A stretch of 64,000 bases of DNA from an uncultured Ruthenibacterium sp. (GTDB lineage: Bacteria; Bacillota; Clostridia; Oscillospirales; Ruminococcaceae). Below, one piece after another: positions 1 to 64,000 of this stretch. Under the pieces are notes generated by a model that made no database searches, was not told where the DNA came from, and saw only the letters and a list, made by a program, of their open reading frames with translations. Every line of letters starts with the position of its first letter. Positions within the stretch are counted from its first letter, which is position 1. The position numbers and the translations under genes are program-made. The stretch is from the NCBI GenBank assembly GCA_944386565.1, contig CALXBO010000001.1, forward strand, positions 1 through 64,000, read 5' to 3'.

Positions 1-40
1 AATGTATTTTACGTTTCGGTGCTGTTGTTTGAACAGACAT

Positions 41-76
41 AAAAAACGCGGTGCAGATGCACCGCGTTTTTTCTTT
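41..76 (-). terminator. Intrinsic terminator after the flavodoxin gene
   Basis: A perfect 10-bp stem (ACGCGGTGCA and its complement) around a 2-nt loop is flanked by A-runs on one side and T-runs on the other, so it can work in both directions. It ends the minus-strand redox cluster, whose last stop codon is at 90-92. Confidence 0.85.
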
Positions 77-89
77 TGTAATTTGGAGC

Positions 90-632
90 TTACAGCGATT
101 TTCCTGCCTCGTAAGCCTTTTGCAGACAGGCGCTGTCCCGGATCGAACCGGCCTGCGTGTATCCGCCGCCGAACACGACGCCGCAGAGTTTTGCTTCCGG
201 GAAGCATTCGATCCACCCTTCCAGACCGGATGCCGCGCGTTTCCATGCGGAATCCTCTTCTTCCGCCGCTGCCGCCAGAAGGTATACTTCGCGGAAGCGG
301 TAGTCGGCCGGGTAAAGAGGATCGGCACGGTCGAGCAGGGTCTTCATCTGGCCGCTCATCTCATAGTAGTAGATGGGCGTGGCAAAGACCAGAACATCCG
401 CGCCGAGCATATGGTTCTGCACGATGTCGTCCGCGTCGTCATGGATAACGCAGCGCTTTGTATTCTGGCAGGCAAGGCAGCCCTGACAGAAACGGATTTC
501 CTTGCCCGACAGGCGGATCTTTTCCACGTCATGCCCGGCGGCGCGTGCGCCTTCCGCGAACGCATCCGCCATCATGTCGGAGTTGCTGTGTTCGCGCAGG
601 CTGGAGGAGAGAATCAGAACTCGTTTGCTCAT
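90..632 (-). CDS. Flavodoxin family / NADPH-dependent FMN reductase-like protein
   Basis: A 180-residue flavodoxin-fold protein expected to bind FMN and carry out cytoplasmic electron transfer. The N-terminal beta strand and phosphate loop (LILSSSLREHSNS), the GCLACQNTKRC segment near residue 50 and the ATPIYYYEMSGQMK motif near residue 80 are typical of the family. The Cys pair in the GCLAC region is common in clostridial homologues. The start at 632 has an AAAGGAG site 7 nt upstream; an in-frame ATG at 689 would add 19 residues without a site and run into the preceding gene. It is last in a four-gene minus-strand unit with a cupin protein and an iron alcohol dehydrogenase, which suggests a redox or detoxification role. 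The substrate is unknown. Confidence 0.85.
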   Translation of the reverse strand: MSKRVLILSSSLREHSNSDMMADAFAEGARAAGHDVEKIRLSGKEIRFCQGCLACQNTKRCVIHDDADDIVQNHMLGADVLVFATPIYYYEMSGQMKTLLDRADPLYPADYRFREVYLLAAAAEEEDSAWKRAASGLEGWIECFPEAKLCGVVFGGGYTQAGSIRDSACLQKAYEAGKSL

Positions 633-660
633 GGGAAGCTCCTTTCTCGCACTTTTGGCA

Positions 661-1416
661 TCAAAGGCCGGAATGAGGATATTCTTCATCGGTTACGGGT
701 TCGCACCATTCGTTGGAAGTGCCTTCGCCGGGAACTTCCACAGCCAGATGCGAGAACCAGCTGTCCGCTGCCGCACCGTGCCAGTGTTTCACTTCGGGCG
801 GAATATTGACCACATCGCCGGGGCGCAGTTCCTGTACAGGCTTGCCCTCTTCCTGATAATAGCCGCGGCCCGCGACGCAGACAAGAATTTGTCCGCCGCC
901 GCTCTTGGCGTGATGGATGTGCCAGTTGTTGCGGCAGCCGGGTTCGAACGTCACGTTGAAAATTCCGATCTGGCTTGCGGAGACGGGATGCAGGTAGCTC
1001 TGTCCCGTAAAGTAGGCGGCAAAACCGTCGTTGGGTTTGCCGATGGGGAACACCATCTCTTTCTGATGCCGTGCCATTGCGTCGGAGGCAGCATCGTCCG
1101 CCCACACGTCTTTGGCCATGCGGAACGCCGCCCACGCCTTGGGCCAGCCGGCGTAAAATGCCGCGTGCGTCAGGATCTCCGCAATCTCGGTTCTCGTGAT
1201 GCCGTTCTGCTTGGCCGTTATCAGGTGGTATTGGAACGAAGAGTCGACGAGCCCCTGCGCCATCAGCGCAACCACCGTCACGAGAGAGCGGTCGCGCAGG
1301 GAGAGCCGGTCTTCGCGGCTCCACACTTCACCGAACAGAACATCGTCGTTGAGCTGTGCAAATTTGGGGGCGAACTCGCCCAGAGCGTCCCGGCCTGCAG
1401 TCTGTTTGACAGCCAT
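661..1416 (-). CDS. Carboxymuconolactone decarboxylase-cupin fusion protein
   Basis: This 251-residue protein has two domains. Residues about 10-120 match the carboxymuconolactone decarboxylase (CMD) fold, with the helix EIAEILTHAAFYAGWPKAW. Residues about 135-245 form a cupin with WHIHHAKSGGGQ, the PGDVV turn and HWHGA, which carry the expected metal-binding His residues. The CMD part lacks the CxxC of AhpD-type peroxidase partners, so it resembles decarboxylase-type members rather than a thiol reductase. It lies 15 nt after the alcohol dehydrogenase and 28 nt before the flavodoxin gene. Such fusions recur beside Fe-ADH and flavodoxin genes in gut Clostridia. The reaction is unknown; handling of reactive aldehydes or aromatics is inference. 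Confidence 0.85.
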   Translation of the reverse strand: MAVKQTAGRDALGEFAPKFAQLNDDVLFGEVWSREDRLSLRDRSLVTVVALMAQGLVDSSFQYHLITAKQNGITRTEIAEILTHAAFYAGWPKAWAAFRMAKDVWADDAASDAMARHQKEMVFPIGKPNDGFAAYFTGQSYLHPVSASQIGIFNVTFEPGCRNNWHIHHAKSGGGQILVCVAGRGYYQEEGKPVQELRPGDVVNIPPEVKHWHGAAADSWFSHLAVEVPGEGTSNEWCEPVTDEEYPHSGL

Positions 1417-1431
1417 ACTGATTCCTCCCTG

Positions 1432-2604
1432 TCACATGCTGGCTTTCAAAATCGTGATGACGTCGTCCCGCGTCAGGGGCTTGTAGCCGCCGTTCATCAG
1501 GAACGTGCCGTCCGCGATGCCGTCCAGCATGTCCTCGGTCACGCCGAGTTCGCGGATGTTCATTGAAACGCCGAGTTCATTCATCCAGCGCTCCATGGCA
1601 GCGAGCCCGGCCTCGGCCAGCTCCGCATCGCTCTTGCCGTCCGGGGAAATGCCCCAGACGTTGACGGCAAAGCGGCGGAATTTCGCAAGCCCGTAGGGCA
1701 TGATGAACCGGTAATATGCCATGGAAACAGCTGACAGCGTCATTCCGTGTGTGGCGTCCGTATATGCACCGATGGACTGTCCGATCATGTGCACTTCCCA
1801 GTCAGTGGATTTCCCCATCGCGAGCAGCGTATTGAGCGCCCACGTCGCAGCCCACATGATGTTGCTGCGCGCCTCATAGTTTTCCGGATCGCGGATAGCT
1901 ACACGGGAGCTCTCGATCAGAGAGCGCATCAGACCCTCTGCGATACAGTCGGTCGTGTTTTCATCTTCGCCGGAGAAGTACTGTTCGCAGATGTGATTGA
2001 ACGCGTCGTAAATCCCCGCAACCATCTGCTTCATCGGCACGGTGAACGTGTAGACAGGGTTCAGGATCGTGAACTTCGGCATCACATTGCTGCCGAACAC
2101 GTGCCCGATCTTTCGCTTCTGTTCGTGGTTGGTGATGACGGAACCGCCGTTCATCTCAGAACCTGTTCCCACCATCGTCAGCACGCAGCCGACCGGGATG
2201 ATGCGGTTGTCCACGTCCTCCATGCGCAGGTAGTATTTGTCCCACGGGTCTTCCTCGCACCAGGCGGAGACGGACACCGCTTTGGCATAGTCGCAGACAG
2301 AGCCGCCGCCCACCGCGAGAATCAGGTCGATGTCGTTGTCCCGCGCGATTTTGCAGCCCTCATACAGCTTTTCCACCGTCGGGTTCGGCATGACGCCGGG
2401 CAGTTCCAACACGTCCTTGCCGGCTTCTTTCAGAATGGCCGTGATCTCGTCATACAGGCCGGAGCGCTTGATCGAACCGCCGCCGTACGTCAGCAGAACT
2501 TTCTTCCCGTATCCGGCCAGTTCGGCTCCGAGCTGGTCCAGGGCGTTTTCGCCGAAATGTAGGCGCGTCGGATTGCAGTACGTGAAATTTCCTAACATCT
2601 TCAT
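1432..2604 (-). CDS. Iron-containing (group III) alcohol dehydrogenase, YqhD/BdhA-like
   Basis: A 390-residue cytosolic NAD(P)H-dependent alcohol/aldehyde oxidoreductase of the iron-containing family. The nucleotide-binding segment AVGGGSVCDYAKAV lies near residue 97. Metal ligands are visible as Asp and His in GIYDAFNHICEQYF and as two His in HMIGQSIGAYTDATHG. Length equals that of E. coli YqhD and clostridial butanol dehydrogenases. Its ATG overlaps the TGA of the upstream 75-residue gene (ATGA), which indicates translational coupling. With the CMD-cupin and flavodoxin genes downstream and a LysR gene opposite, it probably reduces toxic aldehydes; the exact substrate cannot be read from sequence. 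Confidence 0.9.
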   Translation of the reverse strand: MKMLGNFTYCNPTRLHFGENALDQLGAELAGYGKKVLLTYGGGSIKRSGLYDEITAILKEAGKDVLELPGVMPNPTVEKLYEGCKIARDNDIDLILAVGGGSVCDYAKAVSVSAWCEEDPWDKYYLRMEDVDNRIIPVGCVLTMVGTGSEMNGGSVITNHEQKRKIGHVFGSNVMPKFTILNPVYTFTVPMKQMVAGIYDAFNHICEQYFSGEDENTTDCIAEGLMRSLIESSRVAIRDPENYEARSNIMWAATWALNTLLAMGKSTDWEVHMIGQSIGAYTDATHGMTLSAVSMAYYRFIMPYGLAKFRRFAVNVWGISPDGKSDAELAEAGLAAMERWMNELGVSMNIRELGVTEDMLDGIADGTFLMNGGYKPLTRDDVITILKASM

Positions 2605-2828
2605 TCCCTCCTGATGTTTTGAATCCGGTAGATCAGATAATCCAGACAGTCGATCTTCTTTTCGCTCCGATGGACTTCGTCAAGCAGCATCGCACGTCTC
2701 CGGGACAGATGCGTCAGCAGACATGCGGTGTCGTCCGCGTGGCACAGCATCCGGCAGACCTCGTCCTCGCAGCATCCGGCATCTCTCAGAATCTGCGCGA
2801 TTTCCTCTTGCTCCAATGTCTGTTTCAT
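2601..2828 (-). CDS. Small coiled-coil protein of unknown function, coupled to Fe-ADH
   Basis: A 75-residue protein. The first 40 residues are Cys-rich (CC at 19-20, then C25, C29 and C37). Residues 42-74 form an amphipathic helix (MLLDEVHRSEKKIDCLDYLI) that resembles the dimerisation helix of MerR-family regulators, but no DNA-binding domain precedes it. A purine-rich GGTGGAAAG site stands before the ATG at 2828; upstream in-frame codons lack one. The stop overlaps the alcohol dehydrogenase start, so it is first in the operon. It could be a redox-sensitive accessory factor; the function is unknown. Confidence 0.65.
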   Translation of the reverse strand: MKQTLEQEEIAQILRDAGCCEDEVCRMLCHADDTACLLTHLSRRRAMLLDEVHRSEKKIDCLDYLIYRIQNIRRE

Positions 2829-2872
2829 TTTCTTTCCACCGCCGAATCTGTATTCTTCTGGATCTGTTTTCA

Positions 2873-2883
2873 GTGTAATACAC
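2873..2883. promoter_or_regulatory. Short inverted repeat between divergent cluster and LysR gene
   Basis: GTGTA-A-TACAC is a perfect 11-bp dyad in the 157-bp divergent intergenic region, 45 bp upstream of the minus-strand start at 2828. It is a candidate regulator site for the redox operon. No convincing -35/-10 pair was found for that operon. Confidence 0.3.
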
Positions 2884-2923
2884 CGCCAGTCAAATAGCAA
2901 ATACCAACATTTTATTTCATGCC

Positions 2924-2938
2924 ATGCCTTGCAGGCAT
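2924..2938. promoter_or_regulatory. LysR-type operator candidate (T-N11-A)
   Basis: ATGCCT-TGC-AGGCAT is a perfect dyad containing the T-N11-A spacing of LysR boxes (T at 2925, A at 2937). It covers the -35 hexamer of the lysR promoter, the layout expected for autorepression with divergent activation. Confidence 0.5.
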
Positions 2939-2957
2939 TCCTTTGAAAGCGTATAAT
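2929..2957 (+). promoter_or_regulatory. Promoter of the LysR gene
   Basis: TTGCAG, 17-bp spacer and a perfect TATAAT place the start of transcription near 2964, about 22 nt before the lysR ATG. Confidence 0.75.
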
Positions 2958-2985
2958 AAAGGAAAGAAAAAGGGGAGGCGGTTGC

Positions 2986-3870
2986 ATGGAACTGCGCGTT
3001 CTGCGGTATTTTCTCACCATTGCGCGGGAGGGGAACATCACCAACGCCGCGAATGTGCTGCATATCACGCAGCCTACGCTGTCGCGCCAGATCCGGGATC
3101 TGGAGGATGAACTCGGGCAGAAGCTGTTTGTGCGCAACAGCCACAGCGTTTCGCTCACGAACGAGGGGATGCTGCTGCGCAAGCGGGCGGAGGAGATTCT
3201 GGAACTTGTTCAGAAAACGGAGCAGGAGGTGTCCCAGCCGGACTATATGCTCTCGGGCGACGTGTACATCGGCGCGGGAGAAACGGTCGGCGTCCATTTT
3301 CTGACGCGCACCGCGCGCGAGCTGCGGGAGCGATATCCGGACATCCATTTCCACATCGTCAGCGGCGACGGCGTGGAAGTCTGCGAACTTCTGGACAAAG
3401 GGTTGATTGATTTCGGGCTTCTCTTCGATCATGTCGATCAGAAAAAGTACAATTCGGTCGCCCTGCCGTATCAGGATACCTGGGGGGTACTGATGCGCCG
3501 TGACAGCCCTCTTGCGGAGCGTGAAAGCGTGCGGCCGGAGGATCTGGCGCACCAGCCGCTGCTCGTCTCGCGGCAGGTGCTGAAAAGCCCGCTGCTGCCC
3601 GAGTGGTTCGGGGAAGACAGAAGTGCGATGAATGTGATCGGCACGTATACGTTGGCGTTCAACGGATCGCTGATGGTGGAGGACGGCATGGGATATGCTC
3701 TGTGCCTTGACCGGATCATCAACGTGGACGGTTCAGCACTCTGTTTCCGGCCGCTGGAGCCGAAGCGGGAAGCCGGTATGCATATCGTGTGGAAGAAATA
3801 CCAGATCTTTTCCCGCGCCGCAGAAAAGTATCTCGAGAAGATCGAAGCCATTGCGGCGCCGCATGCTTGA
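2986..3870 (+). CDS. LysR family transcriptional regulator
   Basis: A 294-residue regulator. Residues 1-60 are the winged helix-turn-helix (NITNAANVLHITQPTLSRQI, then LEDELGQKLFVR), and residues about 90-290 the periplasmic-binding-protein-like effector domain that starts at the SGDVYIGAG segment. The AGGGGAGG site at 2971-2978 fixes the ATG at 2986. It is transcribed away from the Fe-ADH / CMD-cupin / flavodoxin unit and is its likely regulator. The effector is unknown. The dyad at 2924-2938 fits binding over its own promoter. Confidence 0.9.
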   Translation: MELRVLRYFLTIAREGNITNAANVLHITQPTLSRQIRDLEDELGQKLFVRNSHSVSLTNEGMLLRKRAEEILELVQKTEQEVSQPDYMLSGDVYIGAGETVGVHFLTRTARELRERYPDIHFHIVSGDGVEVCELLDKGLIDFGLLFDHVDQKKYNSVALPYQDTWGVLMRRDSPLAERESVRPEDLAHQPLLVSRQVLKSPLLPEWFGEDRSAMNVIGTYTLAFNGSLMVEDGMGYALCLDRIINVDGSALCFRPLEPKREAGMHIVWKKYQIFSRAAEKYLEKIEAIAAPHA

Positions 3871-3896
3871 CAGACGGTTCCGGGATGCGGTATGAT
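3867..3896 (+). promoter_or_regulatory. Promoter of the YitT-family gene or of a small RNA
   Basis: TTGACA, 18-bp spacer, TATGAT. The -35 overlaps the lysR stop codon. Transcription would begin near 3903 and give a leader of about 125 nt that contains the strong hairpin at 3959-4000. Confidence 0.6.
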
Positions 3897-3958
3897 GTTT
3901 GTGCAGGCCGCACAGCGGCTGTTCCGGCGGCGAAAGGCTGTTCGGTTTCGGAAAGAGC

Positions 3959-4007
3959 AAAGGCATTTGCGAATCATATCGATGATTCGCAAATGCCTTT
4001 TTGTTTT
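3959..4007 (+). terminator. Strong intrinsic terminator or attenuator upstream of the YitT-family gene
   Basis: A perfect 19-bp stem (3959-3977 with 3982-4000) closes a 4-nt ATCG loop and is followed by a T-rich run. The AAGGAG site of the next gene begins only about 10 nt later. It may end lysR transcripts, end a short RNA from the 3867 promoter, or attenuate the downstream gene. Confidence 0.8.
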
Positions 4008-4027
4008 GCAGGGAAAGGAGAATTCAG

Positions 4028-4888
4028 ATGAAAATCAAATGGAACGACAGGGAACTCTGGACGGACATTGCGTATGAGCTGGCGGGCGGCGCCCTGATCG
4101 CGGCGGCCATGTACAATTTTGCCTTGCATTCCCGTTTCCCTATGACGGGGTTTTCCGGCATTGCCATGATTCTGTACCGGTTGTTCGGCCTTCCGATCGG
4201 TCTGACGACGATCGTCCTCAACATCCCGGTGGCAATCCTTTGTTACAAGCTGATCGGGCGGGGCTTTCTTCTGAAATCCCTGCGGTGCATGATCACGTCA
4301 TCCGTGATGATCGACTGGATCGCACCGCTCTTTCCCGTTTACGAAGGAGACAGGATGATCTCGGCGCTCGTCACGGGGACGCTCGGCGGCATCGGATACG
4401 CAATGATCTATCTGCGCGGTTCGTCCACGGGCGGCTCCGATTTCCTCATCATGGCGGCCAAGCGCATCAACCCGCACATCAAACTCGGTACGATCGCGTT
4501 CCTGTCCGACGTGGGAATCGTGTTTGCAGGTGGCATCATTTTCCGGGATATGGACGGCATCGTCTACGGAATGATCATCAACTTCCTGTTTGCCGTTGCG
4601 GTGGACCGCGTCATGTGCGGATTCAACGCCGGACGTCTGGCGCTGATCGTCACCGAACACGGCGAAGAGCTGTGCGAATGCATCGACGAATGCTCCGGGC
4701 GCGGTTCCACCATCCTTGAGGCAAGGGGAGGATACCGTCAGGATCAGAAGCAGGTCGTGATGGTGGCGTGCAGCCATAAGGAGATGTATCAGATTCAGAA
4801 CACAGTGAAAGAGCATGACCGCGACGCGTTCCTGATCGTGATGGATTCGAGTGAAGTGCACGGAGAAGGGTTCCGCGTCATTCAGTAA
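4028..4888 (+). CDS. YitT family membrane protein (DUF161 and DUF2179)
   Basis: A 286-residue integral membrane protein. Five or six hydrophobic segments occupy residues about 12-200, including the family motif RGSSTGGSDFL. A cytosolic DUF2179 domain follows (TEHGEELCECIDECSGRGSTI to GEGF). The start at 4028 has AAAGGAG 6 nt upstream. YitT proteins are widespread in Bacillota and their substrate is not established. The gene is preceded by its own promoter and by a terminator-like hairpin in the leader, so attenuation is possible. A terminator follows at 4892. Confidence 0.88.
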   Translation: MKIKWNDRELWTDIAYELAGGALIAAAMYNFALHSRFPMTGFSGIAMILYRLFGLPIGLTTIVLNIPVAILCYKLIGRGFLLKSLRCMITSSVMIDWIAPLFPVYEGDRMISALVTGTLGGIGYAMIYLRGSSTGGSDFLIMAAKRINPHIKLGTIAFLSDVGIVFAGGIIFRDMDGIVYGMIINFLFAVAVDRVMCGFNAGRLALIVTEHGEELCECIDECSGRGSTILEARGGYRQDQKQVVMVACSHKEMYQIQNTVKEHDRDAFLIVMDSSEVHGEGFRVIQ

Positions 4889-4891
4889 AGG

Positions 4892-4922
4892 AAAAGCCCG
4901 CCGGAATATCCGGCGGGCTTTT
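4892..4922. terminator. Bidirectional terminator between convergent genes
   Basis: A 12-bp GC-rich stem (AAGCCCGCCGGA with its complement) around ATA has A-tracts and T-tracts on either side. It serves the YitT gene on + and the discoidin-like gene on -. Confidence 0.9.
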
Positions 4923-4934
4923 GTGTGATGCGAT

Positions 4935-5726
4935 TCAGGCTTCCGTGCCCCATGCTTCAAACTGCGTGAGAGCGGGGAAGGGAGAGGGGTCGTCCGCTTT
5001 GATGAGGCTGCGGAACGTCAGGCTCGTGACGACGCGGGGCTCAATGGCAAACACCTGGGGTTTGCCGGTCTTTTCAAAGTGCAGGACCTCCGCGCTGCCG
5101 TCCGAGAACGCAACTTCGCCCTGCGTCCACCAGCTGTCATGCGGGAAATCCGCACGAAGCGTGACGCGCAGCTCATCGATCTTCACGCTGCGGCCGAAGT
5201 CCAGCGTCCATGCGGCGTTCGGGTCGCGGTTGATGCCCCAGCTCGCGTACGGCCACACGCCGTGCGAGGCGTTTTCATAGATGCCGTCAATGGCGTTGTA
5301 AGAGGCGAACACAGCTTCGCCGCGCGTCTCGACGTTTGCAGACGAATGCGGGAACATGCCCGCCATGCCGTGCTGGTCATAGGGATTGACAGCCAGATTG
5401 CGGCGCGCGGCCACTTCTTCCGGACGCGCCAGGCGCGCGCGGATCAGATGACAGTTGCCCGTGAAGGCCTTCGGAGAAAATACGACGCGCTGCTCTCCGA
5501 ACGGAATGTTGTATACGACTTCACGCTGCGTCACATAGACGAGCGAGGGAGCAAGAGAATCTTCCAGCTGGATCACACAAAAGCAGCCGGGTTCGCGGCA
5601 CTCGAGAATGATACGGTCGCCGGGTTGATATTCCGCGGCGTGAACAAGGCTCACTTCGGAGGCTTCCGGGCACGTGATCAGCGTGCGGCCCTCACTGTTC
5701 ATGACCTTCAGTTTAATCTCCTGCAT
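4935..5726 (-). CDS. Discoidin/galactose-binding-fold domain protein
   Basis: A 263-residue protein without a signal peptide. Residues about 110-260 look like a galactose-binding jelly roll (F5/8 type C, discoidin): NLAVNPYDQH, ASHGVWPYASWGINRDPNAAW, LDFGRSVKIDELRVTLR and the closing FEAWGTE strand. Residues 1-105 are beta-rich and unrecognised. The AGGAGG site 7 nt before 5726 supports the start. Related domains bind carbohydrate; here the absence of an export signal suggests a cytoplasmic ligand. It stands alone, opposite a membrane XRE regulator. Confidence 0.65.
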   Translation of the reverse strand: MQEIKLKVMNSEGRTLITCPEASEVSLVHAAEYQPGDRIILECREPGCFCVIQLEDSLAPSLVYVTQREVVYNIPFGEQRVVFSPKAFTGNCHLIRARLARPEEVAARRNLAVNPYDQHGMAGMFPHSSANVETRGEAVFASYNAIDGIYENASHGVWPYASWGINRDPNAAWTLDFGRSVKIDELRVTLRADFPHDSWWTQGEVAFSDGSAEVLHFEKTGKPQVFAIEPRVVTSLTFRSLIKADDPSPFPALTQFEAWGTEA

Positions 5727-5779
5727 TGTTATGACCTCCTGTACCGTACGCGTCAGCGCAGGTGTTTTCCTTACTTACA

Positions 5780-5808
5780 AGCGTATCGGTTTGCGTGGGC
5801 TTTGTCAA
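5780..5808 (-). promoter_or_regulatory. Possible promoter of the discoidin-like gene
   Basis: On the minus strand a perfect TTGACA is followed after 17 bp by a poor -10 (TACGCT). Confidence 0.35.
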
Positions 5809-5838
5809 GCGGATGCGGACCATTGTGCAAAAGATTTC

Positions 5839-5860
5839 GCCCGGAAGGACGGGCTTTTTC
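5839..5860 (+). terminator. Terminator-like hairpin upstream of the XRE gene
   Basis: GCCCG-GAAGGA-CGGGC followed by TTTTTC lies between divergent genes, where no + strand gene ends. A second CGGGC at 5860-5864 could pair with the same GCCCG instead. It is either a leader attenuator or chance. Confidence 0.35.
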
Positions 5861-5929
5861 GGGCACTCTACCGCTGTTCGGTTGCGAAGAAAAGGGGAAT
5901 GTGATACGGTGAAGCAGGAGGTGCCGGAG

Positions 5930-6685
5930 ATGTACGAACTCAACAAACAGAAATTCGGCGCGTTTGTCAGCGCGCTTCGCAAGGAAAGGGGATACACGCA
6001 GAAAGAACTGGCGCAGAAGCTCTTTATTTCCGATAAAGCAGTCAGCAAGTGGGAGACAGGAATGAGTGTGCCGGACGTCTCGCTGCTGGTTCCTCTGTCC
6101 GAACTGCTCGGCGTCAGCGTGACGGAACTGCTGATGTGTGAAAAAATGGAACAGCCCGCGCAGATGGATACCTGTCAGGTCGAAAGCCTTGTGAAAACCG
6201 CGATCGCCTATGCGGACGAAACGCCTCAGCGCGCGTACCAGTCGGACAGAAAAAAAGCCTGGCTCTATGCGGTGTCGCTGGCGGTGGGGGTGCTATGGAT
6301 GTTCCTGCACTGGAAAAACGGTTCATTGACGGAAGCGGTCCGCCTGTGCGCCGGGTTCGGCGCCGGATTCGGCTTGTACTTCTTTTTCTTTGTCAGGACA
6401 AAACTGCCGTCCTTCTACGATGAAAACAGCATCAGCGGCTTTTATGACGGCCCCGTTCGCATGAACCTTGCGGGAGTGCAGTTCAATAACCGGAACTGGC
6501 CGCACATCGTGCACGCAGGCCGTCTCTGGTGCTGCGCCGCCATGGCGGTTCTGCCTGCCGTACCGTTTCTGGGTGCGGCGATACTGCCGGACATCTGGCC
6601 GATGATCGAACGCTATGTGCTTTTGGTGCTGCTGCTCGGCGGCCTGTTCATTCCGATGTACGCCGTCGGGATCAAATACAAATAA
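5930..6685 (+). CDS. Membrane-anchored XRE family transcriptional regulator
   Basis: A 251-residue protein. Residues 8-62 form a Cro/C1-type helix-turn-helix (YTQKELAQKLFISDKAVSKWE, then SVPDVSLLVPLSELLGVSVTELL). After a linker there are two hydrophobic segments (about 110-150) and two more at the C-terminus (about 195-245), so the HTH is tethered to the membrane. AGGAGG at 5916-5921 favours the ATG at 5930 over an upstream GTG at 5909. Proteins of this layout often sense envelope or metabolite cues; the target is unknown. Confidence 0.82.
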   Translation: MYELNKQKFGAFVSALRKERGYTQKELAQKLFISDKAVSKWETGMSVPDVSLLVPLSELLGVSVTELLMCEKMEQPAQMDTCQVESLVKTAIAYADETPQRAYQSDRKKAWLYAVSLAVGVLWMFLHWKNGSLTEAVRLCAGFGAGFGLYFFFFVRTKLPSFYDENSISGFYDGPVRMNLAGVQFNNRNWPHIVHAGRLWCCAAMAVLPAVPFLGAAILPDIWPMIERYVLLVLLLGGLFIPMYAVGIKYK

Positions 6686-6688
6686 ACC

Positions 6689-6722
6689 GAGGGGCTTTGC
6701 ATTTGCAAAGCCCCTCGCTCTT
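6689..6722. terminator. Bidirectional hairpin between the XRE gene and tRNA-Arg
   Basis: A 12-bp stem (GAGGGGCTTTGC and complement) with ATTT loop. On the minus strand it is followed by a T-rich stretch, so it chiefly terminates the tRNA transcript. The + side U-tract is weak. Confidence 0.75.
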
Positions 6723-6723
6723 A

Positions 6724-6800
6724 TGGCGTCCCTGAGAGGAATTGAACCTCCGGCCTACCGCTTAGGAGGCGGTCGCTCTATCCAACTGAGCTACAGAGAC
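6724..6800 (-). tRNA. tRNA-Arg (anticodon CCT), CCA encoded
   Basis: The cloverleaf reads cleanly on the minus strand. The acceptor stem is GTCTCTG with CAGGGAC (two G-T wobbles), followed by discriminator G and an encoded CCA at 6724-6726. The D arm is AGCTCAGTTGGATAGAGC, the anticodon stem CCGC/GCGG holds loop CTCCTAA, and the T arm has GGTTCAATTCC. Anticodon CCT reads AGG codons. It is a single gene with its own promoter and terminator. Confidence 0.97.
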
Positions 6801-6840
6801 ATTGGATGCCGTGCACCAGGCACGGCGGAAAGCATTACAT

Positions 6841-6869
6841 ATTATATCGTTTCGTCAGGAAAAAAGCAA
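6841..6869 (-). promoter_or_regulatory. Promoter of tRNA-Arg
   Basis: On the minus strand TTGCTT, 17-bp spacer and a perfect TATAAT lie about 40 bp upstream of the mature 5' end. Confidence 0.8.
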
Positions 6870-6898
6870 GGCAAAGCCTTTTTTCCTGGCTTGTTTTT

Positions 6899-6907
6899 TG
6901 CTATACT
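6899..6907 (+). promoter_or_regulatory. Extended -10 promoter of the CPBP protease operon
   Basis: TGC-TATACT is an extended -10 element; the -35 position holds only a T-run. Transcription would start near 6914, about 33 nt before the ATG at 6947. Confidence 0.5.
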
Positions 6908-6946
6908 GAATCAAAAGCATCTTTTTGAAAGAAAGGAGGAAGACGG

Positions 6947-7909
6947 ATGCAGAGAAAACGGGATATCCTGCCGTATGCAGCAAACCTGACGGGTGCGGTC
7001 GCGGCGGTGTACATTGTGTCCGGCACGATCCTCCAGCTGCTGGCGGGTGTCGTCGTACGATCCTTCCATGCGCAGGCGACGCTGGACAATCCCATCGGCG
7101 TTCCCGAGAGCGTGACGGCGGCGCTGCACATCCTGATCGGCGCCCTGTCGCTTCTGGCGGCAGTCCGCTTTGCGCGTTCCTTCGGACGCTCCATGCTGCC
7201 GAAGCGGTTTTCTTTCACCGATCCGCGCGACCGACGGCTCTGGCTCTTTCTTCCGGTATTTCTGAGCATCGGGTTGCTTGGCAGTGTCGTCAGCAGCCTG
7301 CTTCAATCCTTTCTGCAGAAACACACGTACTACACCCCGCCGCAGATGTCCGTGCTGCCGGAGAGCGGGCTGGCGACGGCATTCTGTTTCATTTCCATGT
7401 GTGTGGTTCCGGCGATTTTTGAAGAACTCCTGGTCCGCGGGTGTCTCCAGAATCTGTTCCGCCGGTGGGGCATCTGGTTTTCCATTGCGGTTTCGAGCGC
7501 CGTTTTCACGCTGCTTCATGCCGATGTGGCGCAGATGCCGACCATTTTCTGCCTCTCCGTATTCCTTGGCCTCTGCGCGTATGTGACAGACTCTCTGTTT
7601 CCGGGAATGGTGCTCCATTTTGCAAACAACGCGCTGTCGTTTTTGTTCCTCTACATTCAGCAGCGAATGGACGGACGCACGGCAATCGGCGTGACGGTTT
7701 ATCTGCTGGCAGCCTTTTTCTTCGGTGCGGCGCTGTGCATCTGGCAGATCGCCGCGATGAACCTGATGCGGACGCTTCGTCCCATCCCGCGCGCGGCCAA
7801 TCCGAAGAACCGCGCACACCGGGTGCGCCGGATGCTTCGTTCGCCGCTGTTTGTCGGGATGATGCTGTATCTTCTGGTGCGCGCTGTGTGGCCGCTCGTG
7901 GTTGAATGA
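6947..7909 (+). CDS. CPBP family intramembrane glutamic endopeptidase (CAAX protease-like)
   Basis: A 320-residue polytopic membrane protein with about eight hydrophobic segments. The active-site motifs are FEELLVRG (EExxxR) near residue 160, the LLHADV His near 190 and HFANNALSF (HxxxN) near 224, all within the membrane. AAAGGAGG precedes the ATG at 6947. Bacterial CPBP proteases act in peptide maturation, bacteriocin immunity or envelope signalling; which applies here is unknown. tadA starts 13 nt after the stop and is probably cotranscribed. Confidence 0.88.
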   Translation: MQRKRDILPYAANLTGAVAAVYIVSGTILQLLAGVVVRSFHAQATLDNPIGVPESVTAALHILIGALSLLAAVRFARSFGRSMLPKRFSFTDPRDRRLWLFLPVFLSIGLLGSVVSSLLQSFLQKHTYYTPPQMSVLPESGLATAFCFISMCVVPAIFEELLVRGCLQNLFRRWGIWFSIAVSSAVFTLLHADVAQMPTIFCLSVFLGLCAYVTDSLFPGMVLHFANNALSFLFLYIQQRMDGRTAIGVTVYLLAAFFFGAALCIWQIAAMNLMRTLRPIPRAANPKNRAHRVRRMLRSPLFVGMMLYLLVRAVWPLVVE

Positions 7910-7922
7910 CGGGAGAGTGAAG

Positions 7923-8414
7923 ATGGAAGACAGAGAACTGATGCTCCTTGCCCTGGAGGAGGCGCAGAAGGCCGCCGAATTGGGGGAAGTCCCGGTGGGA
8001 GCGGTGATCGCGCGCCGGGGCGAGGTCGTGGCGTCGGCCCACAATACGCGGGAGACGGAGAAAAATGCCACGCATCATGCGGAGCTGATCGCCATTGACC
8101 GCGCCTGCCGGGCGCTGGGAGGGTGGCGTCTGTGGGAGTGCGAGCTCTTTGTGACGCTGGAGCCCTGCCCGATGTGTGCCGGGGCGATCGTCAACAGTCG
8201 TATCCGCCGTGTCGTCTACGGAGCAAAAGACGAAAAAGCGGGCTGCTGCGGCAGCGTGACCGATCTGTTTGCACTGCCGTTCAATCATCGCCCGGTGGTG
8301 GAGAGCGGCCTGCTGGAAGAGGAGAGCCACGCGTTGCTACAGCGCTTTTTCGAACGTCTGCGCGAACAGCGCAGGGAAGGGAGCAAACCCAAATGGAAAA
8401 AACCGCAGTCGTGA
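7923..8414 (+). CDS. tadA: tRNA-specific adenosine deaminase TadA
   Basis: A 163-residue zinc deaminase that converts A34 to inosine in tRNA-Arg(ACG). Zinc and catalytic motifs are HAE (near residue 53) and PCPMCAGA (near 83). The start at 7923 is preceded by GGGAGAGTG; the in-frame ATG at 7902 lies inside the upstream gene and lacks a site. It lies near a tRNA-Arg gene, but that one has anticodon CCT and is not its substrate. The last 22 nt overlap the next gene. Confidence 0.95.
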   Translation: MEDRELMLLALEEAQKAAELGEVPVGAVIARRGEVVASAHNTRETEKNATHHAELIAIDRACRALGGWRLWECELFVTLEPCPMCAGAIVNSRIRRVVYGAKDEKAGCCGSVTDLFALPFNHRPVVESGLLEEESHALLQRFFERLREQRREGSKPKWKKPQS

Positions 8415-9127
8415 CAGGGGCGTCCCGCGGCATCGGCGCAGCCGTAGCCGGAGCGCTTGCGCGCAGCGGATGGCGCGTCGCCGTGTGCTGTGAGAAGAAC
8501 CGGGAGCGCGCGGAAGCGGTCTGCGCGTCGATCACGGCTGAGGGCGGCACGGCGCTTCCGTTCTGTGCCGACGTGTCGGACGAAGCACAGGTCACGGCGC
8601 TGTTTGACGCGGTGCGCGGCGCTCTGGGAGAACCGTCGGCGCTGGTGTGCAGTGCGGGGATTGCCCACTGGGGGCTGTTCACGGATATGACGGCCGCCGA
8701 GTGGGACCGCCTGTTTGCCGTCAATGTGCGCGGCGCGTTCCTGTGCTGCCGTGCGGCGCTGCCCGCCATGATACGGGCGAAACATGGGCGCGTCGTTCTG
8801 GTTTCCTCCATGTGGGGACAGGTGGGCGCGTCGTGTGAAGCGGCGTATTCCGCGACGAAAGCGGCGCTGATCGGGCTCACAAAGGCGCTCGCGCAGGAAG
8901 AGGGCCCCAGCGGCGTTACGGTCAACTGCATTGCGCCGGGCGTCATTGAGACGGACATGATGGCGGGCTTTTCCGCTGAGGACAAGGCCGCACTCTGCGA
9001 AGACACACCCGTCGGGCGGCTCGGCACTCCGGAAGACGTCGCAAACGCTGCGGCGTTTCTGTGTTCGGATGCCGCGTCGTTCCTCACCGGGCAGGTCCTC
9101 GGTGTCAACGGCGGATTTATTGTGTAG
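8393..9127 (+). CDS. Short-chain dehydrogenase/reductase, FabG-like
   Basis: A 244-residue NAD(P)-dependent oxidoreductase. TGASRGIG near residue 8 is the cofactor loop, VCSAGIAHWG replaces the usual NNAG, and the catalytic Ser-Tyr-Lys are in VLVSSMWGQ and AAYSATKAAL. PGVIETDM and the GQVLGVNGG ending are typical of FabG-type enzymes. GGGAAGGGAG before 8393 sets the start, giving a 22-nt overlap with tadA. No fatty-acid synthesis genes are nearby, so the substrate is open; it could be a quinone or keto-ester reductase rather than FabG. Confidence 0.9.
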   Translation: MEKTAVVTGASRGIGAAVAGALARSGWRVAVCCEKNRERAEAVCASITAEGGTALPFCADVSDEAQVTALFDAVRGALGEPSALVCSAGIAHWGLFTDMTAAEWDRLFAVNVRGAFLCCRAALPAMIRAKHGRVVLVSSMWGQVGASCEAAYSATKAALIGLTKALAQEEGPSGVTVNCIAPGVIETDMMAGFSAEDKAALCEDTPVGRLGTPEDVANAAAFLCSDAASFLTGQVLGVNGGFIV

Positions 9128-9177
9128 AGGTCCGGGTGGTTTTCGTCCGGACGAATCCGGAACGGAGAGGGTGCAGA

Positions 9178-9375
9178 ATGAATCGAACTACTGTCTGGCG
9201 AATCGCCGGCGTTGTTCTGGGAATCGCGGCGATCGTGCTGATCGGCTGTGCCGTGGCGGCTGCGCAGGGGCGGCTGTGGGGCATCGGCCTCGGAAACGCG
9301 GCGCGCGGGTGGTTCATCTGCGCTGCCACGATTTCCGCGGTGCTTGCAGGAATGCTTTACCGCAAATCGAGATAG
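9178..9375 (+). CDS. Small membrane protein of unknown function
   Basis: A 65-residue protein with two hydrophobic segments (about residues 8-29 and 44-60) and a basic C-terminus (YRKSR). CGGAGAGG precedes the ATG. It follows the short-chain dehydrogenase by 50 nt. No family recognised. Confidence 0.6.
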   Translation: MNRTTVWRIAGVVLGIAAIVLIGCAVAAAQGRLWGIGLGNAARGWFICAATISAVLAGMLYRKSR

Positions 9376-9402
9376 CGAGTCCGTCCCTGAGACGGGCCGC
9401 GC

Positions 9403-9431
9403 TTGTAAAACGCTTCAAAGACTGGTATAAT
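9403..9431 (+). promoter_or_regulatory. Promoter of the DUF1858-trmK-nif3-rqcH operon
   Basis: TTGTAA, 17-bp spacer, perfect TATAAT with an upstream TGG extension. Confidence 0.8.
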
Positions 9432-9485
9432 ACACTCGCATTGTACACATGATGCCTGCAAGGGCTTTTGAAAGGAGTTTATGAT

Positions 9486-9689
9486 ATGGTAGTCACGAAA
9501 GCATCGATCATTGGTGATATCCTCGACGCCGCTCCCGAGACGGCTCCGCTGTTCCTGGAGATCGGAATGCACTGCCTGGGCTGTCCGGCTTCCCGCGGTG
9601 AGTCGCTGGAAGAGGCGTGCTATGTGCACGGTCAGGACGCCGACGTGCTGGTGGAGAAGATCAATGCCGTCCTCGCCAAGAAAGCCTGA
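9486..9689 (+). CDS. DUF1858 domain protein
   Basis: A 67-residue protein matching the small DUF1858 family. It has an N-terminal SIIGDILDAAPETAPLF segment and the conserved GMHCLGCPAS motif, whose CxxC could bind a metal or be redox active. AAAGGAG at 9471-9477 supports ATG 9486; the ATG at 9481 is out of frame. It is first in a four-gene operon and overlaps trmK by 26 nt. The function of the family is unknown; hybrid-cluster or sulfur-relay associations are reported for relatives. Confidence 0.82.
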   Translation: MVVTKASIIGDILDAAPETAPLFLEIGMHCLGCPASRGESLEEACYVHGQDADVLVEKINAVLAKKA

Positions 9690-10362
9690 GCCGGTACTTG
9701 ACGAGCGCCTTTCCGCGGCCGCGGCGTATGTGCGCCCCGGCGCGCGGATGGCGGACATCGGATGCGATCACGGCAAGCTGTGCGCGGCACTGGCCGCGCG
9801 CGGTGTGTGCGAAAAAATCTTTGCGTGCGACATCCGGGAAAAGCCTCTGGCGCGCGCACGGGAACTGCTGGCGCCGTATCTTGCCTCAGGTCTGGCCGAG
9901 TGCCGTCTCGGAGACGGGCTCACCGTGCTGGCGCCGGGAGAGGCGACGGATATTGTGATCGCGGGCGTGTCCGGCGTGACGGCGTGCCAGATTCTTGAGG
10001 CGGGGAGAGAGCAGTGGACGCAGGGCGTCCGCTTTATTTTTGTCCCGCCCACAAAACACAGCGTGCTGCGCCTGTTTCTGGCGGAGAACGGCTTTGCGCT
10101 GCTGGACGAGACGCCGGTGTGCGCCGCGGGACGTTACTATACGGTGATGTGCGCGGAATATACCGGGGAGCAGCGCGCGCTCACTCCGCTTGAAAGCGCG
10201 GTGGGGCGTGCGGTCAAGCCGACCGCGGAAGCGCATGGCTACCTGCTGCGTGTGGAGCAGCTCGCGGAGAAGTACGCGCGCGGCGCGAAGACGCAGGAAG
10301 AAAAAGAAATGCTCGCAGACCTGTGCGGGCAGATACGAAAGGCGGCGGAATCATGTCTGTGA
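9664..10362 (+). CDS. trmK: tRNA (adenine-22-N1)-methyltransferase TrmK
   Basis: A 232-residue SAM-dependent methyltransferase for m1A22 of tRNA. It has the Rossmann motif ADIGCDHGKL near residue 30, FACDIREKPL at the end of beta 2, and the GLTVLAPGEATDIVIAGVSG region. The family usually has a GMGG-type motif there; here it reads GVSG. The C-terminal coiled coil (EQLAEKYARGAKTQEEKEML) is typical. The start at 9664 lies within the DUF1858 gene behind GGTGGAGAAG. The pairing with a Nif3-like gene is conserved across Bacillota. Confidence 0.85.
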   Translation: MPSSPRKPEPVLDERLSAAAAYVRPGARMADIGCDHGKLCAALAARGVCEKIFACDIREKPLARARELLAPYLASGLAECRLGDGLTVLAPGEATDIVIAGVSGVTACQILEAGREQWTQGVRFIFVPPTKHSVLRLFLAENGFALLDETPVCAAGRYYTVMCAEYTGEQRALTPLESAVGRAVKPTAEAHGYLLRVEQLAEKYARGAKTQEEKEMLADLCGQIRKAAESCL

Positions 10363-11096
10363 CGGTAACGCAGATCTCGGATTTTCTGAACGAATGGGCT
10401 CCGTGGGAAACTGCGGAAGAGTGGGACAACGCGGGAGTTGTTGTGAAGAGCAGCGAGACGGTGACAGGCGTTCTCTGCACGCTCGATATCACGCACGCGG
10501 CCATTGAGGCGGCGCGCGCGGCCGGATGCAACACGATTGTGTCGCATCACCCGGTGGTATTCCGCGCGATGAAGCGCTTCGACGCTTCGGGCGTCGCGGA
10601 GACGCTGCTGCGCGAGGGCATGAACGCGGTGTGCGCGCACACGAACCTCGACAAGGCAGCGGGCGGCGTATCCGAGACGCTGGCGCGTTTTGCAGGTCTG
10701 GAAGACGTGCAGGGCACGGGCGGCTTCTGCTGCCTTGGCACGCTGCCGCAGCCGCAGCCTGCGGCGGAATTCGCCCGCAGCGTCGGCCGCGCGCTGAACA
10801 CGGCCGTGAAGTACACCAAAGGGCAGGAGACGGTGCGGACGGTTTGTGTCGTCTCCGGTGCGGGCGGTGATATGACGGCCGATGCGGTTGCACTCGGTGC
10901 GGACTGCCTGCTCACCGGTGAGGCGAGCCACCACGAGGGTCTTGATTCGCTGATTCCCGTGATCGCTGCGACGCACTACGCGACGGAGACCATGATCGCA
11001 GGCGTTCTGGCGCAGCGTCTGGGCGAGCGGTTCCCGGAACTGAAAACAGAAGTCTTTGCGGGCGCAGACCCGTTTTCTTACATCGCAAAGGAGTAA
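10353..11096 (+). CDS. Nif3-like dinuclear metal centre hexameric protein (YqfO/YbgI family)
   Basis: A 247-residue protein of the Nif3 family. Metal-binding signatures are VSHHPVVFRA near residue 65, VCAHTNLDKAAGG near 100, and GEASHHEGL near 190. It lacks the central PII-like insertion of longer YqfO proteins. The start overlaps the trmK stop by 10 nt. The family has been linked to GTP cyclohydrolase-type and metal functions, but its role is unsettled. Confidence 0.92.
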   Translation: MSVTVTQISDFLNEWAPWETAEEWDNAGVVVKSSETVTGVLCTLDITHAAIEAARAAGCNTIVSHHPVVFRAMKRFDASGVAETLLREGMNAVCAHTNLDKAAGGVSETLARFAGLEDVQGTGGFCCLGTLPQPQPAAEFARSVGRALNTAVKYTKGQETVRTVCVVSGAGGDMTADAVALGADCLLTGEASHHEGLDSLIPVIAATHYATETMIAGVLAQRLGERFPELKTEVFAGADPFSYIAKE

Positions 11097-11099
11097 CCT

Positions 11100-12845
11100 A
11101 TGGCACTGGATGCCGCAACACTGGCATTGACGGCGCGCGAACTGAAGCAGACGCTCGGCGATGCGCGCATTGATAAAATCTTCGAGCCGACCCGGGACGA
11201 GGTCGTGCTCAATTTGCGTATGCGCTCGGGCGCGGCGCGCCTGTTTCTCTCGGCGCGGTCGGGTTCGGCGCGCGTCTGCCTGACGCAGGAGACGTTTGAG
11301 AATCCCCAGACGCCGCCCTCGTTCTGCATGCTGCTGCGCAAGCACTTCACGGGCGGGCGTCTGCTGGACATCCGCATGATCGACGGCGAGCGCATCGTGT
11401 TCTTTGACTTTGCGTGCGTCAACGAGATGGGCGACAACGTCGTGAACACCATCGCCGCTGAGCTGATGGGGCGGTATTCCAACATCGTGCTCGTGCAGAA
11501 CGGGCGTATCATCGACGCGCTCAAGCGAGTGGATTTTGAGGACAGCGACATCCGGCAGCTGCTGCCGGGCCTTGCGTACACGCTGCCGCCGCGTCCGGAC
11601 CGTCCGCTGCTGATGCAGGCGGAGCCGTCGGATATTGTGGACGCCATCGCACAGCGCGCTCTTCCCGTGGCGCAGGCGCTGATGAAAACGTGCGGGGGCT
11701 GCTGTCCGGCCCTGTGCCGCGAGGCGGCCTATCGCGCGTTCGGCACGCGGGACGTCTCGGCGGACCGCATGAAGCCTGAAGAGCGGGCGCAGCTGGAGAG
11801 TGTACTGAAAGAAATGCAAGAGCTGTGGCGCGCGGGCGGCGAGCCGACGGCGGTCATCTCCGCAGACGGGCGCCCCACGGAGTTCTCCTTCCTGCCTCTG
11901 ACGCAGTATACGGGCGGCGCTTCGCTCGTGCGCTTTGACTCGTATTCCGAGCTTCTGGAAGGGTATTACGCTTCTAAAGATAAGGCGGAACGCCTGCGCC
12001 AGAAATCGAAGGACCTGCACAAGACGGTCAAGAGCATGCACGAGCGCGCCGTGCGCAAACTGGCGGCGCGCCGCGAGGAGCAGCAGAAGAGCGAGGCGTC
12101 CGACGAGCTGCGCGTGTTTGGCGAACTGCTCTCGGCGAACCTCTGGACGATCAAAAAGGGCGACCGCTCCGCGACGGTGACGAACTACTACGACGGCAGC
12201 GAGGTGACGATCCCGCTCGACGTCCGGCTCTCTCCGACGGAAAACGCGCAGAAGTATTTCAAGGAATACAAGAAGCGCCGCACGGCGGCAAAGATGCTGA
12301 CGGAACTCATCGAACAGAGCGAACACGAGATCACGTATCTCGAGAGCGTGCTCTATGAGGTGGAATCCGCCCGGGGCGAAGCGGAACTCGGCGAGATCCG
12401 CGCGGAGCTCAAAGCGCAGGGCTACTTGAAGTATTATAAGGTAAAAGACAAAAAGCAGAAGCCGGCCGACGTGCTGCGCTACCGCTCGTCCGACGGCTTT
12501 GCCATTCTGGTCGGCCGCAACAACGCGCAGAACGACAAGCTGACGCTGAAGACGGCGCGCGGGCGCGATGTCTGGTTCCACGTCAAGGACGCGCCGGGCA
12601 GCCACGTGGTTGTGATGAGCGAGGGCAGGGAAGTGCCCGACTCGACCAAGACGGAAGCGGCGGTCCTTGCAGCGCTCCACTCCGGGAGCGGCGAGAGCGG
12701 CGCCAAGATCGCCGTCGACTACACGGAGGTCAGGAACGTGTGGAAAGCGAACGGTGCAAAGCCCGGCATGGTGCTGTACGACAACTATGAAACGGCATAC
12801 GTCGTGCCGGACGCGGCTCTCGCCGAACGTCTGAAAGAACGCTGA
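11100..12845 (+). CDS. rqcH: Rqc2 homologue RqcH (NFACT protein)
   Basis: A 581-residue ribosome quality control factor that binds obstructed 50S subunits and recruits tRNA-Ala for C-terminal alanine tailing. NFACT-N covers residues 1-about 210, a long charged coiled coil about 285-440, and NFACT-R the end, with VGRNNAQNDKLT and WFHVKDAPGSHVV. Position by position it aligns with B. subtilis RqcH near residue 97, where the functionally required Asp97-Arg98 is Glu97-Arg98 here. AAAGGAG precedes the ATG, which is 3 nt after the previous stop. It is last in its operon. Confidence 0.93.
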   Translation: MALDAATLALTARELKQTLGDARIDKIFEPTRDEVVLNLRMRSGAARLFLSARSGSARVCLTQETFENPQTPPSFCMLLRKHFTGGRLLDIRMIDGERIVFFDFACVNEMGDNVVNTIAAELMGRYSNIVLVQNGRIIDALKRVDFEDSDIRQLLPGLAYTLPPRPDRPLLMQAEPSDIVDAIAQRALPVAQALMKTCGGCCPALCREAAYRAFGTRDVSADRMKPEERAQLESVLKEMQELWRAGGEPTAVISADGRPTEFSFLPLTQYTGGASLVRFDSYSELLEGYYASKDKAERLRQKSKDLHKTVKSMHERAVRKLAARREEQQKSEASDELRVFGELLSANLWTIKKGDRSATVTNYYDGSEVTIPLDVRLSPTENAQKYFKEYKKRRTAAKMLTELIEQSEHEITYLESVLYEVESARGEAELGEIRAELKAQGYLKYYKVKDKKQKPADVLRYRSSDGFAILVGRNNAQNDKLTLKTARGRDVWFHVKDAPGSHVVVMSEGREVPDSTKTEAAVLAALHSGSGESGAKIAVDYTEVRNVWKANGAKPGMVLYDNYETAYVVPDAALAERLKER

Positions 12846-12849
12846 ACGG

Positions 12850-12890
12850 TTCTCTTTCCCGCCGGAAGCCCGGCGGGAAAGAGAATTATC
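12850..12890 (+). terminator. Terminator after rqcH
   Basis: A perfect 16-bp stem (12850-12865 with 12870-12885) around AAGC; the following U-tract is weak (TTATC). Confidence 0.75.
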
Positions 12891-12984
12891 ATATGCAGAA
12901 AAGACCTGATTCAATGATGAAAATTGTGCAAAATGCTGAAAATTCGCAAAATCGTAAAAAAGCACAAATTTTTCAGAAAAAGTC

Positions 12985-13013
12985 TTGCATAATGACGATG
13001 GTTTTGGTATTAT
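12985..13013 (+). promoter_or_regulatory. Promoter of the S10-spc-alpha operon
   Basis: TTGCAT, 17-bp spacer, TATTAT with TGG just upstream. An A/T-rich stretch (12890-12984) resembles an UP element. It is the only strong promoter seen before rpsJ, and transcription would start near 13020. Confidence 0.85.
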
Positions 13014-13019
13014 GATTAA

Positions 13020-13338
13020 GCGACTGCGAATGCCCTGTATTTTCAGAGGAGAACGCAGGGCAGATATGCGATGACGCGGGAGGTTGCCACGTTTCACGTG
13101 GGTTTTTCCGCCGAGTATGTCCGATCAAGAACCGGGCGAAAGAATATCGAATGCAAAGGGTTATGTTCACGGGTGCATTTGCGCGCGCGAACCAATTTCC
13201 GCAAACTTTGCGTCTGAGCGCTCCGGAGGAACTGCATGCGGTTCACCGGTTTTTCTGATGCAAAAGTGTGGAACACCCGGCACAGTGTTCGGTATCGAAC
13301 AACGCGCCCCAAGCAAAATTTTACAGGAGGCGAACAAA
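13020..13338 (+). promoter_or_regulatory. Structured 320-nt leader of the ribosomal protein operon
   Basis: This gene-free leader holds several hairpins: TGCCCTG with CAGGGCA (13031-13062); CCACGT-TTC-ACGTGG followed by GTTTTT (13087-13107); CCGG..GAAC with GTTC.CCGG followed by TTTTT (13223-13254); and two overlapping, mutually exclusive stems, GAACAC with GTGTTC (13271-13290) and TGTTCG with CGAACA (13286-13301). Two terminator-like hairpins plus a switch-like pair suggest attenuation or autogenous control. No known ribosomal leader class was recognised with confidence. Confidence 0.55.
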
Positions 13339-13650
13339 ATGGCAGTCAAGGAGAAAATCAGAATCCGTCTGAAGAGCTACGATGCGTCCCTCATCGACGC
13401 TGCGGCAGAGAAGATCGTGGAGACGGCCCGCCGTACCGGCGCCCGCGTTTCCGGCCCGATCCCTCTCCCCACGGAGCGCGAGATCGTCACGATCCTGCGC
13501 GCTGTCCACAAGTACAAGGACAGCCGTGAGCAGTTCGAGATGCGTACGCACAAGCGCCTGATCGACGTTCTGAAGCCGTCCAACAAGACGGTCGAGGCTC
13601 TCACGAGCCTGCAGCTCCCCGCTGGCGTTGAAGTCGAAATCAAGCTGTAA
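13339..13650 (+). CDS. rpsJ: 30S ribosomal protein S10 (NusE)
   Basis: This 103-residue protein of the 30S head also acts with NusB in antitermination. The [15 protein letters not shown] opening and the [16 protein letters not shown] segment are family hallmarks. ACAGGAGG stands 8 nt before ATG 13339. The frame is open for 85 codons upstream, but no start there has a site, so the canonical start is used. First gene of the operon. Confidence 0.98.
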
Positions 13651-13712
13651 TCTCTTACATTAATAAAGAGAATACCGCGAGAGTTCGTTTTCAACCGAAA
13701 CGGAGAGGTCAT

Positions 13713-13738
13713 GTTGGTATCACACAGCGGATATCAAC
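13713..13738 (+). promoter_or_regulatory. Hairpin upstream of rplC ribosome binding site
   Basis: A 9-bp stem GTTGGTATC with GATATCAAC (one G-U pair) and an 8-nt loop ends 11 nt before the AGGAGG of rplC, in an unusually long 116-nt gap within the operon. It could modulate L3 translation or be a processing site. Confidence 0.4.
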
Positions 13739-13766
13739 CAATAACCTATAGGAGGCATAAAAAATC

Positions 13767-14399
13767 ATGCAAAAAGGTATCATCGGCAAGAAAATCGGCA
13801 TGACGCAGATCTTCGATGAGAGCGGCAAAGTCGTTCCCGTTACGGTCGTGGAAGCCGGCCCCTGCACGGTCGTGCAGAAGAAGACGGTCGAGAGCGACGG
13901 CTACGAGGCTGTCCAGCTCGGCTTCGGCGATATCTCCGCCAAGAAGGTCACGAAGCCTGCGAAGGGTCACTTCGCGAAGGCTGACGTCGCCCCGAAGAAG
14001 ACGCTGCGTGAGTTCCGCCTGGCGGACATCAGCGCCATGAACGTCGGCGACATCCTGAAGGCTGACGTCTTCGCCGCGGGCGACCGCATCGACGTCGTGG
14101 GCACCAGCAAAGGTAAGGGCTACGCCGGCACGATCAAGCGCTGGAACGGCCACCGCCTGCGCGAGAGCCACGGCACCGGCCCTGTCTCCCGTCACGCCGG
14201 TTCCATGGGCGCCTGCTCCTCGCCGTCCCGCGTGTTCAAGGGCAAGAAGCTGCCCGGTCACCTCGGCGCTGAGCGCGTCACCATCCAGAACCTGAAAGTC
14301 GTCAAAGTTGACGCAGAAAACAATCTCATCGCCATCAAAGGTGCGATCCCCGGCCCCAAGGGCAGCGTGGTCTGCATCTCCGACAGCGTGAAGGCGTAA
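13767..14399 (+). CDS. rplC: 50S ribosomal protein L3
   Basis: 210 residues; initiates 50S assembly and reaches towards the peptidyl transferase centre. The [18 protein letters not shown] start, [15 protein letters not shown] loop and [14 protein letters not shown] region are diagnostic. AGGAGG precedes the start. The gene follows rpsJ after a 116-nt gap with a hairpin, and rplD follows 15 nt later. Confidence 0.98.
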
Positions 14400-14414
14400 A
14401 GGAGGAAAGCAATC

Positions 14415-15038
14415 ATGGCACAATTTGACGTTTTGGATATGAACGGCAAGAAGGTTTCCACCGTTGAGCTTTCCGACGCCGTGTTCGGCATCACGCCCAA
14501 TGAGCACGTGATGCACCAGGCTATCGTGAACTTCCTGGCCAATCAGCGCCAGGGCACGCAGAGCACCAAGACCCGCAGCGAGGTTTCCGGCGGCGGCCGC
14601 AAGCCGTGGCGCCAGAAGGGAACCGGCCGCGCTCGTCAGGGCTCCATCCGCTCTCCGCAGTGGACGCACGGCGGCGTCGCGCTCGGCCCCAAGCCCCGCG
14701 ATTACAGCTACCGTCTCAACAAGAAGGTTCGCCGTCTGGCGCTGCTCAGCGCTCTGAGCGCGAAGGCTCAGGCCGGCGAGATGGTCGTCATCGACAAGAT
14801 CGAGGCCACCGAGTACAAGACCAAGACGGTCGTCAACATGCTCGCGGCCATCGGCGCGGACAAGAAGGCTCTGATCGTCACCCCGTCCGTTGACGCGAAG
14901 CTCGTCAAGAGCGCCGCGAACATCCCGGGTGTGAAGACTGCTACGGCCGACAGCATCAACACGTATGCTGTTCTGAACGGCGGCAAGTTCGTCGTCAGCG
15001 TGGATGCCGCCAAGAAAATCGAGGAGGTATTTGCGTAA
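14415..15038 (+). CDS. rplD: 50S ribosomal protein L4
   Basis: 207 residues; lines the exit tunnel constriction through its extended loop ([20 protein letters not shown], near residue 55). In Escherichia coli L4 represses the S10 operon through its leader; whether that applies to the structured leader here is unknown. Its stop overlaps the rplW start by 1 nt (TAATG). Confidence 0.98.
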
Positions 15039-15334
15039 TGAAAACTCCTGCTCAGGACATCATCCTCGCCCCGGTCATCACCGAGGCTTCCATGGCCGGC
15101 ATCGCTTCCAAGAAGTACACCTTCAAGGTTGCGACGAGCGCCACGAAAGTTGACATCGCCCGCGCTGCCGAAGAGCTCTTCGGTGTGAAGGTTGCGAAGG
15201 TCAACACGATCTCGGTCCGCGGCCGCTATCGCCGCCAGGGTATGCACGGCGGTTACACCGCCGCCTCCAAGAAGGCCATCGTCACCCTGAAAGCCGACTC
15301 CAAGGGCATCGATTTCTTCGAGTCCATGGTGTAA
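15038..15334 (+). CDS. rplW: 50S ribosomal protein L23
   Basis: 98 residues; sits at the tunnel exit and docks trigger factor and SRP. The II(L)APVITEASM start and VRGRYRRQGMHGG loop are typical. Translation is coupled to rplD by a 1-nt overlap. Small hairpins occur in the 71-nt gap before rplB (GAGCC/GGCTC near 15338). Confidence 0.97.
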   Translation: MKTPAQDIILAPVITEASMAGIASKKYTFKVATSATKVDIARAAEELFGVKVAKVNTISVRGRYRRQGMHGGYTAASKKAIVTLKADSKGIDFFESMV

Positions 15335-15405
15335 TGAGAGCCTGAGAAAGGCTCGCCTATGGAGATATGACTCCGATAATCACTTCATAAGAAAGAGGAA
15401 AGAAC

Positions 15406-16239
15406 ATGGCTATCAAAAAGTATAAACCGACTACGCCGGGTCGCCGTGGCATGACGGTTACCGACTATTCGGTGCTCTCCAAGGTCGCGCCCGAGAGAAG
15501 CCTGCTCGAGCCGATGAAGAAATCTTCCGGCCGCAACAACACCGGCCGCATCACCGTCCGTCATCACGGCGGCGGCAACCGCACGAAGTATCGTGTGATC
15601 GACTTCAAGCGCGACAAGGTGGATATGCCCGCTACGGTCAAGACGCTTGAGTACGACCCGAACCGTTCGGCTCACATCGCTCTCGTTCAGTACGAGGACG
15701 GCGAGAAGCGCTACATCATCGCTCCGGAAGGCCTGAAGGTCGGCGACGTCGTGATGAGCGGCGCGAATGCGGACATCAAGCCGGGCAACTGCCTGCCGTT
15801 CGCGAACATCCCCGTCGGTACGATTATCCACAACATTGAGCTGTATCCCGGCAAGGGCGCCCAGCTCGTCCGCTCCGCCGGCAATATGGCGCAGCTGATG
15901 GCGAAGGAAGGCAAGTACGCTCTGGTTCGTCTGCCGTCCGGCGAGATGCGCAATGTTCCCCTGAACTGCATCGCCACGATCGGCCAGGTCGGCAACGTGG
16001 ATCACGAGAACGTGAACATCGGTAAGGCCGGCCGCAAGCGCCACATGGGCTGGCGTCCGACGGTCCGCGGCTCCGTCATGAACCCCTGTGATCACCCGCA
16101 CGGCGGCGGTGAGGGCAAGAGCCCGGTCGGTCGTCCCGGCCCTGTCACTCCGTGGGGCAAGCCTGCGATGGGTTACAAGACCCGCAAACATCATGCCCGC
16201 TCCGATAAGTTCATCGTGAAGCGCGCCAACAGCAAATAA
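15406..16239 (+). CDS. rplB: 50S ribosomal protein L2
   Basis: 277 residues; needed for subunit association and peptidyl transfer. Signature segments are [17 protein letters not shown], the [19 protein letters not shown] loop, and C-terminal [13 protein letters not shown] with [14 protein letters not shown], which includes the conserved His near the catalytic centre. GAAAGAGGAAAG precedes the start. Confidence 0.98.
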
Positions 16240-16254
16240 GGAGGAGAGCAGACA

Positions 16255-16530
16255 ATGGGTAGAAGTGTTAAAAAAGGACCTTACGTCCAGCCGGTGCTGC
16301 TCAAGCGCGTTCAGGCGATGAACGAAGCCGGTGAGAAACGCGTGCTCAAAACGTGGAGCCGCTCCTCGACCATCTTCCCGGATTTCGTGGGCCACACCTT
16401 TGCCGTGCACGACGGCCGCAAGCATGTTCCCGTGTATGTCACGGAAGACATGGTTGGCCACAAGCTCGGCGAGTTCGCCCCCACCCGCACCTTCAAAGGC
16501 CACGCGGGCGGCAAGACTACCGGTAAATAA
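16255..16530 (+). CDS. rpsS: 30S ribosomal protein S19
   Basis: 91 residues; 30S head protein contacting S13 and the A-site tRNA region. [35 protein letters not shown] (conserved core) and [12 protein letters not shown] identify it. AGGAGAG site; 15 nt after rplB. Confidence 0.98.
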
Positions 16531-16549
16531 AGGATAGGAGAGGATTACA

Positions 16550-16885
16550 ATGGAAGCAAGGGCACATCTTAGATACGCCCGCATCGCGCCCCGCAAGGTT
16601 TCCGTCGTGCTGGACCTCATCCGCGGACAGGACCTTGACAAGGCGATGGCGATTCTGCAGTACACCCCGAAGGCTGCCTCTGAGCTCCTTTACAAGCTGG
16701 TGAAATCTGCGGCCGCCAATGCGGAAGCGAACCACAACATGGACAAGAACAATCTGTACGTCGCAGAGTGCTTTGTGACGCCGGGTCCGACGCTGAAGCG
16801 TATGCGTCCCCGCGCTCAGGGCCGCGCGTTCAGAATCCTGAAGAGAACCAGCCACATCACGGTTGTTCTCAAAGAGAAAGAGTAA
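16550..16885 (+). CDS. rplV: 50S ribosomal protein L22
   Basis: 111 residues; its beta hairpin forms the tunnel constriction with L4. [19 protein letters not shown] at the start and [20 protein letters not shown] near the hairpin are diagnostic. 19 nt after rpsS, AGGAGAGG site. Confidence 0.98.
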
Positions 16886-16899
16886 GGAGGTAAAACAGC

Positions 16900-17607
16900 A
16901 TGGGTCAGAAAGTGAATCCCCACGGTCTTCGCGTGGGCGTGATCAAAGATTGGGACAGCCGCTGGTTTACGTCCAAGCGCGAGTTCGGCGACACCCTCGT
17001 GGAAGACTACAAGATCCGCAAGGTGCTGAAGAAGCAGCTCTACAGCGCCGGCGTTCCCAAGATCGAGATCGAGCGTACGGTTGACGTTGCGAACGATCAG
17101 CCCCGCGTGCGCGTGACCATCCACTGCGCGAAGCCCGGCATGGTCATCGGCAAGGGCGGCAGCGAGATCGGCAAGCTGCAGGCTCAGCTCGAGAAAATGA
17201 TCGGCAAGCCGGTCAACGTCAACATCGTCGAGGTGAACAACATCTCCACGAACGCCCAGCTCGTCGCTGAGGACATCGCTTCCCAGCTCGAGCGCCGCAT
17301 TTCGTTCCGCCGCGCCGTCAAGATGGCGATGCGCAACGCGATGCAGCCGCGCCGCGGCTCCAACGCCGTCGCCGCGAAGGGCATCAAGATTCAGGTCGGC
17401 GGCCGTCTGGCCGGCGCCGACATCGCCCGCAGCGAGCACTATCACGAGGGCACGATTCCCCTCCAGACGCTGCGCGCCGACATCGACTACGGTTTCGCCG
17501 AGGCGGATACGACCTACGGCAAGATCGGCATCAAGGTTTGGATCTATAAGGGCGAAGTGCTCAAGGGCGCCAAGCCCCGGGCCCGCAAAGAAGGAGGCAA
17601 CAAATAA
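16900..17607 (+). CDS. rpsC: 30S ribosomal protein S3
   Basis: 235 residues; part of the mRNA entry helicase site. [15 protein letters not shown], the KH-domain [15 protein letters not shown] (GxxG), and C-terminal [12 protein letters not shown] with GEVLKG are typical. AAGGAGG site. Its stop overlaps the rplP start by 1 nt. Confidence 0.98.
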
Positions 17608-18026
17608 TGTTACTGCCTAAGCGTGTGAAATATCGCCGCGTGCACCGCGGCCGCATGACCGGCAAGGCCATGCGCGGCAATAAGGTGTCTCAGGGTCAGT
17701 ACGGCATTGTTGCCCTCGAGCCCGCGTGGATCACCTCCAACCAGATCGAGGCTGCCCGTATCGCGATGACGCGTTACATCAAGCGTGGCGGTAAGGTCTG
17801 GATCAAGATCTTCCCTGACAAGCCTGTCACGGAGAAACCCGCCGAGACCCGAATGGGTTCCGGTAAAGGCAGCCCCGAGTACTGGGTGGCCGTTGTCAAG
17901 CCCGGCCGCGTGCTCTTCGAGCTGGCGGACGTGAGCGAGGAAGTCGCCCGCGAGGCGCTTCGTCTGGCTTCCCACAAGCTGCCTGTCAAGTGCAAATTCG
18001 TCAAGCGTGAAGAGGAGGCTGAATAA
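17607..18026 (+). CDS. rplP: 50S ribosomal protein L16
   Basis: 139 residues; binds near the A site and 5S r[51 protein letters not shown] and [19 protein letters not shown] are conserved. Coupled to rpsC by a 1-nt overlap. Confidence 0.98.
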
Positions 18027-18028
18027 GT

Positions 18029-18229
18029 ATGAAAGCAGCTGAACTGCGTGGTAAAGACGCGGCTGAACTGACCAAAAAGCTGGCCGAGCTGAAAGCAGAA
18101 CTGTTCAACCTTCGCTTCCAGCACAGCATCAACCAGCTCGAGAATCCGGGCCGGATTGAAGTCGTCAAGAAGGACATCGCCCGCGTGAAAACCGTTCTGC
18201 GCAGCATGGAACTCGGCGACGCGAAATAA
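18029..18229 (+). CDS. rpmC: 50S ribosomal protein L29
   Basis: 66 residues, two-helix protein at the tunnel exit. The [14 protein letters not shown] motif and the IARVKTVLR helix are diagnostic. It starts 2 nt after rplP; the AGAGGAGG site lies in the end of rplP. Confidence 0.97.
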
Positions 18230-18250
18230 GAGAGAGGGAGGAAGTAAACC

Positions 18251-18505
18251 ATGGAACGCAATCTGAGAAAGACCCGCGTGGGTGTCGTTGTTTCCGACAA
18301 GATGGATAAGACCATCGTTGTCGCGGTGAAGGACAGCGTCCAGCACCCTCTCTACAAAAAGATCATGAAGCGCACCGTGAAGTTCAAAGCTCACGACGAG
18401 AACAACGAGTGCGGCATTGGCGACCGCGTCGAGATCATGGAGACGCGCCCGCTGAGCGCCGAGAAGCGCTGGAGACTGGTCAAGATCATCGAGAAGGCGA
18501 AATAA
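18251..18505 (+). CDS. rpsQ: 30S ribosomal protein S17
   Basis: 84 residues; OB-fold primary binder of 16S r[22 protein letters not shown] and the [19 protein letters not shown] segment identify it. GGGAGGAAG site. Confidence 0.98.
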
Positions 18506-18535
18506 GCCTACAGCTTTGAAAGGAGATTCTGTCTT

Positions 18536-18904
18536 ATGGTACAGATGCAAAGCTATCTCAAGGTGGCCGACAACACCGGTGCGAAGGAAATCATGTGCAT
18601 CCGTGTGCTGGGCGGTTCCCGCAAGAGATACGCCGGCATTGGCGACGTCATCGTGGCTTCGGTCAAGAAGGCGGCTCCCAATGGCACAGTGAAAAAAGGC
18701 GATGTGGTCAAGGCTGTGGTCGTTCGCAGCAAGCAGGGCCTGCGCCGCGAAGACGGTTCTTACATCCGCTTCGACGAAAACGCGGCTGTTATCATCCGCG
18801 AGGACAAAAACCCGAGAGGCACCCGTATCTTTGGACCGGTTGCGCGCGAGCTGCGCGACGCCGGCTACCTGAAGATCGTCAGCCTTGCTCCGGAATCGCT
18901 GTAA
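18536..18904 (+). CDS. rplN: 50S ribosomal protein L14
   Basis: 122 residues; subunit interface and RsfS-binding protein. [33 protein letters not shown] and [22 protein letters not shown] are characteristic. GAAAGGAGA site. Confidence 0.98.
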
Positions 18905-18920
18905 GGAGGTTTTACACAGA

Positions 18921-19235
18921 ATGGAAAAAGTTCATGTTAAAACCGGCGACACCGTTATGATCATCAGCGGCAAGGACCGCGGCAATTCCGGCAAGGTGCT
19001 GCAGGTCAGCCCGAAAGAGGGCAAGGTCATCGTGGAAGGCCGCAACATGGTCACGAAGCACGTCAAACCCCGCCGTCAGGGCGAGCAGGGCGGCATCGTG
19101 AAGGCCGAAGGCGCCATGTACGCTTCCAAGGTCATGCCCGTCTGCCCCAAGTGCGGCAAAGCCACGCGCGTGGGCCATGCGGTGAAGGACGGTAAAAAAG
19201 TTCGCGTCTGCAAAAAGTGCGGCGCTGAGTTTTAA
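18921..19235 (+). CDS. rplX: 50S ribosomal protein L24
   Basis: 104 residues; assembly initiator with an N-terminal KOW motif ([21 protein letters not shown]). The C-terminal half carries [14 protein letters not shown] and [10 protein letters not shown], two CxxC pairs that could bind zinc. TAAGGAGG sets the start at 18921; the ORF upstream to 18885 overlaps rplN and lacks a site. Confidence 0.98.
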
Positions 19236-19254
19236 GGAAAGGGAGTAGAAGAAT

Positions 19255-19794
19255 ATGGCAAGACTGCAGGAAACCTACGCCAAGGAAGTCGCTCCCGCTC
19301 TGATGAAGAAATTCAACTACAAAAGCGTGATGCAGATTCCGAAGCTCGACAAAGTCGTCATCAACGTCGGCTGCGGCGAGGCTCGCGACAATCCCAAGAT
19401 CATGGACGCCATCCTGTCGGATCTGTCCAAGATCACCGGCCAGAAGGCCGTTATCTGCCGCGCCAAGAAGAGCGTTGCTAACTTCAAACTGCGTGAGGGC
19501 ATGCCCATCGGTGCGAAGGTCACGCTCCGCGGCGAGCGTATGTATGAGTTCGTGGATCGTCTGTTCAGCGTGGCTCTGCCCCGCGTGCGTGACTTCCGCG
19601 GCATCAACGGCAACTCCTTTGACGGACGCGGCAACTACAGCTGCGGCATCAAAGAGCAGCTCATCTTCCCGGAGATCGATTACGATAAGATCGACGCTGT
19701 CCGCGGCATGGACATCTGCTTCGTAACGACCGCCAAAACCGACGAAGAGGCCAAAGAGCTCCTGAAGGCTCTCGGCGCTCCGTTCGCGAACTGA
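19255..19794 (+). CDS. rplE: 50S ribosomal protein L5
   Basis: 179 residues; binds 5S rRNA and the central protuberance. [45 protein letters not shown] and [17 protein letters not shown] are conserved. GGAAAGGGAG site. Confidence 0.98.
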
Positions 19795-19811
19795 TAGGGA
19801 GGGCATGAGAG

Positions 19812-19997
19812 TTGGCTAAGACAAGCATGAAGATCAAACAGCAGATGGCGCCGAAGTTCAGCACCCGTGCTTACAACCGCTGCAAAATCTGCGGCCGTCC
19901 CCACGCTTACCTGCGTAAATACGGCGTGTGCCGTATCTGCTTCCGCGAGCTCGCTTACAAGGGCGAGATCCCCGGCGTGAAGAAGGCCAGTTGGTAA
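19812..19997 (+). CDS. rpsN: 30S ribosomal protein S14, zinc-binding (type Z)
   Basis: 61 residues, the short C+ form. CKIC([12 protein letters not shown])CRIC supplies four zinc Cys residues, so no zinc-free long S14 is encoded here. The start codon is TTG at 19812 with GGGAGGG 8 nt upstream; an ATG at 19827 would remove MAKTS. A rare start could modulate output. Confidence 0.95.
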
Positions 19998-20007
19998 TCA
20001 ACAACGT

Positions 20008-20051
20008 GCGGCGCGCAAGCGCCGCCGCAAACTTGCAAATGGATGCAAGCA
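20008..20051 (+). promoter_or_regulatory. Two hairpins between rpsN and rpsH
   Basis: GCGGCGC-GCAA-GCGCCGC (20008-20025, GNRA-type loop) is followed by CTTGCA with TGCAAG around a 6-nt loop. They lie in an 83-nt gap just before rpsH, a plausible autoregulatory or processing region. Confidence 0.4.
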
Positions 20052-20080
20052 CACTGAATTTTCAAGGAGGTTAGTGGCAA

Positions 20081-20479
20081 ATGCAAATCACCGATCCTAT
20101 CGCGGACCTGCTCACCCGCATCCGCAACGCCAGCACTGCCAAACACCCTTCTGTTGACATTCCCGCTTCCAACCTGAAGAAGGCGATTGCGAACATTCTT
20201 CTCGAAGAGGGCTATGTGAAGGGCGTACAGGTCATCGAGGATGACAAGCAGGGTACCATTCGCGTTACGCTGAAATACACCGAGACGGGCGCTCCGGTCA
20301 TCTCCGGTCTGCGTCGCGTTTCCAAGCCGGGCCTTCGCATCTACACCAACTGCGAAGACATGCCGAAGGTCATGAAGGGCCTGGGCACGGCGATCATCTC
20401 CACTTCTAAGGGCGTTATGACGGACAAAGCCGCTCGCAAAGCGAACGTCGGCGGCGAAGTTCTCGCCTTTGTGTGGTAA
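20081..20479 (+). CDS. rpsH: 30S ribosomal protein S8
   Basis: 132 residues; binds 16S helix 21 and in E. coli represses the spc operon. The [14 protein letters not shown] start and [24 protein letters not shown] end are diagnostic. The AAGGAGG site is 11 nt upstream. Two hairpins precede it. Confidence 0.98.
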
Positions 20480-20497
20480 GAAAGGGGCAAAAAGACA

Positions 20498-21043
20498 ATG
20501 TCGAGAATCGGAAGAAAACCCATCGTCATTCCGGCCGGCGTCGAGGTCAGCGTGAATGACCACGTCGTCACCGTGAAGGGCCCCAAGGGTACCCTCAATT
20601 CCAACATCCATCCCATGATGAACGTCAAAGTGGAGAATGGTGAAGTAGTGGTTACCCGCCCCAATGACGAGAAGCAGGCCCGCAGCCTGCACGGCCTGAC
20701 TCGCACGCTCATCAACAACATGGTTGAGGGTGTGACGAACGGCTTCAAGAAAGAGCTTGAGATCCAGGGCGTCGGCTATCGTGCCGCGAAGCAGGGCAAC
20801 ACGCTCGTGCTGAACCTTGGTTATTCCCACCCCGTGAACGTTCCCGAGGTGGACGGTATTACGATCGATGTCCCCGATCCTCTGAAGATCGTCATCAACG
20901 GCATCGACAAGCAGAAGGTCGGCCAGTTCGCGGCGGAAGTCCGCGAGAAGCGTCCGCCTGAGCCCTACAAGGGCAAGGGCATCCGCTATGCCGGTGAGTT
21001 TGTCGCCCACAAAGAGGGCAAGGCCGGTAAGGGCTCGAAATAA
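20498..21043 (+). CDS. rplF: 50S ribosomal protein L6
   Basis: 181 residues; two repeated alpha/beta domains near the GTPase centre. [33 protein letters not shown] and the [18 protein letters not shown] end are characteristic. Confidence 0.98.
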
Positions 21044-21061
21044 GAGAAGGAGTGAACAAGA

Positions 21062-21421
21062 ATGGTTAATAAACCGGATAAGAACGTCGCGCGCCTGCGC
21101 CGTCATCGCCGTGTTCGCGGCAAGATTTCCGGCACGGCTGCGTGCCCGCGTCTCGATGTGTTCCGCTCCTCCAAGCACATCTATGCCCAGCTCATTGATG
21201 ACGTTGCGGGCGTTACGCTCGTCAGCGCGTCCAGCATGGACAAGGATTTCGAGGGCTTCGGCGGCAACATCGAAGCGGCCCACAAGGTCGGCATGGCCAT
21301 CGCGAAGAAGGCTGCCGACAAGGGCATCACGAAAGCGGTCTATGACCGCGGCGGTTTTGTGTATCACGGCCGCGTAAAGGCTTTGGCTGAAGGCGCTCGT
21401 GAAGGCGGCCTCGAGCTGTAA
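21062..21421 (+). CDS. rplR: 50S ribosomal protein L18
   Basis: 119 residues; binds 5S r[37 protein letters not shown] and [19 protein letters not shown] are conserved. GAGAAGGAG site. Confidence 0.98.
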
Positions 21422-21432
21422 GGAGGATACAA

Positions 21433-21933
21433 ATGGAAATGATCGACGCATCCACTCTGGAATTACAAGAAAAGGTTGTTGCCATCAACCGTGTATCCAA
21501 AACCGTGAAGGGCGGCCGCATCTTTAAGTTTTCCGCTCTCGTTGTCGTCGGCGACGGCAACGGCATCGTTGGTTTCGGTCTCGGCAAGGCGGGCGAAGTT
21601 CCCGAGGCGATCCGCAAAGGCATTGAGGACGCCAAGAAGAACCTGCATCGCATCCCCCTGAAGGGCACGACCATTCCCCACGAGATCATCGGCGAGTTCG
21701 GCGCAGGCCGCGTGCTGCTCCGTCCGGCTCCCGAAGGCACCGGCGTGATCGCCGGCGGCGCTGTCCGCAGCGTCATCGAAGTGGCGGGCATCAAAGACAT
21801 CCGCACCAAATGCCAGCGCACGAACAATCCCTGCAACGTGGTTTCCGCCACGATGAACGGCCTGTGCCGTCTGCAGAGCGCCGAGCAGGTTGCTGCGAAA
21901 CGCGGTAAATCCGTGAAAGAAATCTTGGGTTAA
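21433..21933 (+). CDS. rpsE: 30S ribosomal protein S5
   Basis: 166 residues; fidelity protein at the mRNA entry. The [19 protein letters not shown] double-stranded-RNA-binding start and [17 protein letters not shown] are typical. AAGGAGG site, 11 nt after rplR. Confidence 0.98.
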
Positions 21934-21947
21934 GGAGGCAGTGAACG

Positions 21948-22130
21948 ATGGCTGAAAAAATCACCGTAAAGCTCACGAAGAGCCTCATCGGACGCAGCGA
22001 AAAGCAGATCGCTACTGCGAAGTCGCTTGGCCTGAAGAAGGTTGGCGACACCACCGTGCAGCCCAACAACGCGGCGACTGCCGGTAAAATCAATACGATC
22101 TCTCACATGGTAGAGGTCACCAACGCGTAA
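21948..22130 (+). CDS. rpmD: 50S ribosomal protein L30
   Basis: 60 residues; ITVKLTKSLIGRSEKQIATAKSLG and the VQPNNAATAGKI segment identify the bacterial short form. AAGGAGG site; not essential in many bacteria. Confidence 0.96.
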   Translation: MAEKITVKLTKSLIGRSEKQIATAKSLGLKKVGDTTVQPNNAATAGKINTISHMVEVTNA

Positions 22131-22151
22131 AAGCAAGGAGGTGCATGCGTT

Positions 22152-22589
22152 ATGATGCTTCATGAAATTCGCCCCGCTGAGGGCGCTTCCAAAGCTGCCA
22201 AGCGGAAAGGCCGCGGCCACGGTTCCGGCAACGGCAAGACGGCCGGTTACGGCCACAAGGGCCAGAAAGCCCGTTCCGGCGTCAAGAAGGCCGGATTCGA
22301 AGGCGGCCAGATGCCGCTGCAGCGCCGCCTGCCGAAGCGCGGCTTCAACAATATCTTCGCGACAGTTTACACCACCGTTAAGCTGAGCGACCTTGAGAAA
22401 TTCGAGGCCGGCAGCGTCGTCGACGCGAATGCTCTTCTCGAGAAGGGCATCATCAAGAAGGTGAACGACGGTGTTAAGGTGCTCGGCAACGGCACTCTCA
22501 CCAAAGCTCTGACCGTTCAGGTCGCTGCTTACACAGCCTCCGCCAAGGAAAGCATTGAAAAGGCAGGCGGAAAGGCTGAGGTGATCTAA
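22152..22589 (+). CDS. rplO: 50S ribosomal protein L15
   Basis: 145 residues; late assembly protein. [47 protein letters not shown]-type core (residues 30-60) are diagnostic. AAGGAGG stands 9-12 nt before two adjacent ATG codons (22152 and 22155); either may be used. Its last codons contain the secY binding site. Confidence 0.97.
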
Positions 22590-23897
22590 GTGTTCACAAC
22601 ATTCCGCAATGCGTGGAAGATCGAGGACCTTCGCAAGAAGCTCCTGTTCACACTGCTTGTCATTGTCGTGTACCGCCTCGCCTGCTGCATGCCGGTTCCG
22701 TTTATCAGCTCGGATGCCCTGACGAACCTTCTGGGGGACAACGGCAGCCTGCTTGATATCATGGATATGTTCTCCGGCGGCGCGTTCAGCCAGGCAACGC
22801 TCGGCGCTCTCGCCGTGCAGCCCTACATCAACGCCTCCATCATCATCCAGCTTCTCACAGTCGCCATCCCGGCGCTGGAGAATCTGGCGAAGGAGGGCGA
22901 AGAGGGCCGCCGCAAACTGACGCGCATCACGCGCTATACCGGCGCAGGCATTGCGCTGGCGCTGTCCTTCGGTTACTATTGGCTGCTCCGCAGCCAGGGC
23001 GTGCTGTCCTACACTGAAGGGTTCTCCGGTGTGTTTGCCGCTATCGTTATCATCCTCAGCTTTGCCGCCGGTTCCATGTTCATTCAGTGGCTCGGCGAGC
23101 AAATTGACCAGAAGGGCATCGGCAACGGCATTTCGCTGCTGATCTTCGCGGGTATCGTCTCCCGCTTCGGCAGCATGTTCAACACGGTGCGCACGTATAT
23201 CACGCTCGCGCTGGCCGGCATGACGAAGTACTTCTTCTTCCTGCCGCTGCTGCTGATCCTGGCGCTGGTCGTCATCGTTCTGATCGTCATCCTCAACGCC
23301 GCCGAGCGCCGCATTCCGGTGCAGTACGCCAAGCGCGTTGTGGGCCGCAAGATGTACGGCGGACAGTCCTCTCACATTCCCATCAAGGTGAATATGAGCG
23401 GTGTTATGCCCATCATTTTCGCCTCGGCGATCCTGAGCATCCCCAGCACCATCGGCACGTTCCTGCCGGGTCTGAACAATCAGACGGATCATCCGTTCTG
23501 GTATGCTTTCTTCCATCTGTTCCACTCGAACAGTGGGTTCTACGCGGTGATGTACTTCATTCTCATCATCATGTTCAACTATTTCTACGTGGCCATTCAG
23601 TACAACCCCGTGGAGATTGCGAACAATCTGCGTAACAACAACGGCGCCATTCCGGGCTATCGTCCCGGCAAGCCGACGAGCGACTTCATCACGAAGGTGC
23701 TCGGCAAGATCACCTTCACCGGTGCTCTGTTCCTCGGCGTGGTCGCCAGTCTGCCGTCCATCATCAGCATGATCACGGGCCTGCCCGTGTCGCTGGGCGG
23801 CACGAGCTTGCTGATCGTTGTCGGCGTTGCGCTCGACACGTCCCGCAGCCTCGAGTCCTATATGCTGATGCGCCATCACAAAGGTTTCCTTGAATGA
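22590..23897 (+). CDS. secY: Preprotein translocase subunit SecY
   Basis: 435 residues with ten transmembrane helices; the protein-conducting channel of the plasma membrane. The plug and helix 2 region (GGAFSQATLGALAVQPYINASI), the C5 loop (AERRIPVQYAKRVVGRKMYGG) and the final MRHHKGFLE tail are conserved. The start is GTG, immediately after the rplO stop. GAGGTGATC, a long match to the 16S anti-Shine-Dalgarno, lies in the end of rplO and probably couples translation. Confidence 0.98.
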   Translation: MFTTFRNAWKIEDLRKKLLFTLLVIVVYRLACCMPVPFISSDALTNLLGDNGSLLDIMDMFSGGAFSQATLGALAVQPYINASIIIQLLTVAIPALENLAKEGEEGRRKLTRITRYTGAGIALALSFGYYWLLRSQGVLSYTEGFSGVFAAIVIILSFAAGSMFIQWLGEQIDQKGIGNGISLLIFAGIVSRFGSMFNTVRTYITLALAGMTKYFFFLPLLLILALVVIVLIVILNAAERRIPVQYAKRVVGRKMYGGQSSHIPIKVNMSGVMPIIFASAILSIPSTIGTFLPGLNNQTDHPFWYAFFHLFHSNSGFYAVMYFILIIMFNYFYVAIQYNPVEIANNLRNNNGAIPGYRPGKPTSDFITKVLGKITFTGALFLGVVASLPSIISMITGLPVSLGGTSLLIVVGVALDTSRSLESYMLMRHHKGFLE

Positions 23898-23925
23898 TTC
23901 CAAATCGAAAGGGGAGGCAAGCATC

Positions 23926-24558
23926 ATGAAACTGATTCTCTTGGGCGCGCCCGGCGCCGGTAAAGGTACACAGGCGGAGGTCATCTGCGACAAGCTGGGG
24001 ATTCCCGCGGTGAGCACCGGCAACATTCTTCGAGAGGCTATGAAGAACGGCACAGAAATGGGCCGGAAAGCAAAGAGCTACATCGATTCTGGCGCTCTCG
24101 TCCCCGACGATGTGATCATCAAGATCATCAAGGAACGCCTGGCGCAGGACGACTGCAAAAACGGATTTATCCTTGACGGCGTGCCCCGCACGGTGGCGCA
24201 GGCCGAAGCCCTCGAAACGATGGGCGTGGACATCGACAAAGTCGTCGACATCGAAGTCGCCGACGAGACGATTGTGAAGCGTCTGTCCGGGCGCCGCGTC
24301 TGCTCCGCCTGCGGTGCGAGCTATCACACCCTGTATAAGCCCAGCGCAAATCCGGACCGCTGCGACCGCTGCAACGGACAGCTGATCGTCCGCAAGGACG
24401 ATGAGCCCGCCACGATCGTGGAGCGTCTGCGCACCTACCACGAGCTCACTGAGCCGCTGGTTGATTTCTACAAGGAGCGCGGAAAACTCGTTGTGGTGGA
24501 AGGTCAGGAAGAGGTTGCCGATACGTCTCGGCTGCTCTTCGAAAAGCTGGGGGTCTGA
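23926..24558 (+). CDS. adk: Adenylate kinase
   Basis: 210 residues; converts AMP and ATP to two ADP. P-loop GAPGAGKGTQ at the N-terminus; the long LID carries CSAC and CDRC pairs, so it is the zinc-binding form. GDGVPRT-type AMP site reads LDGVPRTVAQAEAL, with Val where many have Phe. GGGGAGG sets the start at 23926; the frame upstream overlaps secY. Confidence 0.98.
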   Translation: MKLILLGAPGAGKGTQAEVICDKLGIPAVSTGNILREAMKNGTEMGRKAKSYIDSGALVPDDVIIKIIKERLAQDDCKNGFILDGVPRTVAQAEALETMGVDIDKVVDIEVADETIVKRLSGRRVCSACGASYHTLYKPSANPDRCDRCNGQLIVRKDDEPATIVERLRTYHELTEPLVDFYKERGKLVVVEGQEEVADTSRLLFEKLGV

Positions 24559-24561
24559 TCC

Positions 24562-25317
24562 ATGATCTCGGTGAAAACCGCAAAAGAGATCGAGCACATG
24601 TCGCGCGCGTGCCGCATTTCGGCTGAAGCGCTTCGCCTTGCGGGCGAGGCGGTGAAGCCGGGCGTCACGACGGCGCACATCGACAAAATCATCTACGACT
24701 ATATCGTCAGTCAGGGAGCGCGCCCGAACTTCAAGGGCCTGTACGGGTTCCCGGGTTCCGCGTGCATCTCTGTCAACGATACGGTCATCCACGGTATTCC
24801 CTCCAGGCGCATCGTGCTCCGGGAGGGAGACATCGTCAGCATCGACACCGGCGCTGCGATCGAGGGCTTCAACGGTGACAATGCCGCCACGTTTGCGTGC
24901 GGCGAAGTCAGTGAGCGGGCCCAGAGAATCATGGATGTCACAAAAGAAGCGCTCGCCCGGGGAATCGCGGCTGCACAGCCGGGCAACCGCATTGGTGACA
25001 TCAGCGCTGCGGTGCAGGCGTATGTGGAAGAACACGGCTACTCTGTCGTCCGATCGTTCGTAGGCCACGGCGTCGGAAAGGAGCTGCACGAGGATCCCGA
25101 AGTTCCGAACTACGGGGAGGCCGGTCACGGCCCGCGCCTTGTCAGCGGCATGACGATTGCCATCGAACCTATGGTCAACGAGAAGAGCCATGTTGTCAAA
25201 ACCTTGTCCGACGGATGGACGGTCAAAACGGCCGACGGCGGACTGTCTGCTCACTTCGAGCACACCATCGCCATCACACCGAACGGACCGCGAATCCTTA
25301 CAAAGCAGGGAGGGTAA
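24562..25317 (+). CDS. map: Methionine aminopeptidase, type I
   Basis: 251 residues; removes the initiator Met. Dinuclear metal ligands are seen in [19 protein letters not shown] (two Asp), [10 protein letters not shown] (His), AIEPM (Glu) and FEHTIAI (Glu). It starts 3 nt after adk, as in most Bacillota spc operons. Confidence 0.98.
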
Positions 25318-25321
25318 AGGC

Positions 25322-25546
25322 TTGGCAAAAGAAAAAGAAGACGTTATCGAAGTCGAAGGCACAGTAGTCGAGGCGCTGCCCAACGCCATGTTCAAGGTAC
25401 AGATTGAGGGCGGCCACATCCTGCTGGCCCACATTTCCGGAAAGCTGCGGATGCACTACATTCGCATCCTGCCCGGAGACAGAGTCACACTCGAGATGAG
25501 CCCCTACGATTTGACGCGGGGCCGCATCACATGGCGCTCGAAATAA
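25322..25546 (+). CDS. infA: Translation initiation factor IF-1
   Basis: 74 residues; OB-fold factor of the 30S A site. [22 protein letters not shown] and [17 protein letters not shown] are diagnostic. The start is TTG at 25322 with GGGAGGG about 8 nt upstream; no ATG lies in a suitable place. It follows map by 4 nt. Confidence 0.96.
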
Positions 25547-25577
25547 TCGGGCGTCGCCGGTAAGGAGGTTACGAAAC

Positions 25578-25691
25578 ATGAAGGTGAAACCTTCCGTCAA
25601 ACCCATTTGCGAAAAGTGCAAGGTCATCAAGCGCAAGGGCCGCGTCATGGTCATTTGCCAGAACCCGAAGCACAAACAGCGTCAGGGCTGA
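25578..25691 (+). CDS. rpmJ: 50S ribosomal protein L36
   Basis: 37 residues. [20 protein letters not shown] and [13 protein letters not shown] carry the C-x2-C...C-x4-H zinc ligands of the C+ form. TAAGGAGG stands 10 nt upstream of the ATG. Confidence 0.97.
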
Positions 25692-25784
25692 TTGCACACA
25701 CCATCCGCACGGCTGTGTTCTTGTCCCGCTCAGCCGGAGCGTCAAACCGAACAGGGATAAAATCAACAGGAGGTGCTTACATCA

Positions 25785-26153
25785 ATGGCACGTATCGCCG
25801 GAGTTGACTTGCCGAAAGAGAAGCGAGTCGAAATTGGCCTGACCTATATCTACGGTATCGGTCGCAGCGCCGCTGACGAGATCCTCGCCGCGACGAACAT
25901 CAATCCCGACACCCGAGTGAAAGACCTTACGAAAGACGAAGAAGCTCTGATCCGTGACTACATCGACAAGAACTTCACCGTCGAGGGCGATCTGCGCCGC
26001 AATGTTGCCCTGGATATCAAGCGTCTGGTTGAGATCCAGTGCTATCGCGGCACGCGTCACCGCAAGGGTCTGCCCGTTCGCGGCCAGCGTTCCAAGACGA
26101 ACGCCCGTACGCGCAAAGGTCCGAAGCGCACAGTCGCCAACAAGAAGAAGTAA
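25785..26153 (+). CDS. rpsM: 30S ribosomal protein S13
   Basis: 122 residues; 30S head, contacts the 50S and P-site t[32 protein letters not shown] and [20 protein letters not shown] are typical. ACAGGAGG sets the start at 25785; an ATG four codons earlier falls in the site spacing. Confidence 0.98.
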
Positions 26154-26174
26154 TCCACTAAGGAGGAACATTCA

Positions 26175-26582
26175 ATGGCAAAAGCCGCTGCTAAAAAAGG
26201 CGCCCCCGTGCGCGCAAAACGCCGCGAGCGCAAGAACATTGAACGTGGCTGCGCGCATATCCAGTCTACGTTCAATAACACCATCGTCACCATCACCGAC
26301 GTGCAGGGCAATGCAGTGTCTTGGGCGAGCGCCGGCGGACTCGGTTTCCGCGGTTCCCGCAAATCCACGCCGTATGCTGCGCAGACTGCTGCCGAGACGG
26401 CTGCCCGCGCTGCGATGGAGCATGGCATGAAGACGGTCGAAGTCTACGTCAAGGGGCCCGGTTCCGGCCGCGAGTCCGCGATTCGCGCTCTGCAGGCTAC
26501 CGGTCTGGAGGTAAACATGATCAAGGACGTTACCCCCATTCCCCATAACGGCTGCCGCCCGCCGAAGCGCCGCCGCATTTGA
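26175..26582 (+). CDS. rpsK: 30S ribosomal protein S11
   Basis: 135 residues; platform protein near the Shine-Dalgarno helix. [31 protein letters not shown] and [13 protein letters not shown] are conserved. AAGGAGG site. Confidence 0.98.
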
Positions 26583-26604
26583 TTGAAAGGAGAACGTAGA
26601 ACTT

Positions 26605-27207
26605 ATGGCTAAGAATATGCAGCCGATCGCCAAACGCTGCCACGCTCTGGGCATTTCTCCTGCCGCTATGGGCTATGCGAAGAAGACCACGACCCGCAAT
26701 CCCGGCAGCCAGATGCGTAAGAAGAAGAGCGAGTATGCGATGCAGCTCGCCGAGAAGCAGAAGGTCAAATTCGTGTACGGCATCATGGAGCGTCAGTTCC
26801 ACGCCTACTACGAGAAGGCTTCCCGCATGAGCGGCAAGACGGGTGAGAACCTGCTCATCCTGGTCGAGCGCCGTCTGGACAACGTTGTGTATCGTCTGGG
26901 CTTCGCCGCTACCCGCCGCGAGGCGCGTCAGCTCGTCAACCACGCTCACTTCACCGTGAACGGCCAGAAGGTCAACATCCCGTCTTACCTCGTGAAGCCG
27001 GGCGACGTGATCGAGGTCCGTCAGCGCAGCCGCTCTTCCGTCAAGTTCAGCAAGCTGACCGGCGAGGATGCCCCCATGGTCACCCTGCCGCAGTGGCTGG
27101 AGCGTGAGAAGAACTCCCTGAAGGGTACTGTCACCAAAATGCCTGTCCGTGAGGATATCGATCTGCCTGTTGAGGAGCACCTCATCGTCGAGTTGTACTC
27201 CAAATAA
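26605..27207 (+). CDS. rpsD: 30S ribosomal protein S4
   Basis: 200 residues; 16S assembly initiator with a C-terminal S4 RNA-binding domain ([37 protein letters not shown]). The N-terminus lacks the CxxC zinc knuckle of C+ S4, so this is the zinc-free form, in contrast to S14, L36 and L24 here. GAAAGGAGA site. It is cotranscribed with rpoA. Confidence 0.97.
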
Positions 27208-27279
27208 TCCCTTGACCCCGAAGATCGTATTACCGTGCGGGCTGCTTACAGCCTGCTGATTTAAGGAGGGTTTATTACA

Positions 27280-28233
27280 ATGATGGAGATCGAAAGACCC
27301 AAGATCGACACCGAAAGCCTGTCTGCCGACGGCCGTTACGGCAAATTTGTCGTCGAGCCTCTTGAGCGCGGCTTCGGTACGACGCTGGGCAACAGCCTGC
27401 GTCGTGTCCTGCTCTCCAGCCTTCCCGGCGTCGCCGTGACGAGCATTAAGATCGACGGCGTGGTGCACGAGTTCTCGACGGTTGAGGGCGTCAAAGAAGA
27501 CGTGACCGAGATCGTTCTGAACGTCAAGGGCATCACCGCGAAGCTCTACACGGACACGCCCAAGACCGTCCGCATTGAAGCGACGGGCGAGTGCGAGGTC
27601 ACCGCGGGCAGCATCCAGCAGGATGCCGAAATCGAAATCCTCAATCCCGACTGGCACATCGCCACGCTGGCCGAGGGCGCGAAGCTCGTCATGGAGCTCA
27701 CGTTCGACAAGGGCCGCGGCTATGTTCCGGCGGAGCGCAACAAGCAGAATGCAGAGCAGGCGTCCGTGGGCGCGCTGCCTGTTGACAGCATCTATACTCC
27801 GGTGCTGAAGGTCAACTACACGGTGGAGAACACTCGTGTCGGCCAGATCACCGACTATGATAAACTCACGCTCGAGGTGTGGACGGACGGCACCATCAAC
27901 GCGAAGGAAGCCGTCAGCCTCGCCGCGCGCATCATGAACGAGCACCTGAACCTCTTTGTGACGCTGTCGCAGGAGGCCATGGATGCGGAGATCATGGTGG
28001 AGAAGGATGACAAGGGCAAAGAGAAGGCCCTCGAGATGACGATCGAAGAGCTCGACCTCTCCGTTCGCTCCTTCAACTGCCTGAAGCGCGCCGGCATCAA
28101 CACGGTCGAAGACCTTGTCAATAAGTCGGAAGACGAAATGATGAAGGTCCGCAATCTCGGCCGCAAGAGCCTTGAGGAAGTCATTGCGAAGCTGAATTCT
28201 CTCGGCTTCAACCTTACGAAAGACGACGAGTAA
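27280..28233 (+). CDS. rpoA: DNA-directed RNA polymerase subunit alpha
   Basis: 317 residues. The N-terminal dimerisation domain has [20 protein letters not shown] and the C-terminal domain, about 245-312, [22 protein letters not shown] and GRKSLEEV, which contact UP elements and activators. TTAAGGAGGG precedes two near ATGs (27280 and 27283). Between rpsD and rplQ as usual. Confidence 0.98.
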
Positions 28234-28256
28234 ATACTGCAAAGGAGTGAATTGGG

Positions 28257-28598
28257 ATGCCCGGTACCAGAAAACTTGGCAGAACCAGCGACCACCGCAG
28301 AGCGATGCTCCGCGCCATGGTGACGTATCTTTGCGAAAACGGCAAGATCGAAACCACCGTGACCCGCGCCAAAGAGGTTCGCTCTATGGCTGAGAAAATG
28401 ATTACGCTTGGCAAGTGCGACGATCTGCACTCGAAGCGTCAGGTCTATTCCTTCATCACGAAGGAGACTGTTGCGAAGAAAGTCATCGACGAGCTCGGCC
28501 CGAAGTATGCCGACCGCACCGGCGGCTACACCCGCATCATCAAGACGGGCGTTCGCCGCGGCGACGCCGCCGAGATGGCGATCATCGAGCTGGTCTGA
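28257..28598 (+). CDS. rplQ: 50S ribosomal protein L17
   Basis: 113 residues; [19 protein letters not shown] and [16 protein letters not shown] are diagnostic. Last gene of the operon; a strong terminator follows at 28638. The ecfA-ecfT-truA-rplM-rpsI genes that often follow in Bacillota are not here. Confidence 0.98.
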
Positions 28599-28637
28599 TT
28601 TTCGGATTCATCTGATCCGAACAAGCAGCAAAACGAC

Positions 28638-28674
28638 AAACGCTGCGAACCATACGGTTCGCAGCGTTTTTTTA
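28638..28674 (+). terminator. Terminator of the S10-spc-alpha operon
   Basis: A perfect 14-bp stem (28638-28651 with 28656-28669) around ATAC, then a run of seven T. Confidence 0.95.
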
Positions 28675-28733
28675 TCCCGGAATCGTCCGCAGTATGGGGA
28701 TGAAAAAGAGATTTTGACGGATGATGCCGTTTC

Positions 28734-28762
28734 TTGCACTGCAGGTGAAAACTTGTTATACT
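28734..28762 (+). promoter_or_regulatory. Promoter of xpt
   Basis: TTGCAC, 17-bp spacer, TATACT with a TG extension. The predicted leader is only about 26 nt, too short for a purine riboswitch. Confidence 0.75.
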
Positions 28763-28794
28763 GAAAGCGATCTGAAAGACAGGAGGAAAGAGGA

Positions 28795-29382
28795 GTGCAG
28801 CTTCTTGAAGAGAGAATCCGGCGGGACGGAGTTGTAAAAGAGGGAAATGTCCTCAAGGTGGACAGTTTCCTCAATCATCAGATGGACGTGGAGCTGTTCG
28901 ACGCTATGGCAGAGGAATGGGCGCGCCTGTTCCGTGATTGCGGTGTCAACAAGATCCTGACGATCGAGGCGTCCGGAATCGGTCTGGCCTGTGCGGTCGG
29001 ACGCTGTATGCACGTTCCGGTGGTATTTGCGAAGAAGTCGCAGAGCATCAACATCGACGGAAGCGTTTACAGCACAAAGATCCGCTCGTTCACGCACGGT
29101 CGTGTCTACGATGTGATCGTCTCCAGAAAATATCTGAGCGAGGGAGACTGCCTGCTGATCATTGACGATTTCCTCGCCAACGGCTGTGCGCTTGAGGGCC
29201 TGCTGGACCTGGCAGACAGCGCCGGAGCGCGTGTGGCGGGCGTAGGAATCGCCGTGGAGAAGGGCTTCCAGGACGGGGGAGAGCGCATTCGCTCGCGCGG
29301 CGTCCGCGTGGAGTCGCTGGCCATTGTTGAGTCGATGGATGCCCGGACGGGAGAAATTGTGTTCCGCTCTCAGAGTGTATGA
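28795..29382 (+). CDS. xpt: Xanthine phosphoribosyltransferase
   Basis: 195 residues; converts xanthine and PRPP to [15 protein letters not shown] and the PRPP loop [17 protein letters not shown] (about 125) match Xpt of Bacillus, as do the [18 protein letters not shown] contacts. The start is GTG at 28795 with AGGAGGAAAG upstream. It is monocistronic, between two terminators, and lacks the purine riboswitch common in Bacillota. Confidence 0.95.
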
Positions 29383-29385
29383 AAA

Positions 29386-29427
29386 ATGCGGGTCTGCATT
29401 CCGGCCGGAATGCGGACCCGCGTTTTC
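29386..29427. terminator. Terminator between xpt and the GNAT gene
   Basis: A 15-bp stem with one G-U pair (GCGGGTCTGCATTCC with GGAATGCGGACCCGC) followed by TTTTCTG; convergent genes share it. Confidence 0.85.
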
Positions 29428-29444
29428 TGTTTCGATGTGCTGGA

Positions 29445-29711
29445 TCAAAGAAGAAGATCGCTCTCTTCCGGATGCTTCGTAAACCATGCAGCGGCGTAGC
29501 TGCAGGTCGGGCGCGCCTTGCGTCCGGTGCGGCGCAGCTCATCGGCACAGCGGCGCATCAGCTGGCCCGCGACACCCTGCCCGCGCAGAGAATCATCCAC
29601 AAATGTGTGGCAGATATCCACGCCGCCCTCGCAGGCGGGAAAGTCAATCTCGGCGAGAACCTTGCCGTCCACTACGGCTTCGATCCGGTTTTCCAGTACA
29701 GTAAATTCCAT
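29445..29711 (-). CDS. Small GNAT family N-acetyltransferase (YjdJ-like)
   Basis: 88 residues, the short single-motif GNAT group. VDDSLRGQGVAGQLM is the acetyl-CoA pyrophosphate loop (RGQGVA), followed by ARPTCSYAAAWFTKHPE. AAAGGAGG precedes the start at 29711. The acceptor substrate is unknown. It lies 47 nt downstream of a 65-residue gene on the same strand but has its own extended -10. Confidence 0.9.
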   Translation of the reverse strand: MEFTVLENRIEAVVDGKVLAEIDFPACEGGVDICHTFVDDSLRGQGVAGQLMRRCADELRRTGRKARPTCSYAAAWFTKHPEESDLLL

Positions 29712-29732
29712 GATTCAGCCTCCTTTGGGCCC

Positions 29733-29741
29733 AGTATACCA
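29733..29741 (-). promoter_or_regulatory. Extended -10 promoter of the GNAT gene
   Basis: On the minus strand TGG-TATACT stands about 25 bp before the start codon; no clear -35 hexamer is visible. Confidence 0.5.
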
Positions 29742-29758
29742 CAAAAGAAGGCATCATG

Positions 29759-29956
29759 TCATCCCTGCGGATACAGTTCCTTGCTCCTCATTTTGCTCCG
29801 CACCGTGGCTTCCGACTCCCGGATCTCCGTTCCGACGAGCGTCTGCTCCTGCTCGCTGTAATACAGCGCAGGGCGGACCTCACCGATGCACATCGCGTCA
29901 AAGTAGCGCCGCGCTTCGGCGCACAGATGCTCTTGATTCTTCGGATACTTGTTCAT
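29759..29956 (-). CDS. Hypothetical 65-residue protein
   Basis: 65 residues, charged, no membrane segment (ARRYFDAMCIGEVRPALYY, TEIRESEATVRSKM). GGAGG 7 nt before the ATG at 29956 and the position ahead of the GNAT gene support it. The frame extends further upstream to 30169 but without a site. No family recognised. Confidence 0.6.
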   Translation of the reverse strand: MNKYPKNQEHLCAEARRYFDAMCIGEVRPALYYSEQEQTLVGTEIRESEATVRSKMRSKELYPQG

Positions 29957-30013
29957 TGCAATCGCCTCCTGATGACAGGATTCCCCGGAATCCGCCGCAT
30001 ATCCGGGACGCGA

Positions 30014-30041
30014 TTGACAAAGACAGGAAATGTGGTACAAT
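30014..30041 (+). promoter_or_regulatory. Promoter of the PH-domain protein gene
   Basis: Perfect TTGACA, 16-bp spacer, TACAAT with TGG extension. Confidence 0.8.
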
Positions 30042-30086
30042 AAGTAAAATTCACGCTGCGTTTGCGCCCATAAGGAGGAAAGCGCC

Positions 30087-30512
30087 ATGAAAAACGGAGA
30101 AATTGCTGTTGAAGTCGCACTGGAGCCGACTCTCTGGAAAGATAAAAAGAGAATTCTGGGCCTTGCCATTTCGTTTACCCGTTATGAACTGACGGAGTCC
30201 CGCCTGCGGGTCAAAACCGGCCTTCTGAACACGAGGGAAGAGGAGCTGCGCCTGTATCGCGTGCGCGATATCTCCGCGCAGGAGTCGCTTCTCGACCGCC
30301 TGTTCGGCGTGGGTTCCATTCTGCTGCACACGACGGACGCCACATCCCCGACGCTTCTCATCCAGCATGTCAAGCGCGCGGATCAGGTCAAAGAGCTTCT
30401 GTCCGCACAGGTGGAAAAGGCCCGCGTCAAGAACCGCGTCCGCGCGATGGAAGTCGGCGATTCCGGCGGCGACGACGCAGCGGACGATGAGTTCGATGCG
30501 CACGATGAATAA
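30087..30512 (+). CDS. Bacterial PH domain protein
   Basis: 141 residues; residues about 10-115 match the bacterial PH (YdbT/bPH2) fold: ISFTRYELTESRLRVKTGLLNTREEELRLYRVRDI core (positions 29-63), then LFGVGSILLHTTDATSPTLLI. No transmembrane segment precedes it, unlike many relatives. The C-terminus is acidic (GDDAADDEFDAHDE). AGGAGGAAAG site. Monocistronic. Role unknown. Confidence 0.8.
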   Translation: MKNGEIAVEVALEPTLWKDKKRILGLAISFTRYELTESRLRVKTGLLNTREEELRLYRVRDISAQESLLDRLFGVGSILLHTTDATSPTLLIQHVKRADQVKELLSAQVEKARVKNRVRAMEVGDSGGDDAADDEFDAHDE

Positions 30513-30517
30513 AAAAG

Positions 30518-30562
30518 CACACCCGTCTGCTTCGGCACGCTGCCGGCAGACGGGTGTGTTGT
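30518..30562. terminator. Terminator between PH-domain gene and trmO
   Basis: A 13-bp stem CACACCCGTCTGC with its complement, preceded by A-run and followed by TTGTTTC; serves both convergent genes. Confidence 0.85.
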
Positions 30563-30563
30563 T

Positions 30564-31247
30564 TCATTCGGCGAGAAGATCCGTCACGGTGAGCACGTGG
30601 CCGCACACGCGGAATTTGACCTCAAACCCTGCGAACCGCATTCCGTACACGCGTTCGGGATCGCTCTGATAAGCGGGGCGGGGGTCGTGCGCGAGAACAT
30701 CACGCAGAGCTTGCCGCTTTTCGTCCGGAATGCGCTGCAGCAGCGCTTCGGGAATCTCTACGGAGAGCACATCGTCCTTGTGCGCCTCGCCGAAGCTGCC
30801 GCGTGCGTCCGGAAAGCTGTCGGCGTAGGGGAGATAGGGCTTGATGTCGTAGATCGGTGTGCCGTTCACGAGGTCAGCGCCGCGCACCCAGAGAACCGGC
30901 CCGAGCGAGCGGTCCTGCCCGATGCGCTCGAGCTTTACGCACGACAGGCCGATCGAGTTCGGGCGGAACGGCGAGCGCGTCGCAAAGACGCCCACGCGCT
31001 CATTTCCGCCGAGCCGGGGAGGGCGCACCGTGGGGCTCCAGCCCTCGCGCATTGCCTTCGAAAACTGCCAGATCAGCCAGATGCGGTCAAACTGCTCGAG
31101 CCCGCGGAACGCTTCTGCGACCCGGTATTCCGGCTCGAACACAATGCGTCCGCACAGAGATTCCACAAGGCTGCTCTGGCGCGGAACGCCGAATTTGTCT
31201 TCAAAATCCGTCTCGATGTGTGCAATGACACGGACCGGATATTCCAT
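30564..31247 (-). CDS. trmO: tRNA m6t6A37 methyltransferase TrmO (TsaA family)
   Basis: 227 residues; uses SAM to methylate t6A37 of tRNA-Thr. FEQ-type GLEQFDRIWLIWQFS and the signature ATRSPFRPNSIGLS (near residue 93) define the beta-barrel family, and LVNGTPIYDIKPYLPYAD follows. GGAGG 6 nt upstream supports the ATG at 31247; a TTG at 31253 is less likely. The rex terminator runs directly into its binding site, so it may depend on read-through. Confidence 0.92.
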   Translation of the reverse strand: MEYPVRVIAHIETDFEDKFGVPRQSSLVESLCGRIVFEPEYRVAEAFRGLEQFDRIWLIWQFSKAMREGWSPTVRPPRLGGNERVGVFATRSPFRPNSIGLSCVKLERIGQDRSLGPVLWVRGADLVNGTPIYDIKPYLPYADSFPDARGSFGEAHKDDVLSVEIPEALLQRIPDEKRQALRDVLAHDPRPAYQSDPERVYGMRFAGFEVKFRVCGHVLTVTDLLAE

Positions 31248-31258
31248 ACGCAACCTCC

Positions 31259-31297
31259 AAAAATCCCGCCGCTTCGAAAGAAACGGCGGGATCTGTT
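31259..31297 (-). terminator. Terminator of the acn-icd-rex unit
   Basis: On the minus strand ATCCCGCCG pairs with CGGCGGGAT around 12 nt and is followed by TTTTT, which leads straight into the trmO GGAGG. Confidence 0.85.
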
Positions 31298-31304
31298 TTT
31301 CTGC

Positions 31305-31946
31305 TTACTGGCAATTCCGCACGCGGTATCCCAGACTCATCAGACTGTCTCCGAGATGGACGTTTTCCACCGTAACGCCTTCGAAGGCGACAGACAGGTC
31401 GTAATGGCTGAAATTCCAGAAATTGCGGATACCGAGCCCGACCAGAACCGGAGCGAGTTCCTGTGCACTCGACTTCGGAATACACAGGACCGCAACCTGC
31501 GGTTTGTGCTCCTGACAGAAATCGCTCAGAGAAGCGATGTCCTGAATCTGGAGCCCGCCCAGAGGCTGGCCGACTTCCTTCGGACTTTTATCGAACGCAG
31601 CGATCAGCCGATAGCCGCGGGCTTCACCGGTCAGATAACCGGAGATCGCGCGGCCGAGCCGGCCCGTGCCGATCAGAATGGTGTCCAGATCTCCCTCGCT
31701 GAACAGCAGCTTCGAGATCTCGCTCAGCAGCACATCGACCTGATATCCGATGCCCTGCTGGCCGAATCCGCCGAAGCAGTTGAAATCCTGTCTGACCTGA
31801 GACGCCGTCGTTCCCATCATGCGGGCCAGTTCGCTGGAAGAGACCTTCACGACGCCGTTCTGGTGCATTTCGGAGAGGTAACGGTAGTATTTGGGCAGAC
31901 GTTTGATGACCGGCAAAGAAACTTTGTTTTGATGCAGTTCAGACAT
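31305..31946 (-). CDS. rex: Redox-sensing transcriptional repressor Rex
   Basis: 213 residues. The N-terminal winged helix has LPVIKRLPKYYRYLSEM and SSSELARMMGTTASQVRQDF; the Rossmann domain has LIGTGRLGRAI near residue 90, which binds NADH or NAD+ to control DNA binding. It is last in the acn-icd-rex unit, 47 nt after icd. Rex usually controls fermentation genes; here it lies with citrate metabolism. No consensus Rex operator was found upstream of acn. Confidence 0.96.
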   Translation of the reverse strand: MSELHQNKVSLPVIKRLPKYYRYLSEMHQNGVVKVSSSELARMMGTTASQVRQDFNCFGGFGQQGIGYQVDVLLSEISKLLFSEGDLDTILIGTGRLGRAISGYLTGEARGYRLIAAFDKSPKEVGQPLGGLQIQDIASLSDFCQEHKPQVAVLCIPKSSAQELAPVLVGLGIRNFWNFSHYDLSVAFEGVTVENVHLGDSLMSLGYRVRNCQ

Positions 31947-31993
31947 CCTGCATACCTTCCTTTTTCGTCAATGGTCCGCAGACGCGGTCTTTC

Positions 31994-33151
31994 TTACAGA
32001 GCGGAAATAGTGCGCATCACGTAGTCGCCGAACTCCGAGCAGGTGCAGCCCGTGTCGCGTCCGGTGATGACGAGCGCCTTTTCCTCAAACATGCACTTGT
32101 CCAGAGCAGCCGCCAGCTTGTCGGATTCCGCCTGATAGCCGATGTGGGACAGGAGCATCGCCGCGGCGCGCAGCATGCTGCACGGATCGGCGTACTGGCC
32201 GCGCCCTTCCTTGATCATGCGGGGCGCGGAGCCGTGGATGGCCTCGAACATCGCATAGCGCTTGCCGATATTGCCGGACCCGGCCGTGCCGACGCCGCCC
32301 TGGAATTCCGCGGCTTCGTCGGTGATGATGTCGCCGTACAGGTTCGGCAGAACAAAGACCTGGAAGTCCTTGCGGCGCTTCTCGTCGACGAGCTTGGCCG
32401 TCATGATGTCGATGTACCAGTCGTCGGTCGTGATGTCGGGATATTTCTCGCCCACGGCCTGGCACAGTTTCAGGAACTTGCCGTCCGTCGTCTTGACGAT
32501 ATTCGCCTTGGTGACGATGGACACGCGGTTTTTATGATTCTTGTGCGCGAAGTCGTACGCGAGTTCCGCGATGCGCTGCGTGCCGTCCGTCGTCGTGACC
32601 GTGAAGTCGACCGAGATGCCGTCCTCCGTCTCAAAACCGCAGGAGCCCAGCGTGTAAGCACCCTCGGTGTTCTCACGGAAGAACGTCCAGTCAATGCCCT
32701 GCTCGGGAACTTTCACCGGGCGCACGTTGGCGAACAGGTCAAGCTCCTTGCGCATCGCCACGTTGGCGCTCTCGATGTTGGGCCATTCGTCGCCCGCACG
32801 CGGCGTCGTCGTCGGGCCCTTCAGGATGACGTGGCACGCTTTCAGCTCCGCCAGCACATCGTCCGGAATGGCTTTCATCTGCGCGGCGCGGTTCTCGATG
32901 GTCAGGCCGTCGATCTCCTTGAACTCGATGCGGCCTTTTTCCACATCCTCAGCCAGCAGGAAACGCAGCACGCGCTCCGCCTCGTGCGTGATGATGGGGC
33001 CGATGCCGTCGCCGCCGCAGATGCCGATGACGATCTTGTCGAGCTTGTCGTAGTCGATGAAATCGCCCTGCGCGCGCATGGCGGCGACGCGGGCTTTCTG
33101 GCTCTCCAGAAGAGCGCCGAATTTTTCTTTCGCCTGCTCAATGTTTACCAT
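31994..33151 (-). CDS. icd: Isocitrate dehydrogenase (isocitrate/isopropylmalate family)
   Basis: 385 residues; converts isocitrate to 2-oxoglutarate and CO2. VIGICGGDGIGPII, the FRENTEGAYTLG phosphate/substrate segment, the metal-binding DIITDEAAEFQGG and FEAIHGSAPRM are characteristic. Cofactor preference (NAD or NADP) is not certain. It follows acn by 23 nt. With aconitase it gives 2-oxoglutarate for glutamate synthesis; no citrate synthase gene lies in this window. Confidence 0.92.
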   Translation of the reverse strand: MVNIEQAKEKFGALLESQKARVAAMRAQGDFIDYDKLDKIVIGICGGDGIGPIITHEAERVLRFLLAEDVEKGRIEFKEIDGLTIENRAAQMKAIPDDVLAELKACHVILKGPTTTPRAGDEWPNIESANVAMRKELDLFANVRPVKVPEQGIDWTFFRENTEGAYTLGSCGFETEDGISVDFTVTTTDGTQRIAELAYDFAHKNHKNRVSIVTKANIVKTTDGKFLKLCQAVGEKYPDITTDDWYIDIMTAKLVDEKRRKDFQVFVLPNLYGDIITDEAAEFQGGVGTAGSGNIGKRYAMFEAIHGSAPRMIKEGRGQYADPCSMLRAAAMLLSHIGYQAESDKLAAALDKCMFEEKALVITGRDTGCTCSEFGDYVMRTISAL

Positions 33152-33174
33152 GGTACGTTCTCTCCCTTGCTAGT

Positions 33175-35103
33175 TTATTGATTCTGTTCTTTCGTGTAGT
33201 TCAGCAGTCCGCCCGCGCGGATGACCTTCGCCTGACGCTCGCTGATGTCGCACACGAGCTCCGCGGTCTCGCCCTGCGCGTTCTTCAGGGTGATCGTTCC
33301 GCCTTCGAGTCCGGCAAACACATTTTCGAGACGAAGCGTGTCACCCAGAGCAAACTTGTCGTAGTCGGCCGCGTCCTTGAATTCCAGCGGCAGAATGCCG
33401 GCGTTCACGAGGTTTGCCTTGTGGATGCGGGCAAAGCTCTTGGCGATGACGGCGCGGATGCCGAGATACAGAGGGACGAGCGCCGCATGCTCACGGCTCG
33501 AGCCCTGACCGTAGTTGGCGCCGCCGAGAATGAAGCCGCCGTCGGCCGCCATGGCGCGGGCGGGGAACTCGGGATCGCACACCTCGAAGCAGTAGTTGGC
33601 GAGGTGGGGAATGTTGGAGCGGTAGGGCAGGATCTTGCTGCCGGCCGGCATGATGTGGTCGGTGGTGATGTTGTCGCCGACTTTCAGCAGGCAGGGGAGC
33701 TCCATCACGTCATCCACAGGAATCGCCTGCGGAAGCGGCTTGATGTTCGGCCCGCGCAGGACCTCCACCTTGTCCGCTTCCTCGGCGGGAGCGGGCAGGT
33801 CGACCATATTGTCGTTGATGGGGAAGTGCTCGGGCATTGCAATCGGGGCGTCGATGGGAAGCGTGCGGGGATCGGTGAAGTAACCGGTCAGGCAGCTTGC
33901 GGCGGCCGTCTCCGGGCTCACCAGATACACGCTTGCGTCGCGCGTGCCGCTGCGCCCCTCAAAGTTGCGGTTGAACGTGCGCAGGGATACGCCCGCGGAA
34001 TTGGGGCTCTGCCCCATGCCGATGCACGGGCCGCACGCAGATTCGAGAATGCGGGCGCCTGCGTTGAGCAGGTCGGCCAGAGCGCCGTTCTCGGAGAGCA
34101 TCGCAAGAACCTGACGGGAGCCCGGCGCGATGGCAAGGCTCACATCGGGGCTGACGGTCTTGCCCTTGAGCATTTTTGCGACCGTCATCAGATCGGTGTA
34201 GCTGGAGTTCGTGCAGCTGCCGATGCAGACCTGATCCACTTTGGTCATCGCAAGGCTGCGCACGGGTTTGACGTTGTCCGGGCTGTGCGGGCACGCGGCC
34301 AGCGGTTCGAGCGAGGACAGGTCGATCTCAAGGATCTCGTCGTACTCGGCGTCCGGGTCGGAGCTCAGCTCCACGTAATCCTCCTCGCGGCCCTGCGCCT
34401 TGAGGAATGCGTGCGTCACTTCATCGGAGGGGAAGATGCTCGTCGTTGCGCCGAGCTCCGCGCCCATGTTCGTGATCGTGGCGCGCTGCGGGACGCTCAG
34501 CGTTTTCACGCCCTCGCCGCCGTACTCGATGATCTTGCCGACACCGCCCTTGACGCTCAGCACACGGAGCACTTCGAGGATGACGTCTTTTGCGGACACC
34601 ATCGGGGGAAGTGCGCCCGTCAGCTTGACGAGCGTCATCTTCGGATAGGGGATGTAATACGCGCCGCCGCCCATGGCGACCGCAACGTCCAGACCGCCCG
34701 CACCCATCGCCAGCGCGCCGATGCCGCCGGCCGTGGGGGTGTGGCTGTCCGAACCGATCAGCGTTTTGCCGGGTTTGGCAAAGCGCTCCAGATGCACCTG
34801 ATGGCAGATGCCGTTGCCGGGGCGGGAATACCGCACGCCGATCTTCTTGGCGATCGTGCGGATGAAGCGGTGGTCGTCGGCGTTCATAAAGCCGCTCTGG
34901 AGCGTGTTGTGGTCGATGTAAGCGACGGACAGTTCCGTCTTGACGCGGGGAATCCCCATGGCCTCATACTCGAGATATGCCATCGTGCCGGTGGCGTCCT
35001 GCGTCAGAGTCTGGTCAATGCGCAGACCGACTTCGCAGCCGGGGGCTGCCGTGCCATCCACAAGATGGGCGTCAATGATCTTTTGAGCAATCGTCTTTCC
35101 CAT
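33175..35103 (-). CDS. acn: Aconitate hydratase (short clostridial form)
   Basis: 642 residues; isomerises citrate to isocitrate with a [4Fe-4S] cluster. Cluster ligands are in VCIGSCTNSSYTDL and SACGPCIGMGQSP. DSHTPTAGGIGALAMGAGG and the swivel-domain GANYGQGSSREHAALVP are conserved. It lacks the extra length of the 890-residue AcnA. GGAGG 9 nt upstream sets the start at 35103. First gene of acn-icd-rex. Confidence 0.95.
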   Translation of the reverse strand: MGKTIAQKIIDAHLVDGTAAPGCEVGLRIDQTLTQDATGTMAYLEYEAMGIPRVKTELSVAYIDHNTLQSGFMNADDHRFIRTIAKKIGVRYSRPGNGICHQVHLERFAKPGKTLIGSDSHTPTAGGIGALAMGAGGLDVAVAMGGGAYYIPYPKMTLVKLTGALPPMVSAKDVILEVLRVLSVKGGVGKIIEYGGEGVKTLSVPQRATITNMGAELGATTSIFPSDEVTHAFLKAQGREEDYVELSSDPDAEYDEILEIDLSSLEPLAACPHSPDNVKPVRSLAMTKVDQVCIGSCTNSSYTDLMTVAKMLKGKTVSPDVSLAIAPGSRQVLAMLSENGALADLLNAGARILESACGPCIGMGQSPNSAGVSLRTFNRNFEGRSGTRDASVYLVSPETAAASCLTGYFTDPRTLPIDAPIAMPEHFPINDNMVDLPAPAEEADKVEVLRGPNIKPLPQAIPVDDVMELPCLLKVGDNITTDHIMPAGSKILPYRSNIPHLANYCFEVCDPEFPARAMAADGGFILGGANYGQGSSREHAALVPLYLGIRAVIAKSFARIHKANLVNAGILPLEFKDAADYDKFALGDTLRLENVFAGLEGGTITLKNAQGETAELVCDISERQAKVIRAGGLLNYTKEQNQ

Positions 35104-35175
35104 ATCTGTACCTCCTTGAATGTGCGTATGGCGCACGGAATATTTACCTTATATTTATTTATAGTACCTTGCATT

Positions 35176-35204
35176 ATCATACCTTTTTTTCATGCTATTG
35201 TCAA
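35176..35204 (-). promoter_or_regulatory. Promoter of acn-icd-rex
   Basis: On the minus strand a perfect TTGACA, 17-bp spacer, TATGAT. Transcription would begin near 35168, leaving a 65-nt leader. Confidence 0.85.
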
Positions 35205-35233
35205 ATAAATAACGTCTGACTGTACGGAAAGTT

Positions 35234-35250
35234 TTGTGCATATTGCGCAA
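35234..35250. promoter_or_regulatory. Near-perfect dyad upstream of tepA
   Basis: TTGTGCA-TAT-TGCGCAA (one mismatch) sits in the acn-tepA divergent region, 49 bp before tepA. It resembles a regulator operator. It differs from the usual Rex site in the central bases. Confidence 0.35.
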
Positions 35251-35298
35251 TTTTCGGGACAGGATACTGGAAAGACAACGAAGAAAGGATGAGAAATT

Positions 35299-36012
35299 AT
35301 GGCGTCGAAACAGGCGAAGCCGGATGTGAGACAGCGGGATGAGCAGGAGGACGGGAGCTGGGATTCCATCGTGGAAACGGGTTCGGTGCTGCGGACAAAA
35401 GGCCGTCATGCGATTCATTGCCTGACGGTAGTAGGGCAGATCGAAGGCCACTCGCTCGCTCCGCAGAGCCAGAAGACGACGAAGTACGAACACGTCATTC
35501 CGCAGCTTGTGGCCGTGCAGGAGGACCCGGACACGGAGGCGCTTCTGGTGATTCTCAACACGGTCGGCGGCGATGTGGAGGCGGGGCTTGCGCTGGCCGA
35601 GCTGATCGCGGGCGTGACCAAGCCCTCCGCGACGCTCGTGCTGGGCGGCGGCCATTCCATCGGCATTCCGCTGGCGGTCTCGGCGCGGCGCAGTTTCATC
35701 GTTCCGACAGCGACGATGACCGTGCACCCGGTCCGCCATTCGGGCCTTGTGCTGGGGGTCCCGCAGACACTGCGCTACTTTGAGCAGATGCAGCAGCGCA
35801 TCACCGGGTTCGTGGCGAGCCATTCGTCCATCACGGAGGAGCGCTTCACCCAGCTGATGATGCACACGGGAGAACTGGTGATGGACGTCGGCAGTGTGCT
35901 CGACGGAGAGGCCGCCGTGCGCGAGGGGCTGATCGACGAGCTCGGCGGACTCGGTGACGCGCTGGCCTATCTCTACCGCGAGCTGGAAAGCGGACGCAAA
36001 AGCAGAAAATGA
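35299..36012 (+). CDS. tepA: ClpP-like protease TepA (translocation-enhancing peptidase family)
   Basis: 237 residues; cytosolic ClpP-fold serine peptidase. The nucleophile lies in LGGGHSIGIPLAVSA, the His in MTVHPVRHSG, and the handle region ends in EGLIDELGGLGDAL. The N-terminal 45 residues are charged and variable. AAAGGATGAG precedes the ATG. As in Bacillus, it lies just before the SpoIIIE/FtsK gene; ylzJ is missing between them. Confidence 0.9.
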   Translation: MASKQAKPDVRQRDEQEDGSWDSIVETGSVLRTKGRHAIHCLTVVGQIEGHSLAPQSQKTTKYEHVIPQLVAVQEDPDTEALLVILNTVGGDVEAGLALAELIAGVTKPSATLVLGGGHSIGIPLAVSARRSFIVPTATMTVHPVRHSGLVLGVPQTLRYFEQMQQRITGFVASHSSITEERFTQLMMHTGELVMDVGSVLDGEAAVREGLIDELGGLGDALAYLYRELESGRKSRK

Positions 36013-36026
36013 CAGGCAAAATGCGT

Positions 36027-36055
36027 TTTACAAACAGGCCGCAATGTGCTATACT
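36027..36055 (+). promoter_or_regulatory. Promoter of ftsK
   Basis: TTTACA, 17-bp spacer, TATACT with a TGC extension. A 7-bp hairpin (GTTCCGC with GCGGAAC, 36085-36104) lies in the leader. Confidence 0.75.
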
Positions 36056-36123
36056 GACACCGTATCGCAAATGACAAAAAACGCGTTCCGCACCTTGGCG
36101 GAACGGTCTGACAGGGTGGAACT

Positions 36124-38727
36124 ATGGCATCAAAACGCAAGACCTCGACCGCCGCAAAGCGCGGCGGTTCCCACGCGGCAAAGTCCAGAAAACGGGCGAA
36201 GCCGCGTCCTGATATGGACGAAAAGTGGAGCATTTTACTCTTCGGCGCGGGCATCGCGGTGCTCGCCCTTACTTATGTGCCCGGCTCGGAGGGCTGGGCG
36301 TGGGTCCGGACAAATATCCTGTTCGGCCTGTTCGGCGTCTCCGCGTACCTTCTCGGGCCGCTCATGCTGTATGCGGCCACGCTTGTCGCCATGCGGCGGC
36401 CGGTCTACGGCGCGATGGCGAAGGGCGCGCTTCTGATGGCGCTTGTGTCGGGCGCGTTCCTCGTATTTTCCAAAACGGACATGTCCGGCCACAACTTCTC
36501 CACGGGAATTCCCGCGCTGTTTGCCACGGGGGCTGTGCCGTGGGGGCTCGGGGGCGGCGTGCTCTCGGCTCTGTTCGGATGGACGCTGCTGGCGCTGTGC
36601 GGCCGCCCCGGCGCAAACATCCTTCTGGTGATTTTTGTGATCATCGGCGTGATGCTCCTGACGGGGTGCACGCCGGCTCACATCTACTATTTCCTCTCCA
36701 AGCGCGCGTCGGGCGCCAAGGACAGCCTGCGTGAGAACGCGGCGGTGCGCGCCGAGCAGCGCGCGGTGCGCAATGCGGAGCGTGAGCTGAGGATCGAAGC
36801 AGAACGTGCGGCGCGGGAGGAAGCACAGCGCATGGCAGCGCAGCAGCAGACGGCGCAGATCGACGAAGACGCGTTTGCGCGCGCCAAAGCGGCGCATGAA
36901 GCGCCGGACACCCGCGCGCCGTTCGATATCGATCTCGGCCCCGACCTCCCGATGGAGCACGCGACCGGCCAGTCCGTGGAAAAAGCGGTCATCGGTCCGG
37001 GCGGTACATTCGGTCTGGATGCGCTCAATGAGCTGGCAGCGGAGCATGCGGCACAGTCCGCGCCTTCCGCAGCGGAGGCGATGGCCGCATCCGCTGCGGC
37101 GGAACCCGTTCCGGCTCCGGACGCAGCCGACGCGCAGCTGCCGCTGCCCGCCGAACCGGAGGAAGAGAGCGCGCCTTCGCTCGATTCCATTGTAGCAAAA
37201 GCGGCCGGAACGCCGACGGCGGTTCCGTCCCGGACGGCTCCGGAGGAGCAGCAGGCCGAGCAGGCGGGCTATGCCTATCCGCCGCTGAGCCTGTTTCAGA
37301 AGCAGAAGCCGGACGACGTCGAGGGCGTTCAGGAGGAGCTGCGCACGAACGCGGAACTCCTCGTCAAGACCCTCTCCAGCTTCGGCGTGCAGACGCGCAT
37401 TCTCGACATCAGCCGCGGCCCGTCCGTCACGCGCTATGAGCTCCAGCCGCTCGCCGGCGTGAAGATCAGCCGCATCACGGGCCTTGCCGACGATATTGCC
37501 CTTAATCTTGCGGCCACGGGCGTGCGCATCGAAGCGCCGATCCCCGGCAAAGCCGCGGTGGGCGTTGAGATCCCGAACAAGCACCGGACGGTCGTCACCA
37601 TCCGCAGCATTTTCGAATCGCCCGAATTCACCCAGAGCCGCGCGCCGCTCACATTTGCGCTCGGCATGGATATCGCGGGCAAGTGTCAGGTGGGCAATCT
37701 CGCCAAGATGCCGCACCTTCTCATCGCGGGCACGACGGGCTCCGGTAAATCCGTGTGCACCAACTCCATCATCATGAGTATGCTGTACCGGTGTTCGCCG
37801 GATACGCTGCGCCTGATGCTGATTGACCCGAAAATGGTCGAATTTGCGCAGTATAACGGCATTCCGCACCTGCTGATGCCGGTCGTCACCGAGCCGCGCA
37901 AAGCGGCGGGCGCACTCGGCTCTGCCGTGGCGGAGATGGAGAAACGCTACCGCCTTCTGGCCGACAACGGCGTGCCGAACATCGAGGAGTACAACGCGCT
38001 CGCGGAGACGAACGACACGCTTGAGAAGATGCCGTATATCGTCATTGTCATCGACGAGCTGGCCGACCTGATGATGGTGGCCGGAAAAGAAGTCGAGGAT
38101 TATATCTGCCGCATCGCGCAGAAGGCGCGCGCCGCGGGCATGCACCTCGTCATCGCCACGCAGCGCCCGTCGGTCGATGTTATCACCGGCCTGATCAAGG
38201 CGAACATCCCCTCGCGCATCGGTCTGTCCGTCATGAGCCAGGTCGACAGCCGCACCATCCTCGACACGGGCGGCGCGGAGAAAATGCTGGGCAACGGCGA
38301 CATGCTGTACAAGCCGGTCGGCGTGAACAATCCCATCCGTGTACAGGGCACGTTTGTGCGCTCGGCGGAAATTCATGCCGTCATCGACTTCCTGAAAAAG
38401 CACTCCGGTGCGGATTACGATGAGGCGATGATCGCCGAGATGGAAAAGCGCGCCGCGCCTGAAAAGAGCGGCGATGACGCTTCCGACGGCGGCGACCGCG
38501 ACCCGATGTTCGACACGGCCGTCGAAACGGTCATCGAGGCGGGACAGGCGTCCACCAGCTTCTTGCAGCGCCGCTGCAAGCTGGGCTATTCCCGCGCCGC
38601 ACGCATCATGGACGAAATGGAACAGATGGGTATCATCGGCCCGTCGGAAGGTTCGAAACCCCGTCAGGTGCTGATCTCGCGCCAGCAGTGGATCGAAATG
38701 ATGATGGCGGGAAGCAGCGAAGAGTAA
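36124..38727 (+). CDS. ftsK: DNA translocase FtsK/SpoIIIE
   Basis: 867 residues. A basic N-terminus and four or five membrane helices (residues about 35-190) are followed by an Ala/Glu-rich linker (about 200-390), the RecA-like motor with Walker A GTTGSGKS (about 537) and Walker B IVIVIDELADLM (about 640), and a C-terminal winged-helix gamma domain (STSFLQRRCKLGYSRAARIMDEME) that reads KOPS/SRS sequences. It pumps chromosome DNA at the division or sporulation septum. The tepA neighbour favours SpoIIIE, but the two subtypes cannot be split by sequence inspection alone. Confidence 0.96.
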   Translation: MASKRKTSTAAKRGGSHAAKSRKRAKPRPDMDEKWSILLFGAGIAVLALTYVPGSEGWAWVRTNILFGLFGVSAYLLGPLMLYAATLVAMRRPVYGAMAKGALLMALVSGAFLVFSKTDMSGHNFSTGIPALFATGAVPWGLGGGVLSALFGWTLLALCGRPGANILLVIFVIIGVMLLTGCTPAHIYYFLSKRASGAKDSLRENAAVRAEQRAVRNAERELRIEAERAAREEAQRMAAQQQTAQIDEDAFARAKAAHEAPDTRAPFDIDLGPDLPMEHATGQSVEKAVIGPGGTFGLDALNELAAEHAAQSAPSAAEAMAASAAAEPVPAPDAADAQLPLPAEPEEESAPSLDSIVAKAAGTPTAVPSRTAPEEQQAEQAGYAYPPLSLFQKQKPDDVEGVQEELRTNAELLVKTLSSFGVQTRILDISRGPSVTRYELQPLAGVKISRITGLADDIALNLAATGVRIEAPIPGKAAVGVEIPNKHRTVVTIRSIFESPEFTQSRAPLTFALGMDIAGKCQVGNLAKMPHLLIAGTTGSGKSVCTNSIIMSMLYRCSPDTLRLMLIDPKMVEFAQYNGIPHLLMPVVTEPRKAAGALGSAVAEMEKRYRLLADNGVPNIEEYNALAETNDTLEKMPYIVIVIDELADLMMVAGKEVEDYICRIAQKARAAGMHLVIATQRPSVDVITGLIKANIPSRIGLSVMSQVDSRTILDTGGAEKMLGNGDMLYKPVGVNNPIRVQGTFVRSAEIHAVIDFLKKHSGADYDEAMIAEMEKRAAPEKSGDDASDGGDRDPMFDTAVETVIEAGQASTSFLQRRCKLGYSRAARIMDEMEQMGIIGPSEGSKPRQVLISRQQWIEMMMAGSSEE

Positions 38728-38734
38728 ACCGATG

Positions 38735-38767
38735 CAGGGGCAGCCGTTCGGCTCGCCCCTGTTTTTG
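38735..38767 (+). terminator. Terminator after ftsK
   Basis: CAGGGGC with GCCCCTG around a loop that itself can pair (AGCCG/CGGCT), then TTTTTG. The ribosome binding site of the next gene begins about 5 nt later. Confidence 0.85.
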
Positions 38768-38783
38768 AAACAAAGGAGAAATT

Positions 38784-40673
38784 ATGCAAGAGGGCTTTCT
38801 GCCGCTGTGCCGTGCTGACGCCGAAGAGCGCGGCTGGCATTATGTGGACTGTGTCGTCGTCACGGGCGACGCGTACATTGATCACCCCAGCTTTGGCGCG
38901 GCCATCATCAGCCGTGTGCTGGAAGCGGAGGGATACCGCGTCGGCATCATCAGCCAGCCGGATTTCACCACCTGCGAGAGCATGCGCGAGTACGGCCGCC
39001 CGCGCCTCGGATTCTTCATCGGCGGCGGCAACGTCGACAGCATGGTGGCGCATTACTCCGTGGCAAAGAGACGGCGCGAGCACGACGAATACACGCCGGG
39101 CGGCGTGACGGGCAAGCGCCCCGACCGCTGCGCGACAGTCTACACGCGTCTCGCGAAAGAAGCGTATCCGGACGTCCCGGTCATTCTCGGCGGGCTTGAG
39201 GCGTCCTTGCGGCGGTTTGCGCATTACGACTACTGGACAGATTCCGTGATGGCGAGCATTCTCGAGCAGAGCGGCGCGGATATCGTCTCGTACGGCATGG
39301 GCGAGCACCAGACGCGCGAGATCGCGCGCCGTCTCGCGGCCGGAGAAGACGTGAAAAGCATCACGGACGTCGCCGGGACGTGTTATCTGACGGATTTTGC
39401 GGGCCTGCCCGCGTCCTACGCGGAGTGCGCATCGCTCGCGAAGGTCACGGCCGACAAAACGGCGTACGCCCGCGCCTGCCGCATCCAGATGGACAATCAG
39501 GACTGCGTGGTGGGCAAGACTCTCGTGCAGAAGCAGAGCGAGCGGTATCTGGTGCAGAATCCGCCCGCGACGCCGCTGACGCGCCGCGAACTCGATGAGG
39601 TGTACGCGCTGCCCTTTACCCGCCGGGTGCATCCTTCGTACGATAAATTCGGTGGCGTTCCGGCCATCGAGGAAGTGGAGTTTTCCATCATCCAGAACCG
39701 CGGCTGTTTCGGCGGCTGCAACTTCTGCGCCATCACGATGCATCAGGGAAGACGCGTGACGAGCCGCAGTGCCGACAGCGTTGTGCACGAGGCGGAACTG
39801 CTGACGAAGATGCCGGGGTTCAAGGGCTACATCCACGACGTCGGCGGCCCGACGGCGAACTTCCGCCTGCCGAGCTGCGGCCGTCAGATGACGAAGGGAA
39901 TCTGCGGCGGGGGAAAGCACTGCCTCGCTCCCACGCCGTGTGAAAACCTGATCGTCGATCACTCCGAATACCTCGGTATCCTGCGCCGCATCCGCGCGCT
40001 GCCGGGCGTGAAGAAAGTGTTTATCCGATCGGGAATCCGGTACGACTACCTCATCCGCGACAAGGACGAGACGTTTTTCCGGGAGCTGGTGCAGCACCAC
40101 ATCAGCGGCCAGCTGAAAGTCGCTCCGGAACACTGCGCGCCGAACACGCTGCGCTGTATGGGAAAGCCGCCTGTTGAGGTGTACAACAAATTCACGAAGC
40201 GCTTTTATGAACTCACGAAGCAGGCGGGCAAAAAACAGTATCTCGTGCCGTATCTGATGTCGAGTCATCCGGGCAGCACGCTGAAAGACGCGGTCATTCT
40301 GGCTGAATATCTTTACAAGAACAACGTCCGCCCCGAACAGGTGCAGGACTTCTATCCGACGCCGGGCACGGTGTCAACCTGCATGTATTACACGGGTCTC
40401 GATCCCTATACGCTCAAACCGGTATATGTCGCGCGCGACCCGGAGGAAAAAGCGCTTCAGCGCGCACTTTTGCAGTATTATGACCCGAAGAACGCGGCGA
40501 AGGTCCGCAAGGCGCTCCGTCTGGTCCACCGGGAAGACCTGATCCCGGTCCTGACGGCGCCGGGGCGGCGTGAGCCGCAGACGAAGGGGACAGCGTCATG
40601 GAACACGAAAAAGCCCGCCGCACGTCCGGCCGCGGCAAAAAAGGGAAGAGCCGGCTCGTCAAAGCGGCGCTGA
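38784..40673 (+). CDS. YgiQ family radical SAM protein
   Basis: 629 residues; cytosolic [4Fe-4S] radical SAM protein. The cluster motif NRGCFGGCNFCAI (CxxxCxxC) lies near residue 310 after an N-terminal domain with FIGGGNVDSMVAHY and VILGGLEASLRRFAHYDYW. The central GPTANFRLPSC and the Cys-rich ICGGGKHCLAPTPC segment are family features. The C-terminal 30 residues are Lys/Ala/Arg-rich and overlap the next gene. AAAGGAG site. Its reaction is unknown. Confidence 0.92.
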   Translation: MQEGFLPLCRADAEERGWHYVDCVVVTGDAYIDHPSFGAAIISRVLEAEGYRVGIISQPDFTTCESMREYGRPRLGFFIGGGNVDSMVAHYSVAKRRREHDEYTPGGVTGKRPDRCATVYTRLAKEAYPDVPVILGGLEASLRRFAHYDYWTDSVMASILEQSGADIVSYGMGEHQTREIARRLAAGEDVKSITDVAGTCYLTDFAGLPASYAECASLAKVTADKTAYARACRIQMDNQDCVVGKTLVQKQSERYLVQNPPATPLTRRELDEVYALPFTRRVHPSYDKFGGVPAIEEVEFSIIQNRGCFGGCNFCAITMHQGRRVTSRSADSVVHEAELLTKMPGFKGYIHDVGGPTANFRLPSCGRQMTKGICGGGKHCLAPTPCENLIVDHSEYLGILRRIRALPGVKKVFIRSGIRYDYLIRDKDETFFRELVQHHISGQLKVAPEHCAPNTLRCMGKPPVEVYNKFTKRFYELTKQAGKKQYLVPYLMSSHPGSTLKDAVILAEYLYKNNVRPEQVQDFYPTPGTVSTCMYYTGLDPYTLKPVYVARDPEEKALQRALLQYYDPKNAAKVRKALRLVHREDLIPVLTAPGRREPQTKGTASWNTKKPAARPAAAKKGRAGSSKRR

Positions 40674-41542
40674 CAGCACTGCTTCTGTCCGCACTGTGCG
40701 CGGCCGCTTACCTGAGCGGAACGCCGCTCGGCTTCCGCGCGCATGCGCTCGATACGCCGGACGGCGTTTCCGCGGTGCATTTCATCGACGTGGGACAGGG
40801 CGCGGCGGCGCTTCTGTGCTGTGAGGGACAGTTTGCGCTTGTCGACACGGGAACGCAGCAGTCGAGAGAAGAGCTGGTGTCCTACCTGCAGACGGCGGGC
40901 GTCGAAACACTCGATTATGTGTTTCTCAGTCATCCGCACGACGACCACGCGGGCGGCCTGTCTGCTGTGCTGGATTTCTTTGAGGTCGGAACTGTTGTGC
41001 TGCCGCGGGAAACGCCGGACGGAGAAGCTCCCGAACCGCTCGCGCAGGAGGCCATGGAGCGCATCGAACGGGAAGGCGTCCCATGCGTCCGGGCAAAGGA
41101 AGGCGATTCGTTCCCGCTGGGCAGCGGCGCCGTTACCGTGCTCTCCACCGGAGTGCCCGGCAGCGATGCAAACGACGCCAGCACCGTGCTCCGGTTCGAA
41201 GCCCCGGAATTTTCATGCCTGTTTCCGGGCGACGCGCAGGAAGATGAGATTTTGTCGCTCATCCGGTCGTTTACGGACGTTTCAGCCGATGTCTACGCCG
41301 TGGCGCACCACGGTGCGGAGTCCGGCGCGGACCTTGCATTTTTGCAGCGGGTCGGCGCACAGGTCGCGGTGATCTCCTGCGGGCGCGGCAATACATTCGG
41401 TCATCCGAATGCGGAGACGCTGGCGCGGCTCGATCTGATCGGCGCGCAGACGGAGCGCACCGACGAGAGCGGCTCGGTGGCGGTGTTCAGGGACAGTTCG
41501 GGAGGACTGTGCGTATTGAGAGAAAAGGAGGCTGCGTCATGA
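40598..41542 (+). CDS. ComEC-like metallo-beta-lactamase fold hydrolase, membrane anchored
   Basis: 314 residues. A basic N-terminus and one hydrophobic helix (about 23-43) export or anchor it; the MBL domain follows with FIDVGQGAAALL, the metal motif SHPHDDHAGG, and later FPGDAQEDEI and AVAHHGAESG. It matches the C-terminal domain of ComEC/Rec2, which degrades DNA in competence, but without the channel. Its start lies 76 nt inside the YgiQ gene, with AAGGGGA 8 nt upstream. The next gene is coupled by ATGA. Confidence 0.88.
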   Translation: MEHEKARRTSGRGKKGKSRLVKAALTALLLSALCAAAYLSGTPLGFRAHALDTPDGVSAVHFIDVGQGAAALLCCEGQFALVDTGTQQSREELVSYLQTAGVETLDYVFLSHPHDDHAGGLSAVLDFFEVGTVVLPRETPDGEAPEPLAQEAMERIEREGVPCVRAKEGDSFPLGSGAVTVLSTGVPGSDANDASTVLRFEAPEFSCLFPGDAQEDEILSLIRSFTDVSADVYAVAHHGAESGADLAFLQRVGAQVAVISCGRGNTFGHPNAETLARLDLIGAQTERTDESGSVAVFRDSSGGLCVLREKEAAS

Positions 41543-41772
41543 AGCATTATTTTATCGGACAGTTTCGCTGGGGCGTGGCCCATCTCGTGGCGGACGACGA
41601 GTCAATTCTGACGGTCGACGCTTCTGCGATCCCGGACGGTATGCAAGAGGGGGCGGACGTCTGTCTGCAGGACGGCCGTTTCTGCCTTTGCCCCGAAAGG
41701 GAAGCGCACCGGGCCGATCTGTTCCGCACAATCCGCGCGGCGATCAACGATTCCGATCCGGACACGCCGTAA
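41539..41772 (+). CDS. DUF3006-like small protein
   Basis: 77 residues, beta-rich, cytosolic. FRWGVAHLVADDESILTVDASAIPDGMQEG-type spacing and the C-terminal REAHRADLFRTI helix match DUF3006, a family found next to ComEC-like MBL proteins. Its ATG overlaps the stop of the MBL gene, with AAAGGAG upstream. Function unknown; probably a partner of the MBL protein. Confidence 0.7.
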   Translation: MKHYFIGQFRWGVAHLVADDESILTVDASAIPDGMQEGADVCLQDGRFCLCPEREAHRADLFRTIRAAINDSDPDTP

Positions 41773-41785
41773 ACAGGATCAAGAA

Positions 41786-41835
41786 AAAAGAGCGTTTTCA
41801 CACCGGAGAGAAGTCCGGTTGAAAACGCTCTTTTA
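41786..41835. terminator. Bidirectional terminator between DUF3006 gene and C39 peptidase
   Basis: A long stem AAAAGAGCGTTTTCA with its complement, extended by ACCGG/CCGGT, with A- and T-runs at the base. Confidence 0.9.
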
Positions 41836-42651
41836 TTCTGTGTCGGAAACATTGTCCGGTGCGCGGTCCAATACGACGGCGCGCTCGCCCATCTCCTGAT
41901 AGCGCTGCGCAAACACGCTGGCACGGACGACAATGCGTCCCACGAGAGGATCGCACAGATACGCGGAGATCCCGTCGAACCCCGTCAGCACAAGGCAGTG
42001 GAGATTCGAATACGGATGGATCTCCTCGCCCTCCGGAGTCATCCACCAGAACTCCGTGAACTCGGGTTCGGCAAAATGGATCGTCGCCCACACAATGACG
42101 GGCTGACCGTTCTGCACGAAATTTACAAGATCGGTCAGGGATGAGCCGGTTGCGTCGACGGCCGTATAGTCGGACTCCATCGTTTTCAGATAGGCGTTGG
42201 CCGCGTCGACGATCGGCCCGGTAAAACAGTAGAACGCGTAGTGTTCGCTGAACGGATCTCCGGCATAGGCGTCTTCGGGGTCCGGCGCAATGGCGATGTT
42301 GCCGTCGAACGTGAATTCTTCATAGGGAAGATAGCGCACGGCCATTTCTTCCTTGTCAACGTCAAAACCGTAGTAATTCAGAACGGTCGTCAGGCTCGTG
42401 ATCTCACATCCGTTCGGAAGTTCCGGAAGCTGCAGAACGGGTTTTACGGCGAGGCGTGTGCTCTCGAGATAAAGATCCGACGGAAACGTCAGCGCGGGAG
42501 GTTCGACTACGGATTTCTGGACGGGAACGACGAGCGGCGAGGACGCGGAAGCCTTTGCGATCTTTTCCATCGGCAGCTGAAACAGACATACGACTACAGA
42601 GCATGTCAAAAGACCGGCAGCGCCGGCAAATAAAAGTTTTTTCCGATCCAA
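41833..42651 (-). CDS. C39-type (papain-like) peptidase domain protein, exported
   Basis: 272 residues. An N-terminal hydrophobic helix (about 5-25) is a signal anchor or signal peptide. The peptidase_C39_2 domain shows the oxyanion Gln in VLQLPELPNGCEIT, the nucleophile Cys in the same stretch followed by SLTTVLNYYGF, and the catalytic His in YSNLHCLVLTGFDG. The start appears to be TTG at 42651, with GAGGGGCGG about 13 nt upstream; an ATG at codon 28 would delete the signal. It is divergent from the blaI operon and might cut a cell-wall or secreted substrate. Confidence 0.82.
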   Translation of the reverse strand: MDRKKLLFAGAAGLLTCSVVVCLFQLPMEKIAKASASSPLVVPVQKSVVEPPALTFPSDLYLESTRLAVKPVLQLPELPNGCEITSLTTVLNYYGFDVDKEEMAVRYLPYEEFTFDGNIAIAPDPEDAYAGDPFSEHYAFYCFTGPIVDAANAYLKTMESDYTAVDATGSSLTDLVNFVQNGQPVIVWATIHFAEPEFTEFWWMTPEGEEIHPYSNLHCLVLTGFDGISAYLCDPLVGRIVVRASVFAQRYQEMGERAVVLDRAPDNVSDTE

Positions 42652-42696
42652 GATTCACACACCGCCCCTCACACCGGCAGAACTCCCCTTGTATTT

Positions 42697-42725
42697 ATTA
42701 TATTTCACAATTTTCGACAACACAA
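42697..42725 (-). promoter_or_regulatory. Promoter of the C39 peptidase gene
   Basis: On the minus strand TTGTGT, 17-bp spacer, perfect TATAAT; the start would be near 42690, 40 nt before the TTG start codon. Confidence 0.7.
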
Positions 42726-42752
42726 TTCTGCGATTTGCCGTTTCACAAAATA

Positions 42753-42781
42753 TTGACAGAGAAATTCGACAAATGTAAAAT
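42753..42781 (+). promoter_or_regulatory. Promoter of the blaI-M56-lipoprotein operon
   Basis: Perfect TTGACA, 17-bp spacer, TAAAAT. Operator-like dyads overlap the spacer/-10 and lie just after the start of transcription (near 42788). Confidence 0.85.
42764..42781. promoter_or_regulatory. BlaI-type operator 1
   Basis: ATTCGACAAATGTAAAAT: an imperfect 18-bp dyad with the ACA-NN-TGT core seen in BlaI/MecI operators, lying between -35 and -10. Confidence 0.6.
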
Positions 42782-42795
42782 GAAATTGAAAAGAG

Positions 42796-42813
42796 ATTCA
42801 ACAAATGTCGAAT
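42796..42813. promoter_or_regulatory. BlaI-type operator 2
   Basis: ATTCAACAAATGTCGAAT: a dyad with one mismatch and the same ACA-NN-TGT core, 32 bp (three helical turns) from operator 1, just downstream of the transcription start. Confidence 0.65.
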
Positions 42814-42831
42814 AAATCGGAGGAAAACAGT

Positions 42832-43224
42832 ATGGCTCAGATCAAACGGCTGCCGGATGCAGAGCTTCGGGTGATGCAGGCATTGTGGCAGGCGCAGGGA
42901 GAAGCGACGCGTCCCGAACTGGATGAACTGCTGCGGCAGGACACGGACTGGAGCGCCACAACGGTGCTCAATCTGCTGGCGCGGTTGGAAACACGGGGCT
43001 TTGTGACGCGGGAAAAATGCGGCAGGGGATACCGGTACCGGGCGCTGGTCACACAGGAACAGTACCGGCAGGAGGAATCGCAGTCCGTTCTGACGCGGCT
43101 GTTCGGCGGCAGCGTCAAGCAGTTTGTCGCAGCGCTCGACGGCGGCAACGCGCTGTCGAAGAGTGATGTGGAGGAACTCAGTGCCTATCTGGACGAACTC
43201 CAGAAGAGGGGGGACGGAAGATGA
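42832..43224 (+). CDS. BlaI/MecI family transcriptional repressor
   Basis: 130 residues. The N-terminal winged helix has LPDAELRVMQALW and WSATTVLNLLARLETRGFVTREK; the C-terminal helices dimerise (QSVLTRLFGGSVKQFV). A cleavage site between these parts, as in BlaI, is plausible. CGGAGG stands 8 nt before ATG 42832. Its stop overlaps the M56 gene start (ATGA). It probably represses its own operon through the two dyads upstream. Confidence 0.93.
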   Translation: MAQIKRLPDAELRVMQALWQAQGEATRPELDELLRQDTDWSATTVLNLLARLETRGFVTREKCGRGYRYRALVTQEQYRQEESQSVLTRLFGGSVKQFVAALDGGNALSKSDVEELSAYLDELQKRGDGR

Positions 43225-46200
43225 CATGGCTGTTTGACGCACTGTGGACGAGCGTCTGCTGCGGAGCGGCGGCTGTTCTTCTCACACTGCTCACGCCGCT
43301 TTTGCAAAAGCGGTATTCGGCGCGCATGCGCTGCTGGGTCTGGATTGCCATTGCGGTGTTCCTGCTTGTTCCGGTGCGCCCGGACTTTGGTGCGGCGCCC
43401 ATCAAGGTGAACGTCCCCGAGACATTTACACGGACGATCACACTCCGGCAGCCACAGTCTTTCTCTGCGCCGCAGAGCGGCGTGCAGACAGCGGCGCCGC
43501 AGAGCGGGGAATCCGCCGCAGCGGAACCGGAGACTCCCGTGACAAATGAGACGCAGGCAGCGCAGGAGTCGCCCGTCGGCGGTGAGTCCGCTGACCAGAC
43601 GACCCAGCCGCAGACCGGGAACGTGCAGAATACCGTCACGCAGCAAACGCCGGATACGGCGCCTGCGGGCGGCGATTCCGCTCAGGATGCGGATGCGCCT
43701 TCGCAGACGGAGGCAAAGCCTTCCGCGCGCCCGGCCGTTTCCATTACGCTCGGACAGGCTGTGCTGGCCGTCTGGGCGATAGGGGCTCTGGTGCTGGCGC
43801 TCGCGCGCACGCTTCCTTACCTCTTGTGGAAACGCCGCGTTCTGCGGCGCAGCCGGCCTTTGACCAATCCGGCGCTGCGCTCCTACTGCGCACAGGCAAA
43901 GCGGCGCACGGGCTGCAAGGCGCGCGTGACGGTGCGCGTCTCGGCCGACGCCGACACGCCGATGGTCGTGGGCGCGCTGCGTCCCGTTTTGCTGCTCCCG
44001 CCCGGGCTCGCTGCCGACAACACCACCGCGCTGATGCTGGTACACGAATACATGCATGTGCGCCGGCGTGACGTTCTGGCCAAATCGGTTGTGTTTGCAG
44101 CTGCGTGCGTGCACTGGTTCAACCCGGCGGTCTATCTGATGCTGCACGGCATCTCGCGCGACGCAGAACTCGCGTGCGACGAGGCCGTTCTGACGCTGTG
44201 CGGTGAGCAGTACCGCGGCGTATACGGCCGCGCGCTCGTGGCGGGCGTCGGCAAGCGCGCCGCGTTCACCACCCAGTTCGGCGGAGGAAAAAGAGCCGTG
44301 AAGCAGCGCCTGGAAGCGCTGTTTCTGGGCGTGCGCCGCCGCGGAGTTCTGACGGCGGCGGCTCTGGTGGCGGTTGTGGCATGTGCTACGGTGCTTGTTG
44401 CCTGCCAGACCGGACAGACGGGAAAAGGCGGGGCGAGCGCGATGGTTTCAAGGCCGCTGGACACCGCCATCCCCGTCGCACAGACGGAGATCCCGACTGT
44501 CAGCTTCCCGCTGGAAATGTGGGAGGTGGAGGGCGATTCGTCCTTCATGTATGAAGGCGAAATCTATGAGCAGGGATACGGCACCTATCTGACTCTGCAA
44601 ACGGCAGATGGCGTCTCGCTTCTCACGCCGGTGCGCCGCAGCGATGTGGACGATTCCCGGATGGATTACGACGGAACGCTCCCGGAAAACGCGCTCGTCG
44701 TCTGGGTCGGGAACGGTGTTCTGAATGCGGCCGTCACAGAGGACGGAGAGAACTGGGCGCAGACGGTGATCGCTGATATTCCCGGTGCGGAGAACGTCAA
44801 ATGCAGCCGTGTAGACGCCGACACGATGTATGCGGCCGTGCAGGCGGGAGGAACGACGACGATCTACCGGACGGACGACAGCGGAGCATCGTGGAGGCAA
44901 GCGGGAAGCCGTGTGGAACACGCACTCGTAGAGATTTACTTTTTCGAGTCGGACGCAGGCGTATTTTGCGCGGCTGAGAGAGGCGATACAGGTCCGATCG
45001 TCCTGTACACATCCGACGGCGGAAACACGTGGACCGAGTCACAGACACCTGATATGACGCAGGCGTTTGATATGACACGGGTACGTGCTCTGCGGGCGAA
45101 GATGCAGGATGGAACGCTGTATCTCCAAACCGAATCGCGCTACAAGGAGGAAATTCCCGACGAGGGCGAACAGTACGGTTCATTCATTTATATTCTGGAG
45201 AGCACGGACGGCGGCGCGTCATGGAATTACCGGCCCCGTTCCGAAGAACTCCGCCGCGCGCTCACCAATGTGGCGGCAAACCGGATGGAGCTGTATAGCA
45301 CGATGTATTCCGACACGCTGGTCGACAGCACATGGAACAGCGACGGCAGTGTGACCTACTATGTTACGGAGGGCGCGCAGGTGCCGTCCCTGCTGAACCG
45401 GGGCGCAGTTGTTGCGTGGACCGGAAACGGCGAGGTGGAGATTCGTGTAGAAGAAACAGAGTACAACCGTGAGACAACAGTCCGGTACAGCGGCCTGTCG
45501 GATGTGACTGTCTCGGTGGGGGATGTCGTGGCGAGCTCGGCGGAGATCGGAACGGCCGGCGCCTCCGAACGCGCGGGAACCGGTTCTTACAGCGTGACGT
45601 TCTCCAGCGGGGGTCAGGGTGTGTCCATGTACGATGTGGGCTCTCTGAGCAATGTGAACAAGAAATCCCCGCCGCTGTGTGAAGTTCCCGAAGAGCTGCG
45701 CGAATACGCCGAACGCGCGGGCGGAAACCGCGCGGCGGTGGCCTACACGCTGGCGAATGCGCTGCTGCAGGGCGATGAAAACGCCGTGGACAATCTCGTG
45801 TTCGGCCAGTATGCACAGTCCCACTCGTTTGACAGCGCATTCGGCCAAGACGCCTATGCGCTTGAGTCGCTCGAGGGCTTTGCATGCACCGGAGCGTGGA
45901 TCGACGTGGAAGGTGAGGGCGAAGATGCTCGCGTTCTGCTGACGCTGGAAGTGGAAAATGCGGGAGCGACGGGGCTCATGGAAGGGTTGAACGTCTATGT
46001 GGTCGAATCCCGGGCGGATTCTTCCGATTCCGCCTGGCCCGCTGATACCGTGTGTACGCTGATGCCGATCTCCTACGAGGACACCACTTCCGATCTGAGC
46101 GAAGAGTTGCAGCAGGCCGTGGAAATGGTGCGCGAGTGGCGTACCTGGTGTTCAAGAGAGGCGTTCAGCGAACTGAACGCGGAGGATCTGCCGTATCAGA

Positions 46201-47108
46201 CGGAGATTTACCTTGCCCTGATGGACCGGTATGTGACCGGAAAAACCGAGTGGAGCAGAGAGGACATCTCCGTCCTTGCGGCGAAGTATCTCGGTGTGGA
46301 AGGATATGTTCCGTCCGAGAGCAACGGCCCGCTTTCGTACAACGCGCAGAGCGGGATGTACACCATACCGGAGATCGGAGCCGGCGTCGATTTGACAGTC
46401 ACGAGCTGGGATGCCGTCGAGACGGAAAACGGTGCGCAGGTGATCTGCACGCTGTTTGCCGACGGCCTCGGATGTGTTCCGTCGTACCGCTACATTTATG
46501 AACTGGAGGCAAACGAAGGCGGTTTTGCGCTGCGTTCGTGCAGCGTGGAGTCCGTGTCGAAGCTGTACTTCCCGGAAGTCCCCGTGACGGGTGAAGCGCT
46601 CTCCGACGACCGCGCGCGCAGCGTGTGCCGTTCGGTGCTGGACAATGCGCAGCAGCTTCGCGCGTGGATGTTTGGTACAGCCCGCCGTGTGGACGAGACG
46701 GACACCGTGCAGCGTGTGCAGGACGGTGTGAGCGTCGCATACGGCCGCTCGCTCGATTTCGACACGCCGGAAGAGTGCGCAGAGTCTCTCGGAAACGTGA
46801 TTTCGGCAACCGATCCGCTGAGCCTGACCGGCACGGCGACGCGTATCTCGGACGGCCAGCCGTTCGAAATCTCCCTGTGCACGGAGGAAAACGGAAAGCT
46901 GTACACCGCGCAGGCGTATTGCATCGACCCGTATCAGGCGATTGACACGCAGGCGGTCAAGCTGGATTATGTCTCCGACGAAAAAATTACGTTTACCGTC
47001 CCCGCGACGCTGCAAAGCGGCGAGAGCGTGACGGTGCATTATACCGTCCTGGCTGAGGACGGGCGGTGGGTTCTGGAATCTCTGTCCGGAACCGTGGAAA
47101 GCAGGTGA
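43221..47108 (+). CDS. Giant BlaR1-like M56 membrane metalloprotease with extracellular Asp-box sensor region
   Basis: 1295 residues, about twice the BlaR1 length. TM1 and TM2 (about 5-28, 38-52), an extracellular Pro/Gln/Glu-rich loop (about 82-175), TM3 (about 178-200), then the cytosolic zinc protease with HEYMH at 275-279 and ELACDEA near 316-322, and TM4 (about 378-396). The remaining 880 residues should be outside. They open with four Asp-box (BNR) motifs: VTEDGENW 505-512 (degenerate), TDDSGASW 551-558, TSDGGNTW 597-604, STDGGASW 661-668, suggesting a beta-propeller-like part. The rest (about 740-1295) is unrecognised. No penicillin-binding SxxK/KTG domain is evident. It probably relays an outside signal by cutting the BlaI repressor. 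Confidence 0.85.
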   Translation: MTWLFDALWTSVCCGAAAVLLTLLTPLLQKRYSARMRCWVWIAIAVFLLVPVRPDFGAAPIKVNVPETFTRTITLRQPQSFSAPQSGVQTAAPQSGESAAAEPETPVTNETQAAQESPVGGESADQTTQPQTGNVQNTVTQQTPDTAPAGGDSAQDADAPSQTEAKPSARPAVSITLGQAVLAVWAIGALVLALARTLPYLLWKRRVLRRSRPLTNPALRSYCAQAKRRTGCKARVTVRVSADADTPMVVGALRPVLLLPPGLAADNTTALMLVHEYMHVRRRDVLAKSVVFAAACVHWFNPAVYLMLHGISRDAELACDEAVLTLCGEQYRGVYGRALVAGVGKRAAFTTQFGGGKRAVKQRLEALFLGVRRRGVLTAAALVAVVACATVLVACQTGQTGKGGASAMVSRPLDTAIPVAQTEIPTVSFPLEMWEVEGDSSFMYEGEIYEQGYGTYLTLQTADGVSLLTPVRRSDVDDSRMDYDGTLPENALVVWVGNGVLNAAVTEDGENWAQTVIADIPGAENVKCSRVDADTMYAAVQAGGTTTIYRTDDSGASWRQAGSRVEHALVEIYFFESDAGVFCAAERGDTGPIVLYTSDGGNTWTESQTPDMTQAFDMTRVRALRAKMQDGTLYLQTESRYKEEIPDEGEQYGSFIYILESTDGGASWNYRPRSEELRRALTNVAANRMELYSTMYSDTLVDSTWNSDGSVTYYVTEGAQVPSLLNRGAVVAWTGNGEVEIRVEETEYNRETTVRYSGLSDVTVSVGDVVASSAEIGTAGASERAGTGSYSVTFSSGGQGVSMYDVGSLSNVNKKSPPLCEVPEELREYAERAGGNRAAVAYTLANALLQGDENAVDNLVFGQYAQSHSFDSAFGQDAYALESLEGFACTGAWIDVEGEGEDARVLLTLEVENAGATGLMEGLNVYVVESRADSSDSAWPADTVCTLMPISYEDTTSDLSEELQQAVEMVREWRTWCSREAFSELNAEDLPYQTEIYLALMDRYVTGKTEWSREDISVLAAKYLGVEGYVPSESNGPLSYNAQSGMYTIPEIGAGVDLTVTSWDAVETENGAQVICTLFADGLGCVPSYRYIYELEANEGGFALRSCSVESVSKLYFPEVPVTGEALSDDRARSVCRSVLDNAQQLRAWMFGTARRVDETDTVQRVQDGVSVAYGRSLDFDTPEECAESLGNVISATDPLSLTGTATRISDGQPFEISLCTEENGKLYTAQAYCIDPYQAIDTQAVKLDYVSDEKITFTVPATLQSGESVTVHYTVLAEDGRWVLESLSGTVESR

Positions 47109-47112
47109 AACC

Positions 47113-48735
47113 ATGAAACAGAAACTGGCCTTGCTGTGCGCGGCGGCGCTCCTCCTGTCCGCCTGCGCGCAGAGCGCAGGACAGCCCGGAGCAGACGTTT
47201 CCGGGGCGGAATCCGGAGCGTCTGCTCCGGCCGACGGCGTGTACGAAAATTGCCGCATCCTGACGATGCAGCAGGCGCAGGACGCGCCGTATCTGAGCGA
47301 TCAGATCGAGATGATACAGTCGATGCGCGAGCAGTACAGTGCCGCCGAGGTGCGTTATATGAACCTCGCGGGGAATGTCTCGGAAGAGTCCCTCAGGGAG
47401 ACGCTCGGGACACTGCGGCTCTCTGACGCGGTGTACGATTCGTCCGGTGAGAATGTGTTGCCGTCCGGTGCGGTGTGTACGATCGAATGGAATATCCCGG
47501 ATGATTTGACGCATGTGACGGTTCAGGACGGTTCCGGCGGAACCGTGCTTGAAGTGGAACAGCAAGCGGACGGAACCACACAGGTCGTGGCAATTTCGGT
47601 CAATCTCACAAACGAGGAGTGCGGGTCGCTCGCATTTACCGCGCGCATGCTGGTGCAGAACCGGTACGCCGCATCGGGCAGCCGCGCGCCGTTTTCCGTG
47701 CAGGCGACGCCCGCCCAAGTGTCCGGCGACCAGATGAGCGACGACGAGGTGCTCGAAATGATCCGCTCCGTGAGCGCCTCTGTGAGCCGTCTGTGGGAGT
47801 GGGAGCGGGACAGCGGATACGTGCTGATGGATCTGACAAGCCCCGAACAGGGAATCGTGATGGAGTGCCGGTACAATAATGATACCGATCCGTCGTACAG
47901 CCTGTACCTTCCGTCCCTGAGTTTTGACACGGCGCAGGCATATCAGGACACAAGGGACGACGTTCTTCTGCGCACGACGCCAGAGGCGGATTATTACCCG
48001 CCGTTCTGCACTTGGGACGGGAAACTGTGGGTCACGGTAAATCAGCCGGGAATCGGCGGAAGCTACGGTATCCGGCCCGAGAAAATCGACATCGTCTCAA
48101 AGGAGCCGGAGCGCATCGTTGCGGACATCTGGCAGAAGTACAACGGTTACAACATCAGCGCCATCCCGCTGTACAGCACGCGGTACGAATTTACCGTGCA
48201 GGACGGAAACTGGGTGGCGGACAGCCTGTACGGCACAACGGATGAAGAGAGCTACAACGTTGCGGTCAATGCATGGGACGCGTGGTTCAATGAACACTAT
48301 GCGCAGTTCTACTTTGCAGACGGCGGCACGGAAGCAGACCTCGGCACACTGTGGGAGTCGCTCGGCGCGGGGCAGGGAAGCTGGAGCGGTACGGAAGAGG
48401 GAGAGTGGAATGAAAACGCGATCCTCGTGTCGCCCGGATTCGCGTTTTCCGTGCGGGACGGCAAGTACGCCGTCTCGCTGTACAGCACGCTCGGCTCGGG
48501 GGCAACGACATTCTTTGCAAACAGCGCTCTGACGGACGGTCAGGGAAATTACATCGTGACGTTCGGCAGTTTTGCCGGCGAAGTGATGGAGGAAGAGACG
48601 TATTCCGAAAACAGCCGCCCGCAGCTCTGGATCGAAACGGGTACGGAGGGCGACGGGCTGATCGAGATCGCCGGACAGAGAATTTCACAGCTGGACGGCT
48701 GGATGTACGAGTATCAGTTCACGGCGTCTTCCTGA
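47113..48735 (+). CDS. Large lipoprotein of unknown function in the BlaI-M56 operon
   Basis: 540 residues. A signal peptide ends in the lipobox LLSAC (Cys at 18), followed by an Ala/Gly/Ser-rich linker. The mature part is beta-rich with many aromatic and acidic residues and resembles no family I know. Near residue 370, YEFTVQDGNWVADSLYGT echoes the M56 C-terminal HYTVLAEDGRWVLESLSGT, which suggests a shared module. It starts 4 nt after the M56 stop and so is cotranscribed; it may be a co-sensor or the effector of the system. Confidence 0.75.
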   Translation: MKQKLALLCAAALLLSACAQSAGQPGADVSGAESGASAPADGVYENCRILTMQQAQDAPYLSDQIEMIQSMREQYSAAEVRYMNLAGNVSEESLRETLGTLRLSDAVYDSSGENVLPSGAVCTIEWNIPDDLTHVTVQDGSGGTVLEVEQQADGTTQVVAISVNLTNEECGSLAFTARMLVQNRYAASGSRAPFSVQATPAQVSGDQMSDDEVLEMIRSVSASVSRLWEWERDSGYVLMDLTSPEQGIVMECRYNNDTDPSYSLYLPSLSFDTAQAYQDTRDDVLLRTTPEADYYPPFCTWDGKLWVTVNQPGIGGSYGIRPEKIDIVSKEPERIVADIWQKYNGYNISAIPLYSTRYEFTVQDGNWVADSLYGTTDEESYNVAVNAWDAWFNEHYAQFYFADGGTEADLGTLWESLGAGQGSWSGTEEGEWNENAILVSPGFAFSVRDGKYAVSLYSTLGSGATTFFANSALTDGQGNYIVTFGSFAGEVMEEETYSENSRPQLWIETGTEGDGLIEIAGQRISQLDGWMYEYQFTASS

Positions 48736-48752
48736 AATACAAAAAAGAAAAA

Positions 48753-48786
48753 GTTTGCACACGCAGGACCTTTTACTTGTGCAAAC
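48753..48786. promoter_or_regulatory. Dyad over the AEC transporter promoter
   Basis: GTTTGCACA and TGTGCAAAC are perfect inverted 9-bp arms 16 bp apart; the right arm covers the -35 hexamer. It may be an operator. Read on the minus strand it could also act as a terminator, as a T-rich tract follows. Confidence 0.45.
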
Positions 48787-48805
48787 ACGGGACAGCGGCT
48801 ATAAT
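48777..48805 (+). promoter_or_regulatory. Promoter of the AEC transporter gene
   Basis: TTGTGC, 17-bp spacer, perfect TATAAT. Confidence 0.75.
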
Positions 48806-48832
48806 AGGGAACTGGGAAGGAGAGAAAGTACC

Positions 48833-49741
48833 ATGTTCCTGATGAAGCCGCTGTCTTTTTTGGCGGTATTGTTCGGTGCGTACGTCCTGAAACGAGTCGG
48901 CGTATTGCACAGGGAAGACGGCGCGGCCGTCTCGCGCCTTGTGATGACGCTCACGCTGCCCGCCGCGGTGGTTCAGTCGTTCGCAGGCTTTTCGGGAGAC
49001 GCTTCGCTGCTGCTCATTATCGTGCTCGGCTTTCTGTGCAGTTTTGCGCTGGTGCTGCCGACGTACGCCGTCACGCGCGGAATGGAAAAACACCGCCGCG
49101 CGTTTTACATGCTGAACCTGTCCGGGTTCAACATCGGCTGTTTTTCGCTGCCGGTCATCCAGAGCCTGCTCGGCGCGTCCGCGGGAGTCGTGGCATGTCT
49201 GTTCGACATGGGCAATGCCATCATGGTCACGGGCGGCCTGTACACGCTGACCTCCACGCTTCTGAAACTCGACGGGGAACGCCAGACCCCGCGCGCCGTG
49301 GCCAAAAAACTGTTCAGTTCCGTTCCGTTTGACGCGTACATCGTCCTGCTCATCATGGCGCTGTGCGGCATCGGTGTCCCGGAGTGGTTCGTCACATTCA
49401 CGCAGCCGCTCGCCAACGCCAACGCGTTTCTGGCCATGACGATGCTGGGCCTGATGTTTGAGCCGCCCGCAAAGCCCGAATATGTGCGTCAGGCGGCGAA
49501 ACTGCTGTCGGTCCGTTTCGTGTTCGCGGCATGCGTGTCGGCGCTGCTGTACTTCTTTGCGCCGTTCGACGCATCCGTCCGCGCGCCGCTCGCCATCGTG
49601 GCGTTCGCGCCCCTCAGCGCGCTTGCACCGCTCTACACCGAGCGGTGCGGCGGAGACGAGTCACTTGCGAGCTTCGCCAATTCCGTGTCCATTTTTGTCA
49701 GCCTCGCCGCGGCCATCGGCCTGTCGGTATTGCTCATGTAA
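48833..49741 (+). CDS. AEC family (auxin efflux carrier-like) transporter
   Basis: 302 residues with about ten membrane helices; the family exports or imports organic acids such as malate. MLNLSGFNIGCFSLPVIQSLLG near residue 100 is the crossover-type motif, and NSVSIFVSLAAAIGLSVLLM ends the protein. AAGGAG sets the start at 48833. An rRNA methyltransferase gene follows 15 nt later. The substrate is unknown. Confidence 0.88.
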   Translation: MFLMKPLSFLAVLFGAYVLKRVGVLHREDGAAVSRLVMTLTLPAAVVQSFAGFSGDASLLLIIVLGFLCSFALVLPTYAVTRGMEKHRRAFYMLNLSGFNIGCFSLPVIQSLLGASAGVVACLFDMGNAIMVTGGLYTLTSTLLKLDGERQTPRAVAKKLFSSVPFDAYIVLLIMALCGIGVPEWFVTFTQPLANANAFLAMTMLGLMFEPPAKPEYVRQAAKLLSVRFVFAACVSALLYFFAPFDASVRAPLAIVAFAPLSALAPLYTERCGGDESLASFANSVSIFVSLAAAIGLSVLLM

Positions 49742-49756
49742 AAAAGGAGGAACCCT

Positions 49757-50866
49757 TTGAAATTCGATTTTGTCGCCCCCTGCTATTTCGGAACGGAGAG
49801 CGCCGCCGCGTTTGATTTCAAGCGCATCGGCGCGGAGAACGTCGCCGTCACGGACGGCCGCGTGTCCTTCTCCGGCGGTGCGGACATCCTCGCCGCCGCG
49901 AATCTGTACAGCCGCTGCGCCGAGCGCATCCTCATCCGTCTGGCGAGCTATCCCGCCAAAACGTTCGATGAGCTCTTCGACGGCGTGTACGCTATCCCGT
50001 GGGAGGAGTATCTCCCCGCGGACGCGGCGTTCCCGGTCAAGGGGTCGAGCCTTTCCAGCACGCTCTCCAGCGTGCCGGCGTGCCAGAGCATTGTGAAAAA
50101 GGCTGTCGTTGAGCGTCTGAAAAAAGGCTGGCGCACCGGAACGCTGCCGGAGACGGGCGGGGAGTACCGCATCCGTTTTTCGCTGCGCAAGGATGTGGCC
50201 GAGATCTTCCTCGACACGTCCGGCGACGGACTCCACAAACGCGGCTACCGCAGAAACAGCACGCTTGCGCCGCTCAAGGAGACGCTGGCTGCCGCGATGC
50301 TCGACCTCGGCCGTGTGTATCCCGACAGCACCGTGCAGGACCCGTTCTGCGGCTCCGGCACGATGTGCATTGAAGCGGCGATGAAGGCCATGCGCATCGC
50401 ACCGGGTCTGCGCCGCCGGTTTGCGGCCGAGCACTACGCGTTCGTCCCCAAAGAGGCGTTCACGCAGGCGCGAGAAAAAGCCCTCTCCGAAATCGTGCGT
50501 GACGCGCCGTTTGAAGCGTTCGGGTCGGATATTGACCCCGCCGCCGTCGAACTCGCGACGCACAACGCAAAGCTCGCGGGCGTCGGCAGCAAGTGCCGCT
50601 TTTCGGTGGCGGACGTGCGGAAATTCACGCCGTCCGGCCGCAGCCTCGTGTTTACGAACCCGCCCTACGGCGAGCGCCTCGGCAGCCTTGAAGAAGCGGC
50701 CGAACTGGCGCGCGTGCTGGGCAAACGCCTTGAGGAGAGCCCCGTGCGCGGCGCGTACATCATCACCGCCGACGCCGAGTTTGAATCGCACTTCGGCCGC
50801 CGCGCGAAGCGCCGCCGCAAGCTGTACAACGGCATGATCCCGTGCCAGGTGTACATGTATTTCTAA
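49757..50866 (+). CDS. THUMP domain class I SAM-dependent RNA methyltransferase (RlmL N-terminal/YpsC-like)
   Basis: 369 residues. The N-terminal half (1-about 155) has the THUMP fold, and the catalytic half shows DTSGDGLHKRGYR, motif I-like DPFCGSGTMCIEAA (about 195) and the amino-methyltransferase motif TNPPYGERLG (about 300). These match proteins annotated as 23S rRNA m2G2445 methyltransferases. The start is TTG at 49757, with AAAGGAGG 6 nt upstream. Probably cotranscribed with the AEC gene. Confidence 0.9.
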   Translation: MKFDFVAPCYFGTESAAAFDFKRIGAENVAVTDGRVSFSGGADILAAANLYSRCAERILIRLASYPAKTFDELFDGVYAIPWEEYLPADAAFPVKGSSLSSTLSSVPACQSIVKKAVVERLKKGWRTGTLPETGGEYRIRFSLRKDVAEIFLDTSGDGLHKRGYRRNSTLAPLKETLAAAMLDLGRVYPDSTVQDPFCGSGTMCIEAAMKAMRIAPGLRRRFAAEHYAFVPKEAFTQAREKALSEIVRDAPFEAFGSDIDPAAVELATHNAKLAGVGSKCRFSVADVRKFTPSGRSLVFTNPPYGERLGSLEEAAELARVLGKRLEESPVRGAYIITADAEFESHFGRRAKRRRKLYNGMIPCQVYMYF

Positions 50867-50877
50867 TGATAGCTCAA

Positions 50878-50919
50878 AAGCGCCCCCGGATGCGTCGGCA
50901 TCCGGGGGCGCTGCTTTGT
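50878..50919. terminator. Bidirectional terminator between the methyltransferase and radical SAM genes
   Basis: A perfect 15-bp stem AGCGCCCCCGGATGC with its complement around GTCG; T-rich on the + side, A-run on the other. Confidence 0.9.
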
Positions 50920-50920
50920 T

Positions 50921-51814
50921 TTACAGTCCCTCAAGGTCGAAGGGGGGCGTATATTCTTCTTTGGCGCTCGATTTTTCCTGCATGTACCCGTCCGTCAGCC
51001 CGAGTTCCACGGCCGCGTTGACGACCTTCCGGTACTCGTAGGTGGAGATGCGGCGGGAGAAAGGCTTTTGATCTTTGGCCTTGTAGAACGGTGTGTACTG
51101 GCTCATCACGCTCACGAGAAACTCCCCGCGCGGCAGCTCCTCAGCCAGTGCGCGCAGCACCGCCAGCGAGTCCTCCACACAGCCCGGCAGCGCCAGATGG
51201 CGCACGATCACGCCGCGCTGCAGAAGGCCGTCCGCATCGAACACGGGCGGGCCGATCTGTTCGATCATGCGCTTTGCGGCCGCGAGGGCCACGTCGAAGT
51301 AATCCGGTGCGTTCGAGCACGTCCGGCCAAGCTCGGAAGACGCGTATTTCACGTCCGTCAGGTAGATGTCTACGTCGCCTTTGAGAGCGTCGACGGCTTC
51401 GATTGTCTCATATCCTCCCGTGTTCCACACGACAGGCAGACCCGTGTCCGCAATGTGCAGCGCCTGCTGCACCCACGGGCGGTAGTGTGTCGCCGTGACG
51501 AGGTTCAGATTGTGCGCGCCCTGCTCTGCGAGACGGCGGAAAACACCGGCGAGCTCTTCCACGGAGAGCTCTTTTCCGAAATTCTGCGCGCTGATGGGAT
51601 AGTTCTGACAGTAAATGCACCCGAGAGAGCACCCGGAGAAAAACACGGTGCCGGAGCCGCGCGTGCCGGAGAGACAGGGCTCTTCCCAGTGGTGCAGGGC
51701 CGCCCGGGCGGCTTTGACGCGCGCGCCGCCGCCGCAAAGCCCGGCCGTGCGGGTGCGGTCCGCCCCGCATTTCCGCGGGCAGAGCGTGCAGTGGGTGGGA
51801 ACGGAAAAATTCAT
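50921..51814 (-). CDS. Radical SAM protein, pyruvate formate-lyase activase-like
   Basis: 297 residues. Four N-terminal Cys (HCTLCPRKCGADR, GLCGGG) precede the SAM cluster motif FFSGCSLGCIYCQN (CxxxCxxC, near residue 63). VWNTGGYE, DIYLTDVKYASSEL and VIVRHLALPGCVEDS match the YgiQ-distinct group often called putative PFL-activating enzyme or AmmeMemoRadiSam-like. AAAGGAGG precedes ATG 51814. No glycyl radical enzyme gene lies nearby, so the target is unknown. Confidence 0.88.
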   Translation of the reverse strand: MNFSVPTHCTLCPRKCGADRTRTAGLCGGGARVKAARAALHHWEEPCLSGTRGSGTVFFSGCSLGCIYCQNYPISAQNFGKELSVEELAGVFRRLAEQGAHNLNLVTATHYRPWVQQALHIADTGLPVVWNTGGYETIEAVDALKGDVDIYLTDVKYASSELGRTCSNAPDYFDVALAAAKRMIEQIGPPVFDADGLLQRGVIVRHLALPGCVEDSLAVLRALAEELPRGEFLVSVMSQYTPFYKAKDQKPFSRRISTYEYRKVVNAAVELGLTDGYMQEKSSAKEEYTPPFDLEGL

Positions 51815-51860
51815 GGCAGCCTCCTTTTTGCCATTTGAGTATATCACATTCGCAGAGAAT

Positions 51861-51869
51861 ATGGTACAA
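51861..51869 (+). promoter_or_regulatory. Extended -10 promoter of fbp
   Basis: TGG-TACAAT; the -35 is weak. Transcription from near 51876 starts downstream of the TTG at 51835, which rules that codon out as the start. Confidence 0.6.
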
Positions 51870-51906
51870 TGTTTACAACATTCATTTTGAGCAGGGAGGT
51901 GCCGGT

Positions 51907-53892
51907 TTGGAGCCGACCAGTTCCGAGTACAAATTCCTCTCGCTCCTCGCGAAGGAATATCCGACGCGCGCGGCAGCGGCGGCCGAGATCATCAACTTGC
52001 AGGCCATTCTGAAGCTGCCGAAGCCGACGGAACATTTCATGAGCGATCTGCACGGCGAGGCGGACGCGTTCACGCACATTCTCAGCAACGCCTCCGGCGT
52101 CATCCGGGAGAAAGCCGACCGCGTGCTCGGCACATCCGTTCCCGAACAGGAGCGCGCCGAGTTTGCCACGCTCATTTACTATCCGGCGCAGAAGCTGGCG
52201 CAGCTCAAACCGCGTCAGACGGATCTTGCCGCCTTTTACCGCACGACGCTGTACCGCCTGATCGACACCTGCCGTGTGACGGCTTCGAAATACACGCGCA
52301 GCTTTGTGCGCAAGCGGCTGCCCAAGACGTATGCGTACATTCTGGACGAGCTTCTGCACGCGCATTTCGAAGATCACGACAAGGATCTGTATTACGGCAG
52401 CATCCTGACGACCATTATCAACACGGGCGAAGCCGACCATTTCATCATCGCGCTGTGCGAGCTGATCCGGAATCTTGCGGTGCACCGCCTGCACATCGTG
52501 GGGGACGTGTTCGACCGCGGTGCGCGGCCGGATGTCATCATGGATGAGCTGCTCAGCCATCACGCGGCGGATGTGCAGTGGGGCAACCACGATGTGCAGT
52601 GGATGGGTGCGGCCGCGGGAAGCGACATCTGCATTGCGGGTGTGATCCGCGTGGCGCTGGCGTACAACAACCTCGAGACGCTCGAGGACGGTTACGGCAT
52701 CAACCTCCGTCCGCTGGCACTGTTTGCGGAAGAGGTATACCGGAATACGGACATCACGTATTTCTATCCGAAGATCACGGACGACGGAGATTATTCCCCG
52801 GTCGACATGGAGCGCGCCGCGCGTATGCACAAGGCCGTGAGCATCCTTCTGTTCAAACTGGAATGTGCGCTTGTGCATCGCAATCCCGAATTCGGCATGC
52901 TCGACCGTGCCCTGTTGGAAACCGTGGATTTTGCGTCCCAGACCGTTGTTGTCGACGGCACGGAGTACCGCATGCGCGACTGCGATTTCCCGACGGTGGA
53001 CCCGAAAGACCCCGCGCGCCTCACGCCGGAGGAGGAAGACGTGCTGGCGAAACTGCGGCTGAGCTTTGCGGAGAGCGAGAAGCTTCAGCGACACGTCCGC
53101 TTCCTCTATGCGCAGGGCAGCATGTACCGCATCGAAAACGGGAACCTGCTGTATCACGGAGCTGTTCCGATGCGCATGGACGGCACGTTCGACGTTGTGA
53201 CGGTCAACGGTGTGCCGTACAGCGGGCGCACGTGGATGGACTACTGCGAGCGCATGGCCCGGCAGGGCTATTTTGCGCCGGAGGGCAGCGCGCAGCGCCG
53301 GAAAGGGCAGGATTTCCTCTACTACCTCTGGTGCGGGCGGCAGTCGCCGGTGTTCGGACGGTTCAAGATGGCGACGTTCGAGCATTTCTTCATTGAGGAG
53401 GAAGCGGCGCACACGGAAAAGAAAAACGCCTATTACCGTCTGATCGAAAACGAAGATGAACATGTGGCCGCCGCCGCGGCAGGAGCGATCCTCAAGGAAT
53501 TCGGTCTCGACCCGGCGAGAGGGCACATCATCAACGGCCACGTCCCGGTCCGCGCCAAGAACGGGGAAGTGCCTGTCAAGGCGGGCGGGCGCGTCATCGT
53601 GATCGACGGAGGGTTCTGCCGTGCGTACCACGATAAGACCGGCATCGCGGGCTACACGCTCGTCTCGTCGTCGCGCGGCCTGTCGCTGCGCTGCCACTCG
53701 GCGTTCGAGAGCGCGCAGAAAGCCATCTCTGAAAACCGCGATATCCTGTCGTCGGTGGACATTTTCGAAAAGAACAGCCGCCGCCTGCTCGTGGGTGACA
53801 CTGACAACGGCCAGCGGCTGAAAGGACAGATTGCCGATCTCGAGCGGCTGTGCGCGGCCTATGCCGACGGCACGCTTGTGGAAAAGGCATAA
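51907..53892 (+). CDS. fbp: Fructose-1,6-bisphosphatase class III
   Basis: 661 residues, the usual length of the Gram-positive class III enzyme. Metallophosphatase motifs are FMSDLHGEADAF, GDVFDRGARPD and GNHDVQWMG; further NGHVPVRAKNGE and IVIDGGFCRAYH lie near the C-terminus. It hydrolyses fructose 1,6-bisphosphate in gluconeogenesis. The start is TTG at 51907 behind GGGAGGTG. The next gene, for a membrane protein, follows after 11 nt. Confidence 0.94.
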   Translation: MEPTSSEYKFLSLLAKEYPTRAAAAAEIINLQAILKLPKPTEHFMSDLHGEADAFTHILSNASGVIREKADRVLGTSVPEQERAEFATLIYYPAQKLAQLKPRQTDLAAFYRTTLYRLIDTCRVTASKYTRSFVRKRLPKTYAYILDELLHAHFEDHDKDLYYGSILTTIINTGEADHFIIALCELIRNLAVHRLHIVGDVFDRGARPDVIMDELLSHHAADVQWGNHDVQWMGAAAGSDICIAGVIRVALAYNNLETLEDGYGINLRPLALFAEEVYRNTDITYFYPKITDDGDYSPVDMERAARMHKAVSILLFKLECALVHRNPEFGMLDRALLETVDFASQTVVVDGTEYRMRDCDFPTVDPKDPARLTPEEEDVLAKLRLSFAESEKLQRHVRFLYAQGSMYRIENGNLLYHGAVPMRMDGTFDVVTVNGVPYSGRTWMDYCERMARQGYFAPEGSAQRRKGQDFLYYLWCGRQSPVFGRFKMATFEHFFIEEEAAHTEKKNAYYRLIENEDEHVAAAAAGAILKEFGLDPARGHIINGHVPVRAKNGEVPVKAGGRVIVIDGGFCRAYHDKTGIAGYTLVSSSRGLSLRCHSAFESAQKAISENRDILSSVDIFEKNSRRLLVGDTDNGQRLKGQIADLERLCAAYADGTLVEKA

Positions 53893-53903
53893 GGAGGGTT
53901 TTT

Positions 53904-54569
53904 ATGTATCCGTACAAAGATTATACGCGCATCGGCGGCTGGCTGCTTGTGTTTGTGATCTGGAGCGGGCTTCAGATCCTGGTCAATCTGGTGCTCGGGT
54001 TTGAGCTTCTGACGACGGTGCCGGTCTCTTCGCTGTTTGCGATCCTCGGCCACGGGTGCCTGCGTCTGGCGATGCTGGTTCTGCTGTTCCAGAAAAACCG
54101 GAACTGCACGAAGCTTCTGATGGCGGAAGCGGGCGTCTATGCCGTCGAATTCCTGTATTCGATGATCACCGCATTTGCGTCGGGTTCGGACGCCTGGTTC
54201 AATCTTGCGTTCGGTAATCTGATGGGCAGCGCGGCTTTTTACATCGGCTGGGTGCTGTATTTCCAGCGCTCCGTGCGCGTGGAGGCTTATTTCTCCGGCG
54301 TTAATCCGATGTTCCCGCCCTACGGGGGCGCGCCCTATGGGCAGAATCCTTACGGTCAAAATCCCTACGGGCAGAATCCCTACGGAGGAGCGCCTTACGG
54401 AGGGTATCCCGGACAGAATCCGCAGCCCGGCCCCAATCCTCAGCCCGGCCCTCAGCCCGGCGTGCGGTACTGCCCGCGCTGCGGCCGTCCGGTGGCGGAC
54501 CCCAAGGCGCTGTTCTGCGCGAACTGCGGGCAGGCGCTTCATCAGAATGACGGAGGAACGCCGACATGA
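53904..54569 (+). CDS. DUF2569-like membrane protein with PYGQN repeats and zinc ribbon
   Basis: 221 residues. Four hydrophobic helices (about 12-130; opening IGGWLLVFVIW as in DUF2569) are followed by a Pro/Gly/Tyr/Asn/Gln repeat tract (about 140-185, with NPYGQ in tandem) and a C-terminal zinc ribbon (CPRCGRPVADPKALFCANCG). AAGGAGG sets the start at 53904. Its stop overlaps the phosphatase start (ATGA). The repeats suggest a flexible or self-associating cytosolic tail. Function unknown. Confidence 0.78.
   Translation: MYPYKDYTRIGGWLLVFVIWSGLQILVNLVLGFELLTTVPVSSLFAILGHGCLRLAMLVLLFQKNRNCTKLLMAEAGVYAVEFLYSMITAFASGSDAWFNLAFGNLMGSAAFYIGWVLYFQRSVRVEAYFSGVNPMFPPYGGAPYGQNPYGQNPYGQNPYGGAPYGGYPGQNPQPGPNPQPGPQPGVRYCPRCGRPVADPKALFCANCGQALHQNDGGTPT
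54317..54450 (+). repeat. Tandem repeats encoding PYGQN and QPGPN units
   Basis: Degenerate 15-bp units (codons for Pro-Tyr-Gly-Gln-Asn) repeat three to four times at about 54333-54392, followed by shorter Pro-Gly-Pro-Asn/Gln units. Third-position changes show that the protein sequence is kept rather than the DNA. Confidence 0.8.
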
Positions 54570-55354
54570 CACACGCTGCACCCGGCACGCCGCTCCCGTT
54601 TGAGGCGTGCGACAATTTCCGCGAGCTCGGAGGATATCAGGGTCTCGGCGGAAAACACGTCAAATACGGCGTGTTCTACCGCACGCCTGCGCTGGCCAAC
54701 CTGCACACCCCGGCCGATCTCGAGCGCTTTGCATCGCTCGGCGTCCGCACGATTTTTGACTTCCGCTCGGACCCGGAAAAAGAGCAAATGCCCGACCCGG
54801 TTTTCCCCGGTATCCGGCGCGTGGAAGCGCCCGCGATGCTGGACGCTTCGGGTTCGAATGTGAACTTCGATCTGAAGAGCGTGTTTTCCAGCGGCGAGCG
54901 CGGCATTGACGAGATGCTGACGTGGGTGGAGGAGAGTTACCGCAACATGCCGTTCGGCAATCCCGCGTACCGCAGTCTGTTTGCCGCGATCGCGGCGGAC
55001 GAGACGCCGGTCCTGTTCCACTGTACGGCCGGAAAGGACCGCACCGGCGTTGCGGCGGCGCTGATCCTGCTGTCGCTCGGTGTGCCGCGCGAAGATGCCA
55101 TCCGCGATTACCTCATCACCAATGAGTGCCGCGCCCGTTCCCGCGCGTCGCTTGCCGCACAGCTCGAACCGGTGCTCGGAGCAGAGCGGGCAAACTATTA
55201 TGCGGGCGTGATCGGAGGCGTCCGGCGCGAGAGCATCGAGGCGTCTCTCGATGCCATCGAAGCGCGTTATCCGAATTTTGAAACGTACCTCAGCGCGGAA
55301 TGCGGCGTTACATCTGAAATGCTGGCGCACATCCGCGCGCAATATCTGGAATGA
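54566..55354 (+). CDS. Tyrosine-protein phosphatase (IphP/DUF-type, HCxxGKDRTG)
   Basis: 262 residues; cytosolic dual-specificity-like phosphatase. The N-terminal NFRELGGYQG and VFYRTPALANL match the IphP/Y_phosphatase3 family, and the active-site loop is FHCTAGKDRTGVAAA near residue 155. It is coupled to the DUF2569 gene by ATGA overlap. The target could be a phosphoprotein or phosphoinositide; unknown. Confidence 0.92.
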   Translation: MTHAAPGTPLPFEACDNFRELGGYQGLGGKHVKYGVFYRTPALANLHTPADLERFASLGVRTIFDFRSDPEKEQMPDPVFPGIRRVEAPAMLDASGSNVNFDLKSVFSSGERGIDEMLTWVEESYRNMPFGNPAYRSLFAAIAADETPVLFHCTAGKDRTGVAAALILLSLGVPREDAIRDYLITNECRARSRASLAAQLEPVLGAERANYYAGVIGGVRRESIEASLDAIEARYPNFETYLSAECGVTSEMLAHIRAQYLE

Positions 55355-55370
55355 AAAGGAGAGAATGATT

Positions 55371-56084
55371 ATGCCGACTCCGCACAACGCCGCCCAGAAG
55401 GGTGATTTTGCCAAAACTGTCCTGATGCCGGGAGACCCCCTGCGCGCCAAATTCATCGCCGAGACGTTCCTGGAGTCACCGAAGCTCGTCACGAGCGTCC
55501 GCGGGATGCTCGGTTACACGGGAACCTACCGCGGAACCCCGGTCTCCGTGATGGGTTCCGGTATGGGCATGCCGTCCATCGGCATCTATTCCTATGAGCT
55601 GTTCACGCAGTATGACGTGGAGAACATCATCCGCATCGGCTCCGCCGGCTCGTACAGTGAGCGCGCCAAGGTATATGACGTCGTTCTCGCGACGGCTGCG
55701 TTCTCCGAGTCGAGCTTTGCCAAAACGCAGAGCGGATTCGAGGGCAACATGACGCATCCGAGTGAAGAGCTCAATGAAAAGCTCCGCGCAAGCGCCGCGA
55801 AACTGGGCATGCCGCTCATCGAGGGCGTGATCCACTCGAGCGACGTGTTCTACCGCGAGGACAAAACGCCGTACTGGAAGCGCCTGCGCGACGAATACGG
55901 CTGTCTTGCCGTCGAAATGGAGAGCTTTGCGCTCTTCCACAACGCTGCTGTGACGGGCCGCCGCGCCGCGTGTCTGCTCACCATTTCCGATTCTTTCGTG
56001 TCGCACGAGGAGACGACGGCGGAACAGCGCCAGACGACCTTCACCAACATGATGGAGATCGCGCTGGGCAGCGTGCTGGAGTGA
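55371..56084 (+). CDS. deoD: Purine nucleoside phosphorylase DeoD
   Basis: 237 residues; hexameric PNP splitting purine (deoxy)nucleosides into base and (deoxy)ribose 1-phosphate. MPGDPLRAKFIAE, GSGMGMPSIGIYSYEL, RIGSAGS, and EMESFAL with the catalytic SDSF region are diagnostic. AAAGGAG sets the start at 55371, 16 nt after the phosphatase gene; cdd follows 4 nt later. Confidence 0.97.
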   Translation: MPTPHNAAQKGDFAKTVLMPGDPLRAKFIAETFLESPKLVTSVRGMLGYTGTYRGTPVSVMGSGMGMPSIGIYSYELFTQYDVENIIRIGSAGSYSERAKVYDVVLATAAFSESSFAKTQSGFEGNMTHPSEELNEKLRASAAKLGMPLIEGVIHSSDVFYREDKTPYWKRLRDEYGCLAVEMESFALFHNAAVTGRRAACLLTISDSFVSHEETTAEQRQTTFTNMMEIALGSVLE

Positions 56085-56088
56085 GACG

Positions 56089-56508
56089 ATGGATTTTGAC
56101 CGGAGAGAACTGATTCGCGCGGCGTTCCGGGCGCGTGAATACGCGTACGCGCCGTATTCGCATTTTGCCGTGGGCGCTGCACTTCTGTCGCAAAGCGGAA
56201 AAATCTACACGGGCTGCAACATTGAGTGCGCCTCGTATTCGGTGACCAACTGCGCCGAGCGCACGGCCCTGTTCAAGGCGGTCAGCGAGGGTGAGTGCAA
56301 CTTTACCGCCATCGCCGTCGTCGGCGCACGGACAGACAGGTCTGACGATTCGCTCATCACGTCCCCGTGCGGAGTCTGCCGTCAGGCGCTGTACGAGTTC
56401 GGCGGTGCAGAACTGCTGGTCATCATGGCGAAGAGCGAAGATGATTTTACGGAAATGCCGCTCGGAAAATTGCTCCCGCTGGGCTTCGGACCGGAAAAAG
56501 TGGTCTGA
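56089..56508 (+). CDS. cdd: Cytidine deaminase
   Basis: 139 residues; deaminates cytidine and deoxycytidine. Zinc and catalytic motifs NCAERTALF (about 53) and SPCGVCRQALYEF (about 88), with the N-terminal YAPYSHFAVGAAL. It belongs with deoD in nucleoside salvage. No clear terminator separates it from the next promoter. Confidence 0.97.
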   Translation: MDFDRRELIRAAFRAREYAYAPYSHFAVGAALLSQSGKIYTGCNIECASYSVTNCAERTALFKAVSEGECNFTAIAVVGARTDRSDDSLITSPCGVCRQALYEFGGAELLVIMAKSEDDFTEMPLGKLLPLGFGPEKVV

Positions 56509-56531
56509 TTGTGAAGAATTGTCCGAAAAAC

Positions 56532-56560
56532 TTGAAAGAAATCTCAAAAAATTGTATACT
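56532..56560 (+). promoter_or_regulatory. Promoter of the BMP lipoprotein gene
   Basis: TTGAAA, 17-bp A/T-rich spacer, TATACT. The leader contains a short direct repeat (GGAGCGAA twice) at the binding site. Confidence 0.8.
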
Positions 56561-56611
56561 AAAGAGACTTATCGGACATTTTTCCTTTACAGGAGCGAAG
56601 GAGCGAAGGAG

Positions 56612-57658
56612 ATGAAGAAATTTCTGGCAGTTGCTGCGGCCGCGCTTTTTGCGGCAGCGGTATTTGCCGGGTGCAGTTCCGGCAAGGCCGAACTCGCGCT
56701 GGTGACTGACGGGGGGACGGTCGACGACGGCTCGGTCAATCAGGGGGCGTGGTCCGGGCTTGTGCAGTATGCGGAGGAAAACGGGATCTCCAGTAAGGCA
56801 TACGAGCCCGGAGAGCAGAGCACGGAGGCATATCTGGCCAGCATTGACCTCGCGGTCAAAAACGGGGCAGAGGTGATCGCCTGTCCCGGAGCAACGTTTG
56901 CACAGGCGGTTGTTTCCGCGCAGGAATCGTACCCGGAAGTGAAGTTTATTGCTGTTGACTGCGCGCTGGAAGCCCCCGCGCAGAACGCGTTGGGAATCAC
57001 GTATGCGGAGGATCAGATCGGGTTCCTCGCCGGATATTCGGCGGTGAAAGAGGGATACCGCAATCTCGGTTTCCTCGGCGGTCCGCTGGACGATGCGGCG
57101 CAGAAATACGGATACGGATTCATTCAGGGCGCCGAATACGCCGCGCGGGAACTCAGCCTTGAGCCCGGCAGCGTTTCGGTCTGCTATCAGTATGACGGCG
57201 GAGGGGAGACGGCTTCGGCCTGGTACGCTGACGGTGTTGAGTGCATTTTCGCCGCGGATACCGCGTCTGAAAGTGCAGTGATGCAGGCGGCCGAAACGGT
57301 CGGAAGCGCTGTGATCGGCGTGGATGCGGACAGGTCTTCCGAGTCCGAGACAGTGCTCACATCTGCCGTCAAAGGATTCAGCACGTCGGTCTACGACACG
57401 TTGGCCGATATTGATTCGGGAGAGTTTGAAGGCGGACGAAACGTAATGTTTGACGCGGCTTCGAACGGCGTTGGTCTGACAATCGATACGGCGCACTTCA
57501 AACATTTTACACAGGGCGATTATGACGCTGTCTTTACCAGGCTCCAGACGGACGCAGACGGCATCTGCTCGTCTCTTGTCAATACTGCGACGGAGACCGG
57601 ACGCGTTTCGGATTCCGGCATTGTGACAACGGCCGTCGTGGTGGAAGAAGCGGAATGA
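56612..57658 (+). CDS. BMP family (PnrA-like) nucleoside-binding lipoprotein
   Basis: 348 residues. The signal peptide ends in the lipobox VFAGC. The periplasmic-binding fold shows ALVTDGGTVDDGSVNQGAW, the NGAEVIACPGATF segment, YAEDQIGFLAGYSAV and FLGGPLDDAAQKYGYGFIQG, all typical of PnrA/BMP proteins that bind purine nucleosides for ABC uptake. No ATPase or permease gene is next to it; an unlinked transporter is likely. Nearby deoD, cdd and deoC support a nucleoside ligand. Confidence 0.92.
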   Translation: MKKFLAVAAAALFAAAVFAGCSSGKAELALVTDGGTVDDGSVNQGAWSGLVQYAEENGISSKAYEPGEQSTEAYLASIDLAVKNGAEVIACPGATFAQAVVSAQESYPEVKFIAVDCALEAPAQNALGITYAEDQIGFLAGYSAVKEGYRNLGFLGGPLDDAAQKYGYGFIQGAEYAARELSLEPGSVSVCYQYDGGGETASAWYADGVECIFAADTASESAVMQAAETVGSAVIGVDADRSSESETVLTSAVKGFSTSVYDTLADIDSGEFEGGRNVMFDAASNGVGLTIDTAHFKHFTQGDYDAVFTRLQTDADGICSSLVNTATETGRVSDSGIVTTAVVVEEAE

Positions 57659-57686
57659 CTGTGCTCCGGCAGCTGCGGTAAACAGG

Positions 57687-57724
57687 AAAAGCCGCGCGGA
57701 TCTCACGGTTCCGCGCGGCTTTTT
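57687..57724 (+). terminator. Terminator after the BMP gene
   Basis: A perfect 14-bp stem AAAAGCCGCGCGGA with its complement around 9 nt, then TTTT. Confidence 0.9.
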
Positions 57725-57726
57725 GC

Positions 57727-57756
57727 TTGTGCTCCTGCGCTTGAAAATGGTACAAT
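57727..57756 (+). promoter_or_regulatory. Promoter of deoC
   Basis: TTGTGC, 18-bp spacer, TACAAT with TGG extension; begins directly after the terminator. Confidence 0.65.
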
Positions 57757-57783
57757 ACAGAAAAGAGACACGGAGGAAACACT

Positions 57784-58452
57784 ATGACGAAACAGGAAAT
57801 TCTGGCGCATGTGGATCATACGCTGCTCAAAGCGGACGCGGACTGGGAATCCATCCGCCGTCTCTGTGACGAAGCGGCCGAGAATCACACGGCGTCGATC
57901 TGCATCAATCCCGGCTGGGTCCGTCAGGCGGTGCAGTATCTCGACGGACGCGTTCCCGTATGCACCGTGATCGGATTCCCCCTCGGGGCGACCTCGACGC
58001 AGGCAAAGCTTGCTGAGATCCGTCAGGCGCTGGAAGACGGCTGCGAAGAGTTCGACATGGTCATCAACATCGGACGGCTCAAGTCCGGGGATGTCGAGTA
58101 CGTCCGCGAGGAGATCCGCGCGCTGAAGCAGGCCGTCGGAGACCATGTGCTGAAGGTCATCATCGAGACCTGTTTGCTGACGCAGCAGGAAAAAGAGACG
58201 ATGTGCGACGTCGTGTGCGAGGCCGGTGCAGATTACATCAAGACCTCGACCGGTTTTTCCACCGCGGGTGCGACGTTCGAGGACATTGAGCTCTTCGCCC
58301 GCTGCTGCCGCGGGCGCTGCCGCATCAAGGCGGCCGGCGGCATCCGCTCGGTAGCCGATATGGAGCGTTTCCTTGAGCTGGGAGCCGACCGTCTCGGAAC
58401 GTCCAGCGCCATCCGCATTTTTGCAAATGAAGATACGCACGGCGCGTATTGA
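57784..58452 (+). CDS. deoC: Deoxyribose-phosphate aldolase
   Basis: 222 residues; splits deoxyribose 5-phosphate into acetaldehyde and glyceraldehyde 3-phosphate. HVDHTLLKADA, VCTVIGFPLGATST, EFDMVINIGRLKSG, KVIIETCLLT and the Schiff-base Lys in DYIKTSTGFST are diagnostic. The acetaldehyde could be reduced by the Fe-ADH type enzymes of this genome. galM follows after 16 nt. Confidence 0.97.
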   Translation: MTKQEILAHVDHTLLKADADWESIRRLCDEAAENHTASICINPGWVRQAVQYLDGRVPVCTVIGFPLGATSTQAKLAEIRQALEDGCEEFDMVINIGRLKSGDVEYVREEIRALKQAVGDHVLKVIIETCLLTQQEKETMCDVVCEAGADYIKTSTGFSTAGATFEDIELFARCCRGRCRIKAAGGIRSVADMERFLELGADRLGTSSAIRIFANEDTHGAY

Positions 58453-58468
58453 AGAAAGAGGAACGGAT

Positions 58469-59509
58469 ATGAGCATTACAAGCACATTTTTCGGACGCAC
58501 GCAGAGCGGCAGAGATGTGTATCTCTACACGCTGGAAAACAAAAACGGGATGCGCGTGGAGGTGATCGAGTACGGTTGTGCCGTCAAGAGCATCATCGTG
58601 CCGGACCGTACGCGCGGCGCGCGCGACGTTGTTCTGGGGTATGCGACGCTCGAGGACTATGAGCTCGCCACGGCTTCCGTGGGCGCGTTTGTCGGACGCG
58701 TGGCCAACCGGATCGAGAACGCGGTGTTCACGGTGGAGGGAAAGACGTATCATCTGGCGCAGAACAACGGGAAAAACCACCTTCACGGCGTGCTGAACAA
58801 GACGGTTTTCCATGCGTCCGTTGAAGACGACCGCCTTGCGCTGCGCTACACCAGTCCGGATGGGGAAGAAGGGTTCCCCGGCACGGTGGAAATCTGCGTG
58901 ACGTACACCCTGACGGACGAAAACGCTCTCGTCATGGATTACACGGCTACGACCGATGAGACGACGATCCTCAACTTCACGAACCACAGCTACTTCAATC
59001 TCGAGGGTGCAGAGAGCGGATCGATTGAGGAACAGACGCTGATGATCCGCGCCAAAGAATTCTGCGAGGGCAACGAAGAGACCTGCCCGACGGGACGCAT
59101 CCTGCCGGTGGCGGGTACGCCGTTCGACTTCACCAAGGAAAAGCCGATCGGCCGGGATCTCTTCTCCGACGATCCCCAGCTTCGCATGGCGCACGGGTAC
59201 GATCACAACTTTGTGCTCGACAAGGATTACGGTGAGCTGGCCCTCGTGGCGACCGCTTATTCCGCGCGCACGGGCATCGTGATGGATACCTATACCACGC
59301 AGCCGGGCATGCAGCTGTATACGGCGAACTTCCTCGGCAACGACACGCAGCCCGGCAAGACGGGCGCGATGCATGCGAATTATCAGGCGTTCTGTCTGGA
59401 GACGCAGCACTATCCATGCACGCCGTCGCACCCGGAATTCCCGTCGATTGAAGTACATCCGGATGAAGAATATCACGAGACGACGATTTACAAATTCTCT
59501 GTACGCTGA
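58469..59509 (+). CDS. galM: Aldose 1-epimerase (mutarotase)
   Basis: 346 residues; interconverts alpha and beta hexoses. GRVANRIENAVF, NNGKNHLHGV (substrate Asn/His), NFTNHSYFNLEG (catalytic His) and the catalytic Glu in AFCLETQHYPC are conserved. GAAAGAGGAA precedes ATG 58469. Cotranscribed with deoC. Confidence 0.96.
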   Translation: MSITSTFFGRTQSGRDVYLYTLENKNGMRVEVIEYGCAVKSIIVPDRTRGARDVVLGYATLEDYELATASVGAFVGRVANRIENAVFTVEGKTYHLAQNNGKNHLHGVLNKTVFHASVEDDRLALRYTSPDGEEGFPGTVEICVTYTLTDENALVMDYTATTDETTILNFTNHSYFNLEGAESGSIEEQTLMIRAKEFCEGNEETCPTGRILPVAGTPFDFTKEKPIGRDLFSDDPQLRMAHGYDHNFVLDKDYGELALVATAYSARTGIVMDTYTTQPGMQLYTANFLGNDTQPGKTGAMHANYQAFCLETQHYPCTPSHPEFPSIEVHPDEEYHETTIYKFSVR

Positions 59510-59516
59510 ATAAGAG

Positions 59517-59551
59517 AATCCGCAAGCCCGCGGCGGCCTGCGGATTTTTTT
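59517..59551 (+). terminator. Terminator after galM
   Basis: AATCCGCA with TGCGGATT around a GC-rich loop, then TTTTT. Confidence 0.9.
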
Positions 59552-59560
59552 GAATCCCCC

Positions 59561-59588
59561 TTGAACGAACGAGTCAATCGTGTATGAT
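59561..59588 (+). promoter_or_regulatory. Promoter of the TetR-ABC exporter operon
   Basis: TTGAAC, 16-bp spacer, TATGAT. The -35 and spacer contain TTGAACGAACGAGTCAA, with 4-bp inverted ends and repeated CGAACGA-type units, a weak candidate for the TetR site. Confidence 0.65.
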
Positions 59589-59607
59589 GATAAAAGGGGG
59601 GAGGAAG

Positions 59608-60219
59608 ATGACGGATTCATTCCGGGCGCTGCCGGAGGAAAAGAAAGAGCGCGTTTTCGCTGCGGCCATTCAGGTGTTCGCCGCGAGGGACTACAAACAC
59701 GCCTCAACGGATGACATTGCGGCAAAGGCGGGCGTGTCGAAGGGAATCTTGTTTTACTGGTTCCGAAACAAGCGGGAACTGTATCTTGACTGCATGGCGT
59801 ATCTGAGCGATGCGACCCGCCGTGCATTTGAACAGGTGCGGTTTGAAGATGTGACAGATTTTTTTGAGCTGATGGAACTGGGCGGGCGCGTCAAGACGGA
59901 ACTTGCCTGCCGCGCGCCTCATTACACGGAATTTGCAATGCGCGCGTATTTCAGTGAGGAAGAATGGATCGCGCGTGCCGCGTATGATCTGACCGGGCAG
60001 ACGCAGACCGAAGAGTGTTTCCGGAACATCGACTGGAGCAAATTCCGCGAGGGTGTCGACGGAAAACATGTGCTGCAGATGCTTGTCTGGATGATGACGG
60101 GCTATCTTCAGGAAAAACAGCGCGGAGACGCACCGCTGGATTTCGAAGAGGCCATGGAGGAGTACCGGCGCTGGGCCGGGATCTTCCGGCGGTACGCGTA
60201 TAAGGAGGAATATCAATGA
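59608..60219 (+). CDS. TetR family transcriptional regulator
   Basis: 203 residues. The N-terminal HTH is in HASTDDIAAKAGVSKGILFYWFRNKRELYL (residues about 32-60). The C-terminal ligand domain is all-helical. GGGGAGG sets the start at 59608. Its stop overlaps the ATPase gene (ATGA), so it is cotranscribed with the exporter and probably autorepresses. Confidence 0.92.
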   Translation: MTDSFRALPEEKKERVFAAAIQVFAARDYKHASTDDIAAKAGVSKGILFYWFRNKRELYLDCMAYLSDATRRAFEQVRFEDVTDFFELMELGGRVKTELACRAPHYTEFAMRAYFSEEEWIARAAYDLTGQTQTEECFRNIDWSKFREGVDGKHVLQMLVWMMTGYLQEKQRGDAPLDFEEAMEEYRRWAGIFRRYAYKEEYQ

Positions 60220-61100
60220 ATGTGATGGAGCTGCGCGGCGTGACAAAGGATTACGGCCGCGGTCGCGGCGTGTTTGACTTGTCTCTGACGATTGCACAGG
60301 GGGACTCTCTGGGATATCTCGGCCCGAACGGAGCAGGAAAAACAACGACCATCCGCCAGATGATGGGATTCACCCGCCCGGGAAAGGGCACGGTGCGCGT
60401 GTTCGGGAAAGACCCGTTCGGGTGTGCCGAGGTGCAGAAACGCATCGGGTATCTGCCCGGAGAGACGGCGTTCCCGGGCGACATGACCGGTGACGCATTT
60501 CTGCGCTTTGTCGCGGGCTTGAAAGGCGTCAGGGATATGAAGCGGGCGAACGAACTGCGCGAGCGCTTTGAGCTGGACGGCCGGACGCGCCTGAAGAAAA
60601 TGTCCAAGGGAACGCGGCAGAAAGTAGCCCTGATCTGCGCTTTTCTGCACGATCCCGAACTGTATCTTCTCGATGAGCCCACCAGTGGGCTCGATCCTCT
60701 GATGCAGCACCGGTTTGCCGAACTCGTCGCCGAAGAGCGGGGCAGGGGAAAGACGATTCTGCTGTCGTCGCATCTCTTCGAGGAGATCGAACGGCTGTGC
60801 GGCCGCGCGGCGATTCTGCGCGCGGGGCGCATCGTTGCCTGCGAACAGATGGAGGAGATGCAGAAATCGCGCAGCCGCATTTTCCACATTGTATTCCACG
60901 CAGAAGATGCGGCGGAGGCGTTTCTCCGCGTATTTCCGGCGGCACAGCGGCAGGAAAAGGAGATCTTCCTCACCGTGCCGCAGACGGATGCGGAGCGTGT
61001 GCTCCGCCTTGCGGTCACGTATGGAGTGGAGGACCTGACAGTGCGTGCCCAGACGCTGGAAGAGCTGTTTCTGCATTATTATGACGGGGGGCAGGCGTGA
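60216..61100 (+). CDS. ABC transporter ATP-binding protein (BcrA/CcmA-like)
   Basis: 294 residues. Walker A GPNGAGKTTTIRQ, signature MSKGTRQKVAL in place of LSGGQ (common in drug-export ATPases of this group), Walker B LYLLDEPTSGLDP, and the H-loop LLSSHLFEEIE. The extra 80 C-terminal residues resemble the regulatory tail of BcrA-type proteins. It pairs with the permease that starts at its stop codon. Confidence 0.94.
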   Translation: MNVMELRGVTKDYGRGRGVFDLSLTIAQGDSLGYLGPNGAGKTTTIRQMMGFTRPGKGTVRVFGKDPFGCAEVQKRIGYLPGETAFPGDMTGDAFLRFVAGLKGVRDMKRANELRERFELDGRTRLKKMSKGTRQKVALICAFLHDPELYLLDEPTSGLDPLMQHRFAELVAEERGRGKTILLSSHLFEEIERLCGRAAILRAGRIVACEQMEEMQKSRSRIFHIVFHAEDAAEAFLRVFPAAQRQEKEIFLTVPQTDAERVLRLAVTYGVEDLTVRAQTLEELFLHYYDGGQA

Positions 61101-61894
61101 TGGTAAAACATTTGTTGGCGCGCAGCGTCCGGTCCAATCTCGGGCTGCTCGGTATTATTCTTGCGGTATTGGCGATGTACGGCGGAATCATCGTTACGAT
61201 GTACGATCCGGAACTCGGCGATACGCTCAACAGCATGGCCGCAGCGATGCCGGAACTGTTTGCGGCGTTCGGCATGGCGGGAACTCCCGCAACGCTCACG
61301 GAATTCCTTGTCAACTATCTCTACGGATTCCTGCTTCTTGTGTTTCCGCTCGTGATGTCCATTCTGCTGGCAAACCGGCTGGTGGCTTCGTATGTGGACA
61401 GCGGCGCGGTGGCATATCTGCTGGCGTCTCCGCACAGCCGCGCCGCGATCATCGCAACACAGGCGGTCGTCCACATCGTCTCAAACTGGATTTGTCTGGC
61501 GATTTTTTACGGCGGATGCTCGGCGTTCTGCGAGATGATGTTCCCCGGAGAACTGGACTGGACAGCGCTTGCGCGCGTGACGCTCGGCCTTGCGGCCATG
61601 CACTTTTTCTTCGGCGGGCTTCTGTTTGCCAGCGTCTGCATCTTCAATGATGCAAAGCCGGCCGTGGGCGTCGGAACTTCGCTGACGGTTCTGTTCCTCC
61701 TCATCCAGATGGCAGAGCAGGTCAGCGACAAATTCGACTGGCTGCAATACCTGACGCCCGTGACGCTGTACCGCACAACGGAGCTGATGGAGGGCACAGG
61801 CGGCGTCTGGCAGGCGTGTGTCCTCGCGGGCGCGGGGTTTGTGATGTATCTCGCGGGCGGGATCATTTTCTGCCGCAAGGACATCAGCGCCTGA
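61100..61894 (+). CDS. ABC transporter permease (ABC-2 type exporter)
   Basis: 264 residues with six membrane helices. VRSNLGLLGIILAVL opens it and the VYLLASPHSR-type SGAVAYLLASPHSRAAI loop precedes TM3, as in ABC-2 exporters. The ATG overlaps the ATPase stop by 1 nt; a GTG one codon earlier is possible. With the ATPase it should form a 2+2 exporter for an unknown compound sensed by the TetR. Confidence 0.88.
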   Translation: MVKHLLARSVRSNLGLLGIILAVLAMYGGIIVTMYDPELGDTLNSMAAAMPELFAAFGMAGTPATLTEFLVNYLYGFLLLVFPLVMSILLANRLVASYVDSGAVAYLLASPHSRAAIIATQAVVHIVSNWICLAIFYGGCSAFCEMMFPGELDWTALARVTLGLAAMHFFFGGLLFASVCIFNDAKPAVGVGTSLTVLFLLIQMAEQVSDKFDWLQYLTPVTLYRTTELMEGTGGVWQACVLAGAGFVMYLAGGIIFCRKDISA

Positions 61895-61902
61895 ATCAAT
61901 CA

Positions 61903-61943
61903 AAAAACGCGGCGTTCCGATCACTCGGAACGCCGCGTTTTTG
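61903..61943. terminator. Bidirectional terminator between the exporter and gpmI
   Basis: A perfect 18-bp stem (61903-61920 with 61925-61942) around TCAC with A and T runs at its base. Confidence 0.95.
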
Positions 61944-61955
61944 TATGCGGTAAAC

Positions 61956-63479
61956 TTATTCGATGATGCTCTTGCCGGTCATTTCCGCGGGCTGCGGGAG
62001 CTCGAGGATCTTCAGCATCGTCGGCGCGATGTCGGCCAGAACGCCGCCCTTGCGCAACGTCACGTCGCCCAGACCCGCCACCAGGAAGGGAACGGGATTG
62101 GTCGTGTGCGCGGTGAAGGGGTGCTCGGGATCTTCGTCGTACATCTTGTCGGCGTTGCCGTGGTCGGCCGTCAGCAGGACAGCGCCGCCCTTGGCCAGAA
62201 CCGCGTCAATCACCTTGCCGGCGCACGCATCCACGGCCTCGACAGCCTTCACGGCGGCGTCAAAGACGCCCGTGTGGCCGACCATGTCGCAGTTGGCGAA
62301 GTTCAGGATGATGACGTCATACTTGTCGGACTCGATGCGCTTGACGCACTCGTCTGCAACGAGATAAGCGCTCATCTCCGGCTGCAGGTCGTACGTGGCA
62401 ACCTTCGGGCTGTTGATCAGCGCGCGGTCCTCACCCTCGAACGGAGCTTCGACGCCGCCGTTGAAGAAGAACGTGACGTGCGCGTATTTCTCCGTCTCGG
62501 CGATGCGCAGCTGGGTCTTGCCGTTCTTGGCGAGGTACTCGCCCAGAACGTTCGTCAGTGCTTCCGGCTTGAAGGCCACGTCCACATTGGGCATCGTGGC
62601 GTCATACTGCGTGAAGCAGACATAGTGGACGGGGAAGCGGCCGTTGCGGCGCTCAAACCCGGTGAATGCGTCGTCCACAAACGTACGGGTGATCTCACGC
62701 GCACGGTCGGGGCGGAAGTTGAAGAACACAACGCTGTCGCCCTCGCTCACGCGGCCGCCCTCGCAGGTCACGGCAGGCACGACGAACTCGTCCGTCACGC
62801 CGTCGGCGTAGCTCTTCTCCATTACTTCCACGGGCGCGCCGTGCACGCCTTCGCCGTACACGAATGCGGCATAGGCTTTCTCCACGCGGTCCCAGCGGTT
62901 GTCGCGGTCCATCGCGTAGTAGCGGCCGGTGACGGACGCGATTTTGCCCACGCCGATCTCGGCCATTTTGGCTTCGAGCTCTTCGATGAAGCCCTTGCCG
63001 GAGTCGGGCGGAACGTCACGGCCGTCCATGATGGCATGGACGTACACGTTCTCCAGACCCATGCGCTTGGCCATCTCAAGAAGACCGTACAGGTGGGTGT
63101 TGTGGCTGTGCACGCCGCCGTTCGACAGAAGGCCGATCAGATGCAGCGCCTTGCCGTTTGCCTTCGCACTCTCCATCGCAGCGGTGAGCGCTTCGTTCTT
63201 GAAGAAGTCACCGTCCTGAATGGATTTCGTGATGCGGGTCAGCTCCTGATACACGATGCGGCCCGCGCCGATGTTGGTGTGACCGACTTCGCTGTTGCCC
63301 ATCTGGCCCTCAGGCAGGCCGACGTCCATGCCGGACGCACCGATGGTAGTGTAGGGGCACTCGGCAAACAGTTTGTCGAGATTCGGGGTCTTGGCGGCGA
63401 CGATGGCGTTGCCGTACGTCTCGTTCGGCACCCAGCCAAAGCCGTCCAGAATGCAAAGAAGCAGAGGTCTTTTTGCCAT
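61956..63479 (-). CDS. gpmI: 2,3-bisphosphoglycerate-independent phosphoglycerate mutase
   Basis: 507 residues; interconverts 3- and 2-phosphoglycerate with two Mn ions. [13 protein letters not shown] (metal Asp), the catalytic Ser in [38 protein letters not shown], and [11 protein letters not shown] are conserved. AAAGGAG precedes the start. It follows tpiA by 25 nt on the minus strand, part of a glycolytic operon. Confidence 0.97.
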
Positions 63480-63504
63480 AAAAGGTTCTCCTTTATTGTA
63501 GAGA

Positions 63505-64000
63505 TTATTTGCTCGCGGCAGCGACGATCGTGCCGAACGCGTCTGCCTTCAGGGAAGCGCCGCCGATCAGGCCGCCGTCCACATCGGGCTTCGACAGCAG
63601 CTCGTCGGCGTTGCCGGCGTTCATGCTGCCGCCGTACTGGACAGTCACGCCCTCGGCGACCGTCTCGCCGTACAGCTCGCCCAGAACCTTGCGGATGGAA
63701 GCGCACACTTCCTGCGCCTGATCGGACGTAGCGGTGCGGCCCGTTCCGATGGCCCAGACCGGCTCGTACGCGATGACGACGTTCTTCATCTCTTCGGCCG
63801 TCACGCCCAGCAGAGCGATCTTCGTCTGCATACGGACGAGCTCTTCCGTCACGCCCTGCTCGCGCTGCTCAAGGCTCTCGCCGACGCACACGATGACTTT
63901 CAGGCCGGCGGCCAGAGCGGCGCGCGCGCGCTTGTTCACGGTGACGTCCGTCTCGGCGAAGTACTGGCGGCGCTCGGAGTGGCCGACGATGACGTACTCA
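63505..64000 (-). CDS. tpiA: Triose-phosphate isomerase (5' part beyond the window)
   Basis: The last 165 codons of the gene; the reading frame continues past the end of the window. VGHSERR with the electrophilic-region His opens the visible part, the catalytic Glu is in [12 protein letters not shown], and the phosphate loop in [11 protein letters not shown] and [12 protein letters not shown]. It interconverts dihydroxyacetone phosphate and glyceraldehyde 3-phosphate. gpmI is downstream; gap and pgk are probably upstream, outside the window. Confidence 0.96.

Follow-up and report, generated by a model that had tools for sequence, protein, structure and literature searches.

Which signal is received by a BlaR1-like membrane protease whose outer part is not a penicillin-binding domain? 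To our knowledge, BlaR1 has been described almost solely as the antibiotic sensor which controls inducible beta-lactamase and resistance to methicillin. Clostridial genomes encode many M56 proteins whose outer domains are unexplored. In the window analysed here, a stretch of DNA of 64,000 nucleotides, a single uninterrupted open reading frame codes for such a sensor-protease of 1295 amino acids. For this one M56 protein, the locus offers a testable signal, cell-wall hydrolase activity, and an output, an IseA-like lipoprotein, in addition to a possible mode of assembly in which a lipoprotein is fused to a protease. We propose, giving the proposal an even chance of being right, a BlaR1-like relay by which hydrolysis of the cell wall is sensed and an IseA-like lipoprotein partner, encoded in the same operon, is induced. 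The features of the locus are listed in Table 1.

Table 1. Features of the M56 sensor-protease locus, by position in the window; residue numbers are those of the protein concerned.
Feature	Position	Strand	Remarks
C39-like (papain-type) peptidase	41833..42651	-	Divergent; PF13529, E 9.8e-28
Sigma-70-type operon promoter	42753..42781	+	TTGACA (42753-42758), 17-base spacer, TAAAAT (42776-42781)
BlaI-type operator TTCGACAAATGTAAAA	42765..42780	.	Between -35 and -10; 2 mismatches; kept in ortholog
BlaI-type operator TTCAACAAATGTCGAA	42797..42812	.	1 mismatch; best genome-wide match; kept in two other species
BlaI/MecI-family repressor	42832..43224	+	Penicillinase_R PF03965, E 2.3e-29; MecI structures, E 2e-11
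M56 sensor-protease	43221..47108	+	PF05569, E 3.7e-45; start overlaps BlaI stop
Membrane segments 1 and 2, residues 10-28 and 34-52	43248..43376	+	Hydropathy
Outer loop EL1, residues 59-172	43395..43736	+	Conserved start, then Ala/Gln/Thr/Pro-rich
Membrane segment 3, residues 177-195	43749..43805	+	Hydropathy
HEYMH zinc site, residues 275-279	44043..44057	+	Third ligand E316 by alignment
Membrane segment 4, residues 376-394, ending in lipobox L392-V-A-C395	44346..44405	+	
Asp-box beta-propeller region, about residues 430-690	44508..45290	+	Weak PSII_BNR/Sortilin-Vps10 matches below cut-off; model
Short Asp box TEDGENW, residues 506-512	44736..44756	+	
Asp box TDDSGASW, residues 551-558	44871..44894	+	
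Asp box TSDGGNTW, residues 597-604	45009..45032	+	
Asp box STDGGASW, residues 661-668	45201..45224	+	
Degenerate LytM/M23 domain, residues 696-806	45306..45638	+	PF01551, E 3.9e-4 on segment; model
Alpha/beta module, residues 816-1116	45666..46568	+	Common to other M56 proteins and lipoproteins
IseA-like domain, about residues 1123-1293	46587..47099	+	Model and profile-profile
Lipoprotein, lipobox LLSAC	47113..48735	+	4 bases after M56 stop
Lipoprotein IseA-like domain, residues 203-377	47719..48243	+	Homologous to M56 C-terminal domain

The protease half of the protein resembles that of BlaR1. Peptidase_M56 (PF05569) was identified at residues 173-366 with 154.8 bits, compared to a curated cut-off of 31, and the BlaR1 structures 8exp and 8exs were aligned over residues 184-389. 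The zinc ligands of BlaR1 are H201, H205 and E242 (PMC9834060), with which H275, H279 and E316 align; in the alignment to the BlaR1 chains, the loop at Q352-F353 corresponds to the self-cleavage site S283-F284. Positively charged loops at residues 27-38, 200-212 and 366-377 give a topology of four segments with the C-terminal sensor outside, and a fifth hydrophobic peak at residues 290-308 falls within the protease domain. The BlaR1 topology, which an earlier note had read from four membrane segments and the HEYMH motif, is thus confirmed by the family match, hydropathy and the BlaR1 alignment. Its figure of about 880 residues for the outside part is correct, since the ectodomain begins after residue 395 and is about 900 residues long.

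With the BlaR1/MecR1 and BlaI/MecI systems of S. aureus and B. licheniformis, the locus has in common four membrane segments, a gluzincin HExxH...E site, a self-cleavage loop with Phe at P1', a BlaI-type repressor and dyad operators. Unlike these systems, it is devoid of a penicillin-binding sensor, and the ectodomain of about 900 residues, compared to about 250, consists of the propeller, the LytM domain, the 816-1116 module and the IseA-like part. Furthermore, the operon product is a lipoprotein and not a beta-lactamase, and where these systems have a site for signal peptidase I after segment 4, a lipobox is present.

The genes for BlaI, the M56 protein and the lipoprotein are arranged in this order in one operon. 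For BlaI, the list of open reading frames gives a start at 42805; the ATG at 42832, which follows GGAGG, is more likely, because the 81% identical ortholog starts there. The adjoining BlaI gene and the BlaI-type operators in the shared promoter identify the locus as a BlaI/MecI two-gene unit. At the ortholog locus the promoter is identical (TTGACA-N17-TAAAAT), and in a third species TTGACA-N17-TACAAT was identified. Operators were scored over the whole genome against TTCGACA-NN-TGTCGAA. Here, TTCGACAAATGTAAAA was also among the best matches genome-wide, and both operators contain GACA-NN-TGTC, which is present instead of the canonical TACANNTGTA box, of which none was identified in the window. 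Three-mismatch matches elsewhere in the genome were no better than the reversed control, and for this reason a wider regulon is not claimed. The divergent gene for the C39-like peptidase is a possible candidate for a second target of BlaI.

For the ectodomain, the earlier note had counted four Asp boxes and had proposed a sensor built on a propeller. Three strict boxes of the form [ST]xDxGxxW, at 551, 597 and 661, were found; when the ectodomain was shuffled 20,000 times, 0.017 were expected and at most 1 was obtained. The box placed at 505 is not canonical; it lies at residues 506-512 and matches a short variant described in the literature, S/t-X-D/n-X-X-X-W (PMC2716378), does not vary in the ortholog and aligns with the short form of other Asp-box proteins. 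Four-stranded blades around the boxes were recovered in a model with a pLDDT of about 90 over residues 491-615, confident in part up to residue 681, for which the nearest solved folds are YCF48 (E 4.9e-7), sortilin and sialidases, the structure matches having Z 10-11.6. Asp boxes and blade fold are shared with YCF48/HCF136, the Vps10 receptors (sortilin) and the GH33 sialidases; unlike in these, the propeller is joined to a membrane protease, and the sialidase RIP motif is absent from the ectodomain. The propeller accounts for only about one third of the ectodomain, and a sensor built wholly on a propeller is not supported, as a dead LytM fold, the 816-1116 module and an IseA-like domain are present too.

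M23 is the sole Pfam match for the LytM segment in all three homologues, being weak in the other two as well. The model of this domain matches DipM (Z 11.5), SpoIIQ and EnvC (both 11.2), with Z 10-11.5 over about 95-109 residues; Foldseek gave a probability of 1.00, but E 0.004 or weaker for single LytM domains. No histidine is present in residues 696-815, so that the catalytic HxxxD and the HxH zinc site of active M23 enzymes are absent. Judged by model and sequence, residues 696-806 are a catalytically dead LytM fold. The fold is common to EnvC, DipM and SpoIIQ, but here it sits in a receptor ectodomain and has no histidine at all. For the 816-1116 module, no confident fold was obtained in the models; an NTF2-like fold was set aside, as the Foldseek matches were weak. 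The models are modest overall, with mean pLDDT of 56 and 59.

The model of the C-terminal domain matches IseA with Z 10.7-11.0 over 143-148 residues, and profile-profile comparison to members of PF16800 gave E 1.2e-8 and 7e-12 (reversed controls 0.3-0.95). At the curated Pfam cut-off, PF16800 was identified neither in the M56 protein nor in its segment. The link to IseA is based on fold and profile-profile comparison; IseA was not found by a sequence profile search of the PDB. The co-transcribed lipoprotein contains the same kind of domain (BLASTP E 0.003, profile-profile E 2e-6 against the M56 C-terminal domain). Its ortholog adjoins the M56 gene in G203, and free-standing IseA-like proteins in the family are mostly lipoproteins. 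In B. subtilis, IseA (YoeB) inhibits LytE and CwlO, which are DL-endopeptidases. The blocking of LytE by IseA has been described (PMC13204101). IseA itself is a small secreted protein, whereas here the domain, as a putative inhibitor, is found in a receptor and in a lipoprotein.

From these parts, the following relay is proposed. BlaI represses the promoter of its own operon, as seen from the operators and promoter described above. The M56 protein, by homology, passes the membrane four times with the zinc protease inside, and exposes the propeller, the dead LytM fold, the 816-1116 module and the IseA-like domain, as assigned by fold and profile. The target of these outer parts would most likely be a peptidoglycan hydrolase, or a peptide stem cut by such a hydrolase. 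Contact with the target would, as in BlaR1, free the protease from self-inhibition and lead to inactivation of BlaI, upon which the operon would be expressed, including the IseA-like lipoprotein. The latter may restrain DL-endopeptidases and so close a feedback loop. An NlpC/P60 enzyme is encoded in the genome, in favour of this relay; however, only this one was identified, so that few targets for a DL-endopeptidase inhibitor are visible. Binding of a peptidoglycan dipeptide to BlaI/MecI has been reported (PMC3305447). This arrangement suggests that the cutting of the wall is sensed and adjusted by the cell itself through an M56 receptor. If true, BlaR1-type relays would be a general device for sensing of the envelope, and an extra regulator of wall homeostasis would be present in Gram-positive bacteria.

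How the receptor is assembled is a separate matter. Segment 4 has the composition of a lipoprotein signal, with an RRRG n-region, a hydrophobic stretch and LVAC395. Of the 55 related M56 proteins, 32 have a lipobox at this segment (12 of the 13 with Asp boxes), where shuffling predicts 10.6 and gave at most 21 in 1000 rounds. At other segments, a lipobox is present in 1 of 55. Both Lgt and LspA are encoded in the genome. This suggests, on sequence grounds, lipoproteins as the source from which the ectodomain was recruited; because segment 4 ends in a lipobox, the ectodomain may be lipidated and cut from its own protease. In its widest form, which is rather unlikely, segment 4 would be a working lipoprotein signal peptide throughout a large clade of clostridial BlaR1-type proteins, and LspA cleavage would yield a protease and a lipid-anchored sensor signalling without a covalent link. 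The sensor would here be a composite reader of wall hydrolysis, with an IseA-like lipoprotein feeding back. It is slightly more probable than not that the lipobox is instead a coincidence or a relic, and that segment 4 stays whole with the ectodomain covalently joined as in textbook BlaR1. Segment 4 comes after a folded cytosolic domain and not at a free N-terminus, lipoprotein processing at internal segments is unusual, and BlaR1 signalling has been described for a covalently joined protein. The excess of lipoboxes at this segment argues against this, as does the fact that signal peptidase I cuts BlaR1 itself at the equivalent position (PMC9834060). A coincidence or relic would affect how the receptor is assembled and nothing else, and can be reconciled with the wall-hydrolysis relay.

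For the signal itself, the earlier note had favoured a glycan or a wall fragment, on the basis of the Asp boxes. As a glycan receptor, the propeller would bind a sugar, such as a mucin glycan or a wall glycan, with the other domains acting as spacers, and the operon would answer host or wall carbohydrate. Sialidases and lectins are among the proteins which the propeller resembles, and the compact relatives, whose ectodomain is the propeller only, imply that a propeller alone can act as a sensor. However, Asp boxes are structural and occur also in propellers not acting on carbohydrates, for example in Vps10 receptors (PMC2716378), so that the boxes are a weak argument for a glycan signal. Together with the missing RIP motif and with the immediate neighbours examined, none of which is a gene for glycan use, this renders a glycan receptor unlikely. 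The wall part of the earlier proposal is supported by the LytM and IseA parts, not by the Asp boxes.

Equally improbable is a docking receptor, for which the signal would not be a wall fragment but a partner protein, possibly the lipoprotein or the C39 peptidase, and in which the propeller would hold a peptide as YCF48 and sortilin do. These two best folds are both peptide or protein binders, in the related species G202 the M56 protein carries a fused homologue of the lipoprotein (E 1e-36), and in G203 the C39 gene has been kept as a neighbour, but none was found adjacent to the locus in G202. An ordinary BlaR1-type beta-lactam sensor, to which the BlaI partner and the M56 protease would correspond, was rejected as hardly credible: in agreement with the earlier note, no transpeptidase or beta-lactamase family match and no KTG motif were found in the M56 protein, the beta-lactam sensor family NF000326 scored 97.9 bits against a cut-off of 400, the operon is without a beta-lactamase gene, and the structure-match lists contain no penicillin-binding fold, an absence which by itself is not counted as proof.

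Relatives of the M56 protein were not found in a single-protein scan of the genome contigs, nor in viral contigs; an alignment-based scan of the genome contigs revealed two relatives and many Asp-box proteins. The full architecture was found in only three species, all of one genus, and proteins which combine an M56 protease with a propeller occur repeatedly across Clostridia. Those M56 proteins that carry Asp boxes include a paralogue from the same genome (contig C74) and proteins of G058, G153, G054, G151, G008 and others. No LytM part was noticed in these other sequences. They share the M56 protease, the lipobox and the Asp-box ectodomain; they are mostly 650-1040 amino acids long with the propeller alone outside, and some carry two propellers in tandem.

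The M56 protein of the window consists of a BlaR1-type protease part and an ectodomain that follows residue 395 and combines a propeller region, a LytM-like domain, a further module and an IseA-like domain. In a Pfam search, Peptidase_M56 was identified at residues 173-366 (E 3.7e-45), and residues 184-389 could be aligned to solved BlaR1 chains. For BlaR1, the zinc ligands H201, H205 and E242 and self-cleavage between S283 and F284 have been described (PMC9834060); in the alignment, these ligands correspond to H275, H279 and E316, and Q352-F353 falls at the cleavage site. Hydropathy revealed four membrane segments, and the charged loops lie on the inside, as expected. The score against the curated beta-lactam BlaR1 family was 97.9, far under the cut-off of 400, and neither a transpeptidase match in Pfam nor a KTG motif in the sequence was present.

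The Asp boxes claimed in the earlier note are real. Three strict boxes occur in the ectodomain compared to 0.017 expected by shuffling. The box it had placed at 505 corresponds to T506EDGENW512, which matches a published short form of the Asp box (PMC2716378), is invariant in the ortholog and coincides, in the alignment, with short boxes of this form from other Asp-box proteins. A model of residues 411-1295 was poor overall (mean pLDDT 56), with residues 491-615 near 90. Its top solved Foldseek matches were YCF48 (E 4.9e-7), sortilin and sialidases, and a second structure aligner gave Z 10 to 11.6 over residues 436-681.

In a second model (residues 696-1295, mean pLDDT 59), residues 696-796, at 56-85 per ten-residue block, resemble the LytM/M23 domains of DipM (Z 11.5), SpoIIQ (11.2) and EnvC (11.2). 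M23 was the sole Pfam match of this segment; its E-value was 3.9e-4 for the window protein, compared to 0.1 and 0.031 for the two homologues. As residues 696-815 contain no histidine, the domain cannot be an active M23 enzyme.

The C-terminal domain (residues ~1123-1293) resembles IseA, the DL-endopeptidase inhibitor of B. subtilis, both by fold, with Z 10.7 to 11.0 across 143-148 residues or almost all of IseA, and by profile. Profile-profile comparison with proteins matching the Pfam IseA family gave E 1.2e-8, and 7e-12 after more relatives were added, both being single-comparison values, with reversed-sequence controls at 0.3 to 0.95. The 816-1116 module is common to other M56 proteins and lipoproteins. 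A pair of IseA-like domain and 816-1116-type module was found in an M56 ectodomain (L061) and in free lipoproteins (L070, L071). Further M56 proteins with an IseA (PF16800) domain are L198 (G225, 987 aa) and L052:2924-7072 (G044, 1382 aa), the match of the latter exceeding Pfam's cut-off.

Membrane segment 4 (RRRGVLTAAALVAVVACATVLVAC395) resembles a lipoprotein signal peptide. Among 55 non-redundant M56 proteins from related genomes, a lipobox-like motif ends segment 4 in 32 (shuffled mean 10.6, maximum 21 in 1000), while it was found in one protein at segment 3 and in one at segments 1/2. Of the 13 M56 proteins that contain two or more Asp boxes, 12 have the motif at segment 4, and most free-standing IseA-like proteins of the family carry an N-terminal lipobox. 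Both Lgt and LspA are encoded by the window genome, and lipid processing at segment 4 is conceivable. The simplest account is that the ectodomains were recruited through fusion of lipoprotein genes to the M56 part. In S. aureus BlaR1, signal peptidase I cuts at the corresponding linker (PMC9834060). A 293-aa Asp-box ORF (L173, G456) has a start resembling M56 segment 4 and lipobox (MKSGFENIFGAKEKRGGAAVLLAAALAAGVSASFAAC), and may represent a separated or disrupted M56 ectodomain.

Genes of the window discussed here
Feature	Position	Strand	Remark
C39-like peptidase gene	41833-42651	-	divergent from blaI
M56 gene	43221-47108	+	uninterrupted, 1295 residues
Lipoprotein gene	47113-48735	+	begins 4 bases 3' of M56 stop

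The start of the M56 gene is overlapped by a BlaI/MecI-type repressor gene, whose promoter (TTGACA-N17-TAAAAT) contains two predicted operator sites of the form TTCGACA-NN-TGTCGAA. These sites rank first and second among the matches across the 2.4-Mb genome (the latter tied with two others at two mismatches), and both are conserved in related species. Residues 203-377 of the lipoprotein share homology with the IseA-like domain of the receptor (BLASTP 0.003, profile-profile 2e-6). In G203, a species of the same genus group as the window genome and G202, the gene order C39-BlaI-M56-lipoprotein is kept and the M56 proteins are 53% identical; in G202, the M56 protein itself terminates, at its C-terminus, in the homologue of the lipoprotein (E 1e-36). 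The C39-like gene adjoins blaI in G203 too. One operator half-site (TTCGACA) lies in its promoter region, so that it might belong to the regulon.

By analogy to BlaR1, an outside event would shift the ectodomain and free the inner protease, BlaI would be removed and the operon expressed. The outer parts point to the cell wall: the dead LytM domain resembles those that regulate amidases and the IseA-like domain resembles a protein blocking the active site of LytE (PMC13204101). Direct binding of a peptidoglycan dipeptide to BlaI/MecI has been reported (PMC3305447). As the product of this response, the IseA-like lipoprotein would make sense: intense wall cutting would lead to synthesis of an inhibitor. 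Direct results of the analysis are the architecture, the operon with its operators, the domain homologies and the lipobox counts; the signal, the direction in which the operon responds, BlaI proteolysis, lipid processing and inhibition are inferred. Each component, whether protease, repressor or outer fold, belongs to a known kind; no description of their combination, of the IseA-bearing operon or of the segment 4 lipobox was found in the literature searched, the partial coverage of which makes this absence weak evidence of novelty.

M56 proteins with an Asp-box ectodomain were identified in more than 12 genomes of the same bacterial family, a paralogue in the window genome included, and in five genomes from other families of the class. 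In a phylogeny of 59 M56 domains, the trait requires at least six changes, at least two of them forced by well-supported branches; thus, the pairing was gained or lost on more than one occasion. Beyond the window genome, the complete propeller-LytM-module-IseA architecture was found in G203 and, in a diverged form, G202 only. Contig C74 of the window genome encodes a second M56/Asp-box protein (L041:4597-6693, 698 aa) with the lipobox LVAC at segment 4. Eight Asp boxes, seemingly two tandem propellers, occur in the M56 proteins L044:3685-6774, L045:3674-6745 and L084, and for the eight-box proteins of genomes G058 and G153 the BlaI gene lies downstream, not upstream. M56 proteins of ~1400 to >1900 residues without Asp boxes were also identified (L049:6222-12002 in G186, L046, L047, L050 and L052).
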